In this document: positions 1-64,000 of the stretch, piece after piece
Layout of the letters: every line of letters starts with the position of its first letter
Position numbering within the stretch: the stretch's first letter is position 1
DNA from: Aliiroseovarius lamellibrachiae
GTDB taxonomy: Bacteria > Pseudomonadota > Alphaproteobacteria > Rhodobacterales > Rhodobacteraceae
Length of the DNA stretch: 64,000 bases
Direction: 5' to 3'
NCBI RefSeq assembly: GCF_018599245.1
Contig: NZ_JAHEVJ010000001.1
Span: 124,001 to 188,000 of the forward strand
Position numbers and translations under genes: made by a program
Notes under the pieces: model-generated
Database searches by the model: none
The model's input: the letters and a program-made list of their open reading frames with translations, nothing else
Told to the model about the DNA's origin: nothing

Positions 1-2
1 TG

Positions 3-875
3 ACCGGCTATGTGCTGGTGGCGGCCAATATGATTCCAAAGGCCGATTGGCCGGCGATTGAAACCCTGTCGTTTCGGTTGCTGATCCCGGTGATCTTGTT
101 GCGCCTGATCTCAAAGGTGGATTTTGCGGGGGCTGGGGTCGGCCCATTTGTGTTGACCTTGGTTGCGACGGTGGCGGGCATTTCGGCGGTTGCTTTTGCG
201 CTGCGCTTGTTGCCAAAACATGTGCTGCCCAACCCGCCGTTCACCACGTTGTTTCAGTCCACCAGCCGGTGGAATGGGTTTGTTGGTTTGGCCGCAGCGG
301 AGCTGTTTTTAGGGCCGGAAGGCACCGCGTTGATCGCCTTGGCGATGGCGGTTTTGGTGGCGCCGTTGAATATCGTAAACGTGTCAATCCTGTCCGCCTT
401 TGGTCCGAGTGAGGCCTCGGTCAAGAAGGTTCTGCTGGGGATTGTGAAAAACCCGCTGGTGCAGGGCGGGGTGCTGGGGCTTGTGATCAATTTCACCGGC
501 AGTGAGATCCCGAAACCCATTGATGACACGCTGGAACTTATTGGCCGTGCGGCGCTTGGCGTGGGCATTCTGGCGATTGGCGCGGGGATTTCCCTGCGGC
601 GTTTGCTTTTGCCACATTGGCGCACCGTGCTGGGGCTGGTTTTGCGCCCCGGTCTTTCGAGCGGGCTTTTGTTGCTGATGGCGCCGATCTTTGGCCTGAC
701 GCCCGAACAGACCCTTGCCGGGATCTTTGTCTTTGGCGTGCCCGCCGCCACCAATGGCTATGTGGTGGCGCGGCAAATGGGGGGGGACGCGGATCTTTAT
801 GCGGATGTGATGACCTGGCAAACGCTGTTGGCTTTGATCTGGTTGCCCATGGCCGCGATCTGGCTGTTGCCTTAA
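3..875 (+). CDS. AEC-family auxin efflux carrier-like permease (5' end outside window)
   Basis: This is an integral inner-membrane transporter of the AEC (auxin efflux carrier) family, whose bacterial members export or take up organic acids or amino acids. The reading frame is open to the left edge of the window, so the true start lies upstream and the first helices are missing. About 290 residues are visible, made almost entirely of hydrophobic segments with short polar loops. The C-terminal part carries a GVPAATNGYVVARQMGG stretch, typical of the final helices of the family. It converges on the metallo-hydrolase gene, with 7 bases between the stop codons. The substrate cannot be told from sequence. 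Confidence 0.8.
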   Translation, partial: TGYVLVAANMIPKADWPAIETLSFRLLIPVILLRLISKVDFAGAGVGPFVLTLVATVAGISAVAFALRLLPKHVLPNPPFTTLFQSTSRWNGFVGLAAAELFLGPEGTALIALAMAVLVAPLNIVNVSILSAFGPSEASVKKVLLGIVKNPLVQGGVLGLVINFTGSEIPKPIDDTLELIGRAALGVGILAIGAGISLRRLLLPHWRTVLGLVLRPGLSSGLLLLMAPIFGLTPEQTLAGIFVFGVPAATNGYVVARQMGGDADLYADVMTWQTLLALIWLPMAAIWLLP

Positions 876-882
876 AGTTCGG

Positions 883-1575
883 TTAGATTTCAATCGCCTC
901 TAACACGTCTGGCTCCACCACATCCACGCCCGGCAACCCATCGCGCAGCACCTCGGCGCTTTGTTCCAGCACGGGGAAGGTGCGATAATGACAGGGGATC
1001 ACGGTCTTGAAGTTGAAATACCGTTTGGCCGCATAAGCCGCCCGCGCCATGTCCATGGTGAAATGTCCACCCGCACAGAGGATGCCAATGTCGGGCTGAT
1101 GCACATCGCCCATCCAATCCATATCCGCCATAATGTCGGTGTCGCCGGACAGGTAAATCACATGGCCTTCGCCTGCGATCATAAACCCAACCTCACCGCC
1201 CGCATACATTGGGCCGTTTGCCCCGGCGATGGACGAGCTGTGCGCGGCGTTGACCATTGTCACTTTTGCTGCGCCCAAAGACACCGTGCCGCCCTTGTTA
1301 AAGCCCGCGGTGGCGATCTCATGTTTGGTTTCCCAATAGCTCATCAGGTCGTAAATCCCGATGCAGGGGATGTCCAATTCACGGCAAACCTCAACCGCGT
1401 CGCCCGCGTGATCGCCATGCCCGTGGGTCAACAGCACATGGGTGGCACCCGCGATGGCCTCGGCCCGTTTGTGTTCAGGAAACATCGGATTGCCCGTCAG
1501 CCACGGATCCACCAGCAAGATCACATCCTCAATTTCCACCCGAAACCCGGAATGCCCCAGCCAAATGATCTTCAT
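883..1575 (-). CDS. UPF0173-type metal-dependent hydrolase (metallo-beta-lactamase fold)
   Basis: This is a cytoplasmic metallo-beta-lactamase-fold hydrolase of 230 residues, the usual size of the UPF0173 group, whose substrate is unknown. The protein starts MKIIWLGHSGF. The metal-binding motif THGHGDHAGD (HxHxDH) lies near residue 60, and further ligands are in YLSGDTD and in the late PCHYRTF. The reading frame extends further upstream, but the ATG at 1575 is chosen because an AGGGAGG ribosome-binding site precedes it and homologous proteins begin there. It is divergent from gatC, with about 190 bases of shared upstream DNA. Confidence 0.85.
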   Translation of the reverse strand: MKIIWLGHSGFRVEIEDVILLVDPWLTGNPMFPEHKRAEAIAGATHVLLTHGHGDHAGDAVEVCRELDIPCIGIYDLMSYWETKHEIATAGFNKGGTVSLGAAKVTMVNAAHSSSIAGANGPMYAGGEVGFMIAGEGHVIYLSGDTDIMADMDWMGDVHQPDIGILCAGGHFTMDMARAAYAAKRYFNFKTVIPCHYRTFPVLEQSAEVLRDGLPGVDVVEPDVLEAIEI

Positions 1576-1766
1576 TTTCGCCTCCCTTTGGTTGTCACCG
1601 AACCAGAGTATCAGTGAAACCCGCCATGTCACCCCGCGAAACGCCCCCGTCCCCCGGCGAAATGCCCAGAGGTGCTTGCCCCTTGGCCCCCCAAGGGCTA
1701 AACGGGTCGGCAAATATTCCGGCGATCCATCGCACAATCCGCATACATCCAATGGGAGCATCCCCC

Positions 1767-2054
1767 ATGTCGATCGACATCGAAACCGCGCGCAAGGTTG
1801 CGCATCTGGCCCGCATCAAAGTCGAAGACGACCGTCTTCCGGCGCTGGCCGAAAATTTCAACGCCATCCTCGGCTTTATTGAGCAACTCAATGAAGTGGA
1901 TGTTGAGGGTGTTGAACCGATGACATCCGTATCGCCCCAGCGGCTTTTCCGTCGCGAAGATGTGGTCACGGATGGCAATATGCCGGAAAAAATCCTGTCC
2001 AATGCACCTGATGCGCGCGAAGGGTTTTTCGCCGTGCCAAAAGTTGTCGAATAA
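1767..2054 (+). CDS. gatC: Asp-tRNA(Asn)/Glu-tRNA(Gln) amidotransferase subunit C
   Basis: GatC is the small subunit of the GatCAB amidotransferase, which converts mischarged Glu-tRNA(Gln) and Asp-tRNA(Asn) to the correct amidated forms. It wraps around the GatA-GatB interface. The 95-residue product has the family signature: an N-terminal ETARKVAHLARI helix, a central FNAILGFIEQLNEVDVEGVEPM segment (here split over residues 33-52) and a C-terminal FFAVPKVVE ending. The ATG at 1767 is chosen because it gives the standard N-terminus and has GGGAG upstream. gatA follows after 14 bases. gatB is not in this window. Confidence 0.95.
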   Translation: MSIDIETARKVAHLARIKVEDDRLPALAENFNAILGFIEQLNEVDVEGVEPMTSVSPQRLFRREDVVTDGNMPEKILSNAPDAREGFFAVPKVVE

Positions 2055-2068
2055 GGGGTGGTTGAACA

Positions 2069-3556
2069 ATGACTGAACTGAACAAACTGACCATCGCAGA
2101 TGCCCGCGACGCCATGCGCAAGGGCGATTTGACCTCGGCTGAGCTGACAGATGCGTGTCTTTCGGAAATCGAAGGCGCCGGTGCGCTGGGCGCATTTGTG
2201 CACAACACACCCGATCTGGCCCGCCAGCAGGCCGCAGCAGCAGATGTGCGTATCAAAGCAGGTGACGCGCCTGACATGTGCGGCATTCCGTTGGGCATCA
2301 AAGACCTCTTTTGCACCAAAGGTGTGCCATCCCAAGCGGCGTCAAAGATCCTTGAGGGGTTCACGCCGGAATACGAATCGACCGTGTCGCAGAACCTTTT
2401 GGACAATGGCACTGTGATGCTCGGCAAGCTGAACATGGATGAATTTGCCATGGGCTCGTCAAATGAAACATCCTGTTATGGCAATGCGGTGAACCCGTGG
2501 CGGCGCGGCAATGAAGACACGGCGCTGACACCGGGCGGCTCGTCCGGCGGATCGGCCTCTGCCGTGGCCGCTGACCTGTGCCTTGGCGCGACCGGCACCG
2601 ACACCGGCGGATCCATTCGCCAACCGGCTGCTTTCACCGGCATCACCGGCATCAAACCCACCTATGGGCGCTGTTCGCGTTGGGGTGTGGTGGCCTTTGC
2701 AAGCTCGCTTGACCAGGCCGGCCCAATGACCAAATCGGTGCGCGATGCGGCGATTATGCTTGAGGCAATGTGCGGCTTTGACGCCAAAGACAGCACCTCG
2801 GCCAATCTTGCTGTGCCAAACTTTGAGGCGATGCTGACCGGCGACATCAAGGGCAAGAAAATCGGTATTCCCAAGGAATATCATATGGATGGCATCCCGG
2901 CAGAGATCGAAGCGCTTTGGACCAAAGGGACAGAGATGTTGCGCGATGCGGGGGCGGAGATTGTGGATATCTCGCTGCCACACACCAAATACGCGCTGCC
3001 AGCTTACTACGTGATTGCACCGGCTGAAGCATCAAGCAACCTTGCCCGCTACGACGGTGTGAAATACGGGCACCGCGCCAAATTGGAAGCGGGTGACGGC
3101 ATTGACGAGATGTACGCCAAGACCCGCGCCGAAGGCTTTGGCGACGAGGTGCAAACCCGCGTGATGGTCGGTACATATGTACTGTCCGCCGGCTTTTACG
3201 ACGCCTATTACAACCGCGCCCGCCGCGTGCGTGCGTTGATCAAGAAAGACTTTGACGACGTGTTCGCCGCGGGCGTTGACGCGATCCTGACGCCTGCGAC
3301 GCCCTCTGCGGCCTTTGGGCTGGGGGAAATGGCGGATGCGGACCCGGTGAAAATGTACCTTAATGACGTCTTCACCGTGACGGTGAACTTGGCTGGCTTG
3401 CCCGGCATTTCGATCCCTGCGGGTCAGGATGCCAACGGCTTACCGCTGGGGCTTCAGCTCATTGGGCGTCCGTGGGAAGAGGGCGATCTGCTGAATATCG
3501 CCCATGAGGTCGAGGCCCGCGCGGGCTTTGTGGCGAAACCCACCAAATGGTGGTAA
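2069..3556 (+). CDS. gatA: Asp-tRNA(Asn)/Glu-tRNA(Gln) amidotransferase subunit A
   Basis: GatA is the glutaminase subunit of the GatCAB complex. It releases ammonia from glutamine and passes it to GatB for transamidation of tRNA-bound Glu or Asp. The 495-residue product belongs to the amidase-signature family. It has the Lys of GIKDLF and the Gly/Ser-rich core [15 protein letters not shown] followed by [12 protein letters not shown], which supply the Ser-cisSer-Lys triad. Length is normal for the family. It sits 14 bases after gatC, so the two are clearly one transcription unit. Confidence 0.97.
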
Positions 3557-3592
3557 TCCTCATCTGAACAAGACAAAGAGACGGGGCGGAAT

Positions 3593-4303
3593 ATGCGTAG
3601 ATTTGTTGGTTTGATTGCAATTGCGGGCCTTTCGGCCTGTGTCGACACCTCGCTGCCGGACAGTGCGGCCCATCTGCCGACGAAACCGGTGGATCAATCC
3701 GCGCCCCTCTCTGCAATGATCGAAGGAAGCGCCGTCAGCGCGCAACCTTTGGACGCCCCCGCGACACCAATTGCCACCGCATCTGGTGGGGTTGGGATTT
3801 CTGATGAGCAGGATTTTCAGGCGGTGTCGTCCCGCGAGACAATTGAAAGTGATGCTGCCCGAATCGCCGCAAATAAGGCGCAATATCAACAGGTTGAGCC
3901 GACCGCTTTGCCCTCTCGTCCGGGCGGCGCGCACACATCCATCGTGAGCTATGCATTGAACACCAGCAATGTTGTTGGGCAGTCGCAATACAAACGCATA
4001 GGGCTTGGCGGCCAAAAACGGTTTGATCGAAATTGCCTGCGCTATGGCTCGCCCGATCTGGCGCAGCAGGCGTTTTTGAACGCCGGCGGGCCGAAGCGTG
4101 ACAAATATGGCATTGACCCGGATGGGGATGGCTTTGCCTGTGCCTGGAACCCAGCGCCGTTTCGCAATGCGCGTGTCGTTGCTGCCCCGCCGCCTGCGGC
4201 AGATGGCGTGACCGCAGCGGATCTTCAGGCGATTGGCATCACCGGTGCTGCACCCGCGACGGATCCGCTTCCGGGTGACGCGTTGAACATCTCGACCGAG
4301 TAA
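3593..4303 (+). CDS. Lipoprotein with C-terminal Excalibur calcium-binding domain
   Basis: A 236-residue predicted lipoprotein. The N-terminus MRRFVGLIAIAGLSAC is a short signal peptide ending in an LSAC lipobox, so Cys16 would be lipidated. A low-complexity Ala/Pro/Thr-rich region of about 120 residues follows. Near residues 142-185 there is an Excalibur-type domain, with the Cys of RNCLRYGSP, DPDGDGFACAWN as the calcium loop, and the second Cys in that loop. The domain is known from extracellular nucleases and surface proteins; no enzymatic domain is attached here. The next gene, a cell-wall amidase, starts 1 base after this stop, so a cell-envelope role is reasonable but inferred. Confidence 0.8.
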   Translation: MRRFVGLIAIAGLSACVDTSLPDSAAHLPTKPVDQSAPLSAMIEGSAVSAQPLDAPATPIATASGGVGISDEQDFQAVSSRETIESDAARIAANKAQYQQVEPTALPSRPGGAHTSIVSYALNTSNVVGQSQYKRIGLGGQKRFDRNCLRYGSPDLAQQAFLNAGGPKRDKYGIDPDGDGFACAWNPAPFRNARVVAAPPPAADGVTAADLQAIGITGAAPATDPLPGDALNISTE

Positions 4304-4304
4304 T

Positions 4305-4997
4305 ATGACGGCATCTGACGTCATTGCCCATCCGTCGCCCAATTTTGGGCCACGGCGGGATGGCCTTTTGCCCTCATTGATTGTGATCCATTACACTGCC
4401 ATGGCGGATGCGCCCTCGGCGCTCGCGCGGCTCTGTTCTGAGGAATTCGAAGTCTCTGCCCATTATCTGATCTGCAAAAAAGGACAGGTGTATCAGATGG
4501 TTGAGGAAAGTGCGCGCGCGTGGCATGCGGGCGCCGGGATGTGGCGCGGGATGGCGGATATCAACTCGCGCTCGATCGGGATTGAGCTTGATAACGACGG
4601 GCAAACCCCGTTTTCAGAACCACAAATGACCGCGCTTGAGACGCTGTTGCCGGGCATTATGACCCGCTGGAATATCGCCCCCGAAGGCCTGATTGGCCAC
4701 AGCGATATGGCCCCGACCCGCAAGGCCGATCCGGGCCGCAAGTTTGATTGGGCGCGGTTGGCGCTTCAGGGTTTGGCGATCTGGCCCGAGGGCACAAAGA
4801 CGGCTGACCAGACGGAGTTTGCCACGCTGGCCACCCGATTTGGCTATGACATGACCCAGGGCGAGGGGGCGGTGCTGGACGCCCTGCGTCAACGCTTTGC
4901 GCCGTGGCGCGATGGCCCGGTCCAAGATGCCGACATGGCGACCCTTGCGGATCTCGCCGCGCGCTTTCCAGTTGAACCCCCACAGAACATCACCTAA
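4305..4997 (+). CDS. N-acetylmuramoyl-L-alanine amidase (AmpD-like, Amidase_2)
   Basis: This enzyme cleaves the bond between N-acetylmuramic acid and the peptide stem, as in cell-wall recycling. The 230-residue protein has no signal peptide, which fits an AmpD-like cytoplasmic enzyme. Zinc ligands are visible in VIHYTAM (His near residue 29) and in the late LIGHSDMAPTRKADPG motif, which also holds the conserved Lys and Asp. The SAHYLICKKG and SIGIELDN blocks are typical of Amidase_2. The stop codon TAA is also the first part of the predicted -10 box of rnpB. Confidence 0.9.
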   Translation: MTASDVIAHPSPNFGPRRDGLLPSLIVIHYTAMADAPSALARLCSEEFEVSAHYLICKKGQVYQMVEESARAWHAGAGMWRGMADINSRSIGIELDNDGQTPFSEPQMTALETLLPGIMTRWNIAPEGLIGHSDMAPTRKADPGRKFDWARLALQGLAIWPEGTKTADQTEFATLATRFGYDMTQGEGAVLDALRQRFAPWRDGPVQDADMATLADLAARFPVEPPQNIT

Positions 4998-5000
4998 GTC
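4972..5000 (+). promoter_or_regulatory. Predicted rnpB promoter, overlapping the amidase stop codon
   Basis: TTGAAC at 4972-4977 and TAAGTC at 4995-5000 are separated by exactly 17 bases. The predicted start would be near 5006, which is where the first helix (P1) of RNase P RNA begins. The stop codon of the amidase gene forms the first three bases of the -10 box. Inferred from position and spacing only. Confidence 0.55.
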
Positions 5001-5003
5001 ATG

Positions 5004-5403
5004 CGAACGCGGATGGCTGGATGGCCGCGGGTTACTGGGCGAGCATGCTTGCCTATGACGCGAGGAAAGTCCGGACTCCATAAGGCAACGGTGCCGGGTA
5101 ACGCCCGGCTGGGGAAACCCAAGGGACAGCGCCACAGAGAAGAGACAGCCCCCGCATGTCAGGGGCAATGGTGAAACGGTGGGGTTAAAGCCCACCGCGC
5201 GTTTGGCAACAAATGCGGCACGGCAAGCCCCACCGGGAGCAATGCCAAATAGGAATCGCTAGGAACGCAAGTTCCGGGGCTGCCTTGGCCCCTGCAGATT
5301 CGGGTTGGCAGCTTGAGGTGTCTGGTAACAGGCATCCTAGAGGAATGGTCATCGAGGGTGGTAACACCCAGACAAAATCCGGCTTATAGGCCGTCCGCGT
5401 TAT
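5004..5403 (+). ncRNA. rnpB: RNase P RNA (bacterial type A, alphaproteobacterial)
   Basis: This is the catalytic RNA of RNase P, which removes 5' leaders from tRNA precursors. It is recognised by the universally conserved blocks GAGGAAAGTCCGGACTCC (from 5061), AACGCCCGGCTGGGGAAACCC (5100-5120), the ACAGAGAAGAGACAG block, the GGCAAGCCCCACC region and the 3' block AAATCCGGCTTATAGGCC near 5375. The first helix forms between AACGCGGATGGCT (5006) and the complementary GGCCGTCCGCGTT (ending 5401). The ends are set by this helix. T-rich DNA follows at 5401-5420. Confidence 0.95.
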
Positions 5404-5441
5404 TCTTTTTGATTCTTTTATGCCGTGATTTGTCGCGAAAA

Positions 5442-5496
5442 GGGCGCTGCCCCTCGCACTTCGTGCTCACCCCGAGATATTTTTGGCAAGAAAAAG
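5442..5496 (+). repeat. Dispersed gene-tail element, long form (copy 1)
   Basis: Long form: hairpin 1 is GGGC-GCT-GCCC (5442-5452), hairpin 2 is GCAC-TTC-GTGC (5456-5466), followed by CACCCCGAGATATTTTTGG and an A-rich CAAGAAAAAG tail. It lies about 40 bases after rnpB and in the same orientation. Nine further copies occur in this window. Confidence 0.8.
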
Positions 5497-5527
5497 AGGG
5501 GTGGTGGTGAAAACACGGGCTTTGCGG

Positions 5528-5555
5528 TTGACTCGGCAGGCAGGACCGCTACAAG
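5528..5555 (+). promoter_or_regulatory. Possible rpmG promoter
   Basis: TTGACT (5528-5533) and TACAAG (5550-5555) are 16 bases apart and lie 53 bases before the rpmG start codon. The match to a housekeeping promoter is fair, not perfect. Confidence 0.4.
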
Positions 5556-5607
5556 GCGGGTTCAAGATTGACCCGGGCCATGTTGTGCCCGATGAGGAGC
5601 TAGCAAC

Positions 5608-5775
5608 ATGGCGAAACCGACCACAATTAAAATCCGCCTGAACTCGACCGCGGATACCGGCCACTTCTACGTGACCAAGAAAAACGCACGCACCATGACC
5701 GAGAAAATGGTTGTGCGTAAGTATGACCCGGTTGTGCGCAAGCACGTCGAATATAAAGAAGGCAAGATCAAGTAA
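5608..5775 (+). CDS. rpmG: 50S ribosomal protein L33
   Basis: L33 is a small protein of the large ribosomal subunit. The product is 55 residues long, the standard length, beginning [21 protein letters not shown] and ending EYKEGKIK. The middle part [20 protein letters not shown] is the usual L33 core for alphaproteobacteria. It is a zinc-independent variant with no CxxC pairs. A GAGGAG ribosome-binding site lies at 5594-5599. The gene stands alone, with its own possible promoter upstream and a clear terminator downstream. Confidence 0.96.
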
Positions 5776-5792
5776 GATCTGCTGACTTTGCG

Positions 5793-5826
5793 AAAAAAGG
5801 CCGTCCCATTTGGGGCGGCTTTTTTT
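5793..5826 (+). terminator. Intrinsic terminator after rpmG
   Basis: GCCGTCCC pairs with GGGGCGGC (one G-T pair) across an ATTT loop, with A residues before and seven T residues after. It begins 18 bases after the rpmG stop codon. Confidence 0.85.
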
Positions 5827-5849
5827 GTTTCGGCGTGGCGGGGCCACGA

Positions 5850-6548
5850 TCAATTGTGCAGGATTTGCTGTGCGATGCGCTGACCCATCAGGTAATAGGT
5901 GTTGGGGCCGGGGTGAAAGCCATCAGAAGCCATCATTTCAGGCGACAGGGGCACATCAAAGGGCATGTAATCGACATTCAGCTCTTGCGCTTGTTGATAC
6001 AGCGCGCGGTCATATCGGTGGGCCTGAAGGCTGAGCACCCAGCGCAGCGGGTTGGGCAGCAGTGGGAATTTTTCAATTGGCGGAATGCCGGTTGCGATCA
6101 CGCGTTTGACGCCCCATTCGTGGCGCAGATGCGCGTAAAGGGCGGCGCGCAGGCGCAACAGACGCTCTAGCGGGATCTGGCTGGTGATGTCATTCACCCC
6201 CAACACCACAAGGGCCACATCCATTTGTGATGGGGTTTGTGCGCGTAGCAAAGGGCAGGCAGAGCGTGTTGTTGCCCCGGTTTTGGCAATTAACCGCCAT
6301 TCGACACGGTGTGAAGACGCGAGTGCCCCCACCAGCTGGCCGGAGAGGGCTTCGGACTGGCGTTTGGCCCCAACACCTGCCGCAGAGCTGTCACCGACGA
6401 TAAGCAGGCGCAGGGTGGAGCCATTGCCCGACAGGCCCGACCGGTGGCCAATCGGTTCGGGCAATTCGGTGGCTGTTTTACGTGCGCGCAACGCCTGTGC
6501 CGTCAAAAGCGGCATCAGTAAGAGTTTTGCGAGCATTTCAAGAAGCAT
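5850..6548 (-). CDS. SGNH/GDSL-family hydrolase
   Basis: A predicted esterase or lipase-like hydrolase of the SGNH superfamily, about 232 residues. Block I is VGDSSAAGVGA (nucleophile Ser, near residue 54), block III is LGVNDITSQ (Asn) and block V is SDGFHPG, which gives the Asp and His of the triad. A hydrophobic segment at the N-terminus (LLEMLAKLLLMPLLTAQAL) suggests membrane anchoring or export. The ATG at 6548 is chosen; a GTG two codons upstream is equally possible because no strong ribosome-binding site favours either. Its physiological substrate is unknown. Confidence 0.8.
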   Translation of the reverse strand: MLLEMLAKLLLMPLLTAQALRARKTATELPEPIGHRSGLSGNGSTLRLLIVGDSSAAGVGAKRQSEALSGQLVGALASSHRVEWRLIAKTGATTRSACPLLRAQTPSQMDVALVVLGVNDITSQIPLERLLRLRAALYAHLRHEWGVKRVIATGIPPIEKFPLLPNPLRWVLSLQAHRYDRALYQQAQELNVDYMPFDVPLSPEMMASDGFHPGPNTYYLMGQRIAQQILHN

Positions 6549-6570
6549 AGACACGGACCCACATCAGCAT

Positions 6571-6601
6571 AAAAAAAGGCCGGTCGCAATGACCGGCCTT
6601 T
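6571..6601 (-). terminator. Intrinsic terminator after the Bax-inhibitor-like gene
   Basis: On the minus strand AGGCCGGTC and GACCGGCCT form a perfect 9-bp stem with a 5-base loop, followed by seven T residues. It lies 24 bases beyond the stop codon of the gene at 6625-7398. Confidence 0.85.
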
Positions 6602-6624
6602 TGAATTTTTTGTGTCCGTTCAGA

Positions 6625-7398
6625 TCACTCGCGGTTGCCAAGGAACTGAAGCAGGAACATGAACAGGTTGATGAAATCGAGATAGAGGTTCAACGCCCCC
6701 ATGATGGCCGATTTCGCCAGCCATTCGCTGTCCATAGCATGTGCATGCGCGATGTAATCGTTCTTGATCTTCTGCGTGTCATAGGCGGTGAGGCCGGCAA
6801 AAATCAGCACACCCAGCACAGAGATCGCAAAATGGATCATCGAGGACCCGATGAAGATATTCACAATCGACGCAATGATAATGCCGATCAGACCCATGAT
6901 CAGGAAGGTGCCCAAAGGCCCCAGATCACGCTTGGTGGTGTAGCCATAAAGGCTAAGGCCCGCAAAAGCGATTGCGGTGATCAGGAAGGTCTGCACAATT
7001 GAGACGCCGGTGAACACCAGGAAGATCGAGCTGATCGACAGGCCCATCAGAACCGCAAAAGCGTAGAAAAACAGCTGTGCACCAGAGGCGGACAGGCGGC
7101 CGATCGCAGCGCCAAAGGCAAAAACCATCGCTAATGGCGCAAACATCACAACCCATTTCAGCGGCGAGGCGTAAAGCGCTTGCCCCAGGCCGGTCAGATA
7201 TTGACCTTCGCGGATCATTGCGGTGGCGCCCGATGGGTCAGATGTGACCGCAAGGCCAGCAATCGCCCAGCTTGCCAAGGCGGTGATCAAAAGACCGACC
7301 GACATGGTGCCATATACTTTATTCATATGGGCGCGAAGACCCTCGTCAATCGCGGCGCGTGTGCCAGCACCTGCGCGGATCGTGTCAAATTGAGCCAT
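6625..7398 (-). CDS. Bax inhibitor-1/YccA family membrane protein
   Basis: A polytopic inner-membrane protein of 257 residues from the Bax inhibitor-1 (BI-1/YccA) family. Relatives include E. coli YccA, which interacts with the FtsH protease, and calcium-leak proteins such as BsYetJ. Seven hydrophobic segments follow a soluble N-terminus of about 30 residues. The C-terminal part has the typical TAYDTQKIKNDY motif after the sixth segment and ends LNLYLDFINLFMFLLQFLGNRE. An AGGAGG ribosome-binding site sits 7 bases before the ATG. A strong terminator follows, so it is probably transcribed alone. Confidence 0.92.
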   Translation of the reverse strand: MAQFDTIRAGAGTRAAIDEGLRAHMNKVYGTMSVGLLITALASWAIAGLAVTSDPSGATAMIREGQYLTGLGQALYASPLKWVVMFAPLAMVFAFGAAIGRLSASGAQLFFYAFAVLMGLSISSIFLVFTGVSIVQTFLITAIAFAGLSLYGYTTKRDLGPLGTFLIMGLIGIIIASIVNIFIGSSMIHFAISVLGVLIFAGLTAYDTQKIKNDYIAHAHAMDSEWLAKSAIMGALNLYLDFINLFMFLLQFLGNRE

Positions 7399-7422
7399 AT
7401 TCAGCCTCCTGCAAACCTGTTG

Positions 7423-7446
7423 CGGCGGCTTTCATGAAAAAGCCGC
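7423..7446 (-). terminator. Hairpin after the DUF1127 gene, possible weak terminator
   Basis: GGCGGCTTT and AAAGCCGCC form a 9-bp stem around a short loop, about 70 bases beyond the DUF1127 stop codon. There is no T run after the stem on the minus strand, so terminator function is uncertain. Confidence 0.35.
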
Positions 7447-7515
7447 CCTTTGCACATATATTGGCAAGGACGGCTGGTTATTCAAGGGTTATACGCGGGA
7501 TTTTGCGCTGTGCGC

Positions 7516-7728
7516 TCAGCACACCCAATGAGATGGAACATCCCAAATCGGTTTGGTGGCTTCTTGCTGGGCTTGGGCGTGGCTCAGGCCGATATCGTCA
7601 AGCTGTGCATCACTCAGGGCGCTCAGGGCCTTGCGTTCACGGCGGATGTCCAGCGCGTTCACGATCCAGTTGAGCGGCGAGAAGCTCATTTTGTGGGTCG
7701 GTGTATTGGTACAAATTACTGCAGTCAT
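7516..7728 (-). CDS. DUF1127 small protein
   Basis: A 70-residue protein with a DUF1127 domain at residues 35-65 (ALSALSDAQLDDIGLS core). DUF1127 proteins are short, Arg-rich, RNA-associated regulators studied in Rhodobacter and Agrobacterium, where they affect RNA turnover, phosphate and C1 metabolism. A clear AGGAGAG ribosome-binding site precedes the ATG. It is divergent from the LysR gene, which may regulate it, but that is inference from position. Confidence 0.85.
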   Translation of the reverse strand: MTAVICTNTPTHKMSFSPLNWIVNALDIRRERKALSALSDAQLDDIGLSHAQAQQEATKPIWDVPSHWVC

Positions 7729-7780
7729 CTTCTCTCTCCTTTCTTGAAGCGGATCATTTGACCCGCTAGCATCACAATTC

Positions 7781-7807
7781 TTGATCTTTATGCAGGAATG
7801 CGATCAA
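7781..7807. promoter_or_regulatory. Inverted repeat between the DUF1127 and LysR genes
   Basis: TTGATC (7781-7786) and GATCAA (7802-7807) are perfect inverted half-sites separated by 15 bases, in the divergent intergenic region. Position and spacing fit a LysR-type operator, but the half-sites are short. Confidence 0.35.
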
Positions 7808-7852
7808 TAAAAAAAATGAATGTTTTTGAGCTGATTCATCACGGAGGGTGAT

Positions 7853-8707
7853 ATGCCAAGAAATTTGGACATGACAGCAATGCGCAGCTTTGCCACTGTC
7901 GCGGATGCGGGCGGGGTGACACGGGCCGCCGGTCTTTTGAACCTCACCCAATCGGCCGTGTCGATGCAACTGAAGCGGCTGGAGGAAAGCCTTGGCCGAT
8001 CCCTGCTTGATCGCTCCGGGCGTGGGGTCAGTCTGACAGCGGATGGCGAGCAATTGCTGGGCTATGCGCGCCGGATGCTGCATCTGAATGACGAAGTGTT
8101 CTCGCGGCTGACCGATCATGCCTATGAGGGGGAGATCGTGGTGGGGGTGCCTGCCGATGTCGTGTATCCGGCGATCCCCAAGATCTTAAAAGCCTTCCAT
8201 GCGGAATATCCGCGGATGAAGGTCCAGCTGATCTCGTCCTATACAAGCCGGTTGAAATCGATGTTCAAGCGCGGCGAATGCGACATCATCCTAACCACCG
8301 AGGATTCGGTGGATGGCGACGGCGAAACCCTGACACGTTTGCCCCTGGTCTGGGTCGGTGCGCCGGGCGGACAAGCCTATAAGGTGCGCCCCCTGCGGTT
8401 GGCCTTTGAACATGGCTGTATTTTCCGCGCCGGGGTGCAACAGGCCTTGGACGCGGCCAATATCCCGTGGGAAATGGCGGTTGAAAGTGATTCGACCCGC
8501 ACAATCGAGGCCTCCCTGTCGGCCGACCTCGCCGTCCATGCGGTGATCGATGGCACCACCTCGAGCCAGCTTGAAGTGGTGGACCATGGCGGTAGCTTGC
8601 CAGAGCTGAAAACAACCAGCGTGAATCTTTATGTTGCCAAAAGCGTGTCTGATCAGGCGTCCAACGACCTGCTGACCATGATTCGCACCGCCTATGTGGA
8701 TTTGTAA
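7853..8707 (+). CDS. LysR-family transcriptional regulator
   Basis: A 284-residue LysR-type regulator. The winged helix-turn-helix occupies residues 5-64 (LTQSAVSMQLKRLEESLG is the recognition region) and the rest is a periplasmic-binding-protein-like effector domain. A GGAGGG ribosome-binding site precedes the ATG. It is divergent from the DUF1127 gene, and the next gene downstream is convergent, so the likely target is either itself or DUF1127. The effector is unknown. Confidence 0.93.
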   Translation: MPRNLDMTAMRSFATVADAGGVTRAAGLLNLTQSAVSMQLKRLEESLGRSLLDRSGRGVSLTADGEQLLGYARRMLHLNDEVFSRLTDHAYEGEIVVGVPADVVYPAIPKILKAFHAEYPRMKVQLISSYTSRLKSMFKRGECDIILTTEDSVDGDGETLTRLPLVWVGAPGGQAYKVRPLRLAFEHGCIFRAGVQQALDAANIPWEMAVESDSTRTIEASLSADLAVHAVIDGTTSSQLEVVDHGGSLPELKTTSVNLYVAKSVSDQASNDLLTMIRTAYVDL

Positions 8708-8718
8708 CGGCGCGCGTC

Positions 8719-9681
8719 TTAGCCCATCGTCACCACAACCTTGCCGGTGGATTTCCGACTGCGCAAAAGATCAAGCGCATCCAGCGCCTGATCCAGCGGC
8801 AGGGTGTGGCTGACATGGGGTTTCAGCTTTCCGGCCGCATACCAAGCAAACAATTGACGCATGCTGTCGGTGACCACTTCGGGGCGGAAATTTAAATATG
8901 CCCCCCAATAAAGCCCAATCACCGAGATGTTTTTGACCAGCATATGGTTGGGTTTGATTTGTGGCAGCTTGCCGCTGGCGAAGCCAATCAGCAATGCCCG
9001 CGCGTCTGGATTGCAGGCGCGAAAGGCCGCCTCAAACTGATCGCCCCCCACGGCGTCATAGACAACATCCGCCCCGCCCAGCGATTTTACAACCTCTCGT
9101 ATATCTTGCGTTTCGCTGTCGATCACATGGTCGGCGCCGGCCTCTTTGCAAATTGCCAATTTTTCCGCGCCGCGCGCACAGGCAATCACCGTGGCGCCCA
9201 TCAGTTTGCCGATCTCAACCGCCGTCAGGCCAACCCCCCCGGCGGCCCCCAGAACCAACAGGGTTTCCCCGGGTTGCAGGCGGGCTTTATAGTCCAGCGC
9301 GACATGGCTGGTGCCATAAGCGATTTGAAAGGCGGCGGCGTCGATAAAATCCATGTTGTCCGGCAAAGGAACACAGCGATTGGCCGCAAAGACACCGTAA
9401 TCCGCCAGCCCGTTTTGGCCTGAAAACACGGCGATCCGATCCCCCGGCCTCAGCGATTCGACATCGGCACCAAGCGCCTCAATCCGCCCCGCAGGCTCCA
9501 TCCCCAAAACCGTCGGCAATGCCGGGCGTTCTTGATATTTTCCCTGTGACATCAAAAGGTCAGCGAAATTCAGCCCGCAGGCCGCAATGTTAACTAACAC
9601 CTCTCCCGATTGTGGCGTTGGTCTGTCAATCTGTGCCAACTTGGGTGTGCCGGAATGATCGGTGATCTGAACTGCGCGCAT
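8719..9681 (-). CDS. NADPH:quinone oxidoreductase-like zinc-free MDR enzyme
   Basis: A 320-residue medium-chain dehydrogenase/reductase of the quinone oxidoreductase type, predicted to reduce quinones or enones with NADPH in the cytoplasm. The N-terminal GroES-like domain holds GxEPAGRIEALG, and the Rossmann domain has VLGAAGGVGLTAVEIGKLMG near residues 143-162. The catalytic zinc Cys/His set of alcohol dehydrogenases is absent, which fits the quinone oxidoreductase branch. An AGGGGG ribosome-binding site is present. It stands alone, convergent with the LysR gene. Confidence 0.88.
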   Translation of the reverse strand: MRAVQITDHSGTPKLAQIDRPTPQSGEVLVNIAACGLNFADLLMSQGKYQERPALPTVLGMEPAGRIEALGADVESLRPGDRIAVFSGQNGLADYGVFAANRCVPLPDNMDFIDAAAFQIAYGTSHVALDYKARLQPGETLLVLGAAGGVGLTAVEIGKLMGATVIACARGAEKLAICKEAGADHVIDSETQDIREVVKSLGGADVVYDAVGGDQFEAAFRACNPDARALLIGFASGKLPQIKPNHMLVKNISVIGLYWGAYLNFRPEVVTDSMRQLFAWYAAGKLKPHVSHTLPLDQALDALDLLRSRKSTGKVVVTMG

Positions 9682-10001
9682 AATGCCCCCTATTTTCGAG
9701 AGATATTACCGGGATTGGCGCTGTGGTGCGAGGGGGATCGGCGGATCTCTGCCAAATTTGATCACATTTGAGCGTACAACCGCAGGCACGTAAGATTCGC
9801 AAAATGCAAAACACGCTTAGATTGCATTCCACAATGGGCATTTATCGCAGAAAAATCCGGTACTTGATGCCGTATTCCTAAGAAAACATAGACAGTCACA
9901 ACGCCGTGAGTTGTTCTCACTACCCAAAAAGACAGGTTGTGGTTGTGGCGTCGGCCGTGGTTTGTGGGGATCACGCAATCTTAGTAACGAGGAGCACGCT
10001 G
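9682..10001. other. Intergenic region between quinone oxidoreductase and XRE genes
   Basis: This 320-base divergent spacer contains no convincing gene. The part near 9770-9900 is AT-richer than its surroundings. A perfect palindrome GTGAG-TTGTT-CTCAC lies at 9906-9920, about 80 bases before the XRE start, and could be an operator for that regulator. Confidence 0.4.
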
Positions 10002-10370
10002 ATGAAACATCCCGTGGATGTACACGTCGGGAAGCGTATCCGCCATCGTCGTTGGATGGTTGGTATGACCCAACAACAGCTGGCTGAAAAAGTTGGTATC
10101 AAGTTTCAGCAAATTCAAAAATACGAAACCGGTATGAATCGGGTTTCAGCATCGCGCCTTTGGGACATCTCGTCCGCATTGTCCGTGCCGATCGGGTTCT
10201 ACTTCGAAGGTTTGGAACATTCGAATTCGGACCAGAACGAACAGAACCTGCCCAGTGACATCCTTGCAGATAAGGAAGCATTGGAACTGGTGCGCAGCTA
10301 TTACTCAATTCCCGAGAACCAGCGCCGTCGTCTGTTTGAACTTGCCCGCGTCCTTTCTGACGCTGCATGA
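10002..10370 (+). CDS. XRE-family helix-turn-helix regulator
   Basis: A 122-residue DNA-binding protein with a lambda-repressor-type helix-turn-helix at residues 10-66 (MTQQQLAEKVGIKFQQIQKYE) and a short C-terminal helix containing ELVRSYYSIPENQRRRLFEL. This architecture is shared by conserved single-copy regulators in alphaproteobacteria. A GAGGAG ribosome-binding site 7 bases upstream fixes the ATG at 10002; an earlier in-frame ATG has none. The palindrome about 80 bases upstream may be an autoregulatory site. The hisN-like gene follows after 66 bases on the same strand. Confidence 0.88.
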   Translation: MKHPVDVHVGKRIRHRRWMVGMTQQQLAEKVGIKFQQIQKYETGMNRVSASRLWDISSALSVPIGFYFEGLEHSNSDQNEQNLPSDILADKEALELVRSYYSIPENQRRRLFELARVLSDAA

Positions 10371-10436
10371 TCTTGACGCCGCTTGTCTGGCCTCTTATCG
10401 CGAAGGCACCTTAGCATTTCGCGGAAAGAGCCGGAT

Positions 10437-11240
10437 ATGAGCACGCTTGATAAAACGACCGAAGATGAGCTTAAGCGTGTCGCAGAAGCCTTGGCCGATG
10501 CGGCGCGACAGGCCATTTTACCCTATTTCCGCACCGACGATCTTGATGCGGACAATAAACTAAAAGCCGGATTTGATCCGGTGACAGAAGGGGACCGCGC
10601 GGCAGAAAAAGCCATGCGGTCCCTTCTGGCCAAATGGCGCCCGGATGACGGGATATTTGGCGAAGAATTCGGCCAGTCCGAAGGCACCTCTGGGCTGACT
10701 TGGGTGCTTGATCCCATCGACGGCACGCGGGCGTTTATTTCAGGCGCACCAACATGGGGCGTGTTGATTGCCGTTGGTGGCCCCGACGGACCCACGCTTG
10801 GCATCATCGACCAACCCTATATTAAAGAACGCTTTTTTGGCGGCTTTGGCGCGGCTTGGGTGGATGGCCCAATGGGGCGCCGCCCCTTGAAAACCCATGC
10901 GCCGCGACCTTTGTCAGAGGCGACAATCATGACCACCTTTCCAGAAGTGGGCAGCGAAGCCGAAGGCCGCGCCTTTCATGACCTCGCCGCAAAAACCCGC
11001 CTGACGCGGTACGGAATGGATTGTTACGGCTATGCTTTGGTGGCCTCGGGACAGGTCGATTTGGTGGTCGAAGCGGGCCTGCAAGCGTACGATATCCAAG
11101 GTCCAATGGCCGTGGTTCAGGCCGCAGGCGGGGTCGTGACCGATTGGCAGGGCGGCCCGGCGCACAACGGCGGACGGGTGGTTGCCGCCGCCAACGCCCA
11201 GATCCACCAAGCCGCCCTCGAGGTCCTGTCCAAAGCGTAA
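10437..11240 (+). CDS. hisN: Inositol monophosphatase-family phosphatase, probably histidinol-phosphatase
   Basis: A 267-residue Mg-dependent phosphatase of the inositol monophosphatase family. Metal-binding motifs are present in order: GEEFG near residue 77, LDPIDGTRAFISG near residue 98, and the late AYDIQGPMAVVQAAGG. The Thr-Arg-Ala-Phe form of the DPIDGT motif is usual in HisN histidinol-phosphatases, the last phosphatase step of histidine synthesis in many alphaproteobacteria. No other his gene is in the window, so the substrate is inferred from the subfamily only. Confidence 0.8.
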   Translation: MSTLDKTTEDELKRVAEALADAARQAILPYFRTDDLDADNKLKAGFDPVTEGDRAAEKAMRSLLAKWRPDDGIFGEEFGQSEGTSGLTWVLDPIDGTRAFISGAPTWGVLIAVGGPDGPTLGIIDQPYIKERFFGGFGAAWVDGPMGRRPLKTHAPRPLSEATIMTTFPEVGSEAEGRAFHDLAAKTRLTRYGMDCYGYALVASGQVDLVVEAGLQAYDIQGPMAVVQAAGGVVTDWQGGPAHNGGRVVAAANAQIHQAALEVLSKA

Positions 11241-11348
11241 CCCCTTGCGATCTGCGCTGAAGATGTGGCAATCTCTCACGGCGCGAGTCCTTTGCCCTTT
11301 CTGTCGCGCCTTTTCGTTGTCTCCGAAATGGGCTGCAGGAGGCACCGC

Positions 11349-12704
11349 ATGTTAAAAACCCATCTCGACCCCTCATTTCTCATTCGCAATGCGCAGGTGG
11401 CGCTGACCATGAATGATGCCGAAGAAGAGCTGCAAGGCGTTGATATTCGGCTGGAAAATGGCGTGATTGCCGAAATTGGAACTGGCTTGGAAACGGGCCG
11501 CTCCGAACTGGTGCTTGCGGATCAGGCGGTGGTGACCCCCGGCCTCGTGAACACCCACCACCACCTTTACCAAACCCTCACCCGCGCGGTGCCCGGTGGG
11601 CAGGATGCGCTGTTGTTTGGCTGGCTGAAAACGCTCTATCCGATTTGGTCGCGGTTTGGCCCCGAAGAAATGCGCGTCTCGGCGATGGTTGGATTGGCCG
11701 AACTTGCGCTGTCGGGCTGCACGCTCAGCTCAGACCACCTGTATCTCTATCCCAACGGCGCGCGTCTTGAGGACACAATTGACGGCGCGAAAGAGGTCGG
11801 GCTGCGTTTTCATCCCACACGCGGGGCGATGTCAATTGGCGAAAGCGGCGGTGGGTTGCCGCCAGATCTACTGGTACAAAACGAACCTGCCATTTTAGAA
11901 GATTGCATCCGTGTGATTGATGCCTTCCATGACCCCAGCGAAGGGTCGATGTGCCGGGTTGGCGTCGCCCCCTGTTCGCCCTTTTCCGTGACCCGCGATC
12001 TAATGCGGGATGCCGCCCTTTTGGCGCGTGATAAGGGCGTGATGATGCACACACATCTGGCGGAAAATGATGAGGACATTGCCTATTCTCAGGCGCAGTT
12101 TGGCTGTCGCCCCGGTGAATACGCCGAAGAACTGGGATGGGTTGGTGATGACGTCTGGCACGCCCATTGCGTAAAACTGGACAGCCGTGAAATCAACCTG
12201 TTTTCAAATACTTCAACGGGTGTGGCCCATTGCCCTTGTTCAAACTGTCGCCTTGGGTCGGGCATCGCACCTGTGCGTCAAATGCGGGACGCCGGGGTGA
12301 AGGTTGGGCTTGGCGTGGACGGATCGGCCTCTAACGATCAGGGCAATCTGATGGATGAGGCGCGCCAGGCGATGTTGTTGCAGCGTGTTGCGCATGGCGC
12401 GGACAAAATGTCGGCCCGTGAGGCGTTAAAGATTGCCACGCGCGGCGGGGCTGAGGTGCTGGGTCGGTCTGATCTGGGCCAGCTCGCGGTTGGCAAGCGC
12501 GCGGATATTGCAATCTGGGACATTTCGACCATTGAAAGTGCTGGGTCCTGGGATCCTGCAGCACTAGTTTTGGCCGGGCCGCGCCGGGTGCGGGATCTGT
12601 TTGTCGAAGGGCGTCAGATTGTGCGTGACGGACAGGTGACAACGGTGGATATGGGCGCGCTTGTGGCCCATCAAAACCGGCTGGCGCTGGGATTGATGGG
12701 CTAA
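11349..12704 (+). CDS. 8-oxoguanine deaminase-like amidohydrolase
   Basis: A 451-residue metal-dependent amidohydrolase of the cytosine deaminase/atrazine chlorohydrolase clan. Ligands are in GLVNTHHHLYQ (HxH), HTHLAEND, WHAHCVKLD and GLGVDGSASNDQGN. The latter motif with VPGGQDALLFGWLKTLYPIW matches the 8-oxoguanine deaminase group, which deaminates 8-oxoguanine to urate as a salvage or detoxification step. An AGGAGG ribosome-binding site sits before the ATG at 11349. It converges on the guanine deaminase gene with 10 bases between, making this a purine deamination locus. Annotation as a hydroxyatrazine-type hydrolase is an alternative. Confidence 0.85.
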   Translation: MLKTHLDPSFLIRNAQVALTMNDAEEELQGVDIRLENGVIAEIGTGLETGRSELVLADQAVVTPGLVNTHHHLYQTLTRAVPGGQDALLFGWLKTLYPIWSRFGPEEMRVSAMVGLAELALSGCTLSSDHLYLYPNGARLEDTIDGAKEVGLRFHPTRGAMSIGESGGGLPPDLLVQNEPAILEDCIRVIDAFHDPSEGSMCRVGVAPCSPFSVTRDLMRDAALLARDKGVMMHTHLAENDEDIAYSQAQFGCRPGEYAEELGWVGDDVWHAHCVKLDSREINLFSNTSTGVAHCPCSNCRLGSGIAPVRQMRDAGVKVGLGVDGSASNDQGNLMDEARQAMLLQRVAHGADKMSAREALKIATRGGAEVLGRSDLGQLAVGKRADIAIWDISTIESAGSWDPAALVLAGPRRVRDLFVEGRQIVRDGQVTTVDMGALVAHQNRLALGLMG

Positions 12705-12714
12705 AGTCGGGGCT

Positions 12715-13998
12715 TTAAAACAGCTTTTTGCCGCCCGCCCACACCGATGTAATCGCCCGGTCGTCGCCCATCATGATGGTGGGAAACAGCGCCTGCCACA
12801 GATCTTCTGCGCGCGCGGATCGCTGGGCAATCGCGGGGGTCGAGGACAGGTCAATCACCGCAATATCCGCGTCATAGCCCGGCGCCAAGGTTCCGATGGT
12901 GTCGCCCAGATGCAGCGCATTTGCCGATCCTGCGGTGGCGAGCCACCAAAGCTGTGCGGGATGTAATGCGGTGCCGGACAGTTGACCAACTTCGTAAGCG
13001 GCGGCCATGGTGCGCAGCATCGAAAAGCTCGACCCGCCGCCGGTGTCTGTGGCCAGACCAATGCGGTGGCCCACCTCCATCAACCCGGCCATGTCAAACA
13101 GGCCAGAGCCGATGAACATATTTGAGGTGGGGCAGTGGATCAGGCTTGCGTCCATGTCTTTAATCTTATCGCGTTCCCGTTCGGTCAGATGGATTGCATG
13201 GCCAAACAGCGCGCCTTTTCCGGCCAAGCCAAAGCGTTCATAAACATCCAGATAATCGCGGCTTTCGGGGAACAGATCCTGCACCCAAGCGATCTCTTCA
13301 TGCTGTTCAGAGATGTGGGTTTGCATCAACACCTCGGGGTGTTCACGCCACAGGGCGCCAAGGGCCTCTAGCTGTTCAGGGGTGGATGTCGGGGCGAAAC
13401 GCGGTGTGATCACATAAGAGATCCGGTCCACGCCGTGCCATTTTTCCAACAGGCGTTTGCTGTCGTCATAGGCGGAAGTTGCGGTGTCGATCAATGTGTC
13501 GGGTGCGTTGCGATCCATGCAGGTTTTGCCGCCCAAAACACGCAGCCCCCGCGCTTGGGCCGCCCCAAAATAGGCGTCCACGCTTGCGGGGTGAATGGTA
13601 CAATAGCTGACCGTAGTGGTGGTGCCCGCCGCCGTCACAAGGTCAAAATAGCTGTTTGCGATCTGATCGGCATAAGCCGGATCAACAAAGCGGCTTTCTT
13701 CGGGAAACGTATAGGAATTCAACCAATCAATCAGCCGTTTGCCCCAGGATGCGATCATCGCGGTTTGCGGGTAATGTACATGGGCGTCGACAAAGCCCGG
13801 TGAAATCAACGCCTTGCCATAATCCGTCACCTCTGCGTCGGGATAAGCGGCGCGAATGTCTTGGGCCGCGCCAACGGCGATGATCGTGCCGCCGTCAATG
13901 GCCACGGCCCCCGTGCTGTGATGGGTGGCGGCCTCGGCCGGGGCGGATTTAAACGGATCCGATGTAAAGGACAGGGTCTGACCCAACAGGATGTGCAT
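12715..13998 (-). CDS. guaD: Guanine deaminase
   Basis: Guanine deaminase converts guanine to xanthine, feeding xanthine dehydrogenase. The 427-residue product has the zinc motifs GFVDAHVHYPQ, QTHISEQ, FGHAIHLT and GLATDTGGGSSFSM in the order of the family, plus the guanine-deaminase-specific SWGKRLIDWLNSYTFPEE segment. The ATG at 13998 is chosen because it gives the standard N-terminus, with GAGAG before it. Its product, xanthine, connects it functionally to the xdhC and BMP transporter genes at the right end of the window. Confidence 0.93.
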   Translation of the reverse strand: MHILLGQTLSFTSDPFKSAPAEAATHHSTGAVAIDGGTIIAVGAAQDIRAAYPDAEVTDYGKALISPGFVDAHVHYPQTAMIASWGKRLIDWLNSYTFPEESRFVDPAYADQIANSYFDLVTAAGTTTTVSYCTIHPASVDAYFGAAQARGLRVLGGKTCMDRNAPDTLIDTATSAYDDSKRLLEKWHGVDRISYVITPRFAPTSTPEQLEALGALWREHPEVLMQTHISEQHEEIAWVQDLFPESRDYLDVYERFGLAGKGALFGHAIHLTERERDKIKDMDASLIHCPTSNMFIGSGLFDMAGLMEVGHRIGLATDTGGGSSFSMLRTMAAAYEVGQLSGTALHPAQLWWLATAGSANALHLGDTIGTLAPGYDADIAVIDLSSTPAIAQRSARAEDLWQALFPTIMMGDDRAITSVWAGGKKLF

Positions 13999-14129
13999 GA
14001 CGCTCTCATTGTTAACAATTTCCAAGGGGTAGACTACGCGCGGAAAATTAACGCTGCAATCACTTTGTCCGGTTCACTTGGCGGCAGGCTTGTCCTATGG
14101 TCGCGTTGAACCAACAGGAGGGCCGCGCC

Positions 14130-15515
14130 ATGCTGGATGACCAAGAACACGACGACGCGCTGCCCGAAGACGGCGATTACGAGCTGGATCGCGATACATT
14201 TCGCCCGATCAAAGCCGCGCTTGAGGCCGAAGATCCCGTTGCCTTGGCTGAGCTTCTCGATCCAATGCACCCGGCCGATATCGCCGACCTTATGGAACAG
14301 TTGCACGACGACGAGCGGACCATGTTGGTGCAGCTGTATGGGCGTGAATTCGATGGCGACATCCTGTCCGAACTGGCCGAAGGGCTGCGCGAAGATGTCG
14401 TGGATGCGATGGCGCCAGAGGTTCTGGCCGAAGCGGTGCGCGAGCTGGAAACGGATGACGTTGTTGACCTGATCGAAGACCTTGATCAGCCGCAGACCGA
14501 AGCCGTTTTGGACGCGCTCGATGATGACGATCGGGTCGTGGTTGAACAATCGCTGACCTATCCCGAAGAATCCGCGGGCCGGTTGATGCAGCGCGAACTT
14601 GTGGTGGCGCCCGAGCATTGGAATGTCGGGCAAACCATTGATTTTCTGCGCAATCAAGACGACCTGCCCGAACAGTTTTACCATGTAATTCTGGTCGACC
14701 CGCGCATGCGCCCGATTGGCTATGTCACCCTTGGCCGGCTGATGGGCAGCCCGCGCGAACTGGCGATGACCGCGATTGTCGAAGAAAGCTTTCGCACCAT
14801 TCCCGTGCTTCAGGACGAGGCCGAGGTGGCCTATGCGTTCAACCAATATCACCTGATTTCCGCCCCTGTTGTGGATGCGAGCGATCGGTTGGTGGGGGTG
14901 ATCACCATTGATGATGCGATGGTCATTCTGGATGAGGAACACGAAGAAGACATTCTGCGTCTGGCCGGTGTCGGCGAAAGCAACCTGTCGGACCGGGTGG
15001 TGGATACCACCAAACGCCGTTTTCCGTGGCTTGCGGTCAACCTTGTGACCTCGATCCTTGCGTCTTTGGTGATTGCGCAATTTGATGCGGTGATCACCCA
15101 ATTTGTCGCCCTTGCGGTGCTGATGCCCATCGTGGCGTCGATGGGGGGCAATGCGGGCACGCAAAGCCTGACCGTGGCGGTGCGCGCGCTGGCGACAAAG
15201 GATTTGACCTCGGCCAACGTCTGGCGGGTGATCCGCCGCGAGGCGGCCGTGGGATTGATCAATGGGGTGATATTTGCCGGGGTTATGGGGGTGATTGGCA
15301 TCCTCTGGTTTGGCACGCCGATCCTGGGTGTCGTCATTGGTGTGGCGATGGTCGTGAACCTTGTGGTCGCGGGTTTGGCCGGGATTATAATCCCCGTAAC
15401 GCTGGAGCGGTTGGACGTTGACCCCGCGCTGGCATCCGGCGCATTTGTGACCACGGTCACGGATGTGGTCGGGTTTTTTGCATTCCTTGGATTGGCGGCG
15501 GTGATGCTCTTATGA
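14130..15515 (+). CDS. mgtE: Magnesium transporter MgtE
   Basis: MgtE is a homodimeric Mg2+ channel of the inner membrane, gated by cytosolic Mg2+. The 461-residue product has the acidic superhelical N-domain (about residues 20-130), two CBS domains (about 135-255) and five C-terminal membrane helices. The conserved pore segment is MPIVASMGGNAGTQSLTVAVRAL. An AGGAGGG ribosome-binding site fixes the ATG at 14130. The stop codon overlaps the start of the next gene (ATGA), so they are translationally coupled. Confidence 0.95.
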   Translation: MLDDQEHDDALPEDGDYELDRDTFRPIKAALEAEDPVALAELLDPMHPADIADLMEQLHDDERTMLVQLYGREFDGDILSELAEGLREDVVDAMAPEVLAEAVRELETDDVVDLIEDLDQPQTEAVLDALDDDDRVVVEQSLTYPEESAGRLMQRELVVAPEHWNVGQTIDFLRNQDDLPEQFYHVILVDPRMRPIGYVTLGRLMGSPRELAMTAIVEESFRTIPVLQDEAEVAYAFNQYHLISAPVVDASDRLVGVITIDDAMVILDEEHEEDILRLAGVGESNLSDRVVDTTKRRFPWLAVNLVTSILASLVIAQFDAVITQFVALAVLMPIVASMGGNAGTQSLTVAVRALATKDLTSANVWRVIRREAAVGLINGVIFAGVMGVIGILWFGTPILGVVIGVAMVVNLVVAGLAGIIIPVTLERLDVDPALASGAFVTTVTDVVGFFAFLGLAAVMLL

Positions 15516-16072
15516 CGGATCTGACATTTCAAAAAGCACAGGCGCGCAAGGCGGCTTTTGCCCGGCGCAAAGAGGCGCATTCCGAGGTGCGGTCCGCCCT
15601 TGGTGTGGCGCATTTGCTGGGTGTTTTGACCGAGCATAAATCGGTGCCAATGGCGGGCTATATGCCGATCCGAACCGAGATTAATCCGCTGCCTGCTATG
15701 GCGGCGATGGCGGCGTGGTCGACGATTGGTGTGCCATATATTGAGGCCGCCGGTCAGCCGCTGAAATTTGCCAAGTGGCGCCCTGATAGCCAGTTGGTTG
15801 ATGGACCGTTCGGTGCGCAAGTCCCTGCGGAATTAGAGTTTTTCGAGCCAGAAGTGCTGGTGGTGCCTTTGGTCAGCTTTGACCGAAACGGCGGGCGATT
15901 GGGCTATGGCGGTGGGTTTTACGACCGCACGCTGGAACGGCTGCGCGCCAAACGCCCGACGCTGGCGATTGGCTATGCGTATGGTGCGCAAGAGGCTGAG
16001 GGGTTGCCATTGGAACCCACAGACCAGCCGCTTGACATGATCGTGACGGATGAGGGCGTGATCCGGTTCTAA
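15512..16072 (+). CDS. 5-formyltetrahydrofolate cyclo-ligase
   Basis: This ATP-dependent enzyme converts 5-formyltetrahydrofolate to 5,10-methenyltetrahydrofolate. The 186-residue protein has the family motif VPLVSFDRNGGRLGYGGGFYDRTL in its second half, and an N-terminal Lys/Arg-rich helix. It overlaps the end of mgtE by 4 bases (ATGA). The grouping with mgtE and the YmdB-like gene is common in Rhodobacteraceae, as far as I recall. Confidence 0.92.
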   Translation: MTDLTFQKAQARKAAFARRKEAHSEVRSALGVAHLLGVLTEHKSVPMAGYMPIRTEINPLPAMAAMAAWSTIGVPYIEAAGQPLKFAKWRPDSQLVDGPFGAQVPAELEFFEPEVLVVPLVSFDRNGGRLGYGGGFYDRTLERLRAKRPTLAIGYAYGAQEAEGLPLEPTDQPLDMIVTDEGVIRF

Positions 16073-16093
16073 CGGAGCGTGTCCTTGATTTTG

Positions 16094-16128
16094 TGCCTTC
16101 GGCGAAGGTATTTTAAGCAAGAAAAAGA
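16094..16128 (+). repeat. Dispersed gene-tail element, short form (copy 2)
   Basis: Short form: one perfect hairpin CCTTC-GGC-GAAGG (16096-16108), then TATTTT and the CAAGAAAAAG tail. It starts 22 bases after the cyclo-ligase stop codon in the same orientation. Confidence 0.75.
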
Positions 16129-16190
16129 TCTGCGTTCGGCGTCCTCGGCGCCCCTTGCTCTTTTATGGCAATCGTCCTAGGGCTATGGGC

Positions 16191-17015
16191 ATGAAAATAC
16201 TCTTTCTTGGCGATGTAATGGGGCGGGCCGGACGGCGCGCGGTGACGGAGCGGCTTGCGAAATTGCGCGAGGCGTGGAAGTTGGATTTTGTGGTTGTGAA
16301 CGGCGAGAATGCCACCTCGGGGCACGGGCTTTCAGGCTCGCATGCAAAGGGGTTGTTTGACGCGGGCGCGGATGTGGTCACCTTGGGCGATCACGCGTTT
16401 GATCAAAAAGACATGCTGACCTTTTGCGAGCAGGACAAGCGCATTATTCGTCCGCTGAATTTTGCCAAAGGCGCGCCGGGCACGGGGGCACAGGTGTTCA
16501 CCGACGGGCGCGGGCGCAAGATTTTGGTGGCACAGGTTCTGGGGCAGGTCTTTATGAAGCGCGCCTTTGATGATCCGTTCTCGGCCGTCGATACGGTATT
16601 GCGCAAATACCCCCTTGGCGGTGCGGTTCAGGCGGCGCTGATTGATGTGCATTGCGAGGCGACATCTGAGAAGATGGCGATGGGTCATTGGTGCGACGGG
16701 CGGGCCTCGGTCGTGGTCGGCACCCACACGCATGTGCCCACGGGGGATGCGCAGATCTTGCAAAAAGGTACGGCGTTTCAATCGGATGCGGGTATGTGCG
16801 GGGATTATAACTCGGTCATTGGCATGCACAAAGAAGAGCCGATGCGCCGCTTTATCACGGGCATGGTCAAGGGCCGGTTTGAGCCTGCAAATGGCGATGC
16901 CACCCTGTCGGGCCTTTATGTGGAAACCGACGATCGCACGGGGCTTGCCACCAAGGTTCAGATGGTGCGTGAAGGTGGTCGCTTGATGCAATCCACCCCC
17001 TTAGACGGCCTATGA
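16191..17015 (+). CDS. TIGR00282-family metallophosphoesterase (YmdB-like)
   Basis: A 274-residue calcineurin-like phosphoesterase of the YmdB/TIGR00282 family. Bacillus YmdB hydrolyses 2',3'-cAMP and affects biofilm formation; the role in alphaproteobacteria is not settled. Metal ligands are in FLGDVMGRAGR, VVNGENAT, TLGDHAFDQKD and VVGTHTHVPTGD. The ATG at 16191 is chosen over one two codons upstream because AGGG at 16179 is then 8 bases away. Its stop overlaps the next gene's start. Confidence 0.9.
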   Translation: MKILFLGDVMGRAGRRAVTERLAKLREAWKLDFVVVNGENATSGHGLSGSHAKGLFDAGADVVTLGDHAFDQKDMLTFCEQDKRIIRPLNFAKGAPGTGAQVFTDGRGRKILVAQVLGQVFMKRAFDDPFSAVDTVLRKYPLGGAVQAALIDVHCEATSEKMAMGHWCDGRASVVVGTHTHVPTGDAQILQKGTAFQSDAGMCGDYNSVIGMHKEEPMRRFITGMVKGRFEPANGDATLSGLYVETDDRTGLATKVQMVREGGRLMQSTPLDGL

Positions 17016-17914
17016 CCCAGATCCGCCTGCTCGGCCTTTTGGTGCTGATGGGCGCCGGTTGGGGGCTGAGCGGCGTGATCGCCAAACCTATTGTCGACGC
17101 AGGGTACCGCCCGTTTGGGATTATCCTCTGGCAGATGGTGATCGGCGCAATTGTCCCTGGAACACTGACCTATGCGCGCGGCAAACCGCTGCGCTTTGCG
17201 CCGCGACACATTGCGCTTTACCTCTTTATTGCGCTCACCGGGACGCTGCTGCCGAATGTCGCCAGTTACACCGCGCTTTTGCATCTGCCTGCGGGGATTA
17301 TGTCGATCATTATCGCATCGGTGTCGATGTTCGCCTTTCCCATCGCGCTGCTTCTTGGCAACGAGAGGTTCGAGGGCAAGCGGGTCTTGGGCCTTTTGGC
17401 GGGGCTGATTGGCGTGGTGATCCTTGCTGGACCACAGGCGCACTTGCCGGCTGGGGCTTGGGTGTGGATCGCCGTCGCGCTGATTGCGCCGTTTCTTTAT
17501 GGGGTCGAGGGCAATGTCGTCGCGAAATGGGGCACGGCGGGGTTGGACCCGATCCAAACCCTCGCGGGTGCGTCGCTGATCGGTGCATGCTTGGCTATAG
17601 GCATGACGCTTGCCACAGACGCCTGGATTGATCCGTTCACCGCGTGGGATTTGCCCAAGGTTTTGATCATCGCAAACTCCACCCTGCATGCCTGTGTCTA
17701 TTCCGCATATGTCTGGCTGGTCGGGCGCGCAGGCGCCACATTTGCCGCCCAAGTCAGCTATCTGGTGACCGGGTTTGGCGTGCTTTGGGCGATGATCTTG
17801 CTGGGGGAAAGCTATGGCGGCTGGGTCTGGGTTGCGCTTGGCGTCATGTTCATCGGGCTGTTCTTGGTACAGCCACACGATTCCGCAGAAAACACCGCAT
17901 CCGAGGCCGCATAA
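17012..17914 (+). CDS. DMT-superfamily (EamA) transporter 1
   Basis: A 300-residue inner-membrane transporter with ten predicted helices in two EamA halves. The second half includes the ALGVMFIGLFLVQP ending. The family exports amino acids, metabolites or nucleotides; the substrate here cannot be told. It overlaps the phosphoesterase gene by 4 bases (ATGA), so the two are co-translated. This is one of three EamA transporters in the window; they are clearly different in sequence. Confidence 0.9.
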   Translation: MTQIRLLGLLVLMGAGWGLSGVIAKPIVDAGYRPFGIILWQMVIGAIVPGTLTYARGKPLRFAPRHIALYLFIALTGTLLPNVASYTALLHLPAGIMSIIIASVSMFAFPIALLLGNERFEGKRVLGLLAGLIGVVILAGPQAHLPAGAWVWIAVALIAPFLYGVEGNVVAKWGTAGLDPIQTLAGASLIGACLAIGMTLATDAWIDPFTAWDLPKVLIIANSTLHACVYSAYVWLVGRAGATFAAQVSYLVTGFGVLWAMILLGESYGGWVWVALGVMFIGLFLVQPHDSAENTASEAA

Positions 17915-17994
17915 GGCCCTTGCGCCCCATTTGCACGCTTGCCCCGCGCGCTCGCAATTGGCAAAACTACTGAAAAGACAGGTGGTAAGATTAT

Positions 17995-19779
17995 ATGATG
18001 GGCGTTTTTGAGTTGAGCCAGACCGCGCAGGCGGCGGTGTCCCTTTTGGTTGTTGTTGGCATGTTTTCGCTGTTTGTCCGCGAAACGTTTCCGACCGAAG
18101 TGGTGGCGATTGCGGGGGTGGCGGTGATGTTGGTCACTGGGATCTTGCCGTATGACAAAGCGCTGGCGGTGCTGTCCAACCCGGCGCCCTGGACCATCGC
18201 GGGAATGTTCATTGTGATGGGCGCCTTGGTGCGCACAGGCGCGCTTCAATGGTTCACCCAAATTGCCGAACGACAAGCTGAGACAAACCCGATGCTGGCG
18301 CTGGCGTCTTTGATGGGGTTTGTGGTGGTGTCTTCTGCCTTTGTGTCCAATACCCCGGTGGTTGTTGTGATGATTCCGGTCTTTGTGCAATTGGCCAAAA
18401 AGATCGGGAAGTCGGCATCTAAGTTATTGATACCATTGTCTTATGGTGCAATTCTTGGCGGCACGCTCACCCTGATCGGTACCTCAACCAACCTGCTGGT
18501 CGATGGGGTGGCCCGCGCCAATGGGCTTGAGCCGTTTTCGATCTTTGAGGTGACCCCTCTGGGGATCATTCTGGTCGCTTGGGGCATGGTGTATCTTTAC
18601 TTCATTGCGCCCAATATCCTGCCCGATCGTACGTCAATGGCGTCCCTTCTGGGGGGGGATAAATCGCGCAAAAAGTTCTTTACAGAGGCGGTGATCCCGC
18701 CCGACAGCAACCTCATCGGTCGCGAAGTTACGGGCGTGCAACTCTTTAAACGCGAAGGTGTGCGTCTGGTGGATGTGGTGCGGGGCGATCTGTCGCTGCG
18801 CCGTGATTTGACCGGAGTGACATTGCAGGTCGGTGACCGGGTGGTGTTGCGCACCGCGATGACCGAACTGTTGTCTTTGCAACGCAACAAAAGCCTGAAA
18901 CGCGTGGATCAGGTGTCGGCGGTGGAAACCACCACGGTCGAAGTGTTGATCACGCCGGGCTGTAAAATGGTCGGCAAAGCGCTGGGCAAAATGCGTCTGC
19001 GTCGCCGGTTTGGGGTCTATCCCTTGGCCGTTCACCGCAAGAACCAAAACATTGGCCGCCAGTTGGACGACCTGGTGGTGAAAGTTGGTGATACCCTGCT
19101 GCTTGAAGGCGCGCCCGAAGACCTCAGCCGCCTTGCGCAAGAGATGGAGCTGATCGATGTCTCGCACCCCTCTGAACGCGAATTCCGCCGGGGTCACGCC
19201 CCCGTAGCTGTCGCGGGCCTGTTCGGCCTTGTGGTTCTCGCGGGCCTTGGCGTTGCGCCGATTTTCCTGCTCGCGGTGCTGGCTGTGGCGCTGGTTTTGG
19301 TCACGCGTTGTATTGATGCGGACGAGGCTTTCGGCGCGGTGGATGGGCGACTTCTCGTCTTGATCTTTTCCATGCTGGGGATAGGGGCGGCATTGGAGCA
19401 TTCGGGCGCGGTGGCGATGATTGCAAATGCTCTCGCCCCAGTGATGGGAAAACTGCCGCCGTTTCTGATCATCTGGGCAATTTACCTGCTGACCTCCGTG
19501 CTGACCGAACTGGTGTCCAACAACGCGGTGGCGGTGGTTGTGACACCCATTGCGATTGGCTTGGCGCAAGCGTTGGGCCTTGATCCGCGCCCGCTGGTGG
19601 TTGCGGTGATGGTGGCCGCATCGGCCAGTTTTGCGACCCCGATCGGCTATCAGACCAACACGCTGGTGTACGGCCCGGGGGGCTATAAATTCTCAGACTT
19701 CCTGCGGGTCGGCATTCCGCTCAATATCTCTATCGGGATTTTGGCATCCGCCATCATTCCGTTCATCTGGCCGTTATAA
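17995..19779 (+). CDS. SLC13-family permease with two internal TrkA-C domains (paralogue 1)
   Basis: A 594-residue anion or dicarboxylate permease. Two membrane halves of about 190 residues flank a cytoplasmic region (about 215-385) made of two TrkA-C/RCK_C domains, recognised by VTGVQLFKREGVRLVDV, LQVGDRVVLR and VKVGDTLLLEG. The signature GTLTLIGTSTNLLVDG in the first half and TPIGYQTNTLVYGPGGYKFSDFLRVG (residues 540-565) in the second are SLC13 substrate-binding loops. It converges on a second member of the same family. Confidence 0.9.
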   Translation: MMGVFELSQTAQAAVSLLVVVGMFSLFVRETFPTEVVAIAGVAVMLVTGILPYDKALAVLSNPAPWTIAGMFIVMGALVRTGALQWFTQIAERQAETNPMLALASLMGFVVVSSAFVSNTPVVVVMIPVFVQLAKKIGKSASKLLIPLSYGAILGGTLTLIGTSTNLLVDGVARANGLEPFSIFEVTPLGIILVAWGMVYLYFIAPNILPDRTSMASLLGGDKSRKKFFTEAVIPPDSNLIGREVTGVQLFKREGVRLVDVVRGDLSLRRDLTGVTLQVGDRVVLRTAMTELLSLQRNKSLKRVDQVSAVETTTVEVLITPGCKMVGKALGKMRLRRRFGVYPLAVHRKNQNIGRQLDDLVVKVGDTLLLEGAPEDLSRLAQEMELIDVSHPSEREFRRGHAPVAVAGLFGLVVLAGLGVAPIFLLAVLAVALVLVTRCIDADEAFGAVDGRLLVLIFSMLGIGAALEHSGAVAMIANALAPVMGKLPPFLIIWAIYLLTSVLTELVSNNAVAVVVTPIAIGLAQALGLDPRPLVVAVMVAASASFATPIGYQTNTLVYGPGGYKFSDFLRVGIPLNISIGILASAIIPFIWPL

Positions 19780-19795
19780 AGGTCATTATTAAGAA

Positions 19796-19851
19796 GGGGC
19801 GCTGCCCCTCGCGCGGTGCGCTCACCCTGGGATATTTTTAGAAAGAGGAAG
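19796..19851 (+). repeat. Dispersed gene-tail element, long form (copy 3)
   Basis: Hairpin 1 is GGGGC-GCT-GCCCC (19796-19808), hairpin 2 is GCGC-GGT-GCGC (19811-19821), followed by TCACCCTGGGATATTTTTAG and a GAAAGAGGAAG tail. It starts 16 bases after the SLC13 stop codon and has the same orientation. Confidence 0.8.
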
Positions 19852-19876
19852 GCAGGCGCGCTTTTCCTCTTTCCCT

Positions 19877-19925
19877 AAAGCGTTTCGAGAAAAACCAGAA
19901 TCACCGGTTTTGGGCGAAACGCTTT
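19877..19925. terminator. Long nested palindrome between convergent SLC13 genes
   Basis: AAAGCGTTTCG at 19877 pairs perfectly with CGAAACGCTTT ending at 19925, and AAAACC pairs with GGTTTT inside it. Its position between two convergent genes fits a bidirectional terminator, though T runs are short. Confidence 0.5.
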
Positions 19926-19945
19926 AAATATCCCCGCCGGAGGCA
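19926..19945 (-). repeat. Dispersed gene-tail element, short form (copy 4, minus strand)
   Basis: On the minus strand this reads GCCTCCGGCGGGGATATTT, the core of the short form with its CCTC-CGGC-GGGG hairpin. It starts 17 bases after the stop codon of the minus-strand SLC13 gene and has that gene's orientation. The A-rich tail is replaced by the nested palindrome. Confidence 0.65.
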
Positions 19946-19962
19946 AGAAAACTGGAGATGTT

Positions 19963-21744
19963 TCAAAGCGGCCAAAAGACCAGAATGGCGGGGATGGACA
20001 CGGCGACAACCAGCAGTTCGAGCGGCAGTCCCATGCGCCAGTAATCGCCAAATTTGTATCCGCCCGGCCCCAGGATCAACGTGTTGTTCTTGTGGCCAAT
20101 CGGGGTGAGGAACGCACAGCTCGCCGCCACGGCAACCGCCATCAGAAAAGGGTCAGGGTTCTTACCCAAAGCCTGCGCCATCTGGATGCCCACGGGGGCG
20201 GCGACAATGGTGGTGGCGGTGTTGTTCAAGACATCTGACAAGGTCATGGTCACGATCATCAACACGGTCAGAACCGCCCAAGCGGGCATGCCTTCGGTCA
20301 AGGTCACCAAGGTCCCCGCGATCAATTCGGTGCCGCCCGAGGTTTCAAGGGCGGCCCCCAGCGGGATCATTGACCCCAAGAGCACCACAACCGGCCATTC
20401 GATATGGGTGTACATCTCGGACAGGGGGATGATTTTGGTCAGCACATAGCCGATCACCACAAGGCCCAAAGCCACGGGCAAATAGATCAGGCCAAAGCTG
20501 GCGGCGGCCACGGCACCCGCGAACATTGAGATCGCCAACCAGACCTTTTCATCTTGCGTGACGGTCAACCCACGTTCGGCCAGCGGCAGACAACCGAGCC
20601 ATTCGGCCACGTCCGCTTCTTTGCCTGCAGGGACCAGAAGCAGAAGAATGTCACCGGGGCGGACCTCGGTTTTGCGCACTTGCTGGGTGACGCGTTTCCC
20701 CGCGCGCGAGATGCCCATCAGCACCGTATTCCGCCGCCAATTCAGCCCAATCGCCTGAGCGGTCTTGCCGGAGATGCGGGAATTATCCGGCACCACGACT
20801 TCGATTTTTGACAGGCCTGCGCCCTCTGCGGTCAGGTTGTCCTGACGTTTCTCTTCGGCAAAAGCCAGTGACAGGGCGGCGCGAAACTCGTCCAAAGCTT
20901 CGGGTCGGGCCTCAAGCACCAATGTGTCGCCTGCGACCAGTTTGGTGTTGCGCTGGGTGCCGTAACGGCGTGCCCCATTGCGGATTAAGCCTAGGATCGC
21001 CACGTCGTTTTTCTCGGCCGTTTCCACGAGGTCTTTCAGGCGTTTGCCGATGTGTTTGCTATCCTCTGGTACGGTCAGTTCGGCGACATAAAGCCCGGCG
21101 TCTTCCATCACGCTCGCGCCGTCTTTTCCAGCCTCGGGTTGCGGGATCAGGCGCCAGCCGATGAGCGCCACAAAGATCAGGCCCGCCAGCGCCGTGACCC
21201 CGCCCACGGGGGCAAAGTCGAACATATGAAACGGCTCGCCCAAGGCGTCACCACGGATCGAGGCGATGATGATATTGGGCGGTGTGCCGATCAGCGTGAC
21301 CATGCCGCCAAGGATGGTCGCAAAGGACAGCGGCATCAGCGACAGCCCCGGTGCGCGCCCCGCTTTGCGTGCGGTTTGCATGTCCACTGGCATCAAAAGG
21401 GCCAGCGCCGCGACGTTGTTCATAAACGCCGATAGAATGCCGCCAATGGCCCCCATCAGGGCGATATGTGCGCCCAAGGATCGCGACGCATCAACCAATG
21501 TGCGGGTGATCAGAAAAACCGCGCCAGATCGCACCAAACCGGCTGACACCACCAGCACCAGCGCCACCACCAAAGTGGCCGGGTGGCCAAAGCCGGAAAA
21601 CGCGTCCTTGGTGGGCACAACCCCCAACACGACGCCCAGCATCAGCGCGGAAAACGCAACAAGGTCATAGCGGTATTTGCCCCAAAGCAGCATGGCAAAG
21701 ACGGCACCGAAAAGCGAAAAGAGAATGATTTGATCTGTGGTCAT
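19963..21744 (-). CDS. SLC13-family permease with two internal TrkA-C domains (paralogue 2)
   Basis: A 593-residue permease with the same layout as its convergent neighbour: membrane half, two TrkA-C domains (about residues 215-390), membrane half. SLC13 loops are GGMVTLIGTPPNIIIAS and LTPIGHKNNTLILGPGGYKFGDYW (split at residues 550-573). Identity to the neighbour is limited to these loops and the general fold, so this is an old duplication or independent acquisition, not a recent copy. Substrates such as dicarboxylates, sulfate or other anions are possible. Confidence 0.9.
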   Translation of the reverse strand: MTTDQIILFSLFGAVFAMLLWGKYRYDLVAFSALMLGVVLGVVPTKDAFSGFGHPATLVVALVLVVSAGLVRSGAVFLITRTLVDASRSLGAHIALMGAIGGILSAFMNNVAALALLMPVDMQTARKAGRAPGLSLMPLSFATILGGMVTLIGTPPNIIIASIRGDALGEPFHMFDFAPVGGVTALAGLIFVALIGWRLIPQPEAGKDGASVMEDAGLYVAELTVPEDSKHIGKRLKDLVETAEKNDVAILGLIRNGARRYGTQRNTKLVAGDTLVLEARPEALDEFRAALSLAFAEEKRQDNLTAEGAGLSKIEVVVPDNSRISGKTAQAIGLNWRRNTVLMGISRAGKRVTQQVRKTEVRPGDILLLLVPAGKEADVAEWLGCLPLAERGLTVTQDEKVWLAISMFAGAVAAASFGLIYLPVALGLVVIGYVLTKIIPLSEMYTHIEWPVVVLLGSMIPLGAALETSGGTELIAGTLVTLTEGMPAWAVLTVLMIVTMTLSDVLNNTATTIVAAPVGIQMAQALGKNPDPFLMAVAVAASCAFLTPIGHKNNTLILGPGGYKFGDYWRMGLPLELLVVAVSIPAILVFWPL

Positions 21745-21828
21745 GTCACAGGGATAGCGCGCCGGACGGGGTGTGGAAACCGCCAGTTTGCGAAAACCTG
21801 CGGGGAATTTGCGTGACCGCGCGCCCCT

Positions 21829-22434
21829 TTAGCCGGTGATCACAGGAAAAAGCGACGCGATCAGCAAGAGCGCCATCGTTACATTAAAGACGCGAAGCCG
21901 GGTGGGGTTGGTCAGGATCACGCGGATTTTCTGACCTAAAATGGTCCAAGTGGAGACCGACGGCAGGTTCACCAGCCCAAAGATCAGCGCGACAACCAAC
22001 ACCGCCTGCATCGACCTGCCCGGCGCATAAACCGAGATCGCCGTCAGCGCCATCGCCCAGGCTTTTGGGTTCACCCACTGAAAGGCCGCAGCTTGCAGAA
22101 AGCTCATTGGGGTGGCGCCAGAAGACCCGGTTCCCGGCTCGCCCGCGCGGGCAATTTTCCACGCAAGCCACGTCAGATACATCACCGACACGACCTTAAG
22201 TGCCGTGTAACTCACGGGAAATGCGTCGAAAATCTGCATCAACCCGGCGCCGACCAGCACAATCATAAACGTAAACCCCAGCCCAATGCCCAACATATGC
22301 GGCACCGAACGGCGAAAGCCAAAATTCGCACCAGAGGCCATGAGCATCAGGTTGTTCGGCCCCGGCGTGATCGAGGAGACAAAGGCAAAGGCCACAAAAG
22401 CGGTGAACAGGTCGTGTGGCATCAGGGTCGGCAT
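21829..22434 (-). CDS. LysE-family amino acid exporter
   Basis: A LysE/RhtB-type inner-membrane exporter of about 201 residues with six hydrophobic segments. The family signature SSITPGPNNLMLMASG lies near residue 20 and FQWVNPKAWAMAL near residue 115. The start is uncertain: ATG codons at 22434 and 22422 both give reasonable N-termini and neither has a strong ribosome-binding site. It is divergent from an Lrp/AsnC regulator, the classic arrangement for an amino-acid exporter and its controlling regulator. Confidence 0.88.
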   Translation of the reverse strand: MPTLMPHDLFTAFVAFAFVSSITPGPNNLMLMASGANFGFRRSVPHMLGIGLGFTFMIVLVGAGLMQIFDAFPVSYTALKVVSVMYLTWLAWKIARAGEPGTGSSGATPMSFLQAAAFQWVNPKAWAMALTAISVYAPGRSMQAVLVVALIFGLVNLPSVSTWTILGQKIRVILTNPTRLRVFNVTMALLLIASLFPVITG

Positions 22435-22483
22435 GGGCGTGTCCAAGAGTTGTGTGAAATCAGCATTAGCTCGGTTATTCTTG

Positions 22484-22538
22484 TGCAAAATCCACGCTGC
22501 GCGGTTGCAAACTTGCGCGGTGTGGGCCTAATTTTGCA
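22484..22538. promoter_or_regulatory. Candidate Lrp operator between lysE-like and lrp-like genes
   Basis: TGCAAAAT at 22484-22491 and ATTTTGCA at 22531-22538 are perfect inverted copies, with a related GTTGCAAACTTGC in between. The region contains the start signals of both divergent genes, as expected for an Lrp-type operator. Confidence 0.4.
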
Positions 22539-22542
22539 ACTG

Positions 22543-22995
22543 ATGACGAAGATTGACCAAATAAACCGCAATATATTGCGAGAATTGTCCCGTGACGGTC
22601 GCCTGCCCAACACAGAGCTTGCGGATCGTGTGGGCCTGTCGCCCTCGGCCTGTCTGCGGCGGGTGCAGGAATTGGAACGCGCGGGCGTGATCAAAGGTTA
22701 TCGTGCGGTGCTGGATCCCACCGCGATGGGGCAGGGGTTTGCGGCCTACGTGACCGTTGGGCTGAACGATCATACCAAAGCGGCGCAAGAAGGGTTCGAA
22801 CGCGCGGTTGGCCGGTTTGACGAGGTGCGCGAGTGCCACAATATCACCGGCACGGTGGAATATCTGCTGCGCATCGAGACCGAGGATCTGCTGTCCTATA
22901 AGCTTTTTCACACCGACAAATTGGGCACGCTGCCACAGGTACATCAGATCGTGACCCATGTGGTGATGGGCTCGCCCAAGGATGAGCGGGCTTAA
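22543..22995 (+). CDS. Lrp/AsnC-family transcriptional regulator
   Basis: A 150-residue regulator with an N-terminal helix-turn-helix (LPNTELADRVGLSPSACLRRVQELE, residues 20-44) and a C-terminal RAM ligand-binding domain. Members sense amino acids and often control a divergent LysE exporter, as here. The ATG at 22543 gives the usual MTKIDQINRNILREL start. The stop codon overlaps the stop codon of the convergent HEPN-type gene. Confidence 0.92.
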   Translation: MTKIDQINRNILRELSRDGRLPNTELADRVGLSPSACLRRVQELERAGVIKGYRAVLDPTAMGQGFAAYVTVGLNDHTKAAQEGFERAVGRFDEVRECHNITGTVEYLLRIETEDLLSYKLFHTDKLGTLPQVHQIVTHVVMGSPKDERA

Positions 22996-23528
22996 CCTGG
23001 AGCTTGAAGTATCGTTCTGGCTCCGCCTTCGCGTACTATTTTTCTAGCTTGTTGAGCGCCGGGGCTAGTTATCAAAACCCATGTGGAAAAAGCAACTTTA
23101 TCATACCGTTCTGCGCTCTTTAGTGCGTGGATCGCAACATCAGCTAGCTCAATAAAGAAATGAGCTTCTTCCAATGTTGGACGGTATGTTGGATCGTAGT
23201 CGGCCCGCTTTCTTGCATCTTGGAGCTGGATGAAAATATCGGCGAATCCGGCGAGGCAGTCAGGAAAAGAAACCTTAGCGGCGTCTTCGCAAGCTTTCTT
23301 GCATGGGCCATGAGCCAAGCCGCGATACGCTTCGATCCAAGCATTTTTGGGGCGGCCTTTTGCTCCAACCAGACAATCAGCGGTTACTCTAGCTAAGGCA
23401 TGGAACGACGCAAAATAAGCAGTGCTGATAGCACGCCTCAAGTTCGCTTGATTGGCACGTTTTGCGTGCTTAGGTGCTAATTTCCAACACGTCTTTAATA
23501 AAGATCGGGCGAGTGATTTGTCAGGCAT
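22992..23528 (-). CDS. HEPN-domain-like protein, second gene of a two-gene unit
   Basis: A 178-residue helical protein without a signal peptide. Residues 29-48 (LRRAISTAYFASFHALARV) look like the first helix pair of HEPN proteins. AYRGLAHGPCKKAC near residue 69 and FIQLQDARKRADYDP near residue 102 are the conserved blocks of a HEPN group I remember from rhizobia and other bacteria. HEPN proteins are often RNases in toxin-antitoxin or phage-defence systems; activity here is inference. The ATG at 23528 overlaps the stop of the upstream gene by 8 bases. Base composition is AT-richer than in neighbours, suggesting transfer. Confidence 0.6.
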   Translation of the reverse strand: MPDKSLARSLLKTCWKLAPKHAKRANQANLRRAISTAYFASFHALARVTADCLVGAKGRPKNAWIEAYRGLAHGPCKKACEDAAKVSFPDCLAGFADIFIQLQDARKRADYDPTYRPTLEEAHFFIELADVAIHALKSAERYDKVAFSTWVLITSPGAQQARKIVREGGARTILQAPG

Positions 23529-23808
23529 GAACCTCGTGGCCAAATGTTGGCGAGATAATTGGGAACAAACTCCCCAAACCGCTGTCTTCTTTTGCCAATG
23601 ATTTGCGTACTAAGTTAGTCAGACCAAAATAGCCACGCGCCATTTTGGCCGGATCTACAGCGGTGCTCACGTTAATAATAATGCGCAACTCAGATGCAAG
23701 TTCATCAACTTCAATTGATTCAATTTTGATATCTTGGACGATTTCTTCGGAAAGTTTTTGTCTTATTGTCTCTTCCAGAAGTATCCGAATGTTGTTCGGA
23801 ATTTCCAT
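23521..23808 (-). CDS. Small protein coupled to the HEPN-like gene, function unknown
   Basis: A 95-residue acidic protein starting MEIPNNIRILLEETIRQKL. Predicted layout is one helix, two or three beta strands (IVQDIKIESIEV, ELRIIINVSTAV) and a helix, ending in FPIISPTFGHEV. A GGGAGAG ribosome-binding site fixes the ATG at 23808; the frame continues upstream without a better start. It overlaps the HEPN-like gene by 8 bases. Small partners with an FP-x-x-S-F ending accompany similar HEPN genes elsewhere, as far as I recall. An antitoxin-like role is possible, but the MNT nucleotidyltransferase motif of the best-known HEPN partner is absent. Confidence 0.6.
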   Translation of the reverse strand: MEIPNNIRILLEETIRQKLSEEIVQDIKIESIEVDELASELRIIINVSTAVDPAKMARGYFGLTNLVRKSLAKEDSGLGSLFPIISPTFGHEVHA

Positions 23809-24384
23809 AGTGCTCTCCCTTTGAAGATCACATTGCATGAAGTATTGATTTAATGAAAGAATTAAATCGGGATTTCCTCTAACCTCTCTCACTTGAGTTA
23901 ACAATACTTTATTTAGCGTGCGTTGCCATTGATTCAATCTTGACTAGAACAACTCTTCGTGTTTTTTGCAACTCAGATGCCCGTCATCACTTCTAACGCT
24001 CCTGAGACTTCGATGGCGAAGACGTATGGTGCGTTTTCGGGGAGTAGAGCCTGTCTCTGCAAGCTGATTAAAGGAGTTGTCTAATGACTGTCTGCAGCTA
24101 CCCGAAACCGGTGAGCGTTTGCTCATATGTCCGGTTTCGGTACGGACGGTGGGAAACTGTAATTTCTCACTGCCGGTCTTATCCTTCGTAACGCGTAAGC
24201 GTTTGTGAAGCTTGCTAATGATAAGATGACGGGCATCTACCCAAAGTTGCTACTCTAATCAAGATATAATTTAAATTTTGTTGCGGAGGTTCCCTCCAAT
24301 TGATGGGACCTTGAACCTCGCCCCTGCCTTGCGGTATTGAACACAGCAACCGATAGATAGAACGTAAAGCAGATGGAGGTCGCC
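23809..24384. other. AT-rich, palindrome-bounded non-coding region
   Basis: No convincing gene is present in these 576 bases. The part before 23960 is very AT-rich (18 G/C in the 60 bases from 23821). AGATGCCCGTCATC (23975-23988) and its exact complement (24225-24238) bound a 264-base block. Inside it, CCGAAACCGG and CCGGTTTCGG form a perfect 10-bp stem from 24101 to 24140 enclosing a smaller TGAGC-GTTT-GCTCA hairpin. The block could be a non-autonomous mobile element or a structured RNA. Confidence 0.5.
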
Positions 24385-25125
24385 ATGGCGGGCCACTCAA
24401 AATGGGCAAATATTCAGCACCGCAAAGGTCGTCAGGATAAATTGCGCTCTAAGCTCTTTTCAAAATTGGCAAAAGAGATCACCGTGGCCGCGAAAATGGG
24501 CGACCCGGACCCGGATAAAAACCCGCGTCTGCGCATGGCCGTGAAAGAGGGCAAAAGCCAATCTTTGCCCAAAGACGTGATTGATCGCGCGATCAAAAAG
24601 GCCATCGGTGGCGATGCCGAAAACTATGACGAAATCCGTTACGAAGGATACGGCCCGAATGGTGTCGCCGTCATCGTTGAAACCATGACCGACAATAAAA
24701 ACCGCACCGCAAGCACCGTGCGCTCGACGTTCTCAAAGAACGGCGGCAATCTGGGCGAAACCGGGTCCGTGGGCTTTATGTTCGACCGCAAGGGCGAGGT
24801 GATTTACCCCGCCTCCGTGGGCGACGCCGACACCGTGATGGAAGCCGCGATTGAGGCCGGTGCCGAGGATTGCGAAACCACCGAAGACGGCCACCGCATC
24901 ACCTGCGCCGACACCGATCTGAACGACGTGTCCACCGCGCTTGAGGCAGCTTTGGGCGAAACAGAATCCACCAAATTGATCTGGCAACCCAACATGTCGA
25001 CCGAGCTGGATCTGGACGGCATGGAAAAGCTGATGAAACTGGTGGATGCGCTGGAAGACGACGATGACGTACAGCGCGTGACCACCAATTTCGAAGCCTC
25101 GGACGAGGTGCTGGCACAGCTTTAA
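24385..25125 (+). CDS. yebC: YebC/PmpR-family protein
   Basis: A 246-residue protein of the YebC/PmpR family. Members were first described as transcriptional regulators, and some have since been linked to translation of proline-rich stretches. The N-terminus [22 protein letters not shown] and the [21 protein letters not shown] block are diagnostic. A GGAGG ribosome-binding site sits 5 bases before the ATG at 24385. It has its own terminator and is followed by an unrelated transporter. Confidence 0.95.
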
Positions 25126-25155
25126 GCCGCCGTATGGTGGACCGCAGATAGAAAT

Positions 25156-25188
25156 GGGCCCCGGCAAACGCTGGGGCCTCTTGTTTTT
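25156..25188 (+). terminator. Intrinsic terminator after yebC
   Basis: GGCCCCGGC and GCTGGGGCC form a 9-bp stem (one G-T pair) around AAAC, followed by a CTCTTGTTTTT run. It lies 31 bases after the yebC stop codon. Confidence 0.8.
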
Positions 25189-25215
25189 GGATCCAATTTA
25201 GGATCATGTCGCCCA

Positions 25216-26121
25216 ATGACATTTTCCGCCCCCCCCACACATCGCCCGCTTTTTGGCGTGGCTTGGATGCTCTCCGCAGGCCTTTTGTTTGTCGCGATGA
25301 ATGCGATTGTAAAACATGTGGGGCAGGGGCTTCCCTCGGCTGAGGCGGCGTTTTTGCGGTTTCTGTTTGGCTTGATTTTCGTGGCCCCCGCGCTGGGGCA
25401 ATTGATGCGCGCGCGCTTTGACCGCACCACTTGGATGCTGTTTGTCGGGCGCGGTGTGGTGCACACCATTGCGGTGCTGTGCTGGTTCTACGCGATGACA
25501 CAGATCACCGTGGCAGAGGTCACGGCGATGAACTACCTCAACCCGATTTACGTCATGCTTGGGGCCGCGGTGTTTCTGGGCGAGACATTCTCTTACCGTC
25601 GCATGGCCGCCGTTGCCGTCGCGTTTCTTGGCGTGCTGGTGATCCTGCGCCCGGGCCTGCGCGAGCTTGGCACCGGCCATTTGGCGATGGTCTTCACCGC
25701 CATCGGTCTGGGCGGATCTTACCTGATTGCCAAACGCCTGTCCGCGGATCTGTCCGCTGCCGTGGTGGTGGCGATGATGTCGATCACCGTGACCATTGGG
25801 CTGATCCCCTTTGCCTACGCAGTCTGGGTCTGGCCCTCGCCGCTGCAATACGCGTGGCTTTTTGTCGTCGCGGGCTTTGCCACCAGCGGGCATTACGCCA
25901 TGTCGCGCGCCTTTGCTGAGGCACCGGTGTCCGTCACCCAGCCAGTCGCGTTTTTACAGATCGTCTGGGCGGTGATCATGGGCTGGACATTGTTTGGCGA
26001 GGCCGTGGATATCTGGGTGATCCTGGGCGCCGCGCTGATCATGTCAGCGGTCAGTTACATCACCTGGCGCGAGGCAATGTTGAAACGGCGTGCCGCGCTT
26101 GTGGCGGCTAAAGCCCTATAA
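25216..26121 (+). CDS. DMT-superfamily (EamA) transporter 2
   Basis: A 301-residue inner-membrane transporter with ten predicted helices in two EamA repeats. The first repeat has AMNAIVKHVGQGLPSAEAAFLRF and AMNYLNPIYVMLGAAVFLGE (residues 95-115), the second ASGHYAMSRAFAEAPVSV. A substrate cannot be assigned. The gene stands alone after the yebC terminator and converges on a peptide-binding-protein gene. It is not closely similar to the other two EamA proteins in the window. Confidence 0.9.
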   Translation: MTFSAPPTHRPLFGVAWMLSAGLLFVAMNAIVKHVGQGLPSAEAAFLRFLFGLIFVAPALGQLMRARFDRTTWMLFVGRGVVHTIAVLCWFYAMTQITVAEVTAMNYLNPIYVMLGAAVFLGETFSYRRMAAVAVAFLGVLVILRPGLRELGTGHLAMVFTAIGLGGSYLIAKRLSADLSAAVVVAMMSITVTIGLIPFAYAVWVWPSPLQYAWLFVVAGFATSGHYAMSRAFAEAPVSVTQPVAFLQIVWAVIMGWTLFGEAVDIWVILGAALIMSAVSYITWREAMLKRRAALVAAKAL

Positions 26122-26154
26122 ACTCTGGCCGTTGATCGCGTGGCCCCGGTGTGT

Positions 26155-26188
26155 TGCCTCCGGCGGGGATATTTATCACAAGAAAAAG
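26155..26188 (+). repeat. Dispersed gene-tail element, short form (copy 5)
   Basis: Hairpin CCTC-CGGC-GGGG (26157-26168), then ATATTTATCA and the CAAGAAAAAG tail. It starts 33 bases after the DMT stop codon in the same orientation, and sits head-to-tail against copy 6 on the other strand, so their tails pair. Confidence 0.75.
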
Positions 26189-26197
26189 CGGCACGTT

Positions 26198-26258
26198 CTT
26201 TTTCTTGCTGAAAATACCGCGGGGTGAGCGAGCTTGCCTCGCGAGGGGCAGCGCCCCT
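26198..26258 (-). repeat. Dispersed gene-tail element, long form (copy 6, minus strand)
   Basis: Read on the minus strand: hairpin 1 GGGGC-GCT-GCCCC (26257-26245), hairpin 2 GCGAG-GCAAG-CTCGC (26242-26228), then TCACCCCGCGGTATTTTCAG and the CAAGAAAAAG tail. It lies downstream of the minus-strand peptide-binding gene, just past its terminator, in that gene's orientation. Confidence 0.8.
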
Positions 26259-26275
26259 AAGTGGTTGTTCAGGAT

Positions 26276-26309
26276 GGAAAAGCCGGGCGATGATTGTCCC
26301 GACTTTTCC
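26276..26309 (-). terminator. Hairpin terminator after the peptide-binding-protein gene
   Basis: GGAAAAG-C-CGGG and CCCG-A-CTTTTCC pair over 11 positions with one mismatch, 17 bases after the stop codon. T runs on the minus strand are interrupted, so strength is uncertain. Confidence 0.55.
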
Positions 26310-26325
26310 ATTTTCTCTGCCTGGC

Positions 26326-27795
26326 TTACTCGGCCCAGCTGACCCCTGTCAGGTCATTGGCTTGGGTCGGTGCATTTTCCCACAGCCCTTGGATTTTTGC
26401 ATTGGCGACGCCAGTTTTGGCGAGTTGAAACAGATAGCCATTCACGTAATCCTGCGCGATCATCTTTTGCATGGTGCCCAAAAGTTCTGTGCGCGCCGCA
26501 GGATCAGATGTGGTTTCCAGCGTCGCATTCAGATCCTGAAATTCCGCATTGTCATACTGAAAATAATATGCGGGACGCGCATAGATGCCGATGTCGGCCG
26601 GTTCGGTGTGGCTGACGATGGTCAGGTCAAAATCCTTGCCTTTGAACACCTGTTCAATCCACTGCGCCCATTCCAGATTGCTGATTTCGGTCTCGATCCC
26701 AACGGCGCGAAGCTGGGCGGCTATGATCTCGCCACCGCGGCGCGCATAGGCAGGCGGGGGCAGCATCAGGCGCAGTTTCAACCCGTCTGGGGCCGCCTCG
26801 GCCAACAGCGCTTTGGACATCTCGGGGTCATAAGCGGAGGTCCCGGTCAGATCCACATAGGCCGGTTGATGCGGCGCGTAATGGGTGCCGATTGGTGTGC
26901 CGTAGCCAAACATTGCGCCATCAATAATGTCCTGACGGTTGATCGCATGGGAAATGGCTTTGCGGATGCGCACATCGCTCAGCATCGGGGCCTTATTGTT
27001 CATCGACAGGATCGTCTCGCCTTCGGTCGACCCGACGATCACGCGAAAGCGTGGATCGGCCTCAAACTGCCCAAGGGTTTCGGGCGCAGGGAAATTCGGA
27101 AAGGCGTCAACGTCACCCGCCATCACGGCGGCAAAAGCGGCGTTGGGGTCTGAGATGAACTTGAATGTCGCGCTGGCAAGCGCCGGTGCCTCGCCCCAAT
27201 AGGCGTCGTTGCGCGTCATGGTCACATGATCGCCCTTGGCCCATTCTTTAAACGTAAACGGCCCGGTGCCGACGGGATGGGTCGCGGCGTCTTGGATGCT
27301 TTCGGGTGCAACAATCACCGCATCGCCCCACGCCATGTTAAAGGCGAAATTGCCATTGGGCGCATCGAGCGTGATCTCGACGGTCAGTGGATCCACCGCC
27401 CGAACGCTTTCGATGCCCTTAAACAGCGCCTTTTGCGCATTGGTGCTGTCTTCAGCCCGCGCGCGGTCCAGTGAAAACACCACGTCATCGGCGTTCATAT
27501 CTGTGCCATCGTGGAACTTAACGCCCCCCCGCAAAGTGAAGGTATAGGTCAGCCCGTCATCAGAAACAGTCCACGCGCTGGCCAGCCCCGGCATCACGGT
27601 GCCATCGGGGCCAAAACGGGTTAAACCCTCGTAAATATTGGCATAAACCACCTCATCAATCGCGGCAGCGGCCCCCCCGGTTGGGCCAAGGTTTGGCGGC
27701 TCAAGCTGCATGCCCAGCGTGATCGCATCATTGCCCGCAAGCGCGGTTCCCGCCATCAGCGCAAAGGCGCAGGCGGTGAGTTTGAGATGTGTCAT
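26326..27795 (-). CDS. ABC transporter substrate-binding protein, peptide/nickel type (SBP family 5)
   Basis: A 489-residue periplasmic binding protein of the DppA/OppA family. A Sec signal peptide ending ALAGNDA covers about residues 1-20. Family features include YEGLTRFGPDG, the FTLRGGVKFHDGTDMNADDV segment near residues 84-103, and PVGTGPFTFKEW. A GAGGAGG ribosome-binding site fixes the ATG at 27795. No permease or ATPase gene is adjacent, so it is an orphan binding protein that either works with a distant transporter or delivers a specialised ligand. Confidence 0.9.
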   Translation of the reverse strand: MTHLKLTACAFALMAGTALAGNDAITLGMQLEPPNLGPTGGAAAAIDEVVYANIYEGLTRFGPDGTVMPGLASAWTVSDDGLTYTFTLRGGVKFHDGTDMNADDVVFSLDRARAEDSTNAQKALFKGIESVRAVDPLTVEITLDAPNGNFAFNMAWGDAVIVAPESIQDAATHPVGTGPFTFKEWAKGDHVTMTRNDAYWGEAPALASATFKFISDPNAAFAAVMAGDVDAFPNFPAPETLGQFEADPRFRVIVGSTEGETILSMNNKAPMLSDVRIRKAISHAINRQDIIDGAMFGYGTPIGTHYAPHQPAYVDLTGTSAYDPEMSKALLAEAAPDGLKLRLMLPPPAYARRGGEIIAAQLRAVGIETEISNLEWAQWIEQVFKGKDFDLTIVSHTEPADIGIYARPAYYFQYDNAEFQDLNATLETTSDPAARTELLGTMQKMIAQDYVNGYLFQLAKTGVANAKIQGLWENAPTQANDLTGVSWAE

Positions 27796-27932
27796 ATAAT
27801 CCTCCTCTTGCCCTGTTGGGTCTGGCCCAGCGTCCGGCCCAGGGTCTGACGGTATGAAACGCGAGGGGCGCGCGCAAAGCAAGAGGCAGCTGGGGGGCAG
27901 GCGCGGGGAACGCTTTGTGCGTTACGTCACAA

Positions 27933-28868
27933 TCAAGCGGCGGGCCGTGTGGCGGGGGGTGCAAAGCTGACCAAAAGGGCGGCGGTCGTGATGGCGCAAA
28001 TGCCGATCCACCCCATCATGCCGGGCAAATGCCCAAAGAACAGCGCATCAAACCCAAGCGCCCAGATAAGGCCGGTGAATTCAAACGGGGCCAGCACGGC
28101 GACCGGCGTGCGGGCCATCGCTTCGGTCGCCAAAATATGCCCAATGCCGCCGACAATTCCGGCCAGCGCAAGCCACGCAACCATGCTCCAGTTCAGCGTG
28201 ACCCAGCCAAACGGTAGGGTCATTGCCCCGCCAAGGGCTGAAATCGCCGCAAAGGAAAACGCGATGGTGGAGGGGCGCTCGGTGAAGGTCATGCGCCGCA
28301 CATGCACCCGCATAAACGCCATCGTCAGGGCAAATCCCAACCCCGCCGCCATGCCGATCAACGCGCCTTCGCCGGGCAGGGAAAATGCCTCCCACAACAT
28401 GGCGAGCATGCCCGCACATGAGATGCCGATGGCGATTAAAACAGCGCGAGTCAGGGTCTCGCCCAGTAAGATCACCGCCAAGGGAAGCGCCAGAACCGGC
28501 GCGAGATAGGCCAGCGCCTGGGCATTTGCGACCGGAAGGTAAGCGAGTGACAAAAACGACAACGCCATTGAAATCGCGCCGAAAATCCCCCGAGTCAGGT
28601 GCAACATCGGGCGGCGAGTGGTCAGTGCGTGGGGAAATTCGTGGCGGATCACCATATAGATCACAATCGGCAAAATCGCGAAAAGCGCGCGCCAAAACAT
28701 GATCTGCCCCACCGGCACCTTACCGGCCACCGCATGAATGGCCGCCGACATGCCGGTCATTAAAAAGACCGCTGACAGGCGCAGTAAAATACCGTTCCTC
28801 TGCAGGCGCCGCGCGGTTTGTGCGGTGCTTTCTGTCGGCTGGGGAGGGGGGTGTGTCGCGCTACGCAT
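27933..28868 (-). CDS. DMT-superfamily (EamA) transporter 3
   Basis: A transporter of about 311 residues with ten predicted helices in two EamA repeats, for example LAYLPVANAQALAYLAPVLAL in the first repeat and ATEAMARTPVAVLAPFEFTGL in the second. The start at 28868 is a choice by position; no good ribosome-binding site is visible. It is divergent from panB and may share regulation with it. The proximity to pantothenate genes does not prove that it carries pantothenate or its precursors. Confidence 0.85.
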   Translation of the reverse strand: MRSATHPPPQPTESTAQTARRLQRNGILLRLSAVFLMTGMSAAIHAVAGKVPVGQIMFWRALFAILPIVIYMVIRHEFPHALTTRRPMLHLTRGIFGAISMALSFLSLAYLPVANAQALAYLAPVLALPLAVILLGETLTRAVLIAIGISCAGMLAMLWEAFSLPGEGALIGMAAGLGFALTMAFMRVHVRRMTFTERPSTIAFSFAAISALGGAMTLPFGWVTLNWSMVAWLALAGIVGGIGHILATEAMARTPVAVLAPFEFTGLIWALGFDALFFGHLPGMMGWIGICAITTAALLVSFAPPATRPAA

Positions 28869-28938
28869 GATAGCGCTATCGCAGTTTGACCCTTGCCTGT
28901 CAAACACCACCCCAATCCAACAGGCCGCAACGTGACCT

Positions 28939-28967
28939 TTGATTTTCTGCAACGCAGCATCTATATT
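28939..28967 (+). promoter_or_regulatory. Predicted panBC promoter
   Basis: TTGATT (28939-28944) and TATATT (28962-28967) are separated by exactly 17 bases and lie 60 bases before the panB start codon. This is a good match to a sigma-70-type promoter. Confidence 0.6.
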
Positions 28968-29027
28968 GCGCCCGCGAACAGGATCATGGGTCCGCATAAG
29001 ACCATAAGCCCGACGGGAGGGGTACCA

Positions 29028-29855
29028 ATGTCTGCAACAGCCAAGCAGGTGGCGCTGACGCCATCAAATATACGCGACATGAAAACCGGCGATCCGATTG
29101 TGACGCTGACCGCTTATACCACGCCTATGGCGCAGATGATGAATGACCACGTTGATGTGGTGCTGGTCGGCGACAGCGTCGGCATGGTGCTGCACGGGTT
29201 GCCCGATACGCTGGGCGTGACGATGGACATGATGTGCCTGCACGGGGCGGCCGTGCGCCGGGGGCTGACGCGGCCAATGATGGTCATCGACATGCCATTT
29301 GGCAGCTATGAAGAAAGCCCCGCTGAGGCGTTTCGCAATGCCGCCCGTTTGATGCGGGAAACCGGCGCGGATGCGGTGAAACTTGAGGGTGGCGTCACAA
29401 TGGCCGACACCATCCGCTTTCTCACCGCGCGGTCCATTCCCGTCATGGCGCATATCGGGCTGACCCCACAGGCGATCAACACGCTGGGCGGATACAAAGT
29501 GCAAGGCCGCGGCGAGGATCGGGCCCGCGTGATGGCAGACGCCAAAGCGGTGGAAGAGGCCGGGGCGTTTTCAGTTGTGCTTGAGAAAACACCCGAGGGT
29601 CTGTCGGACGAGATTACCAAGGCGCTGTCGATCCCAACCATCGGCATCGGGGCCTCCGCCGGATGTGACGGTCAGGTCTTGGTCGTCGACGATATGCTGG
29701 GGCTGTTCACCGCGTTCAAACCGAAATTTGTCAAACGATTTGGGACATTAGGTGTGGACGGCGAAGGTGCGATCAAGGCATATGCAAATGAGGTTCGGGC
29801 CCGCAGTTTCCCCGGCCCGGAACATGTTTTTGCTGATGAGGTACCCAAAAAGTGA
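29028..29855 (+). CDS. panB: 3-methyl-2-oxobutanoate hydroxymethyltransferase
   Basis: PanB makes ketopantoate from 2-oxoisovalerate and methylene-tetrahydrofolate, the first committed step of pantothenate (CoA precursor) synthesis. The 275-residue protein has [13 protein letters not shown] with the Mg-binding Asp, the [14 protein letters not shown] loop, VKLEGG, and the late [16 protein letters not shown] motif. A GGGAGGGG ribosome-binding site fixes the ATG at 29028, and a good promoter lies just upstream. The stop overlaps the panC start. Confidence 0.96.
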
Positions 29856-30736
29856 GCCTCAATGAAAGCCCAGAAATGACCCGTGAAATGAGCCATGACA
29901 TGAAAATCGTTCGCACCAAAGATGACCTGCGCACCCTGCGCCGCCGTTGGATTTTCAAGGGTGAAAAAGTCGCTGTGGTGCCCACCATGGGCGCGCTTCA
30001 TGCGGGGCATTTGTCTTTGGTTGAGGCGGCGAAAGCGTCCGCCGATCGGGTGATTGTGACGATTTTTGTGAACCCAAAACAGTTCAACAATCCCGACGAT
30101 CTGACCGGCTATCCGCGCACCGAGGATGAGGATGCCGCCAAGCTGGCACCTTACGGAATTGACGCGCTTTACGTGCCGACGCCAGATCAGATTTACCCCG
30201 ATGGCTTTGCCACCAATGTACGCGTGTCTGGCCTGACCGAAGACCTTGAGGGCGCGCATCGCCCCGGTCATTTCGATGGGGTGGCAACGGTGGTGTCAAA
30301 ACTGTTTTTGCAATCGCGCGCCGACGTCGCCTATTTCGGGCAGAAAGACTATCAACAGCTTTTGCTGGTCAGCCGTCTGTCGCGGGATCTGGACATTGAG
30401 ACCGAGGTGGTTGGCTGCCCCACGGTGCGCGAAGCCGACGGTCTTGCCATGTCCTCGCGCAACGTGCGCCTGTCGGCCACTCAGCGCGCCATTGCACCGG
30501 TGCTTAAGGCGGAAATGGACCGCGCGGCGGAGGCCATTCGACGTGGGGCTGACAGGCGCGTGGTGCTGGACACCGCAAAGCAGCAGATCGAAAATGCGGG
30601 TTATGATACGGTGGAATATCTTGAATTGCGCGATGCGGAAACGCTCGCCCCTGTCACCGATCTGTCCCGCCCCACGCGGTTGCTTGCGGCGGCGATGTTG
30701 GGGGATGTGCGGTTGATTGATAATATCGCGGTGTGA
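29852..30736 (+). CDS. panC: Pantoate--beta-alanine ligase
   Basis: PanC joins pantoate and beta-alanine with ATP to give pantothenate. Key motifs are [18 protein letters not shown] (HIGH-like ATP site), [17 protein letters not shown] and [16 protein letters not shown]. The GTG at 29852 overlaps the panB stop (GTGA) and gives a 294-residue protein. ATG codons at 29876, 29888 and 29900 would give shorter forms closer to the typical N-terminus ([11 protein letters not shown]), so the exact start is open. Confidence 0.94.
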
Positions 30737-30749
30737 GGACGTGAAGGAA

Positions 30750-30806
30750 GGGGCGCTGCCCCTCGACCTGCGGTCTCACCCCGGGATATTGGCAACAAGA
30801 AAAAAG
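30750..30806 (+). repeat. Dispersed gene-tail element, long form (copy 7)
   Basis: Hairpin 1 is GGGGC-GCT-GCCCC (30750-30762), hairpin 2 is GACC-TGC-GGTC (30765-30775), followed by TCACCCCGGGATATTGGCAA and the CAAGAAAAAAG tail. It starts 13 bases after the panC stop codon in the same orientation. Confidence 0.8.
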
Positions 30807-30847
30807 GGGGGGCTGTTTTTGCCCCGGATTTCACCCTGCGCAAAACA

Positions 30848-30926
30848 TTAAACAGTTTAAACTTTGCGATTTTGACCCTGTAAACAGTTTAAAGTTTCGG
30901 GTTTCAAATCTTTAAACTGTTTACAG
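30848..30926. repeat. Triple TAAACAGTTTAAA repeat with perfect 17-bp inverted arms
   Basis: CTGTAAACAGTTTAAAG (30878-30894) and its exact complement (30910-30926) are separated by 15 bases. A third related copy, TTAAACAGTTTAAAC, begins at 30848. The block lies between convergent panC and the ArgE/DapE gene, 4 bases from the latter's stop codon. It may be a terminator or a protein-binding site. Confidence 0.7.
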
Positions 30927-30929
30927 TTT

Positions 30930-32210
30930 TCAAAGCAGTTCTTCCAGGACCAAGGCCATCACGCCCGCACTGTCGATCATGTCTTGGACCCCCACCCATT
31001 CATCCGGCTGATGTGCCAAATCCAAGATGCCCGGCCCGTAAGCGATACAGTTTTTAAGCTTGCCGATCCGGTCGATATGTTTCTGATCATAGGTGCCCGG
31101 GCTGACCACATATGAGGGTTGCTGACCGAGCACTTTTTCGATGGCGGCGGCGGTGGTTTTGACCACGGGCGCGTGTTGGTCGGTCATGCTTGGGATCACC
31201 TCATGCATGTCGGTAATCTCGTACTCAAAACTCGGCCGTTCCGCTTTGATCTTCGCCAGCATTCGGTGGACTTCGCCCTTCACTTCCGCCAGATCTTCTT
31301 CGATCAAAAACCGCCGGTCGATCACGATGCGACAGCGATCGGCGACGCAGGGGGCGGGCAGGCCGGTAAAGCCTTTGGGCTGTTCTGCTTCGCCGCCGTG
31401 GATGGAATTGACGTTGAGTGTGGATTGTTTGGCCCCATCCGGCACAACCGGCATTTCCGTTTGTTTTGAGGCCAGTAGCGGATAAAGATAGGTCTCCATC
31501 TCTTCCAGAACCGCGCCCATATGTCGGATCGCGCTGTCGCCCAGAAACGGCATGGAACCATGGGCGATGCGCCCTTTTGTTTCAATTTCCGCCCACCAGA
31601 CACCGCGATGCCCAAGGCAAATCCGGTCTTTGTTCAGGGGTTCTGGGATGATCACATGCTGCACGCGGTCGGGGTCGAAATATCCCTTTTCGGCCAAGTA
31701 AGCAACGCCGCCATAGCCGCCACTTTCCTCGTCCGCTGTGGCCGAGATTTCAACGGCCCCTTTGTGGTTTGGGTAGAGGTGGATGAACGCTTCGGCGGCA
31801 ATAATTGATGCCGCCAATCCGCCTTTCATATCGCACGCCCCACGGCCGTAAATTTTGCCGTCTTCCAGTTCGCCGCCAAAGGGATCTTTGGTCCAGCCGT
31901 GGCCGACCTCAACCACATCATGATGCGAATTGAAATGCACGCAGTCGCCCGGCGCACCGCCTTCGTGACGGGCGACCACATTCCAGCGGGGGAATTCGGC
32001 GCAGTCGCCGGGGGTGCCTTCAGCCCGGATCAAATCCACCTTAAATCCTTGTTTTCCCAAGCGTTCTGCGACAAATGAACAGACCCGACGATAGTCCCGA
32101 CCCGGTGGGTTCAGGGTCGGGATGCGGATCAGTTCCTGTGTCAATGCAACAAGGTCATCGCGACGTGCGGCAATTTCAGTCAACAGCGGGTGGGGTGTTT
32201 GATCAGTCAT
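30930..32210 (-). CDS. ArgE/DapE-family metallo-deacylase
   Basis: A 426-residue M20-family zinc amidohydrolase, related to acetylornithine deacetylase and succinyl-diaminopimelate desuccinylase. Zinc ligands are in HFNSHHDVVEVG, YGRGACDMKGGLA and TADEESGGYGG, with a later LAHQPDEW. The dimerisation domain begins near residue 210 (KGRIAHGSMPFLG). The subfamily carries the TIGR01910-type layout, in which exact substrates (N-acyl amino acids or N-formyl compounds) often are not known. It is transcribed alone and converges on panBC. Confidence 0.88.
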   Translation of the reverse strand: MTDQTPHPLLTEIAARRDDLVALTQELIRIPTLNPPGRDYRRVCSFVAERLGKQGFKVDLIRAEGTPGDCAEFPRWNVVARHEGGAPGDCVHFNSHHDVVEVGHGWTKDPFGGELEDGKIYGRGACDMKGGLAASIIAAEAFIHLYPNHKGAVEISATADEESGGYGGVAYLAEKGYFDPDRVQHVIIPEPLNKDRICLGHRGVWWAEIETKGRIAHGSMPFLGDSAIRHMGAVLEEMETYLYPLLASKQTEMPVVPDGAKQSTLNVNSIHGGEAEQPKGFTGLPAPCVADRCRIVIDRRFLIEEDLAEVKGEVHRMLAKIKAERPSFEYEITDMHEVIPSMTDQHAPVVKTTAAAIEKVLGQQPSYVVSPGTYDQKHIDRIGKLKNCIAYGPGILDLAHQPDEWVGVQDMIDSAGVMALVLEELL

Positions 32211-32419
32211 GAGGGGACGTTAGGCGGGAATTTCGAAACAGACAATGGGCGGTGTGATCGGGCGCGCGGCCCATCGGCCGTTGCCGAAATTCCGAAACAT
32301 CTGCCCCCTTTTGCCTAGGCCCCCTCTTGAAATCGCGCTACACTCGCGCCAACTTAATGTTATTAGGATTAACTTTCGCGTTGCAGGGTGAATATGCGGA
32401 GCGAAACAGAGGAGGTTTT

Positions 32420-33496
32420 ATGTCGAAATTCGAGACACAGTTGCGTGAAAGTCAAACTCAGGTTGCTGAGGCGCAATCCAAGATTTCAGAGCTGACCACG
32501 CGCATCGAAACCGCGCGATCCAAGATGAAATCCGGCGAGGATGTGTCGATCGACATTGAGAACGCATCCCTTGAGGATGTGCATGCGCACACCGAGGCGA
32601 TGAACGCAAATATCGCCGAGCTGATTATGGGTTTGGATGATGTGACCGCCGGATTTAGTTCGGAATTTGAACAGCTTAGATCAAAGACGGGCTGGGAAGC
32701 TTTCATCGGGATTTTTGCCAGCGGCAAGTCGGAAATGATGCGGCAGGAGCGTCTGCGCTCTGCGTCAATCGACGACAAATTGCAGGAATTGATCGGCCAG
32801 TCGGACACAATTGTGCGCCTTTTAGAAGGCCAGTTGAATGTGTTGAATGAGCAGAAAGACAAAGTGTCTGCCAATCTGGCAGAGACCTTGGACGACCGCG
32901 AATTTACCGTGAAAGATCTGGAGGCGATCCGGGCTGAGATATTGGCTTTGGACCCAAAGATCATCACGCTTGAGGGCAAAATCGCCAATGAAACCGATGC
33001 CGCGGCACGGACGGCGCTGGAGACGGAACTGGCGGATTTGAACAAGCAATACAATGGCTTGGTTCAAGATGAGCAGGTGAAGCTGGCGAAATCGCAAACG
33101 CTGGAACGCTATATTGAAAAGGGCAAAACCTGGGTGGATTCACTGCAAAACCAAGCGGCGACCCAGATGGTGCTGATCAACAAGTTGCAGACCGATACCA
33201 AGCAACGTGTGGTGCTGTATGATGCGCTGACCAAATCGTTGAAAACCGCGCAACAACAAGATGTTGCGCACCGGATCAATGAAATTGGTGTTGAAACCGA
33301 CAAAGAAGCACAGGCGGCGATGGCGGCGATTGGCACGGCGACGAACCAGCGCATGGCCGACATGATGGAAGCGCACGAAGACCAGATGGTGTTTGCGCGT
33401 GATGTGCTCGAAGCCAAGGCCAAAGCGGATGAGCGTTTTGCCCGCCGGTTTGCGGCGATTGTCGAGAAACATGATAAGAATGCGTATGGCTCGTAA
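32420..33496 (+). CDS. Long coiled-coil protein of unknown function
   Basis: A 358-residue protein with no signal peptide or membrane segment. Nearly the whole length is charged helix with heptad-like spacing: residues 1-80 (ETQLRESQTQVAEAQSKISELTTR), a short break with GWEAFIGIFASGKSEMM near residue 93, and long helices to the end. The overall look recalls TelA-type or phage-shock-like coiled coils, but I see no diagnostic motif. A GAGGAGG ribosome-binding site fixes the ATG at 32420. It is the first gene of a run that includes an AAA+ ATPase, and could be a scaffold or substrate for it. Confidence 0.7.
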   Translation: MSKFETQLRESQTQVAEAQSKISELTTRIETARSKMKSGEDVSIDIENASLEDVHAHTEAMNANIAELIMGLDDVTAGFSSEFEQLRSKTGWEAFIGIFASGKSEMMRQERLRSASIDDKLQELIGQSDTIVRLLEGQLNVLNEQKDKVSANLAETLDDREFTVKDLEAIRAEILALDPKIITLEGKIANETDAAARTALETELADLNKQYNGLVQDEQVKLAKSQTLERYIEKGKTWVDSLQNQAATQMVLINKLQTDTKQRVVLYDALTKSLKTAQQQDVAHRINEIGVETDKEAQAAMAAIGTATNQRMADMMEAHEDQMVFARDVLEAKAKADERFARRFAAIVEKHDKNAYGS

Positions 33497-33743
33497 ACGC
33501 AAAGCGCCGCTTATTGATGGCCACCGTGCCCTTGGTCTTCTTGGAATTTTCTCTGTGACGTCAATGCTTTGCGGTCTTGGGTTTGAGATCGAAATGTTGA
33601 TGCACATCGGCGCTTTGGGGGCGGTTGGCTGTGCATTGCTTTACGGCCAGTTGAACCCGAGCGGTCGCGGGTCACGCTACAATCCAGAGGCGGGATCATC
33701 AGATGGTGGGGCCGGGGATTGTGGGGGCGGTGATGGTGATTGA
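33486..33743 (+). CDS. Small membrane protein with Gly/Asp-rich tail
   Basis: An 85-residue protein starting MARKRKAPLIDGHRALGLLG. Two hydrophobic segments (about residues 14-30 and 32-52) follow a positively charged N-terminus, and the C-terminus is a Gly/Ser/Asp-rich tail. The start overlaps the end of the coiled-coil gene by 11 bases; an ATG two codons earlier is also possible. No family recognised. Translational coupling suggests it works with its neighbours and may tie the complex to the membrane. Confidence 0.6.
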   Translation: MARKRKAPLIDGHRALGLLGIFSVTSMLCGLGFEIEMLMHIGALGAVGCALLYGQLNPSGRGSRYNPEAGSSDGGAGDCGGGDGD

Positions 33744-33780
33744 CGCTGTTTTCACACCGACATTTGGTTGAAGGGGAACC

Positions 33781-34962
33781 ATGTCTGACGATATCAAATC
33801 CACCGAACAGGCCAGCGCGGGGTTTGCGCAGAAAACCCTTAGCAGCGACCATGCGGAGCTGACGGATACGGACATCACGCGCCGGTATTTTTCAAAGTTC
33901 GACGCCATCACCGGGCACCTCACACGGGTCGCGGGGCAGATGGAGGCCGAGGGGCGCATGGGTCGGGATGAGGTCACGGTGCTGGCCGGATACCTCGTTA
34001 AACTGGGGTTCACCTTTCGCGCGCTGGCGAACAAATACCATTTTTCTGGCGGCTCATACGGGCTGACGGCACAAACGCTGAGTTTTGATCGGGTTGAGAG
34101 CGGGTTTCCGGTCGCGGCTGAGCTTTTGCAGATGGCGTCGGATGCGGCCCAAGCCGAGGGGCGGCTGGCGCAGATGCCGTCGGTGGACAAGTTGAAATCA
34201 GAAATGGTCAGCCAGATTGTCGGCGATCTGACCAAGCCGGTGAAGCTGCAATACAGCCTGTCACAGCGGTTGTATTATGAGGAATTGGTGAAAGGTCAGC
34301 TCTTTTGGCCGCAAATGCACCCAGATGTGGTTTGGCGCCGCAATGAAGGTGAGGGGCGCCATGCGCGGCGTCATTATTTGCTGCATTGGGCGGTCTATGA
34401 CAGCGAGGTGAACCTGCCGACGATTTACCTGATGGAGGTCGAGGACACCGGGAAATACCCGCTGCCGAAAGATGATGAACGCTGGCCGCAAGTGGGCGCG
34501 CATCTGATGGCGCAATCGATGGCGGGGCTGAAGCTTGTGACCATTGCCACCGGGTTTGATCGTGACTTTGACAAGCTGCACCCTAAACGGCTGCGGCGGT
34601 TTCATATTGGCCCAATGTACAGCCATACGTTCACGCGCCAAACTGGCCCCTTGCGCGAGGTTCTGGACGAGGCGAAATCGCCCCCCGGCGAAGATTGGGC
34701 GCTGGCGTGGACGCTGGAAGAGCTGGAAAGCCGCGAGGTGAAAGAAGAGCGCACCGGATGGTTTGGATCGGTGGAACGCGAGGTGTTTCAGCTGGATCCT
34801 TTTGCCGGGCGTGGGGCTGATCTGGGGGCCACGCGGATGGAACGATCCATCATCCTGCCGGAACGTCCCTTTCAGGTGTTGGCGGAGAAGAACCCGCCGG
34901 GCTTTCGCGATGTGCGTAAATTTGTGGTGCGCCCGGGTGGGCAGGTGTTGAGTTATCGGTGA
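33781..34962 (+). CDS. Conserved-looking protein of unknown function in the AAA+ run
   Basis: A 393-residue soluble protein, no signal peptide. The N-terminal 130 residues are helical. The middle part has Trp/Tyr-rich blocks such as LFWPQMHPDVVWRR, HYLLHWAVYDSEVNLPTIYL (residues 198-217) and MEVEDTGKYPLP, and the C-terminal part has GWFGSVEREVFQLDPFAG. I do not recognise the family. It starts 37 bases after the small membrane protein and is followed by a copy of the dispersed gene-tail element and then by the AAA+ ATPase. Confidence 0.7.
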   Translation: MSDDIKSTEQASAGFAQKTLSSDHAELTDTDITRRYFSKFDAITGHLTRVAGQMEAEGRMGRDEVTVLAGYLVKLGFTFRALANKYHFSGGSYGLTAQTLSFDRVESGFPVAAELLQMASDAAQAEGRLAQMPSVDKLKSEMVSQIVGDLTKPVKLQYSLSQRLYYEELVKGQLFWPQMHPDVVWRRNEGEGRHARRHYLLHWAVYDSEVNLPTIYLMEVEDTGKYPLPKDDERWPQVGAHLMAQSMAGLKLVTIATGFDRDFDKLHPKRLRRFHIGPMYSHTFTRQTGPLREVLDEAKSPPGEDWALAWTLEELESREVKEERTGWFGSVEREVFQLDPFAGRGADLGATRMERSIILPERPFQVLAEKNPPGFRDVRKFVVRPGGQVLSYR

Positions 34963-34968
34963 GGAAGA

Positions 34969-35022
34969 GGGGCTCTGCCCCCGGCTAATCGCCTCCCCCG
35001 AGGTATTTTGAGCAAGAAAAAG
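34969..35022 (+). repeat. Dispersed gene-tail element, long form (copy 8)
   Basis: Hairpin 1 is GGGGC-TCT-GCCCC (34969-34981), hairpin 2 is GGC-TAATC-GCC (34983-34993), followed by TCCCCCGAGGTATTTTGAG and the CAAGAAAAAG tail. It starts 6 bases after the stop codon of the 393-residue protein and has the same orientation. Confidence 0.75.
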
Positions 35023-35054
35023 AGGCGCAGCCTTTTCGTTTGTAGGAGAGTTTT

Positions 35055-36992
35055 ATGTCGATGCCAGCTGATGTGATGGAGTTGCGGGAAGAGGAAATCC
35101 GGGCGCATTATGATGCTGCCGCCGGGTTGCTTGAGGGATTTGATCACACGCCGCGCATTGCCAAACCAAAAGTTGCGGCAGCGGCGCCTGAACGGTCGGC
35201 TGGAATTGGCACGCGGCGGCGATTTCGCTCCACCACACCGGGGTTGGTGACACGTTCGACCGCGCGGCCTGAAGGTGTGCATTTGGTGGCGCGTATTGAG
35301 GGTGCGGATGGGGATGACCCGTTGGTGTCCCCGCTTCAAGCCACGGTGTTGCACAGCTTGCGCCGGGCGGTTTCCATTGCCTTGGCGGTGGGCGAGGGGT
35401 TTTCTGAGGCGACGGAATTGGCGGCCCTGCGGCGCGCCAATTTGGAAGGTGCTTTGGGGGCGGATAAAGCGACAGTGTTTGCTGAGCTTTTGGCCGCTGA
35501 AAGCCTTGTGGTGCTTTATGTGTTTGGCAATGCAACCTCGTATCTTTTGGCCTCGCACGCGGGGGAGGTTTCTGTGGATGTGGGTGCTGTGGAAGAGGTG
35601 CTGACGGACAATGCCCCCTTGGCCCTGAATGGTGTATTATGGGAGCTGGATCAAGAGCTTGCCGCCTTTGCGACCAGCGAAGACAAGCTGGTGCCCACCG
35701 TTTTGGCCTATGCGGAACAGGTGATGGAAAAGGTGGCCTTGCGTGCGCAAACCGCGCCGCAGCTGGCCGCGTTCACGGGTGCAAATTACCGGGTTGAGGC
35801 GGATGAGCTGACGATTTCTGGCTTCACCCCGGCGCGCTCTGCCAAGGGCACGAAACTGACCATGTCGTTCAAGAAACCGAACGAAGTGGTGGGCAACCAT
35901 ATCGCCAAATACCAGTCGATGAAGCTGGCCAAAATGCTGATGGCCTATGACTTTGAACGCAAGCTGAACCCCTTTGCGGAACTTGGCGGGTTCATCTTTA
36001 CCTTCATGGGCGACGGGATGCCGGGCACCGGGAAAACCACTCTGATTCAGATGATGGCCGGGTTGATCAACGATTATTGCCAAGTGGCGGGCTATGCGTT
36101 TCGCTATCAGAACTTTGGCATCGACAATATCGACAGTTATCAAGGCAAATCCGGGCAGAATGCCAAGGCGTTCATCACGGGTGTGATGGACCAGAATGTG
36201 ATCGGCTTTGGCACGGTGGATGACATTGACCAGATCGCCGGGAAACGCGGGGATCGCCAATCCAGCGCGGGGCAACAAGAGGTCACGGCGGTGTTGATGG
36301 AGGCGTTTGCCGGGGCAAACACCGTCGTGCGCGGCAATTGCACCTTTGGGATGTTCTCAAACTATCCCGAGAATGTGGACGACGCCCTGCGCCAACGGGC
36401 GGGCGCACGGTTCTTGGTCGACGGGCCAAAGACGCGCGACGATTACATCGACATTCTGAACCTTTTGATGGGCAAAAACCACGCGATCCCGCTGGGCGAT
36501 CACGAAGCTTACGCCGCGCAAGAGATCAAGAAAGCGGTCGCCGCGAGCTATGATGGTTACAGCCGCCCGCAAGAACCGGGGCTGATTGCGGTGTTTGACC
36601 GGGTGCAGGATCAAATCGGCGATTTGGACACGATTGCCAAAATGGGCACGTACCTAAAAGCAATTCAAGAGGCCGACTCGCGCTTTACCGGCCGCGCGAT
36701 CAAGAACATCACCGACGCGGTGAAAGTCCGCGCGATGGATTTTGAACTGCCGGATGAGTGGATGGAAAACCCAGAGCTGTTCCTGTTCAAAGGGTATGAC
36801 GACAAGAAGGCGATGATTGCTGACCTGCGCGTGCCGATCACCGTGGAGATGGTCATTCAGGAAATCAACCGCTACGCCGACAGCGAATTCCGCTACGCCG
36901 ACAAATCGGATGAGGTGGCGATTGACAATATGGTGCGCGACTTTGGCCGGCAAGAAGAGGCCAAGCGGCGGTATTTGGAGGGGAAGGGGTGA
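35055..36992 (+). CDS. AAA+ family ATPase of unknown function
   Basis: A 645-residue protein. Residues 1-300 are a helical domain of unknown type without membrane segments. The AAA+ core follows: Walker A GMPGTGKT at residues 321-328, a Walker-B-like segment VDDID at 388-392, a sensor-1 region in CTFGMFSNYPENVDD, and arginine-finger candidates in ALRQRAGAR (residues 444-452). The last 190 residues are helical. The glutamate normally following Walker B is not obvious, so catalysis should be tested. An AGGAGAG ribosome-binding site precedes the ATG. It is the only clear enzyme in this gene run. Confidence 0.85.
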   Translation: MSMPADVMELREEEIRAHYDAAAGLLEGFDHTPRIAKPKVAAAAPERSAGIGTRRRFRSTTPGLVTRSTARPEGVHLVARIEGADGDDPLVSPLQATVLHSLRRAVSIALAVGEGFSEATELAALRRANLEGALGADKATVFAELLAAESLVVLYVFGNATSYLLASHAGEVSVDVGAVEEVLTDNAPLALNGVLWELDQELAAFATSEDKLVPTVLAYAEQVMEKVALRAQTAPQLAAFTGANYRVEADELTISGFTPARSAKGTKLTMSFKKPNEVVGNHIAKYQSMKLAKMLMAYDFERKLNPFAELGGFIFTFMGDGMPGTGKTTLIQMMAGLINDYCQVAGYAFRYQNFGIDNIDSYQGKSGQNAKAFITGVMDQNVIGFGTVDDIDQIAGKRGDRQSSAGQQEVTAVLMEAFAGANTVVRGNCTFGMFSNYPENVDDALRQRAGARFLVDGPKTRDDYIDILNLLMGKNHAIPLGDHEAYAAQEIKKAVAASYDGYSRPQEPGLIAVFDRVQDQIGDLDTIAKMGTYLKAIQEADSRFTGRAIKNITDAVKVRAMDFELPDEWMENPELFLFKGYDDKKAMIADLRVPITVEMVIQEINRYADSEFRYADKSDEVAIDNMVRDFGRQEEAKRRYLEGKG

Positions 36993-37209
36993 GCATCTTG
37001 CGATGTCCTTCTGGGCTGCAAGCCCGGTTCACGCCCGACCCCGCCCCCGTTTCGCCGGAGGCGAACCTGCGGTTCGACGGCGGGCGTGAAATTGCTGAGG
37101 TTATTACTGGGTGTATCGTTTTGGGTGAAGCTACACAGTCGCCAAGATTTACCCCGCCCTCGGGGTCGGGCGTGAACCTTGGTTTCAGTGTGCATTCGTG
37201 GGTGAAAGC
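36993..37209. other. Palindrome-dense spacer before the inserted membrane gene
   Basis: In 217 bases there are four perfect inverted repeats: GGGCT-GCA-AGCCC (37013-37025), TTCGCC-GGA-GGCGAA (37051-37065), GAACC-TGC-GGTTC (37063-37075), and an 18-bp pair GGTTCACGCCCGACCCCG at 37026-37043 with its complement at 37161-37178. None has a T run. The density suggests an insertion boundary or structured RNA. Confidence 0.6.
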
Positions 37210-38055
37210 ATGAGTGAAACAGAGAAAATCAAACGCCCGTTTTGGAAGAACCCAATCGTTTGGGCGATTATTGCAACAGGATTGGTTGCAGCGTTTGGTT
37301 TCTGGGCGGGTGGATTGGAAGCGTGTGGCGTTGACTTCTGGGGAAATCATAGTTGTTCAGGAACCAAGTGGTCTGCGTTTCTGCAAGCCTCTCCAAATGA
37401 AGTCGGGGATACGCTCGCTGGTTTTGCTGGGGCGCTCGCCTTTGTTTGGTTGATTGCAACGGTTGTGTTGCAGGGGCAGGAACTGCGCGAGCAGCGTCTA
37501 GAATTTGAGAAGATGGCTGATGCGCAAGTGGCGCAGCTAGCTGTTCTAGAAAAGCAAGGGCAGATATTTGAAGACGAGCAAAGGCAACGATCTGAAGCTC
37601 AGTTAGCTGAGGTGTATTCGGAAAAGCTTAAGTCATTAAGCTGGATGCTGGCAGATATGGGAAAGAAAGTTCTTTGGACCTTTTCAAGATCTGAGGAGGA
37701 GTATGAGAATGGAGATGCTTATCCTTTGTGCCTCTCACCTTTACGTGGAGAAGGGGAAGCGTTTGAGAGATGGCTTTCCCGTCACGCAGAATACCTAGAG
37801 GAATTCCCATCTTACCTTAATGATTGGTCGGCAAGGTCTGGCTTCCAAATTAACGCAATCATGGATGTTTCGATTGAGACCGTGGAACAGAAACTTCGTG
37901 AGTTGGTTCAATTAGAAGAGCGATTAGGGGCCGCACAAAAAGAGAGCTTGGAGCGCTTAAACATCAATCGTATTTTAACTGGCTTTGAACGTCTCAAAAA
38001 AATAGATGATATTTGGCGTGATGATGGAGAGATACGTAATGAAACGCCTCATTAA
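37210..38055 (+). CDS. Two-helix membrane protein with coiled coil, AbiC-like layout (putative defence gene)
   Basis: A 281-residue protein. Hydrophobic segments at about residues 13-33 and 58-80 are followed by a coiled coil beginning LQGQELREQRLEFEKMADAQVAQ (residues 81-103). This layout, including the Gly-rich second helix running into QxxEL, resembles putative AbiC-type phage abortive-infection membrane proteins; the match is by pattern only. Codon use and composition differ from the flanking genes (about 45 percent G+C in the sampled 60 bases from 37561). It is preceded by palindromes and its last codons overlap the start of the next gene. Confidence 0.6.
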   Translation: MSETEKIKRPFWKNPIVWAIIATGLVAAFGFWAGGLEACGVDFWGNHSCSGTKWSAFLQASPNEVGDTLAGFAGALAFVWLIATVVLQGQELREQRLEFEKMADAQVAQLAVLEKQGQIFEDEQRQRSEAQLAEVYSEKLKSLSWMLADMGKKVLWTFSRSEEEYENGDAYPLCLSPLRGEGEAFERWLSRHAEYLEEFPSYLNDWSARSGFQINAIMDVSIETVEQKLRELVQLEERLGAAQKESLERLNINRILTGFERLKKIDDIWRDDGEIRNETPH

Positions 38056-39439
38056 ACGCGGACTGATGTTTGGGAATATGGTGCGGGTGGACAGTCCGGC
38101 GCTGATCACGCGCTACAACCGCGCGCTTATGAAACTGGCTGGGCGGACCACCGAACTAACGGAATTTCACATCGACATTTCCGGCTTCTCTCCTGAGATT
38201 GGCGAGGCGTTTGGCGATGAGGCTTACCTTAATCCCGGTGGCTGTAATCGGCAGTTTATCATCCTCACCGTGGATCAGAAAAAGGCGCCGTTGTTGAACG
38301 CGAGCTTTTCGACCTCGCGGGGCATCCTCAAACAATTCATGGCTGACAATGAAGCAAAGCTTTTTGCGCTGACGGCCCATGACGCCATCGCGGGCGAGCT
38401 GGAAAACTCGGTTTATAGCATCACTAGCCTGCGCGACCTGCTGGCCATTCGCAAAATCACGGTGGCGGCTGACACCACCCAAAGTCACGTCGCCAATGCG
38501 CGCAAATTGGCCGAGAAAATTGAGCATTTTCAAACCGGTGAGCGCGCTTGGTATGATGATGCGTTGATTGATGAGATGATTGATCTGGCGCGTGAAACCG
38601 GTGATGTGACCCGCGTGCCGGTGGACCTTGGCGCGCCTACCTATGAGCAGGGCAATTTCTGGACCGCGCATTTCGGCGGGCTTTATGTGTTTCGCGATGT
38701 GGACGACCCGGCGGTGATTGCTTTGGGCGAGGATACGGCCCTGAAAGATGCGCCCTTTGATCGGCGTTATGGGCCGGAGGACGTAAACGGGATCGCGTCC
38801 TTCCTAAAGAAAAACGATCTGGTTGAACCGGTGATCAAGGCGCGCGGCGTGGATGGTGCGCGGATCCTGCGGCAGAAGATGCAGTTTATGTTGGTCGAGG
38901 CGGCGACCAGTTTGGGCATGGATCTCGGTGACATGGGGGATCGCGCGTTGCGCCGCGTGGCGACCCGGTTGGGGGATCGTTTGCCGATGGAATTCCAAGG
39001 GCTGGCGGCGATGGTGCGCTGGGCCGAGGCAGGGGGCAAATGGCCCAAGATCAACAGCCGTCATCCGGCCTATTTCTACACCCTGCGTGCGCGGCCTGAT
39101 CACCCGGATCGGGACTTGATCAATCAGCTGTTGTCGGAACTGGCACCGATGGACGTGCGCCAGCTGTTTATCTGTCACAAACAAGCGTTTTATGATGCAT
39201 ATGCCACATGGCCCGATGAAAAACGGGAATATGTGGCGGAGTTCCTGCATCGTGATTATATGGCAAATAAGGCCGGTGCGCGGGCGCGGTTGTTTGGTGG
39301 GGATGAGGGGGATAAGCCGCCCCCCTCGCGGCGTCCTGCGCGAAACAACCCCTGGGTGAGGCCCGCAAAACAGGCCAAACAGCGCGATGATCTGATCGAT
39401 GTGGTTGGACCATGGGGCGCTGTGACAAGGAGGCGATGA
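38039..39439 (+). CDS. DUF6638-like protein of the AAA+ run
   Basis: A 466-residue soluble protein starting MKRLIKRGLMFGNMVRVDSP. The N-terminal half includes FHIDISGFSPEIGEAFGDEAYLNPGG (residues 40-65), and the C-terminal tail is a basic, Pro-rich region (PPPSRRPARNNPWVRP) likely disordered. I associate it with DUF6638, a roseobacter family of unknown role, with moderate certainty. GGAGAG lies 8 bases before the ATG at 38039. That start codon lies inside the last 17 bases of the inserted membrane gene. Confidence 0.7.
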   Translation: MKRLIKRGLMFGNMVRVDSPALITRYNRALMKLAGRTTELTEFHIDISGFSPEIGEAFGDEAYLNPGGCNRQFIILTVDQKKAPLLNASFSTSRGILKQFMADNEAKLFALTAHDAIAGELENSVYSITSLRDLLAIRKITVAADTTQSHVANARKLAEKIEHFQTGERAWYDDALIDEMIDLARETGDVTRVPVDLGAPTYEQGNFWTAHFGGLYVFRDVDDPAVIALGEDTALKDAPFDRRYGPEDVNGIASFLKKNDLVEPVIKARGVDGARILRQKMQFMLVEAATSLGMDLGDMGDRALRRVATRLGDRLPMEFQGLAAMVRWAEAGGKWPKINSRHPAYFYTLRARPDHPDRDLINQLLSELAPMDVRQLFICHKQAFYDAYATWPDEKREYVAEFLHRDYMANKAGARARLFGGDEGDKPPPSRRPARNNPWVRPAKQAKQRDDLIDVVGPWGAVTRRR

Positions 39440-39714
39440 TGGGATTTGTTCGGTTTGTCTTTTTCGGCTATCTGGGCCTGACGGTGATCTATTGGCTGAT
39501 CAACATCTATTCACGATCCGTACGACTGGAGCGGCTGGAAAATGAATGGGCCGAGGGGCATCCCGATGACGAGGGCAGCGATGCGCGTCAATCGTTTTTG
39601 GATGATGGCATGGCCGCCTATCACGCATCATTTCGCCCCAAGCTGATTGGGCTTGTATATATCATTCCGACCATTTTGGTCATCGTCGCACTGGTTGTGC
39701 GCAATTCGAACTGA
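39439..39714 (+). CDS. Small two-helix membrane protein
   Basis: A 91-residue protein with a membrane helix at each end: GFVRFVFFGYLGLTVIYWLI (residues 2-21) and LIGLVYIIPTILVIVALVV (residues 69-87), joined by an acidic loop. AAGGAGG lies 5 bases before the ATG at 39439; an ATG one codon earlier is closer to that site. The start overlaps the stop of the DUF6638-like gene. No family recognised. It may be a membrane partner of the AAA+ run. Confidence 0.65.
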   Translation: MGFVRFVFFGYLGLTVIYWLINIYSRSVRLERLENEWAEGHPDDEGSDARQSFLDDGMAAYHASFRPKLIGLVYIIPTILVIVALVVRNSN

Positions 39715-39721
39715 GGGACTT

Positions 39722-40390
39722 ATGGATACTGTCAAACGGGTGTTCCGCATCATTATTTTCGTCATCTTGGCGTTGTTCTTTTCCTATGTGTTGCCGCAGC
39801 ATGACGTGGTGCGTGTAACCTCGACCGAGATCATTCGGCAGGATTTTTCATCCGTGAACCGGATCTTTTATGCGCAGGCGGACAGCGGGAATGTGGAAAA
39901 CCCAACCCGCGATATTCGTCTGATCAATACCGTAAAACGCAAGACGTTCCTGTTGGGGTTCATCCCGCGTGAGGCGGAAAAAGTGATGGTGTATCGCAAT
40001 GAGGATACAGGTTGGATCTGGCCGCCATACTTCAAGTTCGACAGCTCGGATTTACAGGCGCAAGCGGCGTCCATTGCGTCCAAAGGTGATGGCAACAACT
40101 GGGCGATTATGACCCATTATGGCTGGCGAAACCGGTTCTTTACGATCTTTCCCAACGCGGTGGGGCTGAAACCGATTGATGGCCCGGATGTGAAAATCAT
40201 CCCGTGGTTCAACATCTTTTTCTTTGCGTTCCTGATCATCGGGTGGCTGTTTTTGCGGGCGTTGTGGCGCCAGTTCCGCCAGCGTTCGATTGACCCGGTG
40301 ATTGAGGATGCGTCAGAGACGTGGGAGCTGTTGGATGACAAGGCGGATGAGGCCAAAGGACGCTTCATGGGGTGGTTCAAACGCAAATAA
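39722..40390 (+). CDS. DUF1523 membrane protein
   Basis: A 222-residue protein of the DUF1523 family, function unknown. A first membrane helix (VFRIIIFVILALFFSYVLP, residues 7-25) is followed by the conserved PQHDVVRVTSTEI, a periplasmic domain with VYRNEDTGWIWPPYFKFDS and MTHYGWRNRFFTIFPN, and a second helix at about residues 160-180 after IIPWFNI. The C-terminus is cytoplasmic and charged. It starts 7 bases after its neighbour's stop, and a strong terminator closes the run. Confidence 0.85.
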   Translation: MDTVKRVFRIIIFVILALFFSYVLPQHDVVRVTSTEIIRQDFSSVNRIFYAQADSGNVENPTRDIRLINTVKRKTFLLGFIPREAEKVMVYRNEDTGWIWPPYFKFDSSDLQAQAASIASKGDGNNWAIMTHYGWRNRFFTIFPNAVGLKPIDGPDVKIIPWFNIFFFAFLIIGWLFLRALWRQFRQRSIDPVIEDASETWELLDDKADEAKGRFMGWFKRK

Positions 40391-40413
40391 ACCCTTGCTT
40401 ATGCTGAGAAAAT

Positions 40414-40455
40414 AACAACGCCGCGCTGTTGAGGCGCGGCGTTGTTTGTTTTTTT
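40414..40455 (+). terminator. Strong intrinsic terminator closing the AAA+ gene run
   Basis: AACAACGCCGCGC and GCGCGGCGTTGTT form a perfect 13-bp stem around TGTTGAG, followed by TTGTTTTTTTT. It lies 23 bases after the DUF1523 stop codon. Confidence 0.9.
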
Positions 40456-40490
40456 GCCTTCGGCGAGGATATTTATGGAAAGAGGAAAAG
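40456..40490 (+). repeat. Dispersed gene-tail element, short form (copy 9)
   Basis: Hairpin CCTT-CGGC-GAGG (40457-40468), then ATATTTAT and a GGAAAGAGGAAAAG tail. It directly follows the terminator of the AAA+ run in the same orientation. Confidence 0.75.
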
Positions 40491-40505
40491 GGGCGCCCTT
40501 TTGCC

Positions 40506-42848
40506 TTACTCGCCGTAGGGCACCCAGACGGTTTTAACCTCGGTTGCGTGCATCAGGAACTCTTTGCTCTCGGACGCTGTCCAATCGCGCGACTGGGCGT
40601 TGTTGACCCAAGTGCGTTTCAGGTTGCCTGCGCTTTCACGTTCAACCAAAGCCGAGATATCCGCGCCGGAATGCGCCCAAACCGCGTCCACGTTCAAATG
40701 GCCTGCCATTGGCGATGCGAGGTCGGCATGAGGGCCGGTCACAATGTTCACCACGCCTGCTGGCAGGTCGGAGGTGTCGAGGATTTGATAGAAATCCGTG
40801 GCCGCCAGCGGGTAAGCCTCGCTTGCCACAAGCACCACGCGGTTGCCCATCGCAATGGCGGGTGCCATCAGCGAGATGAGGCCCAAGAGTGGGGCCTCGT
40901 CCGGGCAGAACCCGCCAATCACGCCCACCGCTTCATGCATGGCCAAGGCCACGCCGCGCATCGGCACGGGTTTGGCGGCGCCGTCATATTTGTCGGCCCA
41001 GGCGGCGTAGGTGAAAAGGCGGCTGATGGCGGCCTCTACCTCTTTCTTGCCACCGTTCCCACCGGTCATTGCATCAATCCGTCCCGCGAATTCAGCCGCA
41101 CGAGCCGAGAGGTTTTCGCCGATGTAATAAAGGATCTGCGCGCGCAGGTGCGCGGTGGCTTTGGTCCAACCCGTGGCGCCCGTTGCCGCCTCAACCGCGT
41201 TGCGAATGTCTTTGCGGTTGGCGATACCCACATGGCCCAAAAGCGCGCCTTTGGGTGACCAGATGGCTTGGGAATATCCGCTGTCGGGCCGGGCTTGTTT
41301 GCCGCCCACATAGAATTTTGCGGTACGATCCAGCGCATCCACTTTGGCGTCTTTCGGGGCCACCACAGGCGCGATAGGTTTCAACGTTTTGGATTTTCCG
41401 CGCGGTTTGGTGTAGGCCATCAGCCCCTCCCATCCGCCTTCGCGCCCAAAGCCGCTTTCGCGCACGCCACCAAAGCCTGCGGCCGCGTCAAACATATTGG
41501 TGCCATTGACCCACACCACACCCGCCACCAGTTTTGGTGCGATGTCCAAAGCGAGGTTCACGTTTTCGGTCCAGAGCGTTGCCGCCAGCCCGTAGCGGGT
41601 GTTGTTGGCAACCTCAATCGCCTCAGCCGGGGTGCGGAAGGTGGTGGCGACCAGCACCGGGCCAAAGATTTCTTCCTGCATCAAGGTGGCCGCAGGCGAC
41701 ATATTGGTGATCAGGGTCGGCGGGTAATAACAGCCGTTTTCGGGCATGGCGCAGGGGGCGTGATAGACCACGCCATCATGGCGTCCGGCCTCGACCATTT
41801 TGGTCACGGTCGCAAGCTGTGAAGGGTCGATGACCGCACCCACGTCGATGCTTTTGTCCATCGGGTCGCCGATGCGCAAATGGCTCATGCGGGTTTTCAG
41901 CTTGGCATAGAATCTGTCCGCGATGCCCTCTTGCACCAACAGGCGCGAGCCTGCGCAACAGACCTGGCCTTGGTTGAACCAGATCGCGTCGACCAAGCCT
42001 TCGATTGCTGAATCGATGTCGGCGTCGTCAAAGACGATGTAGGGGGATTTCCCGCCCAGCTCGAGCGTCAGGGATTTGCCGGAGCCCGCAGTCGCGCGGC
42101 GAATGAGGCGCCCCACTTCGGTTGATCCGGTAAAGGCGATCTTGTCGATGTCTTCGTGGTTCACAATGGCTTCGCCCACGCGCCCGTCGCCGGTCACGAT
42201 GTTCACGACACCTTTGGGCAGGCCAGCCTCGTTGCAGATCTGCGCAAAGGCCAGCGCGGTAAGGGATGTGAATTCGGCGGGTTTCAAAACCACCGTATTG
42301 CCCATCGCAATCGCAGGGGCAATTTTCCACGCAAGCATCAAAAGCGGAAAGTTCCATGGGATGATCTGACCACAAACGCCAAGGGCTTCGCGGTCCGGCA
42401 ATTCGGCGTCCTGCAGCTGCGCCATACCCGCGTGGTAATAGAAGTGGCGGGCAACAAGGGGGATGTCGATGTCGCGGCTTTCGCGGATCGGCTTGCCGTT
42501 GTCCATGGTTTCCAGAACCGCAAACAAGCGCGCGTGTTTTTGCACCAATCGCGCCAGAGCATAAAGGTATTGTGCCCGTTTGTGGCCGGGCAGGGCGGCC
42601 CATTTGGGTTGGGCTTTGCGGGCGGCTGTGACCGCGCGCTCCACGTCATCGGGGCTGGCTTGGGTGACTTGCGCAAGCTCGGTCCCATGGGCGGGATTGT
42701 TGGTGGCGAATGTGTCACCCGCTTTGGTCATTTTCCCGTCGATATACAGACCAAAGGGGGCGTTTGCGGCGATCCATGATTGCGCCTCAGTGGCGCTTTC
42801 TGGGGCGAGACCATAATCCATGGTTTCAAAAATCTCTTTAATCGTCAT
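40506..42848 (-). CDS. ALDH16-type fused aldehyde dehydrogenase
   Basis: A 780-residue protein made of two ALDH domains. The first (about residues 30-500) has the catalytic Glu of LELGGKSPY and Cys297 in GQVCCAGSR, so it should oxidise an aldehyde with NAD(P). The second (about 510-780) keeps the fold, for example MGNRVVLVASEAYPLAATDF, but lacks the Cys and is a pseudo-domain. This is the ALDH16 pattern, known from structural work on a Loktanella enzyme. It starts 3 bases after deoC and probably oxidises the acetaldehyde produced by that enzyme. Confidence 0.92.
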   Translation of the reverse strand: MTIKEIFETMDYGLAPESATEAQSWIAANAPFGLYIDGKMTKAGDTFATNNPAHGTELAQVTQASPDDVERAVTAARKAQPKWAALPGHKRAQYLYALARLVQKHARLFAVLETMDNGKPIRESRDIDIPLVARHFYYHAGMAQLQDAELPDREALGVCGQIIPWNFPLLMLAWKIAPAIAMGNTVVLKPAEFTSLTALAFAQICNEAGLPKGVVNIVTGDGRVGEAIVNHEDIDKIAFTGSTEVGRLIRRATAGSGKSLTLELGGKSPYIVFDDADIDSAIEGLVDAIWFNQGQVCCAGSRLLVQEGIADRFYAKLKTRMSHLRIGDPMDKSIDVGAVIDPSQLATVTKMVEAGRHDGVVYHAPCAMPENGCYYPPTLITNMSPAATLMQEEIFGPVLVATTFRTPAEAIEVANNTRYGLAATLWTENVNLALDIAPKLVAGVVWVNGTNMFDAAAGFGGVRESGFGREGGWEGLMAYTKPRGKSKTLKPIAPVVAPKDAKVDALDRTAKFYVGGKQARPDSGYSQAIWSPKGALLGHVGIANRKDIRNAVEAATGATGWTKATAHLRAQILYYIGENLSARAAEFAGRIDAMTGGNGGKKEVEAAISRLFTYAAWADKYDGAAKPVPMRGVALAMHEAVGVIGGFCPDEAPLLGLISLMAPAIAMGNRVVLVASEAYPLAATDFYQILDTSDLPAGVVNIVTGPHADLASPMAGHLNVDAVWAHSGADISALVERESAGNLKRTWVNNAQSRDWTASESKEFLMHATEVKTVWVPYGE

Positions 42849-42851
42849 GGC

Positions 42852-43874
42852 TTATCCAATCGGGTGGCGATAGCCGGCGGAATAGTGGCCGGTCAGATGG
42901 TGTTCAAGTTGGCGTTCGATGTCGCCCAACAGGGACGAGGCGCCAAAGCGGAAGAGATGCGGGGAAAGCCAGTCGTTGCCCAGCTCTTCTTTGATCAATG
43001 CCAGATAGGTGATCGCGTCTTTTGCTTTGGAAAACCCGCCCGCAGGCTTGTAACCCACGCGGTATCCGGTGCGATCGAAATAGTCGCGAATGGCGCGGAT
43101 CATCACCAAAGACACGGGCAGGGTGGCGTTCACGCTTTCTTTCCCGGTGGAGGTTTTGATGAAATCAGCCCCCGCCATCATGCACACAAGGGATGCGCGC
43201 GCGACATTGCGCAAGCTGCCCAATTCGCCGGTGGCAAGGATCGCTTTGACATGGGCATCACCGCAGGCATCGCGAAAGGTGCGCATTTCGTCATAAAGCG
43301 CCTGCCAATTGCCGGTCAGAACGTGACGGCGGGAAATCACGATGTCGATCTCGGTCGCACCGGCTTTCACGCTTTCGCGAATCTCTTCCACGCGCAGGTG
43401 AAAAGGCGACAGGCCCGCCGGAAACCCGGTGGAGACAGCCGCGATGGGCAGGGTCACGCCAAGCTGATCCATTGTGGCGCGCGCAGGTTCGATCATCTCG
43501 TGATACACGCAGACGGCGCCCGTGGTCAGCCCGGTCATTCCCAGCTGATCCAACAGGTCAGGACGCACCGGTTGTGCGGCCTTGGCCACCAATCGACGCA
43601 CGCGCCCGGCGGTGTCATCGCCCGACAGGGTTGTCAGGTCTATCATACTGATTGCCTTGAGTAACCAGGCGGCCTGATGTGCTTTTTTGACCGAGCGGCG
43701 CCCGGGCAAGCTGGCACAACGACGTTCAATGGCGGAGGTGTTGGCTTGGACGCTGCGCACCCAATCCATATCCAACTCCATTCCCGGGTTGCGAGCTTCG
43801 GCGATTTGGGGCAGCTGATGAGCCGGCGCCTGACCCTGGGGCGTATGTTGCCCTTGTTTGTTGTCACTAAGCAC
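42852..43874 (-). CDS. deoC: Deoxyribose-phosphate aldolase
   Basis: DeoC splits 2-deoxyribose-5-phosphate into glyceraldehyde-3-phosphate and acetaldehyde, the end of deoxynucleoside breakdown. The 340-residue product is of the long type, with an N-terminal extension of about 85 residues. The Schiff-base Lys lies in DFIKTSTGKESVNATLPVSL, and GYKPAGGFSKAKDA supplies the second conserved Lys. The start is taken as GTG at 43874, with AGGGA before it; the frame continues upstream without a clearer start. It is co-transcribed with the ALDH16 gene. Confidence 0.9.
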   Translation of the reverse strand: MLSDNKQGQHTPQGQAPAHQLPQIAEARNPGMELDMDWVRSVQANTSAIERRCASLPGRRSVKKAHQAAWLLKAISMIDLTTLSGDDTAGRVRRLVAKAAQPVRPDLLDQLGMTGLTTGAVCVYHEMIEPARATMDQLGVTLPIAAVSTGFPAGLSPFHLRVEEIRESVKAGATEIDIVISRRHVLTGNWQALYDEMRTFRDACGDAHVKAILATGELGSLRNVARASLVCMMAGADFIKTSTGKESVNATLPVSLVMIRAIRDYFDRTGYRVGYKPAGGFSKAKDAITYLALIKEELGNDWLSPHLFRFGASSLLGDIERQLEHHLTGHYSAGYRHPIG

Positions 43875-44268
43875 GGTTGATCCCTTTGCGTGATCTGTCT
43901 GTGTGGTTCTTCGGGGTGTTCGGGCGCAAGAATGGCCGAAAACCCCAAGGATGTAAGGGTGCCACGGGGCGGCGCGATTGGCAAGATTTACCGTTTGGTA
44001 AAAGACGGCACGCAAGGTTTCGGCGTTATGACGGTAACTTTCGTGATTCTGTTGTGGTTCATGCTGTATCTCGCGCGAAGTGCCTGTGCATTTCAGCGGA
44101 GCGCCTATCTCACGGTAATTGGTTGTTTCGGGTCACAATGTGCGCATAGGATGCTCCATCCGTGTGCATCATTGGGGCAGAGGCCCGCATGGTTCGGAAA
44201 GGGACAGGATCCCGTTTTGACCCGGCTTTACCCGGCGCGCGCATTAAAAATGATATGGGAGAACATAA
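43875..44268. other. Divergent spacer between deoC and the oppA-like gene
   Basis: These 394 bases hold the upstream regions of two divergent operons. A possible promoter for the oppA-like gene is TTGTTT and TAGGAT, 18 bases apart, near 44128-44155. A plus-strand reading frame from 43932 starts with a coding-like stretch but runs into the oppA-like gene and is not accepted. No palindrome stands out. Confidence 0.4.
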
Positions 44269-45894
44269 ATGACATTCACGATCAAAGCTGCCCTGCTGAG
44301 CTCAGCATTTGCGCTGGCCAGCCCGGCCCTGGCCGCTGGCACCCACCCGGTGACCGGCGAAAAGCTGGCCGACGACCAGACCTTCACCTACCGCGTTCTG
44401 GACGAGCACACATCGGTTGACCCGCAAATCGTAGAAGACGTGTCTGGTTCTGAGATCGTGCGTGACCTTTTTGAAGGCCTGTACAATCAAGACAAAGACG
44501 GCAATTTGGTGCCGGGCGTGGCCACGGGCTATACCACCAATGACGACAAAACCGTTTACACATTCACCCTGCGTGACAATGCAAAATGGTCCGATGGCAA
44601 ACCTGTGACCGCTGGCGATTTTGTATACGCCTGGCAGCGTCTGGCCGATCCGGCGACCGCGTCTGAGTACCAGTGGTACATGGAAGTGATGAACATCAAG
44701 AACGCAAGCGCGGTGATGTCAGGTGACGCGCCTGTGACCGACCTTGGCGTAAAAGCGATCGACGACCACACGCTTGAGGTGACACTGGAAGGCTCGCTGC
44801 CATATTTCGCGAAAACCACCACGCACACTTCGACCTTCCCGACCCCGAAATGGGCGATTGATGCGTATGGTGCGGATTGGATTAAACCCGAAAATATCGT
44901 TGTGAACGGCGCGTATAAGCTGACCGAACATGTGGCCAACGAACGTCTGGTGCGCGAACGCAACGAGATGTATTGGAACAATGACAACACCATCATCGAC
45001 AAAGTTGTGTCGCTGGTGATCAACGATGAAAACGTGGCGCTGACCCGTTATCAGGCTGGCGAACTTGACCGGACTGAAATTCCGGCGGGTCAGTATCCAG
45101 CGTTGAAAGCGTCAAACCCGGACGAAGCCACCGCGTTCCCGCGTTTGTGCTCGTATTATTACACCATCAACGTGTCGGACAATGCGCCTGAGTTTTTGAA
45201 AGACGTTCGCGTGCGTCAGGCGTTGTCATACGCCATTGACCGCGACATCATTACGGAAAAAGTGCTGCAGGGTGGCCAAACGCCTGCCTACACCTTTACC
45301 CCAGGCGCGACCGCTGGCTTTGAAGTTCCATCGGTGGATTACGCCACCTGGACCCAGGACGAGCGGAACGCCAAAGCGGTTGATCTGATGGCTGAGGCTG
45401 GTTACGACAAGTCGAACCCGCTTGAGCTGAGCCTGATCTACAACACGTCCGAGGCGCACAAAAAAGTCGCTATCGCCGTGTCGCAGATGTGGAAACAGAA
45501 CCTTGGCGTGAAAGTATCGCTTGAAAACCAAGAGTGGAAAACTTTCCTGAACACCCGCGGCGAGCAGAACTATGAAATCGCGCGTGCGGGCTGGTGTGGT
45601 GACTATAACGAGGCGTCGACCTTCCTTGATCTGGTTCAATCCGGTTCGGGTTATAACGATGCAAAATACAACAACGCGATGGTTGATGAGCTTCTGGCTG
45701 ATGCGAAAACCATGGATGATCCGCAAGCCAACTATACAAAGGTTGAGGAAATCATCGCGGCCGATATGCCATTGATCCCAATCTACCACTATGCGGGTAG
45801 CTTCATGATCAAATCTAATTTGATTGGCAGCTGGCCGGTGAAAAACGTGGAACAGAACTGGTACTCAAAAGACCTCTATAAGGTTGCTGAGTAA
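44269..45894 (+). CDS. oppA: Oligopeptide ABC transporter substrate-binding protein
   Basis: A 541-residue periplasmic peptide-binding protein of the OppA type (SBP family 5). The signal peptide ends near ALAAGTHP (residue 23). Family features include YRVLDEHTSVDPQIVEDVSG, LFEGLYNQDKDGNLVPGVA, FTLRDNAKWSDGKPVTAGDF (residues 97-116) and a VRQALSYAIDRDIITE helix. A GGGAGAA ribosome-binding site precedes the ATG. A terminator follows at once, before the permease genes, which usually allows more binding protein than membrane parts to be made. Confidence 0.94.
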   Translation: MTFTIKAALLSSAFALASPALAAGTHPVTGEKLADDQTFTYRVLDEHTSVDPQIVEDVSGSEIVRDLFEGLYNQDKDGNLVPGVATGYTTNDDKTVYTFTLRDNAKWSDGKPVTAGDFVYAWQRLADPATASEYQWYMEVMNIKNASAVMSGDAPVTDLGVKAIDDHTLEVTLEGSLPYFAKTTTHTSTFPTPKWAIDAYGADWIKPENIVVNGAYKLTEHVANERLVRERNEMYWNNDNTIIDKVVSLVINDENVALTRYQAGELDRTEIPAGQYPALKASNPDEATAFPRLCSYYYTINVSDNAPEFLKDVRVRQALSYAIDRDIITEKVLQGGQTPAYTFTPGATAGFEVPSVDYATWTQDERNAKAVDLMAEAGYDKSNPLELSLIYNTSEAHKKVAIAVSQMWKQNLGVKVSLENQEWKTFLNTRGEQNYEIARAGWCGDYNEASTFLDLVQSGSGYNDAKYNNAMVDELLADAKTMDDPQANYTKVEEIIAADMPLIPIYHYAGSFMIKSNLIGSWPVKNVEQNWYSKDLYKVAE

Positions 45895-45907
45895 TCTCTG
45901 ACCGAAA

Positions 45908-45940
45908 GGGGGCATCGCGGTTGCGGTGCCCCATTTTTTG
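45908..45940 (+). terminator. Intrinsic terminator after oppA
   Basis: GGGGCA-CGC and GCG-TGCCCC pair around a short loop, followed by ATTTTTT. It lies 14 bases after the oppA stop codon and separates oppA from the permease genes. Confidence 0.8.
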
Positions 45941-46168
45941 CGGCAGACGCTTGTTTACTGGGCTTGAACCCCTTTCAAGAATCTGACACATGCGCTGGAT
46001 CCAGTGAGGCAACTGGAGACACGCTCGCACCAATTGGGTGCAAAATACCGCAAATTTCTGGTGGGCAGGACGGGCAAATCGCCCGGTCTCGTTCACATTT
46101 GGGAACAGTTTTGGCGGCGCTTGACATTGGTCAAAGTAAAACGCGCGGCCCTGTTACATGGGGACAGG

Positions 46169-47092
46169 ATGTTTAACTTCATCTTAAGACGGGTCGCTGT
46201 TGCGATCCCAACACTGATCATTCTGCTGATCGCCAGCTTCTGGTTGATGCAGTCCGCACCGGGTGGCCCGTTCACCTCTGAACGCCCCCTTCCGGCGCAG
46301 GTGCTTGCCAATATCGAGGCCAAATATGGCCTGGATCAACCCACATATGTGCAGCTTTGGAACTATGTCGTCGGCATCGTGACCGAATTCGACTTTGGGC
46401 CAAGCTATAAATACAAAGACCGCTCGGTGAATGACATCATCGCGCAGGGCTTTCCGGTTACATTGACCTATGGGGTCATCTCGTTTGTTCTGGCGATTGT
46501 CGTCGGCGGGGTTTTGGGCATGGCCGCGGCCATTCGCCAAAACAGCTGGCTTGATTATTTCGCCGTGGGCATCACCATCGGCGCGCAGGTTCTGCCGAAC
46601 TTTGTGATGGCGCCAATCTTGATCCTGATCTTCACGCTATGGCTGGGCTGGTTGCCGGGCGGCGGCTGGAATGGCGGCGAATGGCAGCATTTGATTATGC
46701 CAGTGATCGCGTTGTCCACATCCTACATGGCCTCGATTGCGCGCCTGACGCGCTCGTCCATGCTAGAGGTGCTGCGGTCAAACTTTATCCGCACCGCGCG
46801 CGCCAAGGGCCTGCCGGACCGCACAATCATTTACCGTCACGCGCTAAAACCAGCGCTGTTGCCGGTGATTTCCTATCTTGGACCAGCCTTTGTGGGCATG
46901 GTGACCGGATCGTTCATTATTGACGCGATCTTTGGCACCGGCGGCATTGGCTATTTCTATGTAAACTCGGCCTTTAACCGTGACTATGCGGTGATGATGG
47001 GGCTGACCATTCTTCTGGGCTCCATGACAATTATGTTCAATATGGTGGTTGATATCCTCTACGCGTGGATCGACCCCAAGATCCGGTTGTGA
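46169..47092 (+). CDS. oppB: Oligopeptide ABC transporter permease OppB
   Basis: A 307-residue inner-membrane permease, the first of two that form the channel of the peptide importer. It starts MFNFILRRVAVAIPTLIILLI, typical of OppB/DppB, and has six membrane segments. The cytoplasmic coupling loop EVLRSNFIRTARAKGLPDRTI (residues 210-230) holds the EAA motif that contacts the ATPases. The ATG at 46169 is preceded by GGGGACAGG. oppC follows after 10 bases. Confidence 0.94.
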   Translation: MFNFILRRVAVAIPTLIILLIASFWLMQSAPGGPFTSERPLPAQVLANIEAKYGLDQPTYVQLWNYVVGIVTEFDFGPSYKYKDRSVNDIIAQGFPVTLTYGVISFVLAIVVGGVLGMAAAIRQNSWLDYFAVGITIGAQVLPNFVMAPILILIFTLWLGWLPGGGWNGGEWQHLIMPVIALSTSYMASIARLTRSSMLEVLRSNFIRTARAKGLPDRTIIYRHALKPALLPVISYLGPAFVGMVTGSFIIDAIFGTGGIGYFYVNSAFNRDYAVMMGLTILLGSMTIMFNMVVDILYAWIDPKIRL

Positions 47093-47102
47093 GGGTGAGA
47101 TT

Positions 47103-48047
47103 ATGACAGACAAGCTCGCTCAACCCTTTAGCCAAGCCAAAACCGCCGAAATGGCAGAAAATATGGCCGCCGACGACGTTCAGGGCCGTTCGCCCTGGAC
47201 CGATGCGCGCCGCCGGTTTATGCGCAACAAAGCGGCCATGACCTCGGTTCTGGTGCTTTCACTGGTGCTTATTTTCTCGCTGTTTGGCGAAACAATCAGC
47301 CAGTTTGATAATGAAACCATCGACTGGGACATCCTTGGCAGCGTCAAGGAATTGGGACGCCCGTCGATTGAAAATGGCCACTTCTTTGGCTTTGATGAAA
47401 ACGGCCGCGACCTTTACAACCGCGTTGTCCAAGGCTCGCGGATCTCGTTGGCGGTGGGCATCGTTGGCGCCTTTGTCGCGGTGATTGTTGGCACCATTTA
47501 TGGGGCCACCGCAGGCTTTATCGGCGGACGTGTCGACAGCATCATGATGCGCCTCGTCGATATCTTTATGTCGATCCCTTACATGTTTGTGCTGATCCTG
47601 CTGCTGGTTGTGGCGGGTCGCTCGATCACCATGATCTTTATCGGCATCGGCCTGACCGCATGGCTGGATATGAGCCGGATTGTGCGCGGTCAAACCCTGT
47701 CGATTAAAAACCGAGAGTACGTGGAGGCGGCCGTGGCCATTGGTGTGCCAACATGGCAGATCATTTTCCGACACATCGTACCCAACCTTCTGGGCGTTGT
47801 GGTGGTTTATGCGACCCTTTTGGTGCCGCAGATGATCCTGACCGAAAGCTTCATCTCGTTCCTTGGCCTTGGTGTGCAAGAGCCACTGACCTCTTGGGGG
47901 GCTTTGATCTCGGAAGGTGTGAAAAGCATGAACTACGGCACGCTGTGGCACCTCGGGTTTCCGCTGTCTTTCTTCATCATCACAATCTTCTGTTTCTTCT
48001 TCATCGGCGACGGGTTGCGCGACGCGCTCGATCCAAAAGACCGCTAG
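47103..48047 (+). CDS. oppC: Oligopeptide ABC transporter permease OppC
   Basis: A 314-residue permease of the OppC/DppC type. The soluble N-terminus, with RSPWTDARRRFMRNKAAMTS before the first helix (residues 29-48), is normal for OppC. HFFGFDENGRDLYNRVVQGSR is the conserved periplasmic loop, and the coupling loop is QTLSIKNREYVEAAVAIGVP. It lies between oppB and oppD with short gaps, so it is part of one operon. Confidence 0.94.
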   Translation: MTDKLAQPFSQAKTAEMAENMAADDVQGRSPWTDARRRFMRNKAAMTSVLVLSLVLIFSLFGETISQFDNETIDWDILGSVKELGRPSIENGHFFGFDENGRDLYNRVVQGSRISLAVGIVGAFVAVIVGTIYGATAGFIGGRVDSIMMRLVDIFMSIPYMFVLILLLVVAGRSITMIFIGIGLTAWLDMSRIVRGQTLSIKNREYVEAAVAIGVPTWQIIFRHIVPNLLGVVVVYATLLVPQMILTESFISFLGLGVQEPLTSWGALISEGVKSMNYGTLWHLGFPLSFFIITIFCFFFIGDGLRDALDPKDR

Positions 48048-48059
48048 GGGGTATGCAAA

Positions 48060-49034
48060 ATGGCACTACTTGAAGTCCGTGACCTGAGCGTCAAATTCGA
48101 CACCCCTGATGGCACCGTAACGGCGGTGGATGGGATCAGCTTTGACCTTAACGCAGGGGAAACCCTTGGCGTTGTTGGGGAAAGTGGATCGGGGAAATCC
48201 CAAACCGTGTTCGCCATGATGGGCCTTTTGGCGCAGAATGGGAATGCGACCGGGTCGGTAAAACTGGATGGTCAGGAAATCCTGAACCTTCCGCTGACCC
48301 AGCTGAACAAGATCCGCGCAGAGAAAATTGCGATGATCTTTCAGGATCCGATGACCTGTTTAAACCCTTACCTGAAGGTGTCTGATCAGATGGCCGAGGT
48401 GCTGACGCACCACCACGGTCTGTCCAAATCCGACGCCGTCAAACGATCTGTTGATCTGCTCGATGCGGTCCGCATTCCCGAGGCGAAAAAGCGCATCAAT
48501 ATGTACCCGCACGAATTTTCGGGCGGCATGCGTCAGCGCGTGATGATCGCGATGTCGCTGTTGTGCAAACCGGACGTGCTGATCGCGGATGAGCCGACAA
48601 CCGCGCTTGATGTGACGGTGCAGGCCCAGATCATGGACCTGATGTCGGACCTGCAAAAAGAGTTCAACATGGCGATTGTTCTGATCACCCACGACCTTGG
48701 GGTTGTGGCGGGATCCTGCAAGGAAACGCTGGTGATGTATGGCGGGCAGCAGATGGAATATGGCACCACTGAGGGCCTGTTTGAAATGCCGACCCATCCC
48801 TACACGATGGGTCTGTTAAAGGCGGTGCCGCGGCTGGATGTGGAAAGCGCAAAGCTTGCCACAATCCCAGGCAGCCCGCCCAATATGATGAACATGCCCA
48901 AAGGGTGCCCGTTCGCGCCGCGTTGTGATTTTGCCGACGCGACCTGTTTTGAACGTCGCCCCACTTTGGACGGGGTTGCGGGGCGTAAAGTGCGCCGCCG
49001 CGCCTGTCTGAAATCACTGGAGGAGCTGGCATGA
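48060..49034 (+). CDS. oppD: Oligopeptide ABC transporter ATP-binding protein OppD
   Basis: A 324-residue ABC ATPase. Walker A is GESGSGKSQT near residue 40, the signature is FSGGMRQRVMIAM, and Walker B is VLIADEPTTALDV. The C-terminal oligopeptide/dipeptide extension has four-Cys-type spacing in GCPFAPRCDFADATCFERRP, suggesting an iron-sulfur cluster as described for DppD-type ATPases. The stop overlaps the start of oppF (ATGA). Confidence 0.95.
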   Translation: MALLEVRDLSVKFDTPDGTVTAVDGISFDLNAGETLGVVGESGSGKSQTVFAMMGLLAQNGNATGSVKLDGQEILNLPLTQLNKIRAEKIAMIFQDPMTCLNPYLKVSDQMAEVLTHHHGLSKSDAVKRSVDLLDAVRIPEAKKRINMYPHEFSGGMRQRVMIAMSLLCKPDVLIADEPTTALDVTVQAQIMDLMSDLQKEFNMAIVLITHDLGVVAGSCKETLVMYGGQQMEYGTTEGLFEMPTHPYTMGLLKAVPRLDVESAKLATIPGSPPNMMNMPKGCPFAPRCDFADATCFERRPTLDGVAGRKVRRRACLKSLEELA

Positions 49035-50029
49035 ACGACCAATCGAAAATCGCCGCACCGCTCTTGTCTGTGCGTGACCTGAAGGTCTGGTTTGGCATTA
49101 AGCCCGATGGCGCGATGCCGTGGACGCCAAATGACACGCTTAAGGCTGTCGACGGCGTTGATTTTGACCTGATGCCCGGCGAAACCCTTGGTATCGTTGG
49201 GGAAAGTGGTTGCGGCAAGTCTACGCTGGCCCGTGCGATCATGCGTATGGTGCCCGCTGAGGCCGGCACCGTGATGTGGTTGGGGGATGACCTTCTGACC
49301 CTGTCAAAGCGCGAGATGAACGTGCACCGCAAAGAGATGCAGATGATCTTTCAGGATCCTTTGGCGTCCCTGAACCCGCGCATGACCATTGGTCAGATCG
49401 TGGCGGAACCGCTGAAAACGCATTTCCCGGATCTGTCTGGGTCCGAGGTGAAAGCCCGCGTGCGTGAGGTGCTGGATCGTGTGGGGATCTTGCCCAATAT
49501 GATCAACCGCTATCCGCATGAGTTTTCGGGCGGTCAATGTCAGCGCATCGGTATTGCGCGCGCCTTGGTGGTGAAACCCAAGATGATCATCTGTGACGAA
49601 CCCGTGTCGGCGCTTGACGTGTCCATTCAGGCGCAGGTGATTAACCTTTTGATGGAACTGCAGGAAGAAATGGGGCTGAGCCTTATTTTCATCGCGCATG
49701 ACCTGTCGGTGGTGAAACACATCTCGACCCGCGTGATGGTGCTTTACTTAGGCAATGTGATGGAGATCAGCGAGTCTGATCAGCTTTATCGCGCGCCGGG
49801 GCACCCTTATACCGAGGCGTTGATTTCGGCGGTTCCGATCCCGGACCCCAAGGCGGAAGCGTCAAAAGAGGTGATGATATTGGATGCGGATCTTCCGTCG
49901 CCACTGAGCCCCCCGTCGGGCTGTGTGTTTCGCACCCGGTGCCCCCATGCCAAAGAGATCTGCGCGCAGGAAAAACCTCTGCTGACAGATCGCGGGAATG
50001 GGCAACAGGTGGCCTGCCATTTGCGGTAA
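49031..50029 (+). CDS. oppF: Oligopeptide ABC transporter ATP-binding protein OppF
   Basis: A 332-residue ABC ATPase pairing with OppD. Walker A is GESGCGKSTLARAI, the signature is FSGGQCQRIGIARAL, and Walker B is MIICDEPVSALDVSIQAQV. The C-terminal extension GCVFRTRCPHAKEICAQEKP has the Cys pattern of the family. It is the last gene of the opp run, overlapping oppD by 4 bases, and is followed by a strong terminator. Confidence 0.95.
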   Translation: MNDQSKIAAPLLSVRDLKVWFGIKPDGAMPWTPNDTLKAVDGVDFDLMPGETLGIVGESGCGKSTLARAIMRMVPAEAGTVMWLGDDLLTLSKREMNVHRKEMQMIFQDPLASLNPRMTIGQIVAEPLKTHFPDLSGSEVKARVREVLDRVGILPNMINRYPHEFSGGQCQRIGIARALVVKPKMIICDEPVSALDVSIQAQVINLLMELQEEMGLSLIFIAHDLSVVKHISTRVMVLYLGNVMEISESDQLYRAPGHPYTEALISAVPIPDPKAEASKEVMILDADLPSPLSPPSGCVFRTRCPHAKEICAQEKPLLTDRGNGQQVACHLR

Positions 50030-50045
50030 ATGGAGTGTTGAAAAC

Positions 50046-50076
50046 AAAAAGCCCTTGCCTTTGCGAGGGCTTTTTT
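50046..50076 (+). terminator. Intrinsic terminator after oppF
   Basis: AAGCCCT and AGGGCTT form the stem (with TGC/GCG extension imperfect) followed by TTTTTT. It lies 16 bases after the oppF stop codon. Confidence 0.85.
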
Positions 50077-50102
50077 ATGTGCAGAGGTCGAGCAGGTTTT
50101 TT

Positions 50103-50137
50103 GCCTCCGGCGGGGATATTTTTGGAAAGAGGAAAAG
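50103..50137 (+). repeat. Dispersed gene-tail element, short form (copy 10)
   Basis: Hairpin CCTC-CGGC-GGGG (50104-50115), then ATATTTTT and a GGAAAGAGGAAAAG tail. It follows the oppF terminator in the same orientation as oppF. Confidence 0.75.
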
Positions 50138-50171
50138 GCGCGGAGCCTTTGGCGCGCGCGGGCTGCCCCTT

Positions 50172-50366
50172 TTATGTAGCGGTGGCAGGAAATCCAATCT
50201 CGTCCAAAACCTCAATCACCTGTTCAGCCTCTAGCCCCGCTACGGTCAGCAGACGATTGTTCATGTCAAAGGCGAGCTCAACGGTGCCATCCTTGGCCAT
50301 CAACGCATCGGTGATTGACGCTTTGCAATGGCCGCAGCTCATGTCGGGTACGATATAAGTCGTCAT
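50172..50366 (-). CDS. Heavy-metal-associated domain protein, copper chaperone-like
   Basis: A 64-residue protein made of a single HMA domain, predicted to carry Cu(I) in the cytoplasm. The metal site is MSCGHCKASI near residue 9 (GMxCxxC-type, with Met-Ser before the first Cys). The ATG at 50366 is chosen over an earlier in-frame start because it gives the normal N-terminus MTTYIVPDMSCGHC. No copper ATPase or CueR gene is adjacent. It is divergent from the acetyltransferase gene. Confidence 0.88.
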   Translation of the reverse strand: MTTYIVPDMSCGHCKASITDALMAKDGTVELAFDMNNRLLTVAGLEAEQVIEVLDEIGFPATAT

Positions 50367-50684
50367 CTCAAGATCCTTTGTTTTCCAACTCATGTCGCGA
50401 CAGTATTGCGCTGTTCAGGCGCGGGCAAGTTCCCTTTGGTTGCGCGGATCGTGCTTGACCTTTTGTCGCAGCGAGCCGTCCAAAGCGCCTGTGGTCTGGG
50501 GGGGAACCCGATCTTGCGCGGCGAACGTGGGGCCGCCGCGCACCTGTGGGCAAAATTTGCGCTTTGTCCACGGGTGCGCGCAATTTGTTGATGGATATCA
50601 ATGTAAAATCGCCTCAAATATCTATGTATCAAGCGAATGTATAACGGTCAGCGGGCGTAGTTTGCCCCGACATAGGAGAGAGCC
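50367..50684. other. Divergent spacer between copper chaperone and Pat-like gene
   Basis: This 318-base region holds no convincing gene. Its left half is GC-rich. Its right half (50580-50660) is AT-richer and carries an FNR-type box and promoter-like sequence facing the Pat-like gene. Confidence 0.5.
50588..50601 (+). promoter_or_regulatory. Perfect FNR/FnrL box upstream of the Pat-like gene
   Basis: TTGAT-GGAT-ATCAA is an exact match to the FNR consensus TTGAT-N4-ATCAA. Its centre is 50594.5. A TATGTA at 50623-50628 would act as a -10 box with a start near 50636, which puts the site at about -41.5, the position used in class II activation. The downstream ATG is at 50685. Confidence 0.65.
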
Positions 50685-53366
50685 ATGGATGCCCATCCGC
50701 TCAACACCCTTTTTAATCCGAAATCAGTGGCGGTGTTTGGTGCCAGTGTGACCAGCAATTCGGTGGGCGCGCTGACCTATGCCAATCTGCTGTCGGGGGG
50801 CTATAAGGGCGCGATTTACCCGGTGAACCCCAAACATAAGGGGCTGGGCGAGGTGGCCTGTTTTGCCAAAGCCGCTGACCTGCCTGAAGGGGTAGAGCTG
50901 GCCGTGATTGCAACGCCTGCCCGCACGGTGCCCGCGATCTTGCGTGATCTCGGCGAGGTGGGGGTGAAAAACGCCATTGTCCTGTCCGCGGGCTTTGGCG
51001 AAGGCGCTGCGAAAGGCAAAACGCTGGAGGCTGAAATTGTCGCCACTGCGCGCCGTCACGGTATTCGGTTTCTGGGGCCAAATTGTGTTGGGTTGACGCG
51101 GCCCTGGCTGGGGTTGAACGCGTCCTTTTTGCGCACAGAGGCCCCCAAGGGGCGCTTGGCGTTTGTCTCACAATCCGGCGCGCTTTTGTCGGCGATTGCC
51201 GATTGGGCCGGCCCGCATCATTCGGGGTTTTCCGCCATGGTCAGCCTTGGCAACTCCTGCAATATCGATTTTGGTGACGTGGTCGAGTTTCTTGCGATGG
51301 ATCCAAAAACCGATGCAATCCTGTTGTATGTCGAAGGGGTGCGTGATGCGCCGGGGTTTTTGTCGGCGCTCAAACATGCCGCGCGGATGAAGCCGGTGAT
51401 TGTGATGAAATCGGGCCGTCACGCCGCCAGCGCCGAGGCCGCCCATACCCACACCGGCGCGTTGATCGGGTCAGATGCGGTGTTTGACGCGGCCATTGAA
51501 CGGGTGGGTGCTGTGCGCGCGGACACTTTGGGGCAGCTTTTTGCCGCGGCTGAAATCCTTGCCACCACGAAAAAAGCCAGCGGAAAACGCCTGTGTATTG
51601 TGACCAATGGCGGTGGCGCTGGGGTCCTGGCGGCGGATCGCGCGGTGGATTTGGGGCTGGAATTGCCCCCCCTGTCTGACAAAACGAAAGCGATCCTCGA
51701 CCAGATTTTGCCGCCGTACTGGAGCCACGCAAACCCTGTTGATATCCTCGGGGATGCGAGCCCAGACACCTATGGTGCGGTGGTGAAAGCGGCGGTGGAT
51801 GACCCTGACAATGACGGTGTTCTGGTGATGCTGACACCCCAAGCGATGACCGATGCGACCGCTGCGGCGCGTGCCGTCATCGACGCCCTTCCCAAGCGGC
51901 GTAAGAAACCTGTTCTTGCGTGTTGGATGGGCGAAGGCTCGGTGTCCGAGGCGCGGAATTTACTGAGCGAAAACGGTGTTCCGGATTTTCAAACGCCTGA
52001 ACGTGCGGTCGAAGGGTTCAGCTATCTCGCAAAACATCACCGCAATCGTAAGCTTGCGCTGGAAATGCCCCGTGCGTTGGCCCCCGAAGCGCAGCCCGAT
52101 TATGATGGTGCCCGGATGATCATCGCGGGCGCACTGTCGGAGGGGCGCAAAATGCTAACAGACATGGAAAGCAAAGCGCTTTTGCGCGCGTTCCATGTGC
52201 CGGTGAACATGACGATCGAGGCGCGCGATCCGCGCGAGGCGTTGGTTGCCGCCGAAACCCTTGGCTTTCCGATCGCGATGAAGATTAACTCGCCTGAGGT
52301 TGTGCATAAAACCGATGTGGGCGGCGTCAAGATCAACATCGCCCATGCTGCCAGCGTGCAGCGCGCCTTTCATGAAATCACGTCAAATGCCCGTAAAGCC
52401 CTGCCAGACGCCAAGATTTTGGGCGTGACGGTTGAACCGATGGCCAAGATTGCCCAAGCGCGCGAGTTGGTGGTGGGTGCCAGCCGCGATCCGGTCTTTG
52501 GCCCAACCGTTTTATTTGGTGCGGGCGGCACGATGGTTGAGGTGATGCGCGACAGTGCGGTCGCCCTTCCGCCGCTGAACGCGGTCTTGGCCGAACGGCT
52601 GATCCGCCGCACACGGGTGGCCAAAGCCCTGGAAAAGTTCCGCGATTACGCCCCGGCGGACCGCGCAGCCATTGTTGACGTATTAAAGCGTGTTTCCAAA
52701 ATTGTAAGTGAATTGCCCGAGGTTTTATCCCTTGATATCAACCCCTTGTTGGCCGGCCCCAAAGGCGTGGTGGCAGTGGATGCCCGCATCGAAATTGCCC
52801 GTCCCCCGGCCGGTGATGGGGCGTATGACCATATGGCGATCCATCCTTACCCAAGGCATTTGGTGCGCCAAACCTATCTGTCGGATGGCACCCCGCTGTT
52901 GATCCGGCCCATTCGGACCGATGATGCCGAGCATGTGCAGGAGTTCACCCGAGACCTGTCAGAAGAAAGCCGCTTTATGCGCTTTATGGGGCAGGTGAAT
53001 GAGCTGTCGCCAGAAATGCTCGCCCAATTCACCCAGCTCGATTACCGGCGCGAAATGGCACTGGTGGCGATGGCGGAACTTGACGGCGAACAGGTGCAGG
53101 TCGGCGTGGCGCGATATGTGATCAACCCGGATGAAAAATCCTGTGAATTTGCCGTGGTGGTGTCGGATCGAATCCAACATCAGGGGCTTGGGACCAAGCT
53201 TATGAAGGGGCTGTTTCATGCCGCACAAGAACATGGGCTAGAGGTGATCGAAGGGTCCGTGCTGAAGAAAAACGCGCCCATGTTGCGCCTTATGAAAGAG
53301 CTGGGGTTCGCGCAACGGCCAGACCCCGACGACCGGGATCTGTGCATCGTTGAACGCTGGCTGTGA
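50685..53366 (+). CDS. Pat-type protein: NDP-forming acyl-CoA synthetase fused to GNAT acetyltransferase
   Basis: An 893-residue protein with the layout of the Pat/PatZ protein lysine acetyltransferases. In order: CoA-binding domain (about residues 8-135), succinyl-CoA-ligase-like domain (about 150-290), ATP-grasp domain (about 470-700) and a GNAT domain (about 738-893) with the acetyl-CoA loop RIQHQGLGTKL. His256 in AHTHTGALIGSD sits where the phospho-histidine of ADP-forming acetyl-CoA synthetases is, so the synthetase part may be active. A GGAGAG ribosome-binding site precedes the ATG. An HDAC-family gene follows after 110 bases. Confidence 0.9.
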   Translation: MDAHPLNTLFNPKSVAVFGASVTSNSVGALTYANLLSGGYKGAIYPVNPKHKGLGEVACFAKAADLPEGVELAVIATPARTVPAILRDLGEVGVKNAIVLSAGFGEGAAKGKTLEAEIVATARRHGIRFLGPNCVGLTRPWLGLNASFLRTEAPKGRLAFVSQSGALLSAIADWAGPHHSGFSAMVSLGNSCNIDFGDVVEFLAMDPKTDAILLYVEGVRDAPGFLSALKHAARMKPVIVMKSGRHAASAEAAHTHTGALIGSDAVFDAAIERVGAVRADTLGQLFAAAEILATTKKASGKRLCIVTNGGGAGVLAADRAVDLGLELPPLSDKTKAILDQILPPYWSHANPVDILGDASPDTYGAVVKAAVDDPDNDGVLVMLTPQAMTDATAAARAVIDALPKRRKKPVLACWMGEGSVSEARNLLSENGVPDFQTPERAVEGFSYLAKHHRNRKLALEMPRALAPEAQPDYDGARMIIAGALSEGRKMLTDMESKALLRAFHVPVNMTIEARDPREALVAAETLGFPIAMKINSPEVVHKTDVGGVKINIAHAASVQRAFHEITSNARKALPDAKILGVTVEPMAKIAQARELVVGASRDPVFGPTVLFGAGGTMVEVMRDSAVALPPLNAVLAERLIRRTRVAKALEKFRDYAPADRAAIVDVLKRVSKIVSELPEVLSLDINPLLAGPKGVVAVDARIEIARPPAGDGAYDHMAIHPYPRHLVRQTYLSDGTPLLIRPIRTDDAEHVQEFTRDLSEESRFMRFMGQVNELSPEMLAQFTQLDYRREMALVAMAELDGEQVQVGVARYVINPDEKSCEFAVVVSDRIQHQGLGTKLMKGLFHAAQEHGLEVIEGSVLKKNAPMLRLMKELGFAQRPDPDDRDLCIVERWL

Positions 53367-53476
53367 CGCCAAACCACATATCGCGACAGGCGACGTGACG
53401 CCAGAATTGCGCAAAACATGGCCCGATTTCTTGAGGAGGGGAGCGGGCCATAGAAGGACCAAATGGGAGGACAAGA

Positions 53477-54400
53477 ATGTTATCAATGATTTCACACCCG
53501 GATTGTCGGAACCATGACGCGGGCCCCTTGCACCCCGAAACCAAGGCGCGGCTGGATGCGATCAACAACCAGTTGATCATGTCGGGCATGGATTATGTGC
53601 TGCAACATCGCGACGCGCCCATTGTGACACGCGAACAGTTGGAGCGGGTGCATGACGCAGATTATCTGGATCGGGTTTATGCGCTGGCTCCGGGCGAGGG
53701 GATGCAATCCGTCGAGGTGGATGGCGACACGGTGATGAGCCCCGGAACCCTGCGCGCTGCCGAACGTGCGGCGGGGTCGGGTGTGATGGGCGTTGATCTT
53801 ATTATGTCCGGCGAGGCCAACCCGATCTTCTGCGCTGTTCGCCCGCCGGGCCACCACGCCGAACGTGGTGTCGCGATGGGATTTTGCCTTTTTAACAACA
53901 TCGCCGTCGCCGCCGCCCACGCTCTTGAAGCCCATGGATTGTCGCGCGTCGCCATTGTGGATTTCGACGTGCATCACGGCAATGGCACCGAAGATATTTT
54001 CAAAGATGAGCCGCGTGTGCTGTTTTGTTCAAGCTTCCAACACCCGTTTTACCCCTTCACCGGCCATGAGAAAGAAACCCAAAATCTGGTCGATATTCCC
54101 CTGTCTGCAGGGGCCGGAAGCGTCGAATTCCGCGAGGCCGTCAGCACCCATTGGATCCCGCATTTAAGGGCGTTTAAGCCCGAAATATTACTGATCTCCG
54201 CCGGGTTTGATGCTCATACAGCGGATGATATGTCGTCGGTGAACCTGGTGGATGCGGATTACGAATGGGTGACGCGCGAACTAAAGGCTGTGGCGGATGA
54301 GTTTTGCGACGGCCGCCTGTTGTCGATGCTTGAAGGCGGGTATGAGCCCGAGGTGCTGGCCCGTTCGGTGGTGAAACATCTGGATGTTTTGTTGGGATAA
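53477..54400 (+). CDS. Histone deacetylase-family zinc deacetylase
   Basis: A 307-residue cytoplasmic enzyme of the arginase/deacetylase fold. The active site is complete: RPPGHHAERGVAMGF with the tandem His, VAIVDFDVHHGNGTEDIF with Asp and His zinc ligands, and LISAGFDAHTADDMS with the second Asp. Bacterial members deacetylate polyamines, acetoin-utilisation enzymes (AcuC) or proteins. Placement directly after a Pat-type acetyltransferase on the same strand suggests it removes the acetyl groups that enzyme adds; acetylpolyamine hydrolysis is the alternative. Confidence 0.92.
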   Translation: MLSMISHPDCRNHDAGPLHPETKARLDAINNQLIMSGMDYVLQHRDAPIVTREQLERVHDADYLDRVYALAPGEGMQSVEVDGDTVMSPGTLRAAERAAGSGVMGVDLIMSGEANPIFCAVRPPGHHAERGVAMGFCLFNNIAVAAAHALEAHGLSRVAIVDFDVHHGNGTEDIFKDEPRVLFCSSFQHPFYPFTGHEKETQNLVDIPLSAGAGSVEFREAVSTHWIPHLRAFKPEILLISAGFDAHTADDMSSVNLVDADYEWVTRELKAVADEFCDGRLLSMLEGGYEPEVLARSVVKHLDVLLG

Positions 54401-54419
54401 ACCACGCAGGATCAAAAGG

Positions 54420-55496
54420 TTACGAGAAAAAGCGCGCAGGTGAGAAATCTGCGACGCTCTCGGCGGGCAGCGCGGTCGGGCGCCCGCCGACCACATCGGC
54501 CAACAATTGCGAGGCGGCCGGCGAGGTTTGAAACCCGTATCCCCCTTGGCCTGCGCACCAGACAAATGCCTCATCCTGAGGGGCGCGGCCCAAGACCAAA
54601 TTGCGATCCGGCGCAAAGCTGCGCAGCCCGGCCCAATTTGCAATCATCCGCGTGACAGGTTCGGTCACTTGTGCCTCGTAGCGCGCCAACCCTTCGGCCA
54701 ACACCATGTCGTCGGCCCAGGCGTCGTGGGGATCCATCGGATCCTCTTCTTCCGGCGAAACAATCAAGGCACCCGCATCAGGTTTGGCATACCAGCTTTC
54801 CGCAGCCCCCATGAACATCGGCCAATGGGTCACATCGTGGCCTGCAGGGGCGGGAATGCGCGCAATAGACCGGCGGTAAGGCTGAATGCCGATGGGGGGC
54901 AGGCCGGCCAGCTTTGCGACCTCGTCTGCCCAAGCCCCCGCAGCGTTCACCAGGACATGTCCTTCAAAGCGATCTTCGCCACAGCCCACCCGCCAACCGT
55001 TTGCGGTGCGTGTGATTTGATCAACCTTTTGGCTGGTCTGAATGGCACCATTTGCGCGAACTTCACGGGCGAAATTTTGCAAGAGCAGATCGGTATCTAT
55101 ATCCCATGCATCCGGATGATATCCCGCGCCGGTCAGCGTGTCTGGGTTCAGGATGGGCACCAGATCCCGGGCTTCTGTTGGTGTGATATTGGGCATGTTC
55201 ATCGCGGCCAAATCCTGCGCCAAAGCCTCTTCTTGGCCAATCCCTGCCACCAGCATCAAACCACGCGGCGACAAGACACCGCCATTCTCAGTCTCATGAT
55301 AGGCGCGCGAGGCGCGGTTCAGTTCAATCACGCGCGGGGCGCCATATTGCTCTTCAAACATCGCGGCAGAACGACCAGAGGCGTGATAGGCTAGGGCGGA
55401 TTCCCGTTCTAATACCAGCACCGACCCCAGTTTTGACAGCCGCGCACCTGCGGAGATCCCAGCGATGCCGCCGCCGATAATGATGAAATCATACAT
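54420..55496 (-). CDS. FAD-dependent D-amino-acid/glycine oxidase-like enzyme
   Basis: A 358-residue flavoenzyme of the DAO family. The FAD-binding motif IIIGGGIAGISAGARLSKLG is at residues 5-24, followed by VLERE, and the C-terminal GQGGYGFQTSPAASQLLADV is the second dinucleotide-contact region. It probably oxidises an amine or D-amino acid. The ATG at 55496 overlaps the end of the aldo/keto reductase gene by 8 bases, so the two are translationally coupled. The substrate is not known. Confidence 0.85.
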   Translation of the reverse strand: MYDFIIIGGGIAGISAGARLSKLGSVLVLERESALAYHASGRSAAMFEEQYGAPRVIELNRASRAYHETENGGVLSPRGLMLVAGIGQEEALAQDLAAMNMPNITPTEARDLVPILNPDTLTGAGYHPDAWDIDTDLLLQNFAREVRANGAIQTSQKVDQITRTANGWRVGCGEDRFEGHVLVNAAGAWADEVAKLAGLPPIGIQPYRRSIARIPAPAGHDVTHWPMFMGAAESWYAKPDAGALIVSPEEEDPMDPHDAWADDMVLAEGLARYEAQVTEPVTRMIANWAGLRSFAPDRNLVLGRAPQDEAFVWCAGQGGYGFQTSPAASQLLADVVGGRPTALPAESVADFSPARFFS

Positions 55497-56439
55497 GTTC
55501 TTCAATCCTGTCTGTGGCCGGCGGTGGTGTCGGTGTCAGCGCGGTAATACGTCTGTAAAGCTCTGATGTCATGGGGTAATTCACCCCGTCCAGCGAGGGG
55601 GCGAGTTGATCCAAAGCGCGCGCCGAGAGGATCGGGGCAGGGCGGGCCGGATGGGCCGCTGCCCATGCCACGGCGAGTGTCGCAGGGTGAGTTCCCAGAT
55701 CTTGCGCAATCTCGTACAAGCCAGCCGCGGCTGTGTGCATCCAGTCCTGCCCGTATCGCGCTGCATAACGCGGGTCACGGGTCAAACGGCCTGTTTCGCC
55801 AGGACCATCTTTCCCAGTGCGATACTTTCCGGTCAAAAGCCCCGAGCCGAGCGGTGAATAGGCTGCCGCCAAGATGTTTTCGGCCGCGCACATCGGCAGC
55901 AATTCCACCTCGGCCTGACGTTTCACCAAGGAATACATCGGTTGGATCACATCAATGCGCGTGCCCATGGTTTGTGCGACCGCCTGCGCCTTCATCACTT
56001 GCCACGCGGCGAAATTGGACAGCGCCAAATAGCGCACGGCCCCTTCGTCCTGCATGGCGGCCAGCGTGGTGATTTGCGCCTCAATGGAAAGGTTCGGATT
56101 GAAACGGTGCAGGTAAAGAATGTCGACCATGTCTTGGTCCAACCGCTTGCGCGACACATCAAACGCGTCGCGCAAGTCGGCCAGATTGTCCGGGCAGCGG
56201 TAGCCGATTTTGGTGGCAATCACCAAGCGATCCCGGTGGGGTTTGATCAACCGTCCCAGAATCGTTTCTGATGCCCCATCGGTGTAAAGATGGGCGGTGT
56301 CAAAATGGGTTATTCCAGCGTCAAGATTGGCGTTAAACATGGCTGCTGAAGCAGATTCATCTGCCGCGCCACCAAATTGCATAGTGCCAAAGGCAAAGCG
56401 ACTGATGGGGGTGCCGTCAAGGGAGCAAAGCTGTGTCAT
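55489..56439 (-). CDS. Aldo/keto reductase
   Basis: A 316-residue NADPH-dependent reductase with the TIM-barrel aldo/keto reductase fold. Catalytic residues are in THFDTAHLYTDGASE (Asp and Tyr), VIATKIGYR (Lys) and DILYLHRF (His). NADPH-site blocks include YSPLGSGLLTGKYR. The frame runs further upstream, but the ATG at 56439 gives the standard MTQLCSLDGTPISRFAFG start. It is upstream of, and overlaps, the amine oxidase gene. An aldehyde made by that oxidase could be its substrate, which is inference. Confidence 0.88.
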   Translation of the reverse strand: MTQLCSLDGTPISRFAFGTMQFGGAADESASAAMFNANLDAGITHFDTAHLYTDGASETILGRLIKPHRDRLVIATKIGYRCPDNLADLRDAFDVSRKRLDQDMVDILYLHRFNPNLSIEAQITTLAAMQDEGAVRYLALSNFAAWQVMKAQAVAQTMGTRIDVIQPMYSLVKRQAEVELLPMCAAENILAAAYSPLGSGLLTGKYRTGKDGPGETGRLTRDPRYAARYGQDWMHTAAAGLYEIAQDLGTHPATLAVAWAAAHPARPAPILSARALDQLAPSLDGVNYPMTSELYRRITALTPTPPPATDRIEEHV

Positions 56440-56636
56440 GGCCCGACATTTGCACGAGGGACGTAAAAGAAAAACCCCGAAAAAAACTGCCCCCACACCG
56501 TGCGGCATGAGGGCATGTTTGTGCGCCAAACAAGCTGCGGGACAGAAACTGAACACCCCATTTTGCGCACGAACCTAATGCGTTTATTTGATGCCTGAAG
56601 CAGAGATCAGTTGAAACGGCTGAGAGGAATATGGGG

Positions 56637-56759
56637 TCAGTTTTGCGGGCAATAACTGTAGCTGACCGGGCGGGTGTCCGGCGCCGATCGGCTGTCATCC
56701 ATTGCTTTTAGCGGACCGGCGATTGCGATCAACGCGGCGAGAAGCAGGGCTTTTTTCAT
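56637..56759 (-). CDS. Tiny predicted secreted peptide
   Basis: A 40-residue reading frame with a clear signal peptide: MKKALLLAALIAIAGPLKA, then a mature part of about 21 residues (MDDSRSAPDTRPVSYSYCPQN) with one Cys. GGAGG lies 8 bases before the ATG, with ideal spacing. No family recognised. It lies between the aldo/keto reductase gene and the EF-hand gene. The start signal and the signal peptide together make it credible, but expression is unproven. Confidence 0.5.
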   Translation of the reverse strand: MKKALLLAALIAIAGPLKAMDDSRSAPDTRPVSYSYCPQN

Positions 56760-56851
56760 TTTGTGGCCTCCATGTCTGCTGTGGTCTTGGGGGTAATACG
56801 CAGCAGGATTGGGTTTCCGTCACTTTTTTGCTGAAATTTTTTTGTGCAGGC

Positions 56852-56883
56852 AAAAGAAACGCCCCACCAAAGTGATGGGGCGT
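56852..56883 (-). terminator. Intrinsic terminator after the EF-hand gene
   Basis: On the minus strand ACGCCCCA and TGGGGCGT form a perfect 8-bp stem around a 9-base loop, followed by TTCTTTTG. It is 37 bases past the stop codon. Confidence 0.75.
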
Positions 56884-56919
56884 CCGTGAAAAACTTGTCT
56901 GTGAGGAAAGAGGGGGGGG

Positions 56920-57447
56920 TTAGCCGCGCCCAAAATCTTCGGGCGTCAGCACGCCATCCCCATTGCGGTCTTGGCGGGTGAACCATGGATCCAGCGCTTG
57001 CAGGAATTCCTCGCGGGTGACCTGTCCGTCGCCGTTGAGATCAGCGTTTTGGCGTTCCATAGACATGGCGACCCCATGTTCGCCCATGCCTTGCCCCATG
57101 CCTTGTCCGCCGCCTTTCCCTTGACCCATGCCGCCACCCTGACCTTTGCCACCACCCTGGCCTTTGCCCGCATGTTGACCCATGCCGTTCAGCTCCATGT
57201 CAGCCTGACGTGTCTCGTCAAACAGCACGTATTCTTCGGCGGTCAAAACACCGTCTTCGTCCTCATCAAACATGTTGAAGATGTCATCGCGCCGCTCGCG
57301 CGCCTCAGCCAGTGTGACGATGCCGTCCTCGTCCAGATCCCACATTTCAAAGAAATGCGCACCGGGTTGGTTTTGCGCCATGGCCGGGGCCGACAGGGCA
57401 ATCATAAGGGCGATCGGGGCGGTGTAGGTTGTGAGGGTTTTCAGCAT
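56920..57447 (-). CDS. Exported EF-hand calcium-binding protein
   Basis: A 175-residue protein with a signal peptide cleaved after ALSAPAMA (residue 23). Four EF-hand loops are visible: DLDEDGIVTLAE, DEDEDGVLTAEE, DLNGDGQVTREE and DRNGDGVLTPED. The two pairs are separated by a linker of about 35 residues made almost only of Gly, Met, Gln and Lys (residues 90-125). Such calmodulin-like periplasmic proteins are common in marine alphaproteobacteria; the Met-rich linker could also bind copper. GGAG precedes the ATG at 57447. It is transcribed alone, with its own terminator. Confidence 0.85.
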   Translation of the reverse strand: MLKTLTTYTAPIALMIALSAPAMAQNQPGAHFFEMWDLDEDGIVTLAEARERRDDIFNMFDEDEDGVLTAEEYVLFDETRQADMELNGMGQHAGKGQGGGKGQGGGMGQGKGGGQGMGQGMGEHGVAMSMERQNADLNGDGQVTREEFLQALDPWFTRQDRNGDGVLTPEDFGRG

Positions 57448-57528
57448 GGTCTTACTCCGTTTCAATGTCGTCTTATTCATAAAACGGAATGCGTATGTAT
57501 TTCCGTCGCCGAAAACCAAGAAAAGCAC

Positions 57529-57561
57529 AAAAAAAGGCCCCGCGATGTGCAGGGCCTTTTG
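57529..57561 (-). terminator. Intrinsic terminator after the BMP transporter operon
   Basis: On the minus strand AGGCCCTGC and GCGGGGCCT pair (one G-T pair) around ACATC, followed by seven T residues. It lies 19 bases after the stop codon of the BMP-type binding-protein gene. Confidence 0.85.
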
Positions 57562-57579
57562 GAACGCGTTTTTGGCAGA

Positions 57580-58659
57580 TCAGTTTGACGGAATTTCCGC
57601 CTCGATGCCTTCAACATAGAAGTTCATGCCAGCCAGGGTGCCGTCATCTGCGGTCTCACCTTCGGCCAGCCAGACCGAGCCGTCTTGCTTGTTCAAAGGA
57701 CCAGTGAAGGCGTGGTAAGACCCATCCGACAGGCTGTCGCGCAGGGCTTCTGCTTCGGCTTTTACGTCAGCAGGAACAGCATCGGAAATCTCGCCAATGC
57801 CAACCATGCCTGCGCCAATGCCGTCCCAAGTGGAGACGGACGCCCAGCTGCCGTCCATGACCGCCTGGGTGCGCGCCACATAGTATGGGCCCCAGTTGTC
57901 GATGATCGAAGACACGCGTGGCGATGGCCCGTATTCGGCCATGTCAGACGCCTGACCAAAGGTGATCACATTGCCCGCTTCTTTTGCCGCCGCTTGGGGG
58001 GCGGTGGAATCGGTGTGCTGCAGGATCACGTCCGCGCCCTGTTCGATCAGCGCTTTTGCCGCATCCGCTTCTTTGGTTGGGTCAAACCAAGTGTACGCCC
58101 AGATGATTTTGAACTGAACGTCCGGGTTGACCTTTTTGGCGTGGATATAGGCGGCGTTGATGCCACGGATAACTTCCGGGATTGGGAAAGACGCGATGTA
58201 ACCAACGGTGTTGGTTTTGGTCATCTTGCCCGCAATATGGCCCTGAACCGCACGACCTTCATAGAAACGTGCGGAATAGTTCGATACATTGTCCGAGGTT
58301 TTATAACCGGTGGCATGTTCAAATTTCACAGCAGGGAATTTTTCAGCCACTGCCAGCGTCGCGTCCATATATCCAAACGAAGTGGTAAAGATCAGATCGG
58401 CACCCGCCAGCGCCATTTGGGTGATCGCGCGTTCCGCATCGGCCCCTTCTGGTACACTTTCTTGATAGATGGTTTCGACTTTATCGCCAAAAGCCTCTTC
58501 CACGGCCAAGCGGCCTTGGTTGTGTTCATAGGTCCAGCCGCCGTCGCCGACAGGGCCCACAAAGATAAAGCCAACTTTGGTTTTGTCGTCAGCTTGGGCC
58601 GCACCGGCCAGCCCGGCAACAAGTGCCACACCTGTTAGCAGTGATTTCAATGCACGCAT
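57580..58659 (-). CDS. BMP-family ABC transporter substrate-binding protein (purine/nucleoside)
   Basis: A 359-residue periplasmic binding protein of the BMP/PnrA family, which bind purine nucleosides or related compounds. The signal peptide ends AAQA-DDKTK (residue 24). Family features include GFIFVGPVGDGGWTYEHNQGR, ADLIFTTSFGYMDATL and GWASVSTWDG-like ligand contacts. GGGAGAAT precedes the ATG at 58659. It is the last gene of an operon with two permeases and a double ATPase, with a K+ channel gene inserted just before it. Confidence 0.92.
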   Translation of the reverse strand: MRALKSLLTGVALVAGLAGAAQADDKTKVGFIFVGPVGDGGWTYEHNQGRLAVEEAFGDKVETIYQESVPEGADAERAITQMALAGADLIFTTSFGYMDATLAVAEKFPAVKFEHATGYKTSDNVSNYSARFYEGRAVQGHIAGKMTKTNTVGYIASFPIPEVIRGINAAYIHAKKVNPDVQFKIIWAYTWFDPTKEADAAKALIEQGADVILQHTDSTAPQAAAKEAGNVITFGQASDMAEYGPSPRVSSIIDNWGPYYVARTQAVMDGSWASVSTWDGIGAGMVGIGEISDAVPADVKAEAEALRDSLSDGSYHAFTGPLNKQDGSVWLAEGETADDGTLAGMNFYVEGIEAEIPSN

Positions 58660-58660
58660 T

Positions 58661-59485
58661 CTATTCTCCCTTGGTGGTTTTAGCAGTCTTAATTTGGGTA
58701 TCGTTTTCGCGGCCAGACGTGTCCTGACGCGGAATTTCCCGGTCAAAATCAAGGTCCGAGCCGGATTTGGCAAGTTTTTTCTGAATGTTGGTTTCCGATT
58801 CCAGAAGGGCGGTGGTGACAATCGCGCTTGGCACCGCAATCACACCAAGGCCCAGAAACAAAACAAAGGTGGTGAAGATCCGCCCACCCGGCGTGATGGG
58901 CACCATATCGCCGTAACCCACGGTGGTAAAGCTTGCGACCGCCCACCACAGGCTTTGCGGGATCGAGGTGAACACATCGGGTTGGGCGTCATGTTCAAAG
59001 ATGTAAATCCCGACCGAGGCGACATACAGCATGAGGCCGGCGATAACGCCAAAAATGGCAAGCTCGCCGCGCACCTCTTGAAACGCATTGACCAACCGCT
59101 CCATCGCGTGACTGCCGCGAAACAGTTTGGCCAGCCGCACCAGTCGCAACAGACGAAAGGTGCGCACCACCTGCCATTGTGGTGTCAAAAATGCGATTGC
59201 AGGCAGGATGGTCATCAGATCCACCAACCCCCAAAAACTGAACATATAACGCAGCTTTTGGGGCGTGCAGATCACCCGGAGCAGGTATTCGGTGGTGAAA
59301 ATCGCCAGCACCAGAACCTCAAACTTAAACAACAGCCCGCGCCAAAAGCTGGGCAGGTTCGGTTCGGTTTCCACCGCAATCGCCACCGCGGACAAAAGGA
59401 TCAACGCATCCATGCCCCGCGCAACCAGCCCGCCAAAGACCGGGTGGCTGCCGTCGAGAATGTCGATGATCTCTTTGCGTGTCAC
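58661..59485 (-). CDS. Voltage-gated-type potassium channel (ion transporter)
   Basis: A 274-residue six-helix channel of the Kv type. The S4 voltage-sensor helix is RTFRLLRLVRLAKLFRG (Arg at every third position) near residue 107, and the selectivity filter is TTVGYGD, followed by the S6 helix FTTFVLFLGLGVIAVPSAI. The cytoplasmic C-terminus is charged and about 50 residues long, without an RCK domain. The start is a GTG. It lies 12 bases after a nucleoside permease gene and 1 base before the BMP gene, an unusual place for a potassium channel. Confidence 0.9.
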   Translation of the reverse strand: MTRKEIIDILDGSHPVFGGLVARGMDALILLSAVAIAVETEPNLPSFWRGLLFKFEVLVLAIFTTEYLLRVICTPQKLRYMFSFWGLVDLMTILPAIAFLTPQWQVVRTFRLLRLVRLAKLFRGSHAMERLVNAFQEVRGELAIFGVIAGLMLYVASVGIYIFEHDAQPDVFTSIPQSLWWAVASFTTVGYGDMVPITPGGRIFTTFVLFLGLGVIAVPSAIVTTALLESETNIQKKLAKSGSDLDFDREIPRQDTSGRENDTQIKTAKTTKGE

Positions 59486-59497
59486 GGTGTTGCGCCC

Positions 59498-60421
59498 CTA
59501 ATGTGTCGCGTGGAAAATCTTGCCAAGTGCGCCGGGTGCGCCGTGATTGCCCTTTAGCGAAATAATCACAAGCACAACGATGGTGATCACATAAGGCGAC
59601 ATGGCCAAAACCTCGACCGGAACAGGTACACCCGCCGCCTGAAGGTTCAGCTGAAGCACGGTGATCCCGCCAAAAAGATAGGCCCCCAACAGCACACGCC
59701 ACGGCCGCCAAGAGGCAAAAACCACAATGGCCAAAGCAATCCAACCGGCGCCCGCCGTCATTCCGTCGACCCACTGCGGCACACGCACAAGCGAGATATA
59801 GGCCCCGCCCATCCCCGCACAGGCGCCGCCAAAGGCAATCGCCATCAGACGCACGCGAATGACTTTATACCCAAGCGCATGGGCCGCATCGTGGTTTTCA
59901 CCCACTCCGCGCAGGATCAGCCCCGCGCGCGTGTGTTTCAACACATACCACGTTCCGGCAATGATCATCAGGCTCACGTAGATCATCGGATCGTGCTTAA
60001 AAAGGATCGGGCCAAGCACGGGAATATCGCTCAGAAGAGGGATCTCCATTTTCGCCAGCGTCGTGACCTTCATCCCCTCATAGGGTTTCCCAATGAGCGA
60101 GCTAAGCCCAAGCCCAAAAAGCGTCAGCCCCAAGCCCGTTGCCACCTGATTTGACAGCAAATATTGCGTCAAAATGCCAAAGAGCATCGACAGCGCCGCA
60201 CCGGCAATGGCCGCCCCGACAAAGCCAAGCGCAGGGGCGTCGGTGTTCACCGTGATGGCAAAGCCAACCACAGCCCCGGTGATCATCATGCCCTCAACCC
60301 CAAGGTTCAGAACGCCCGCTTTTTCCACCACCGCTTCGCCAATCGCCGCCAGCAAAATGGGCGTTGCCGCCACCATGAGCGAGGCAATCAGAAGGATCGG
60401 ATTGATTTGTGACAGGTCCAT
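59498..60421 (-). CDS. BMP-type ABC transporter permease 2
   Basis: A 307-residue inner-membrane permease of the nucleoside/ribose type (BPD_transp_2). It starts LSQINPILLIASLMVAATPILLAAIGEAVVEKAGVLNLGVEGMM (residues 3-46), where the NLGVEGMM motif is diagnostic. The coupling segment has RGVGENHDAAHALGYKVIRVR. A GGAGGAG ribosome-binding site precedes the ATG. It follows the first permease gene after 12 bases. Confidence 0.94.
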   Translation of the reverse strand: MDLSQINPILLIASLMVAATPILLAAIGEAVVEKAGVLNLGVEGMMITGAVVGFAITVNTDAPALGFVGAAIAGAALSMLFGILTQYLLSNQVATGLGLTLFGLGLSSLIGKPYEGMKVTTLAKMEIPLLSDIPVLGPILFKHDPMIYVSLMIIAGTWYVLKHTRAGLILRGVGENHDAAHALGYKVIRVRLMAIAFGGACAGMGGAYISLVRVPQWVDGMTAGAGWIALAIVVFASWRPWRVLLGAYLFGGITVLQLNLQAAGVPVPVEVLAMSPYVITIVVLVIISLKGNHGAPGALGKIFHATH

Positions 60422-60433
60422 AATAGCTCCTCC

Positions 60434-61528
60434 TTACGCGTTTTTCAGTGTGAAACGAATGCGGTAATTGGTCAGCATGTCCATCGCCAGAAGGAAAAAC
60501 ATCAGCATCCCCTGAAACATCTGAATGGCCGCGGCAGGCAGACCCAGCATCAATTGTGCAAGCTCGCCCCCAATATACGTCAGCGCCATCAAAAGCCCCG
60601 CCAACAGGATTCCGATGGGATGCAACCGGCCCAGAAAGGCCACAATGATCGCGGTAAACCCGTAACCGGAGTTAAAGTCGATGGTGACTTGCCCCGCCGG
60701 GCCCGACACCTCAAACATCCCCGCCATCCCAGCAAGCGCGCCAGAAATGCCCAAACAAAAAAGAACCAATCGCGTGGGGTTCACCCCCGCAAACCGCGCC
60801 GCCCTCGGCGCTTGGCCCGTCAGGCGGACGTGAAAGCCCAGCATGTGACGGGTCAGCAGAACATAGGCAAAAATCACCGCGATAAAGGCAAAAACAACGC
60901 CCCAATGCATGCCCGTGCCCGTGATCAGCTCGGTGTTATAGGCGGCAGGAAAGTCGCGAAAGTTGCGTGACCCGGGAAAGCCCATACCGTCGGGATTTTG
61001 CAAAAGCCCCTGACTGACAGAGGCAAGTGCCGCCTCGGCCACATAGACCAACATCAACGAGACCAAGATCTCATTGGTGCCAAATCGGGTTTTTAAAAGA
61101 CCAGGGATCATCGCCCAGGCCCAACCGCCAAAGGCCCCCGCCAGGATCATCGCCGGAAAGATAAGGATGTTTTCAGTGGGGTAAAAGGCAAGCCCGACAG
61201 CCGCGCCGCAAATGGCGCCCATGATGTATTGCCCCTCGGCCCCAATGTTCCAGACGCCCGCGCGAAACCCAAGCGACAAACCAATGGCAATCAGGATCAA
61301 TGGGGCGGCTTTCACCAACAACTGAGGTCGCGAATAGGGGCCAAATGTCTCGTGAAACAAGGGATCCCAGAAAATGGTGCGAATGCTCTCAATCGGGTCT
61401 TTGCCCAAGGCCCAGAACATAATGCCGCCCGCGATCATCGTTGCAATCACGGCCAAAACCGGCGTGGTTGTTGCCCAAAACCGCGATGGCGAGGGGCGCT
61501 TTTCAAGTATCAGCGAAGGTCGGATCAT
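60434..61528 (-). CDS. BMP-type ABC transporter permease 1
   Basis: A 364-residue permease forming a heterodimer with the next gene product. The diagnostic GVWNIGAEGQYIMGAICG motif lies near residue 90, and the coupling loop has RLTGQAPRAARFAGVNPTR. About eight hydrophobic segments are visible. The ATG overlaps the stop codon of the ATPase gene by 4 bases, so the two are translationally coupled. Confidence 0.94.
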   Translation of the reverse strand: MIRPSLILEKRPSPSRFWATTTPVLAVIATMIAGGIMFWALGKDPIESIRTIFWDPLFHETFGPYSRPQLLVKAAPLILIAIGLSLGFRAGVWNIGAEGQYIMGAICGAAVGLAFYPTENILIFPAMILAGAFGGWAWAMIPGLLKTRFGTNEILVSLMLVYVAEAALASVSQGLLQNPDGMGFPGSRNFRDFPAAYNTELITGTGMHWGVVFAFIAVIFAYVLLTRHMLGFHVRLTGQAPRAARFAGVNPTRLVLFCLGISGALAGMAGMFEVSGPAGQVTIDFNSGYGFTAIIVAFLGRLHPIGILLAGLLMALTYIGGELAQLMLGLPAAAIQMFQGMLMFFLLAMDMLTNYRIRFTLKNA

Positions 61529-63060
61529 TCTGCATCCTCCAAAGCGGGGGCATGCATGCCACCAATCATCAAACCAATTTTTTCAACCGTCAGGCCTCGT
61601 GTGGGCACCGGCTCCGCCAACCGCCCCTCATTGAGCGCGGTGAACCGGTCAGAGATTTCCAAAATCTCATCCAGATCCTGCGAAATGACAATGACAGCGG
61701 TGCCGCCCGCCGCAAGGTCCAGCAAAGATTGCCGGATGTCCGCCGCGGCTGACGCGTCCACGCCCCAAGTCGGTTGGTTCACCACCAAGACTTCGGGTTT
61801 CTGTAACACCTCGCGGCCAATGACAAATTTCTGCAAGTTCCCACCAGACAGCGACCGCGCCGCATTGGCCGGCCCCGGCGTGCGCACGTCAAATTCCTTG
61901 ATCACCCGCTTGGCGTAATCTTCGGTTTTGCCCCAGCGCAAAAAGCCCCGTTTGGTCAGGCGCTGACGCACAGCGGCGGTCAAAAGCGCGTTTTCCGTCA
62001 GGCTCATATCTGGTGCGGCCGAATGGCCCAAGCGTTCTTCGGGGGCTGATAAAACCGCCAAGGCGCGGCGTTCATTTGGCCCCAGTTTGGCAATCGGCAC
62101 GCCGTTCAAAAGCACCGATCCGCTGGTCAATCGCGCCTCGCCGGACAAGGCGGCCAAAAGTTCGTCCTGACCGTTGCCCGCCACGCCACCGACACCCAGA
62201 ACCTCGCCCGCGCGCACCTCAAGGCTGACGTCACGCAAATCCGTGCCAAAGGGGCTGGGGGTGTAAAGCGTGACATGATCCATCGCCAGCACAACATCAC
62301 CGGGTTCAGAGGCATCACGCTCTGGCACATGCAGGGTCGTGCCCACCATCATTTCCGCCAGCTCTTTGGCCGACTTCTCGCGCGGATCACAGGTGTCGAC
62401 CACCTTGCCCAACCGCAGGATCGTGGCGTGTTCACACAGCGCGCGAATTTCCTCAAGCTTGTGGGAAATATACAGGATCGCGGTGCCTTCTTGCGTTAAC
62501 TTCCGCAGGGTTTCAAAAAGGATATCAACCTCTTGCGGGGTCAGGACCGAGGTCGGCTCGTCCATAATCAACAGCTTGGGATCTTGCAAAAGACAGCGAA
62601 TAATCTCGACCCGTTGCCGTTCGCCCGCAGACAATTCGCCAACGATGCGATCTGGATCAAGCGGCAGGCCATAGGCTTCGCTGACCTGCCGGATCCGCGC
62701 GGTGAGCTCGCGGGGTTTGGGCGGGTGGTCCATGCCAAGAGAGATGTTTTCGGCAACACTCAGCGCATCAAACAGCGAGAAATGTTGGAACACCATCGCC
62801 ACACCCGCGGCCCGTGCCGCGGCCGGATTGGCAGGTTGAAACGGCGCATCTTTCAGCGTCATTGTCCCTTGATCCGGCTTCACCAGACCATAGATCATTT
62901 TGACCAGCGTGGATTTCCCCGCGCCGTTTTCCCCCAAAAGCGCGTGCACCTCGCCGGGTAAGATCGAAAACGACACATTGTCATTGGCGACCACGCCCGG
63001 ATAGGCCTTGGTTAACCCCTCAAGTGTCAACAGCGCGTCTTGCGTCCGCGTCTCCTCCAT
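61525..63060 (-). CDS. BMP-type ABC transporter double ATPase
   Basis: A 511-residue protein with two ABC domains, as in sugar and nucleoside importers. Domain 1 has Walker A GENGAGKST, signature LSAGERQRVEI and Walker B LIMDEPTSVLTP. Domain 2 has a degenerate Walker A (GVAGNGQDELL), signature LSGGNLQKFVIG and Walker B-like VVNQPTWGVD, which suggests only one active site. The ATG at 63060 lies inside the end of xdhC (41-base overlap), and no other start codon fits as well. Confidence 0.94.
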   Translation of the reverse strand: MEETRTQDALLTLEGLTKAYPGVVANDNVSFSILPGEVHALLGENGAGKSTLVKMIYGLVKPDQGTMTLKDAPFQPANPAAARAAGVAMVFQHFSLFDALSVAENISLGMDHPPKPRELTARIRQVSEAYGLPLDPDRIVGELSAGERQRVEIIRCLLQDPKLLIMDEPTSVLTPQEVDILFETLRKLTQEGTAILYISHKLEEIRALCEHATILRLGKVVDTCDPREKSAKELAEMMVGTTLHVPERDASEPGDVVLAMDHVTLYTPSPFGTDLRDVSLEVRAGEVLGVGGVAGNGQDELLAALSGEARLTSGSVLLNGVPIAKLGPNERRALAVLSAPEERLGHSAAPDMSLTENALLTAAVRQRLTKRGFLRWGKTEDYAKRVIKEFDVRTPGPANAARSLSGGNLQKFVIGREVLQKPEVLVVNQPTWGVDASAAADIRQSLLDLAAGGTAVIVISQDLDEILEISDRFTALNEGRLAEPVPTRGLTVEKIGLMIGGMHAPALEDAE

Positions 63061-64000
63061 CGGATGGTATCCCCCTGTGGTTTCTCGTTTTTTTTGCCGC
63101 GTCTTTAACTAACGCGGTCGCAACGCCAATCGCAATGGCTTGGGGATGTTTCCCCAGTTTCCGGTCGCCGATTGGACAGTTTATTTGGTCAATTTTAGGC
63201 AATTCATGCCCCAGCTGGGCCAAACGCGCCCGAAAACGCGCCCATTTGGTGTCAGATCCGATCAGCCCAAGCCCGCCATGCCCATGGGATAGAATCGCGT
63301 GGCACAGATCCAGATCCATGACGTGACTATAGGTCAGCACCAGGTGCTGGGCGTCTTGTGGGGCAAGCTGAACAGCATGTGCCGGGGTCGGCGCGGGCAG
63401 GATTGTCACTCCGGTCGGGACGTTTTCTGGAAAGCGGCCCGGCCCAGTGTCCACCCATGTGATCACAAATTCAGGAAGCGGGGCCAAGACGCTGATCAAC
63501 GCCCGTCCAACATGACCCGCGCCATAAATCCAAAGGGGTTTTCGCGCGGGATTGATGGGTTCAATCATCCATCCGTCAATCAATTGCGGCTCAGGTGTCT
63601 CGCCGCGATCGCGCGCGCGTTGAAGCGCCCGCTCAACTGTAAACGGGCGTTCACCACCAGCTGACCCGCGTGCAAATACAGCTTTGCGATCAATATCTTG
63701 CAGGCGTTTTTCGTCAAACACATCGCTGAACAATGTGACCGATCCACCGCAGCATTGACCAAGTGCCGGCCCCAAAGGATAGCGATCCAAATGCGAGGGC
63801 TCACCCTTATCGCTTAGCATCTTTCGGGCCTTCGCGGCGGCCTGCCATTCCAGCTCTCCACCGCCAATTGTGCCTGACTGCCCGGTTGCCCAAACAAGCA
63901 TTGCAGCCCCCACTTCGCGCGGGGCAGAGCCTTTTACGTCAGCCACAACCACCCGCACAACGCGCCTGTGATCACAAACTTCCTTGCACAAAGAGGTCAA
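63020..64000 (-). CDS. xdhC: XdhC-family molybdenum-cofactor insertion chaperone (5' end outside window)
   Basis: XdhC loads the sulfurated molybdenum cofactor into xanthine dehydrogenase, which oxidises hypoxanthine and xanthine to urate. About 326 residues are visible; the frame is open to the right edge, so a few N-terminal residues are missing. The N-terminal domain has GSAPREVGAAMLVW and GTIGGGELEW, GQCCGGSV carries the paired Cys, and the Rossmann domain begins WIYGAGHVGRAL. Its placement at the head of the transporter operon is good evidence that the transporter carries purines. xdhA and xdhB probably lie just beyond the window. Confidence 0.9.
   Translation of the reverse strand: MTSLCKEVCDHRRVVRVVVADVKGSAPREVGAAMLVWATGQSGTIGGGELEWQAAAKARKMLSDKGEPSHLDRYPLGPALGQCCGGSVTLFSDVFDEKRLQDIDRKAVFARGSAGGERPFTVERALQRARDRGETPEPQLIDGWMIEPINPARKPLWIYGAGHVGRALISVLAPLPEFVITWVDTGPGRFPENVPTGVTILPAPTPAHAVQLAPQDAQHLVLTYSHVMDLDLCHAILSHGHGGLGLIGSDTKWARFRARLAQLGHELPKIDQINCPIGDRKLGKHPQAIAIGVATALVKDAAKKTRNHRGIPSDGGDADARRAVDT

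Follow-up and report, generated by a model that had tools for sequence, protein, structure and literature searches.

The window, here the whole 64,000-nucleotide stretch of Aliiroseovarius lamellibrachiae DNA under analysis, contained a run of eight co-directional genes, g1 to g8, at positions 32420-40390 of the + strand. g1 (32420..33496) encoded a 358-aa cytoplasmic coiled-coil protein, classed as a core gene by conservation and hydropathy. g2 (33486..33743) encoded a small two-TM protein and, by hydropathy and comparison with a sister genome, was a non-core gene in an exchangeable position, slot A. g3 (33781..34962) encoded a 393-aa core protein, and g4 (35055..36992) a 645-aa AAA+ ATPase of the classical type. 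The upstream part of a second exchangeable position, slot B, followed at 36993..37209; it was apparently non-coding, with inverted-repeat-like sequence. The slot-B cargo itself was g5 (37210..38055), a 281-aa protein with a two-TM N-terminal anchor and an exchangeable C-terminal cytosolic domain. The 3' end of g5 overlapped by 17 bases the start of g6 (38039..39439), a DUF6638 core gene forming the right border of slot B, and g6 joined g7 (39436..39714) by an ATGA overlap. g7 encoded a 92-aa two-TM protein, which formed a membrane module with the DUF1523 protein encoded by g8 (39722..40390). An intrinsic terminator lay at the operon end (40414..40453, + strand), where a 14-pair stem at 40414-40446, the strongest of the region, was followed by a T run (TGTTTTTTTG).

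A preliminary description had presented this DNA as seven co-directional genes with short gaps or overlaps throughout, ending at a strong terminator. All seven were found in place on the + strand, and the terminator was confirmed. The DUF6638 and DUF1523 identities also stood (PF20343, E 1.7e-202; PF07509, E 1e-59), as did the naming of g2, g7, and the DUF1523 protein as membrane proteins, since hydropathy gave two TM segments in each and zero in g1, g3, and g6. The eighth gene, g5, had been overlooked. The AAA+ and DUF6638 genes were 1046 bp apart with g5 inside, so the short spacing did not apply at that junction.

The preliminary description had made its grouping depend on co-conservation in other genomes. 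About 110 loci, spread over many genera, showed the gene order again; therefore, the grouping of the genes is far beyond chance. The coiled-coil, g3, AAA+, and DUF6638 genes had an identical order in Rhodobacteraceae, rhizobia, and Vibrio (profile E <1e-51), and this four-gene module is conserved in order across Alpha- and Gammaproteobacteria. g1 was the most conserved partner, with 69-80% identity in most Rhodobacteraceae and 43% in distant alphaproteobacteria; in Vibrio, g1 and g3 were recovered by HMM at E 2e-74 and 2e-61, respectively. Two loci were set aside, one with DUF6638 and the later genes missing within 10 kb (L144) and one with the AAA+ gene by itself (L145). A phage-borne system was rejected, as the core had zero matches in phage records and IMG/VR. 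Plasmid matches to the core were few and lay on replicons of very large size in rhizobia and Vibrio. Literature searches returned no paper on DUF6638 or putAbiC; by title and abstract, the papers on DUF1523 and DUF2333 seemed unrelated to this operon, and broader searches gave nothing relevant to it.

As previously described, the ATPase alone had a fold of a known class. No system library recognized the gene set. g4 matched PF00004 over the cut-off (E 2e-11), and its N-terminal region of ~270 aa belonged to no known family. Alignment A1 of 15 sequences showed invariant Walker A GDGxPGTGKTT (319-329), pore-loop-like YQGKS (362-366), Walker B DDID (389-392, with Glu replaced by Asp), and sensor N436 with the ALRQR arginines (444-448). 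The motifs were kept in Vibrio and Sinorhizobium, including N436 and ALRQR in Vibrio. Walker A, Walker B, sensor 1, and the arginine-finger region were thus all present, consistent with a classical-type AAA+ protein. Judged from the motif, the Glu-to-Asp replacement could result in weak hydrolysis. The closest solved AAA domain was the i-AAA protease ATPase domain 5ubv (E 1e-3), and the CDC48 model also matched (E 6e-4); g4 differed from both i-AAA/FtsH and CDC48 in its Walker B Asp, and the alignments were limited to the AAA domain.

g1 matched no Pfam family above the cut-off. A TelA (PF05816) homologue was rejected for g1 by an hhalign probability of 0.4%, and the sole match of the TelA model in this genome was to another gene. 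PADLOC models left g1, g3, g6, g7, and g8 unmatched except for LmuB on g1 (E 5e-5), a coiled-coil similarity only. g3 had no match in Pfam, NCBIfam, or PADLOC. Its AlphaFold2 model (pLDDT 90.8) predicted an N-terminal helical bundle followed by a C-terminal antiparallel sheet domain. Neither g3 nor DUF6638 (pLDDT 83.5) had a PDB match at Foldseek E<=0.001; the best VIA Z values of 4.9 and 4.7, respectively, were in the noise range, so no fold family was named or excluded.

The g7 TM protein and DUF1523 were also present together in other Rhodobacteraceae genomes without the AAA+ core, and rhizobia had DUF2333 in place of this pair. The pair is a separate membrane module joined to the core in Rhodobacteraceae. 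Cluster C0 (21 loci, three TM segments) accompanied g7-DUF1523 even where AAA+ was absent and is a genuine partner of it. The run had been proposed to encode an envelope-associated remodelling machine, in which the AAA+ protein with its coiled-coil scaffold would act on membrane proteins and the slots would hold fast-evolving small membrane subunits. Such a machine would accommodate cluster C0, the three membrane proteins first described with g5 as a fourth, the small TM proteins frequent in slots A and B, and the lipoprotein-like genes between g3 and g4 at some loci. However, the TM-DUF1523 module was missing from the rhizobial and Vibrio versions, and among the four farthest-travelling genes the three non-ATPase ones (coil, g3, and DUF6638) had no predicted membrane segment. 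The soluble nucleases, AbiJ, PIN/DUF433, DUF2971, and HATPase-like proteins found as cargo were ill-suited as structural envelope subunits. Nothing specific to the envelope was found, and the proposal is improbable.

The AAA+/DUF6638 junction (slot B) was an exchange slot. With gaps measured from tblastn ends, 84% of 119 loci had more than 300 bp there; the g6-g7 and g7-g8 junctions never exceeded 177 bp and had no insertions. The slot-B cargo fell into 61 clusters from 114 ORFs, which were picked mechanically as the longest ORF with the + strand favoured, and some GC-rich ones are probably spurious. Close relatives have swapped the contents of slot B, mostly a single co-directional gene or a pair of them, and the slot was empty at some loci. 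GC was below that of the flanks in 50 of the 53 cargo genes of at least 140 aa (mean -11.7 points, p 5e-10). Co-directional cargo outnumbered opposed cargo by 53 to 3, under ORF picking that favoured the + strand. In a set of 38 larger cargo genes with low GC, ATGA overlaps occurred at the DUF6638 start in 22, at the AAA+ stop in 14, and at both in 9; some cargo-free loci had AAA+ and DUF6638 directly joined by the same overlap. Loci L079 and L099 shared cargo at 87% identity, compared with 79% for AAA+ and 57% for DUF6638, and these identities indicate lateral transfer of the cargo. No integrase was recognized among the scanned slot-B cargo, and one S. meliloti locus contained an IS element.

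Slot A, between g1 and g3, held assorted small TM proteins at other loci. Compared with the 90%-identical sister genome L078, the only replaced stretches in the window were slot A and the C-terminal half of g5. In L078, an unrelated TM protein of 65 aa stood in place of g2, with DNA identity of 37% there and ~90% around it. The non-coding part of slot B (36993..37209) had an identity of 0.77 to L078, below that of the flanking genes.

Of the 52 larger cargo proteins, only about one in four had a recognizable domain, and the 80-130-aa cargo was mostly unannotated small TM proteins; a defence label for the cargo therefore rests on a minority. Domain matches were Mrr_cat (3e-33), putAbiC (1.7e-18), AbiJ_NTD4 (4e-10), and PIN_10 (1e-15), together with DUF2971, DUF3825, HNH, HEPN, and PIN/DUF433. 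PADLOC matches were mREase_IV, PDC-S02 (1e-31), PDC-S31 (1e-23), and AbiP (6e-9). Distant rhizobial-type loci had DUF559-type or endonuclease-domain genes in slot B. By these domain matches, the recognizable cargo is mostly of anti-phage or toxin-antitoxin type. The preliminary description had overlooked this exchangeable slot, in which most cargo had no recognized domain.

The cargo of the window, g5, had two TM segments and a coiled coil, with a GC of 47% versus 58% in its neighbours. Its N part, the membrane anchor, was 95% identical to that of L078, and its C part 27%. Across the 15 loci of this anchor family, mean identity was 44% for the N part and 18% for the C part. g5 had no Pfam or PADLOC match at E<=0.01, including putAbiC (PF16872). 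The single putAbiC match among the 52 cargo proteins was, by reading of its sequence, the L149 member of the g5 family; a putAbiC search across the class gave no matches, and its control genomes gave none either. A search of 100 genomes gave three strong g5-family matches, all inside the slot, and g5 was not found on plasmids.

Anti-phage genes are known within restriction-modification operons, such as PrrC inside hsd loci, and BREX loci also contain embedded defence genes. The present operon resembles these in that several conserved genes enclose an accessory effector gene, but its core genes had no PADLOC or Pfam match to either system and its cargo was far more varied. IetAS and TRIP13-type systems likewise contain an AAA+ ATPase, and the corresponding PADLOC matches were weak and restricted to the AAA domain (E 7e-4 to 1e-3). 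For IetAS, the g4 AAA match was partial (E 1e-3), and no S8 protease was found among the eight genes; HORMA and nucleotide cyclase partners were also absent, and the N-terminal region was different. AbiC has an N-terminal two-TM anchor. The g5 family shares this feature with AbiC-type proteins, and one cargo protein carried putAbiC, but the g5 of the window had neither a putAbiC nor a PADLOC match.

The main rival explanation is a permissive hotspot, in which the operon has its own housekeeping or stress role, the junction is merely tolerant of insertions, and defence genes settle at a site that is safe and expressed, with no functional contact. The cargo families were mutually unrelated and of low GC, and independent action is known for some of them. 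Mrr and HATPase-like types were also located outside the slot, and such types presumably work alone. The core occurred without cargo in Vibrio (where the AAA+/DUF6638 junction was only 48 bp), Halomonas, and some Rhodobacteraceae, and its absence from phage and viral collections is also compatible with a hotspot. However, tolerance of insertion does not readily fit the insertion-free g6-g7 and g7-g8 junctions adjoining the slot, the common exact ATGA coupling, the confinement of strong g5-family matches to the slot in the 100-genome sample, or the retention of the N-terminal anchor while the C-terminal domain was swapped. The hotspot is possible but doubtful.

The preferred explanation, held with even confidence, is an undescribed AAA+ module with an operon that acquires interchangeable effectors of the defence type. 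The AAA+ protein would form a hexameric ATPase that remodels or threads proteins, and its partners would keep it near the membrane. The cargo would be a variable effector, or effector/sensor, that the AAA+ machine assembles, keeps inactive, or activates, and the activation trigger may be perturbation of the cell by phage or other stress. Cargo could be replaced by homologous recombination via the flanking AAA+ and DUF6638 genes, which are conserved, and, for g5, also via its conserved anchor. It is inferred that the core controls the cargo. A more specific version is rather unlikely, namely a modular immune machine in which one AAA+ core (coil, g3, AAA+, and DUF6638) runs many interchangeable effectors, with recombination at the translationally coupled junction and, in the anchored type, exchange of the C-terminal domain behind a membrane anchor that stays constant.

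The four-gene core common to roseobacters, rhizobia, and vibrios is an unstudied AAA+ module, two proteins of which have no solved-structure match. If the cargo is a mere passenger, the locus is still a highly active hotspot within a transcription unit, unlike tRNA-side or mobile-element hotspots, which raises the question of why the AAA+/DUF6638 junction, and not its neighbours, takes genes. If the core controls the cargo, the operon would be an undescribed platform on which immune effectors are swapped while the sensor/engine stays as it is, and the AAA+/DUF6638 slot would be a catalogue of uncharacterised anti-phage candidates.

All seven genes claimed by the preliminary description were present in the run at 32420-40390, in one direction and with a strong terminator at the end. 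The count had to be raised to eight by an additional gene, g5 (37210-38055, 281 aa), between the AAA+ ATPase gene and the DUF6638 gene. The order is coiled coil (g1), small TM protein (g2), 393-aa protein (g3), AAA+ ATPase (g4), g5, DUF6638 (g6), 92-aa TM protein (g7) and DUF1523 (g8). Pfam matched only the AAA domain, DUF6638 and DUF1523 among the eight genes, and NCBIfam, PADLOC and PHROGs gave only weak AAA-domain or coiled-coil matches. TelA was ruled out for g1 by profile comparison; a genuine TelA gene, unrelated to g1, lies elsewhere in the same genome (L158, G000:C1:260739-261734).

Walker A, a pore-loop-like YQGKS, the sensor and the arginine-finger residues of the ATPase were intact. 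Walker B was DDID (DDVD in rhizobia), aspartate replacing glutamate in all aligned sequences and in those of Vibrio and Sinorhizobium. The closest solved AAA domain was that of an i-AAA protease. The structures of g3 and DUF6638 were predicted with high (pLDDT 90.8) and good (83.5) confidence, respectively, and neither gave a convincing match to solved structures.

With a single query sequence and a strict limit of E 1e-10, 45 of the 100 genera sampled from this family yielded the AAA+ protein (43 of the 91 good genomes), as did only 2 of 142 genomes of a class-wide draw, both Rhodobacteraceae. Nearly all Rhodobacteraceae loci of sufficient length had the order coil, g3, AAA+, slot, DUF6638, TM protein and DUF1523 (exceptions: L144, L145 and L157). 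A phylum-wide search with the DUF6638 model led to a remote group of loci from a different alphaproteobacterial family (f140, genus g252), with the core order kept and identities of ~43% (coil), ~31% (g3), ~54% (AAA+) and ~32% (DUF6638). The same four-gene order occurred in plasmid records of Sinorhizobium meliloti (pSymB), Shinella, Vibrio parahaemolyticus and V. vulnificus; profile searches confirmed all four core proteins in the S. meliloti, Shinella and Vibrio records, with E values from 3.5e-52 (g3, Shinella) to 6e-251 (AAA+, S. meliloti). Since coil, g3, AAA+ and DUF6638 kept their order in distant loci, these four genes are the minimal unit of a conserved AAA+ module. Halomonas species had the whole six-gene operon with an AAA+ identity of ~75%, probably through inter-class lateral transfer. 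Three Halomonas loci (L114, L119 and L188) carried the full Rhodobacteraceae-type operon without cargo.

The membrane module was DUF1523 plus the TM protein in Rhodobacteraceae loci and DUF2333 in rhizobial-type loci; none was annotated adjoining the Vibrio core. TM-DUF1523 and C0, a three-TM protein cluster of 21 slot loci that belongs with it, were also present by themselves in genera lacking the AAA+ core, and therefore form a separate module that joined the core. C0 was probably the ancestral slot occupant in many lineages. Loci with C0-TM-DUF1523 and no AAA+ core included L206, L207, L209 and L211, and some such loci lay near genes resembling DmsABC-type reductase subunits.

An exchangeable gene slot is located at one specific junction, AAA+/DUF6638. 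The gap there (119 loci) had a median of 683 bp and a maximum of 2382 bp and exceeded 300 bp in 84%, while the downstream maxima were 177 bp (g6-g7) and 36 bp (g7-g8); gaps above 300 bp were found at g1-g3 (slot A) in 30% and at g3-AAA+ in 9% of loci. Slot content comprised 114 plus-strand ORFs (80 aa or longer), which fell into 61 clusters, mostly singletons; ORF picking was mechanical, so some GC-rich ones are probably spurious. Cargo of at least 140 aa averaged 11.7 GC points below its own flanking core genes, with lower GC in 50 of 53 ORFs (Wilcoxon p 5e-10), and 53 of 56 slot ORFs of this size were co-directional, although picking favoured the plus strand. Among 100 loci with a slot above 200 bp, 81 had an ORF (60 aa or longer) overlapping by 4 bases either the stop of AAA+ or the start of DUF6638; this uncorrected count includes chance overlaps. 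Of 38 larger low-GC cargo genes, 22 showed the ATGA overlap with DUF6638 and 14 with the AAA+ stop, 9 having both; choosing the longest ORF makes the start-side count the less certain one.

Slot A (coil/g3; window 33486-33743) was a second, smaller exchange site with 60-180-aa, mostly TM proteins. Some had a Gly/Asp/Cys-rich C-terminal tail, for example ...SDGGAGDCGGGDGD in the window, and also in L129, L042 and L091. A lipoprotein-like gene (~110-150 aa) lay between g3 and AAA+ in L069, L083, L086, L108 and L118.

The cargo of the window, g5, exchanges domains on a constant anchor. Operon DNA was about 90% identical to that of the sister genome (L078) except for two stretches: identity was 37-39% in slot A (33501-33800) and 36-50% over the C-terminal half of g5 (37551-38000), whose anchor half was 87-90% identical. 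Identity dipped to 77% in the non-coding stretch upstream of g5. Within this stretch (36993-37209) is inverted GTTCACGCCCGAC-like sequence, which may be a repeat element with a role in exchange. At the protein level, identity was 95% in the anchor of g5, 27% in the C-terminal part and 53% over whole g5 (AAA+ 96%, DUF6638 93%). Across 15 loci of the g5 family, mean identity was 44% in the N part and 18% in the C part, with the constant motif PNEVGDTLAGFAGxLAFxWLIxTVxLQxxELxxQR. In 100 genomes, all three strong g5 matches lay inside the slot, and three weak partial matches came from genomes where the AAA+ gene was not found. Anchor-like proteins occurred on five IMG/VR viral contigs, none with the AAA+ core.

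Pfam and PADLOC were applied to 52 cargo proteins of at least 140 aa and to single proteins. About one in four of the larger cargo proteins had a recognisable domain; the remainder and most smaller cargo were small TM proteins or had no assigned family. Defence-type genes are a recognisable minority of the cargo. Domains in the slot included Mrr restriction enzyme with an N-terminal domain (L044, L111), HNH (L052), AbiJ N-terminal domain (L059), DUF2971 (L107/L133), DUF3825 (L036), HATPase-like (L079/L099) and a toxin-antitoxin-like DUF433 and PIN-like (PIN_10) pair (L087); putAbiC and HEPN were each found in one cargo protein. PADLOC matches were type IV restriction, PDC-S02, PDC-S31 and AbiP. 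In distant loci of the rhizobial type, the same position was occupied by a DUF559 nuclease (L185) or, in S. meliloti, by a protein with an endonuclease domain. Relatives of the HATPase-like cargo were located on plasmids, five of six typed as conjugative.

We infer that the cargo is under the control of the AAA+ machine and that the complete system acts as an immune platform. The main alternative, a permissive hotspot with expression inside a housekeeping operon, accounts for cargo variety equally well; only the specificity of the junction, the translational coupling and the restriction of the strong g5-family matches to the slot speak against it. The envelope-associated remodelling machine first suggested for this run retains a degree of support, given how many small TM proteins there are. 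No description of the core or slot was found in the system libraries and literature searched. Defence genes embedded in operons have precedents in restriction-modification and BREX loci. An AAA+ core driving effectors, if true, would be a new class.
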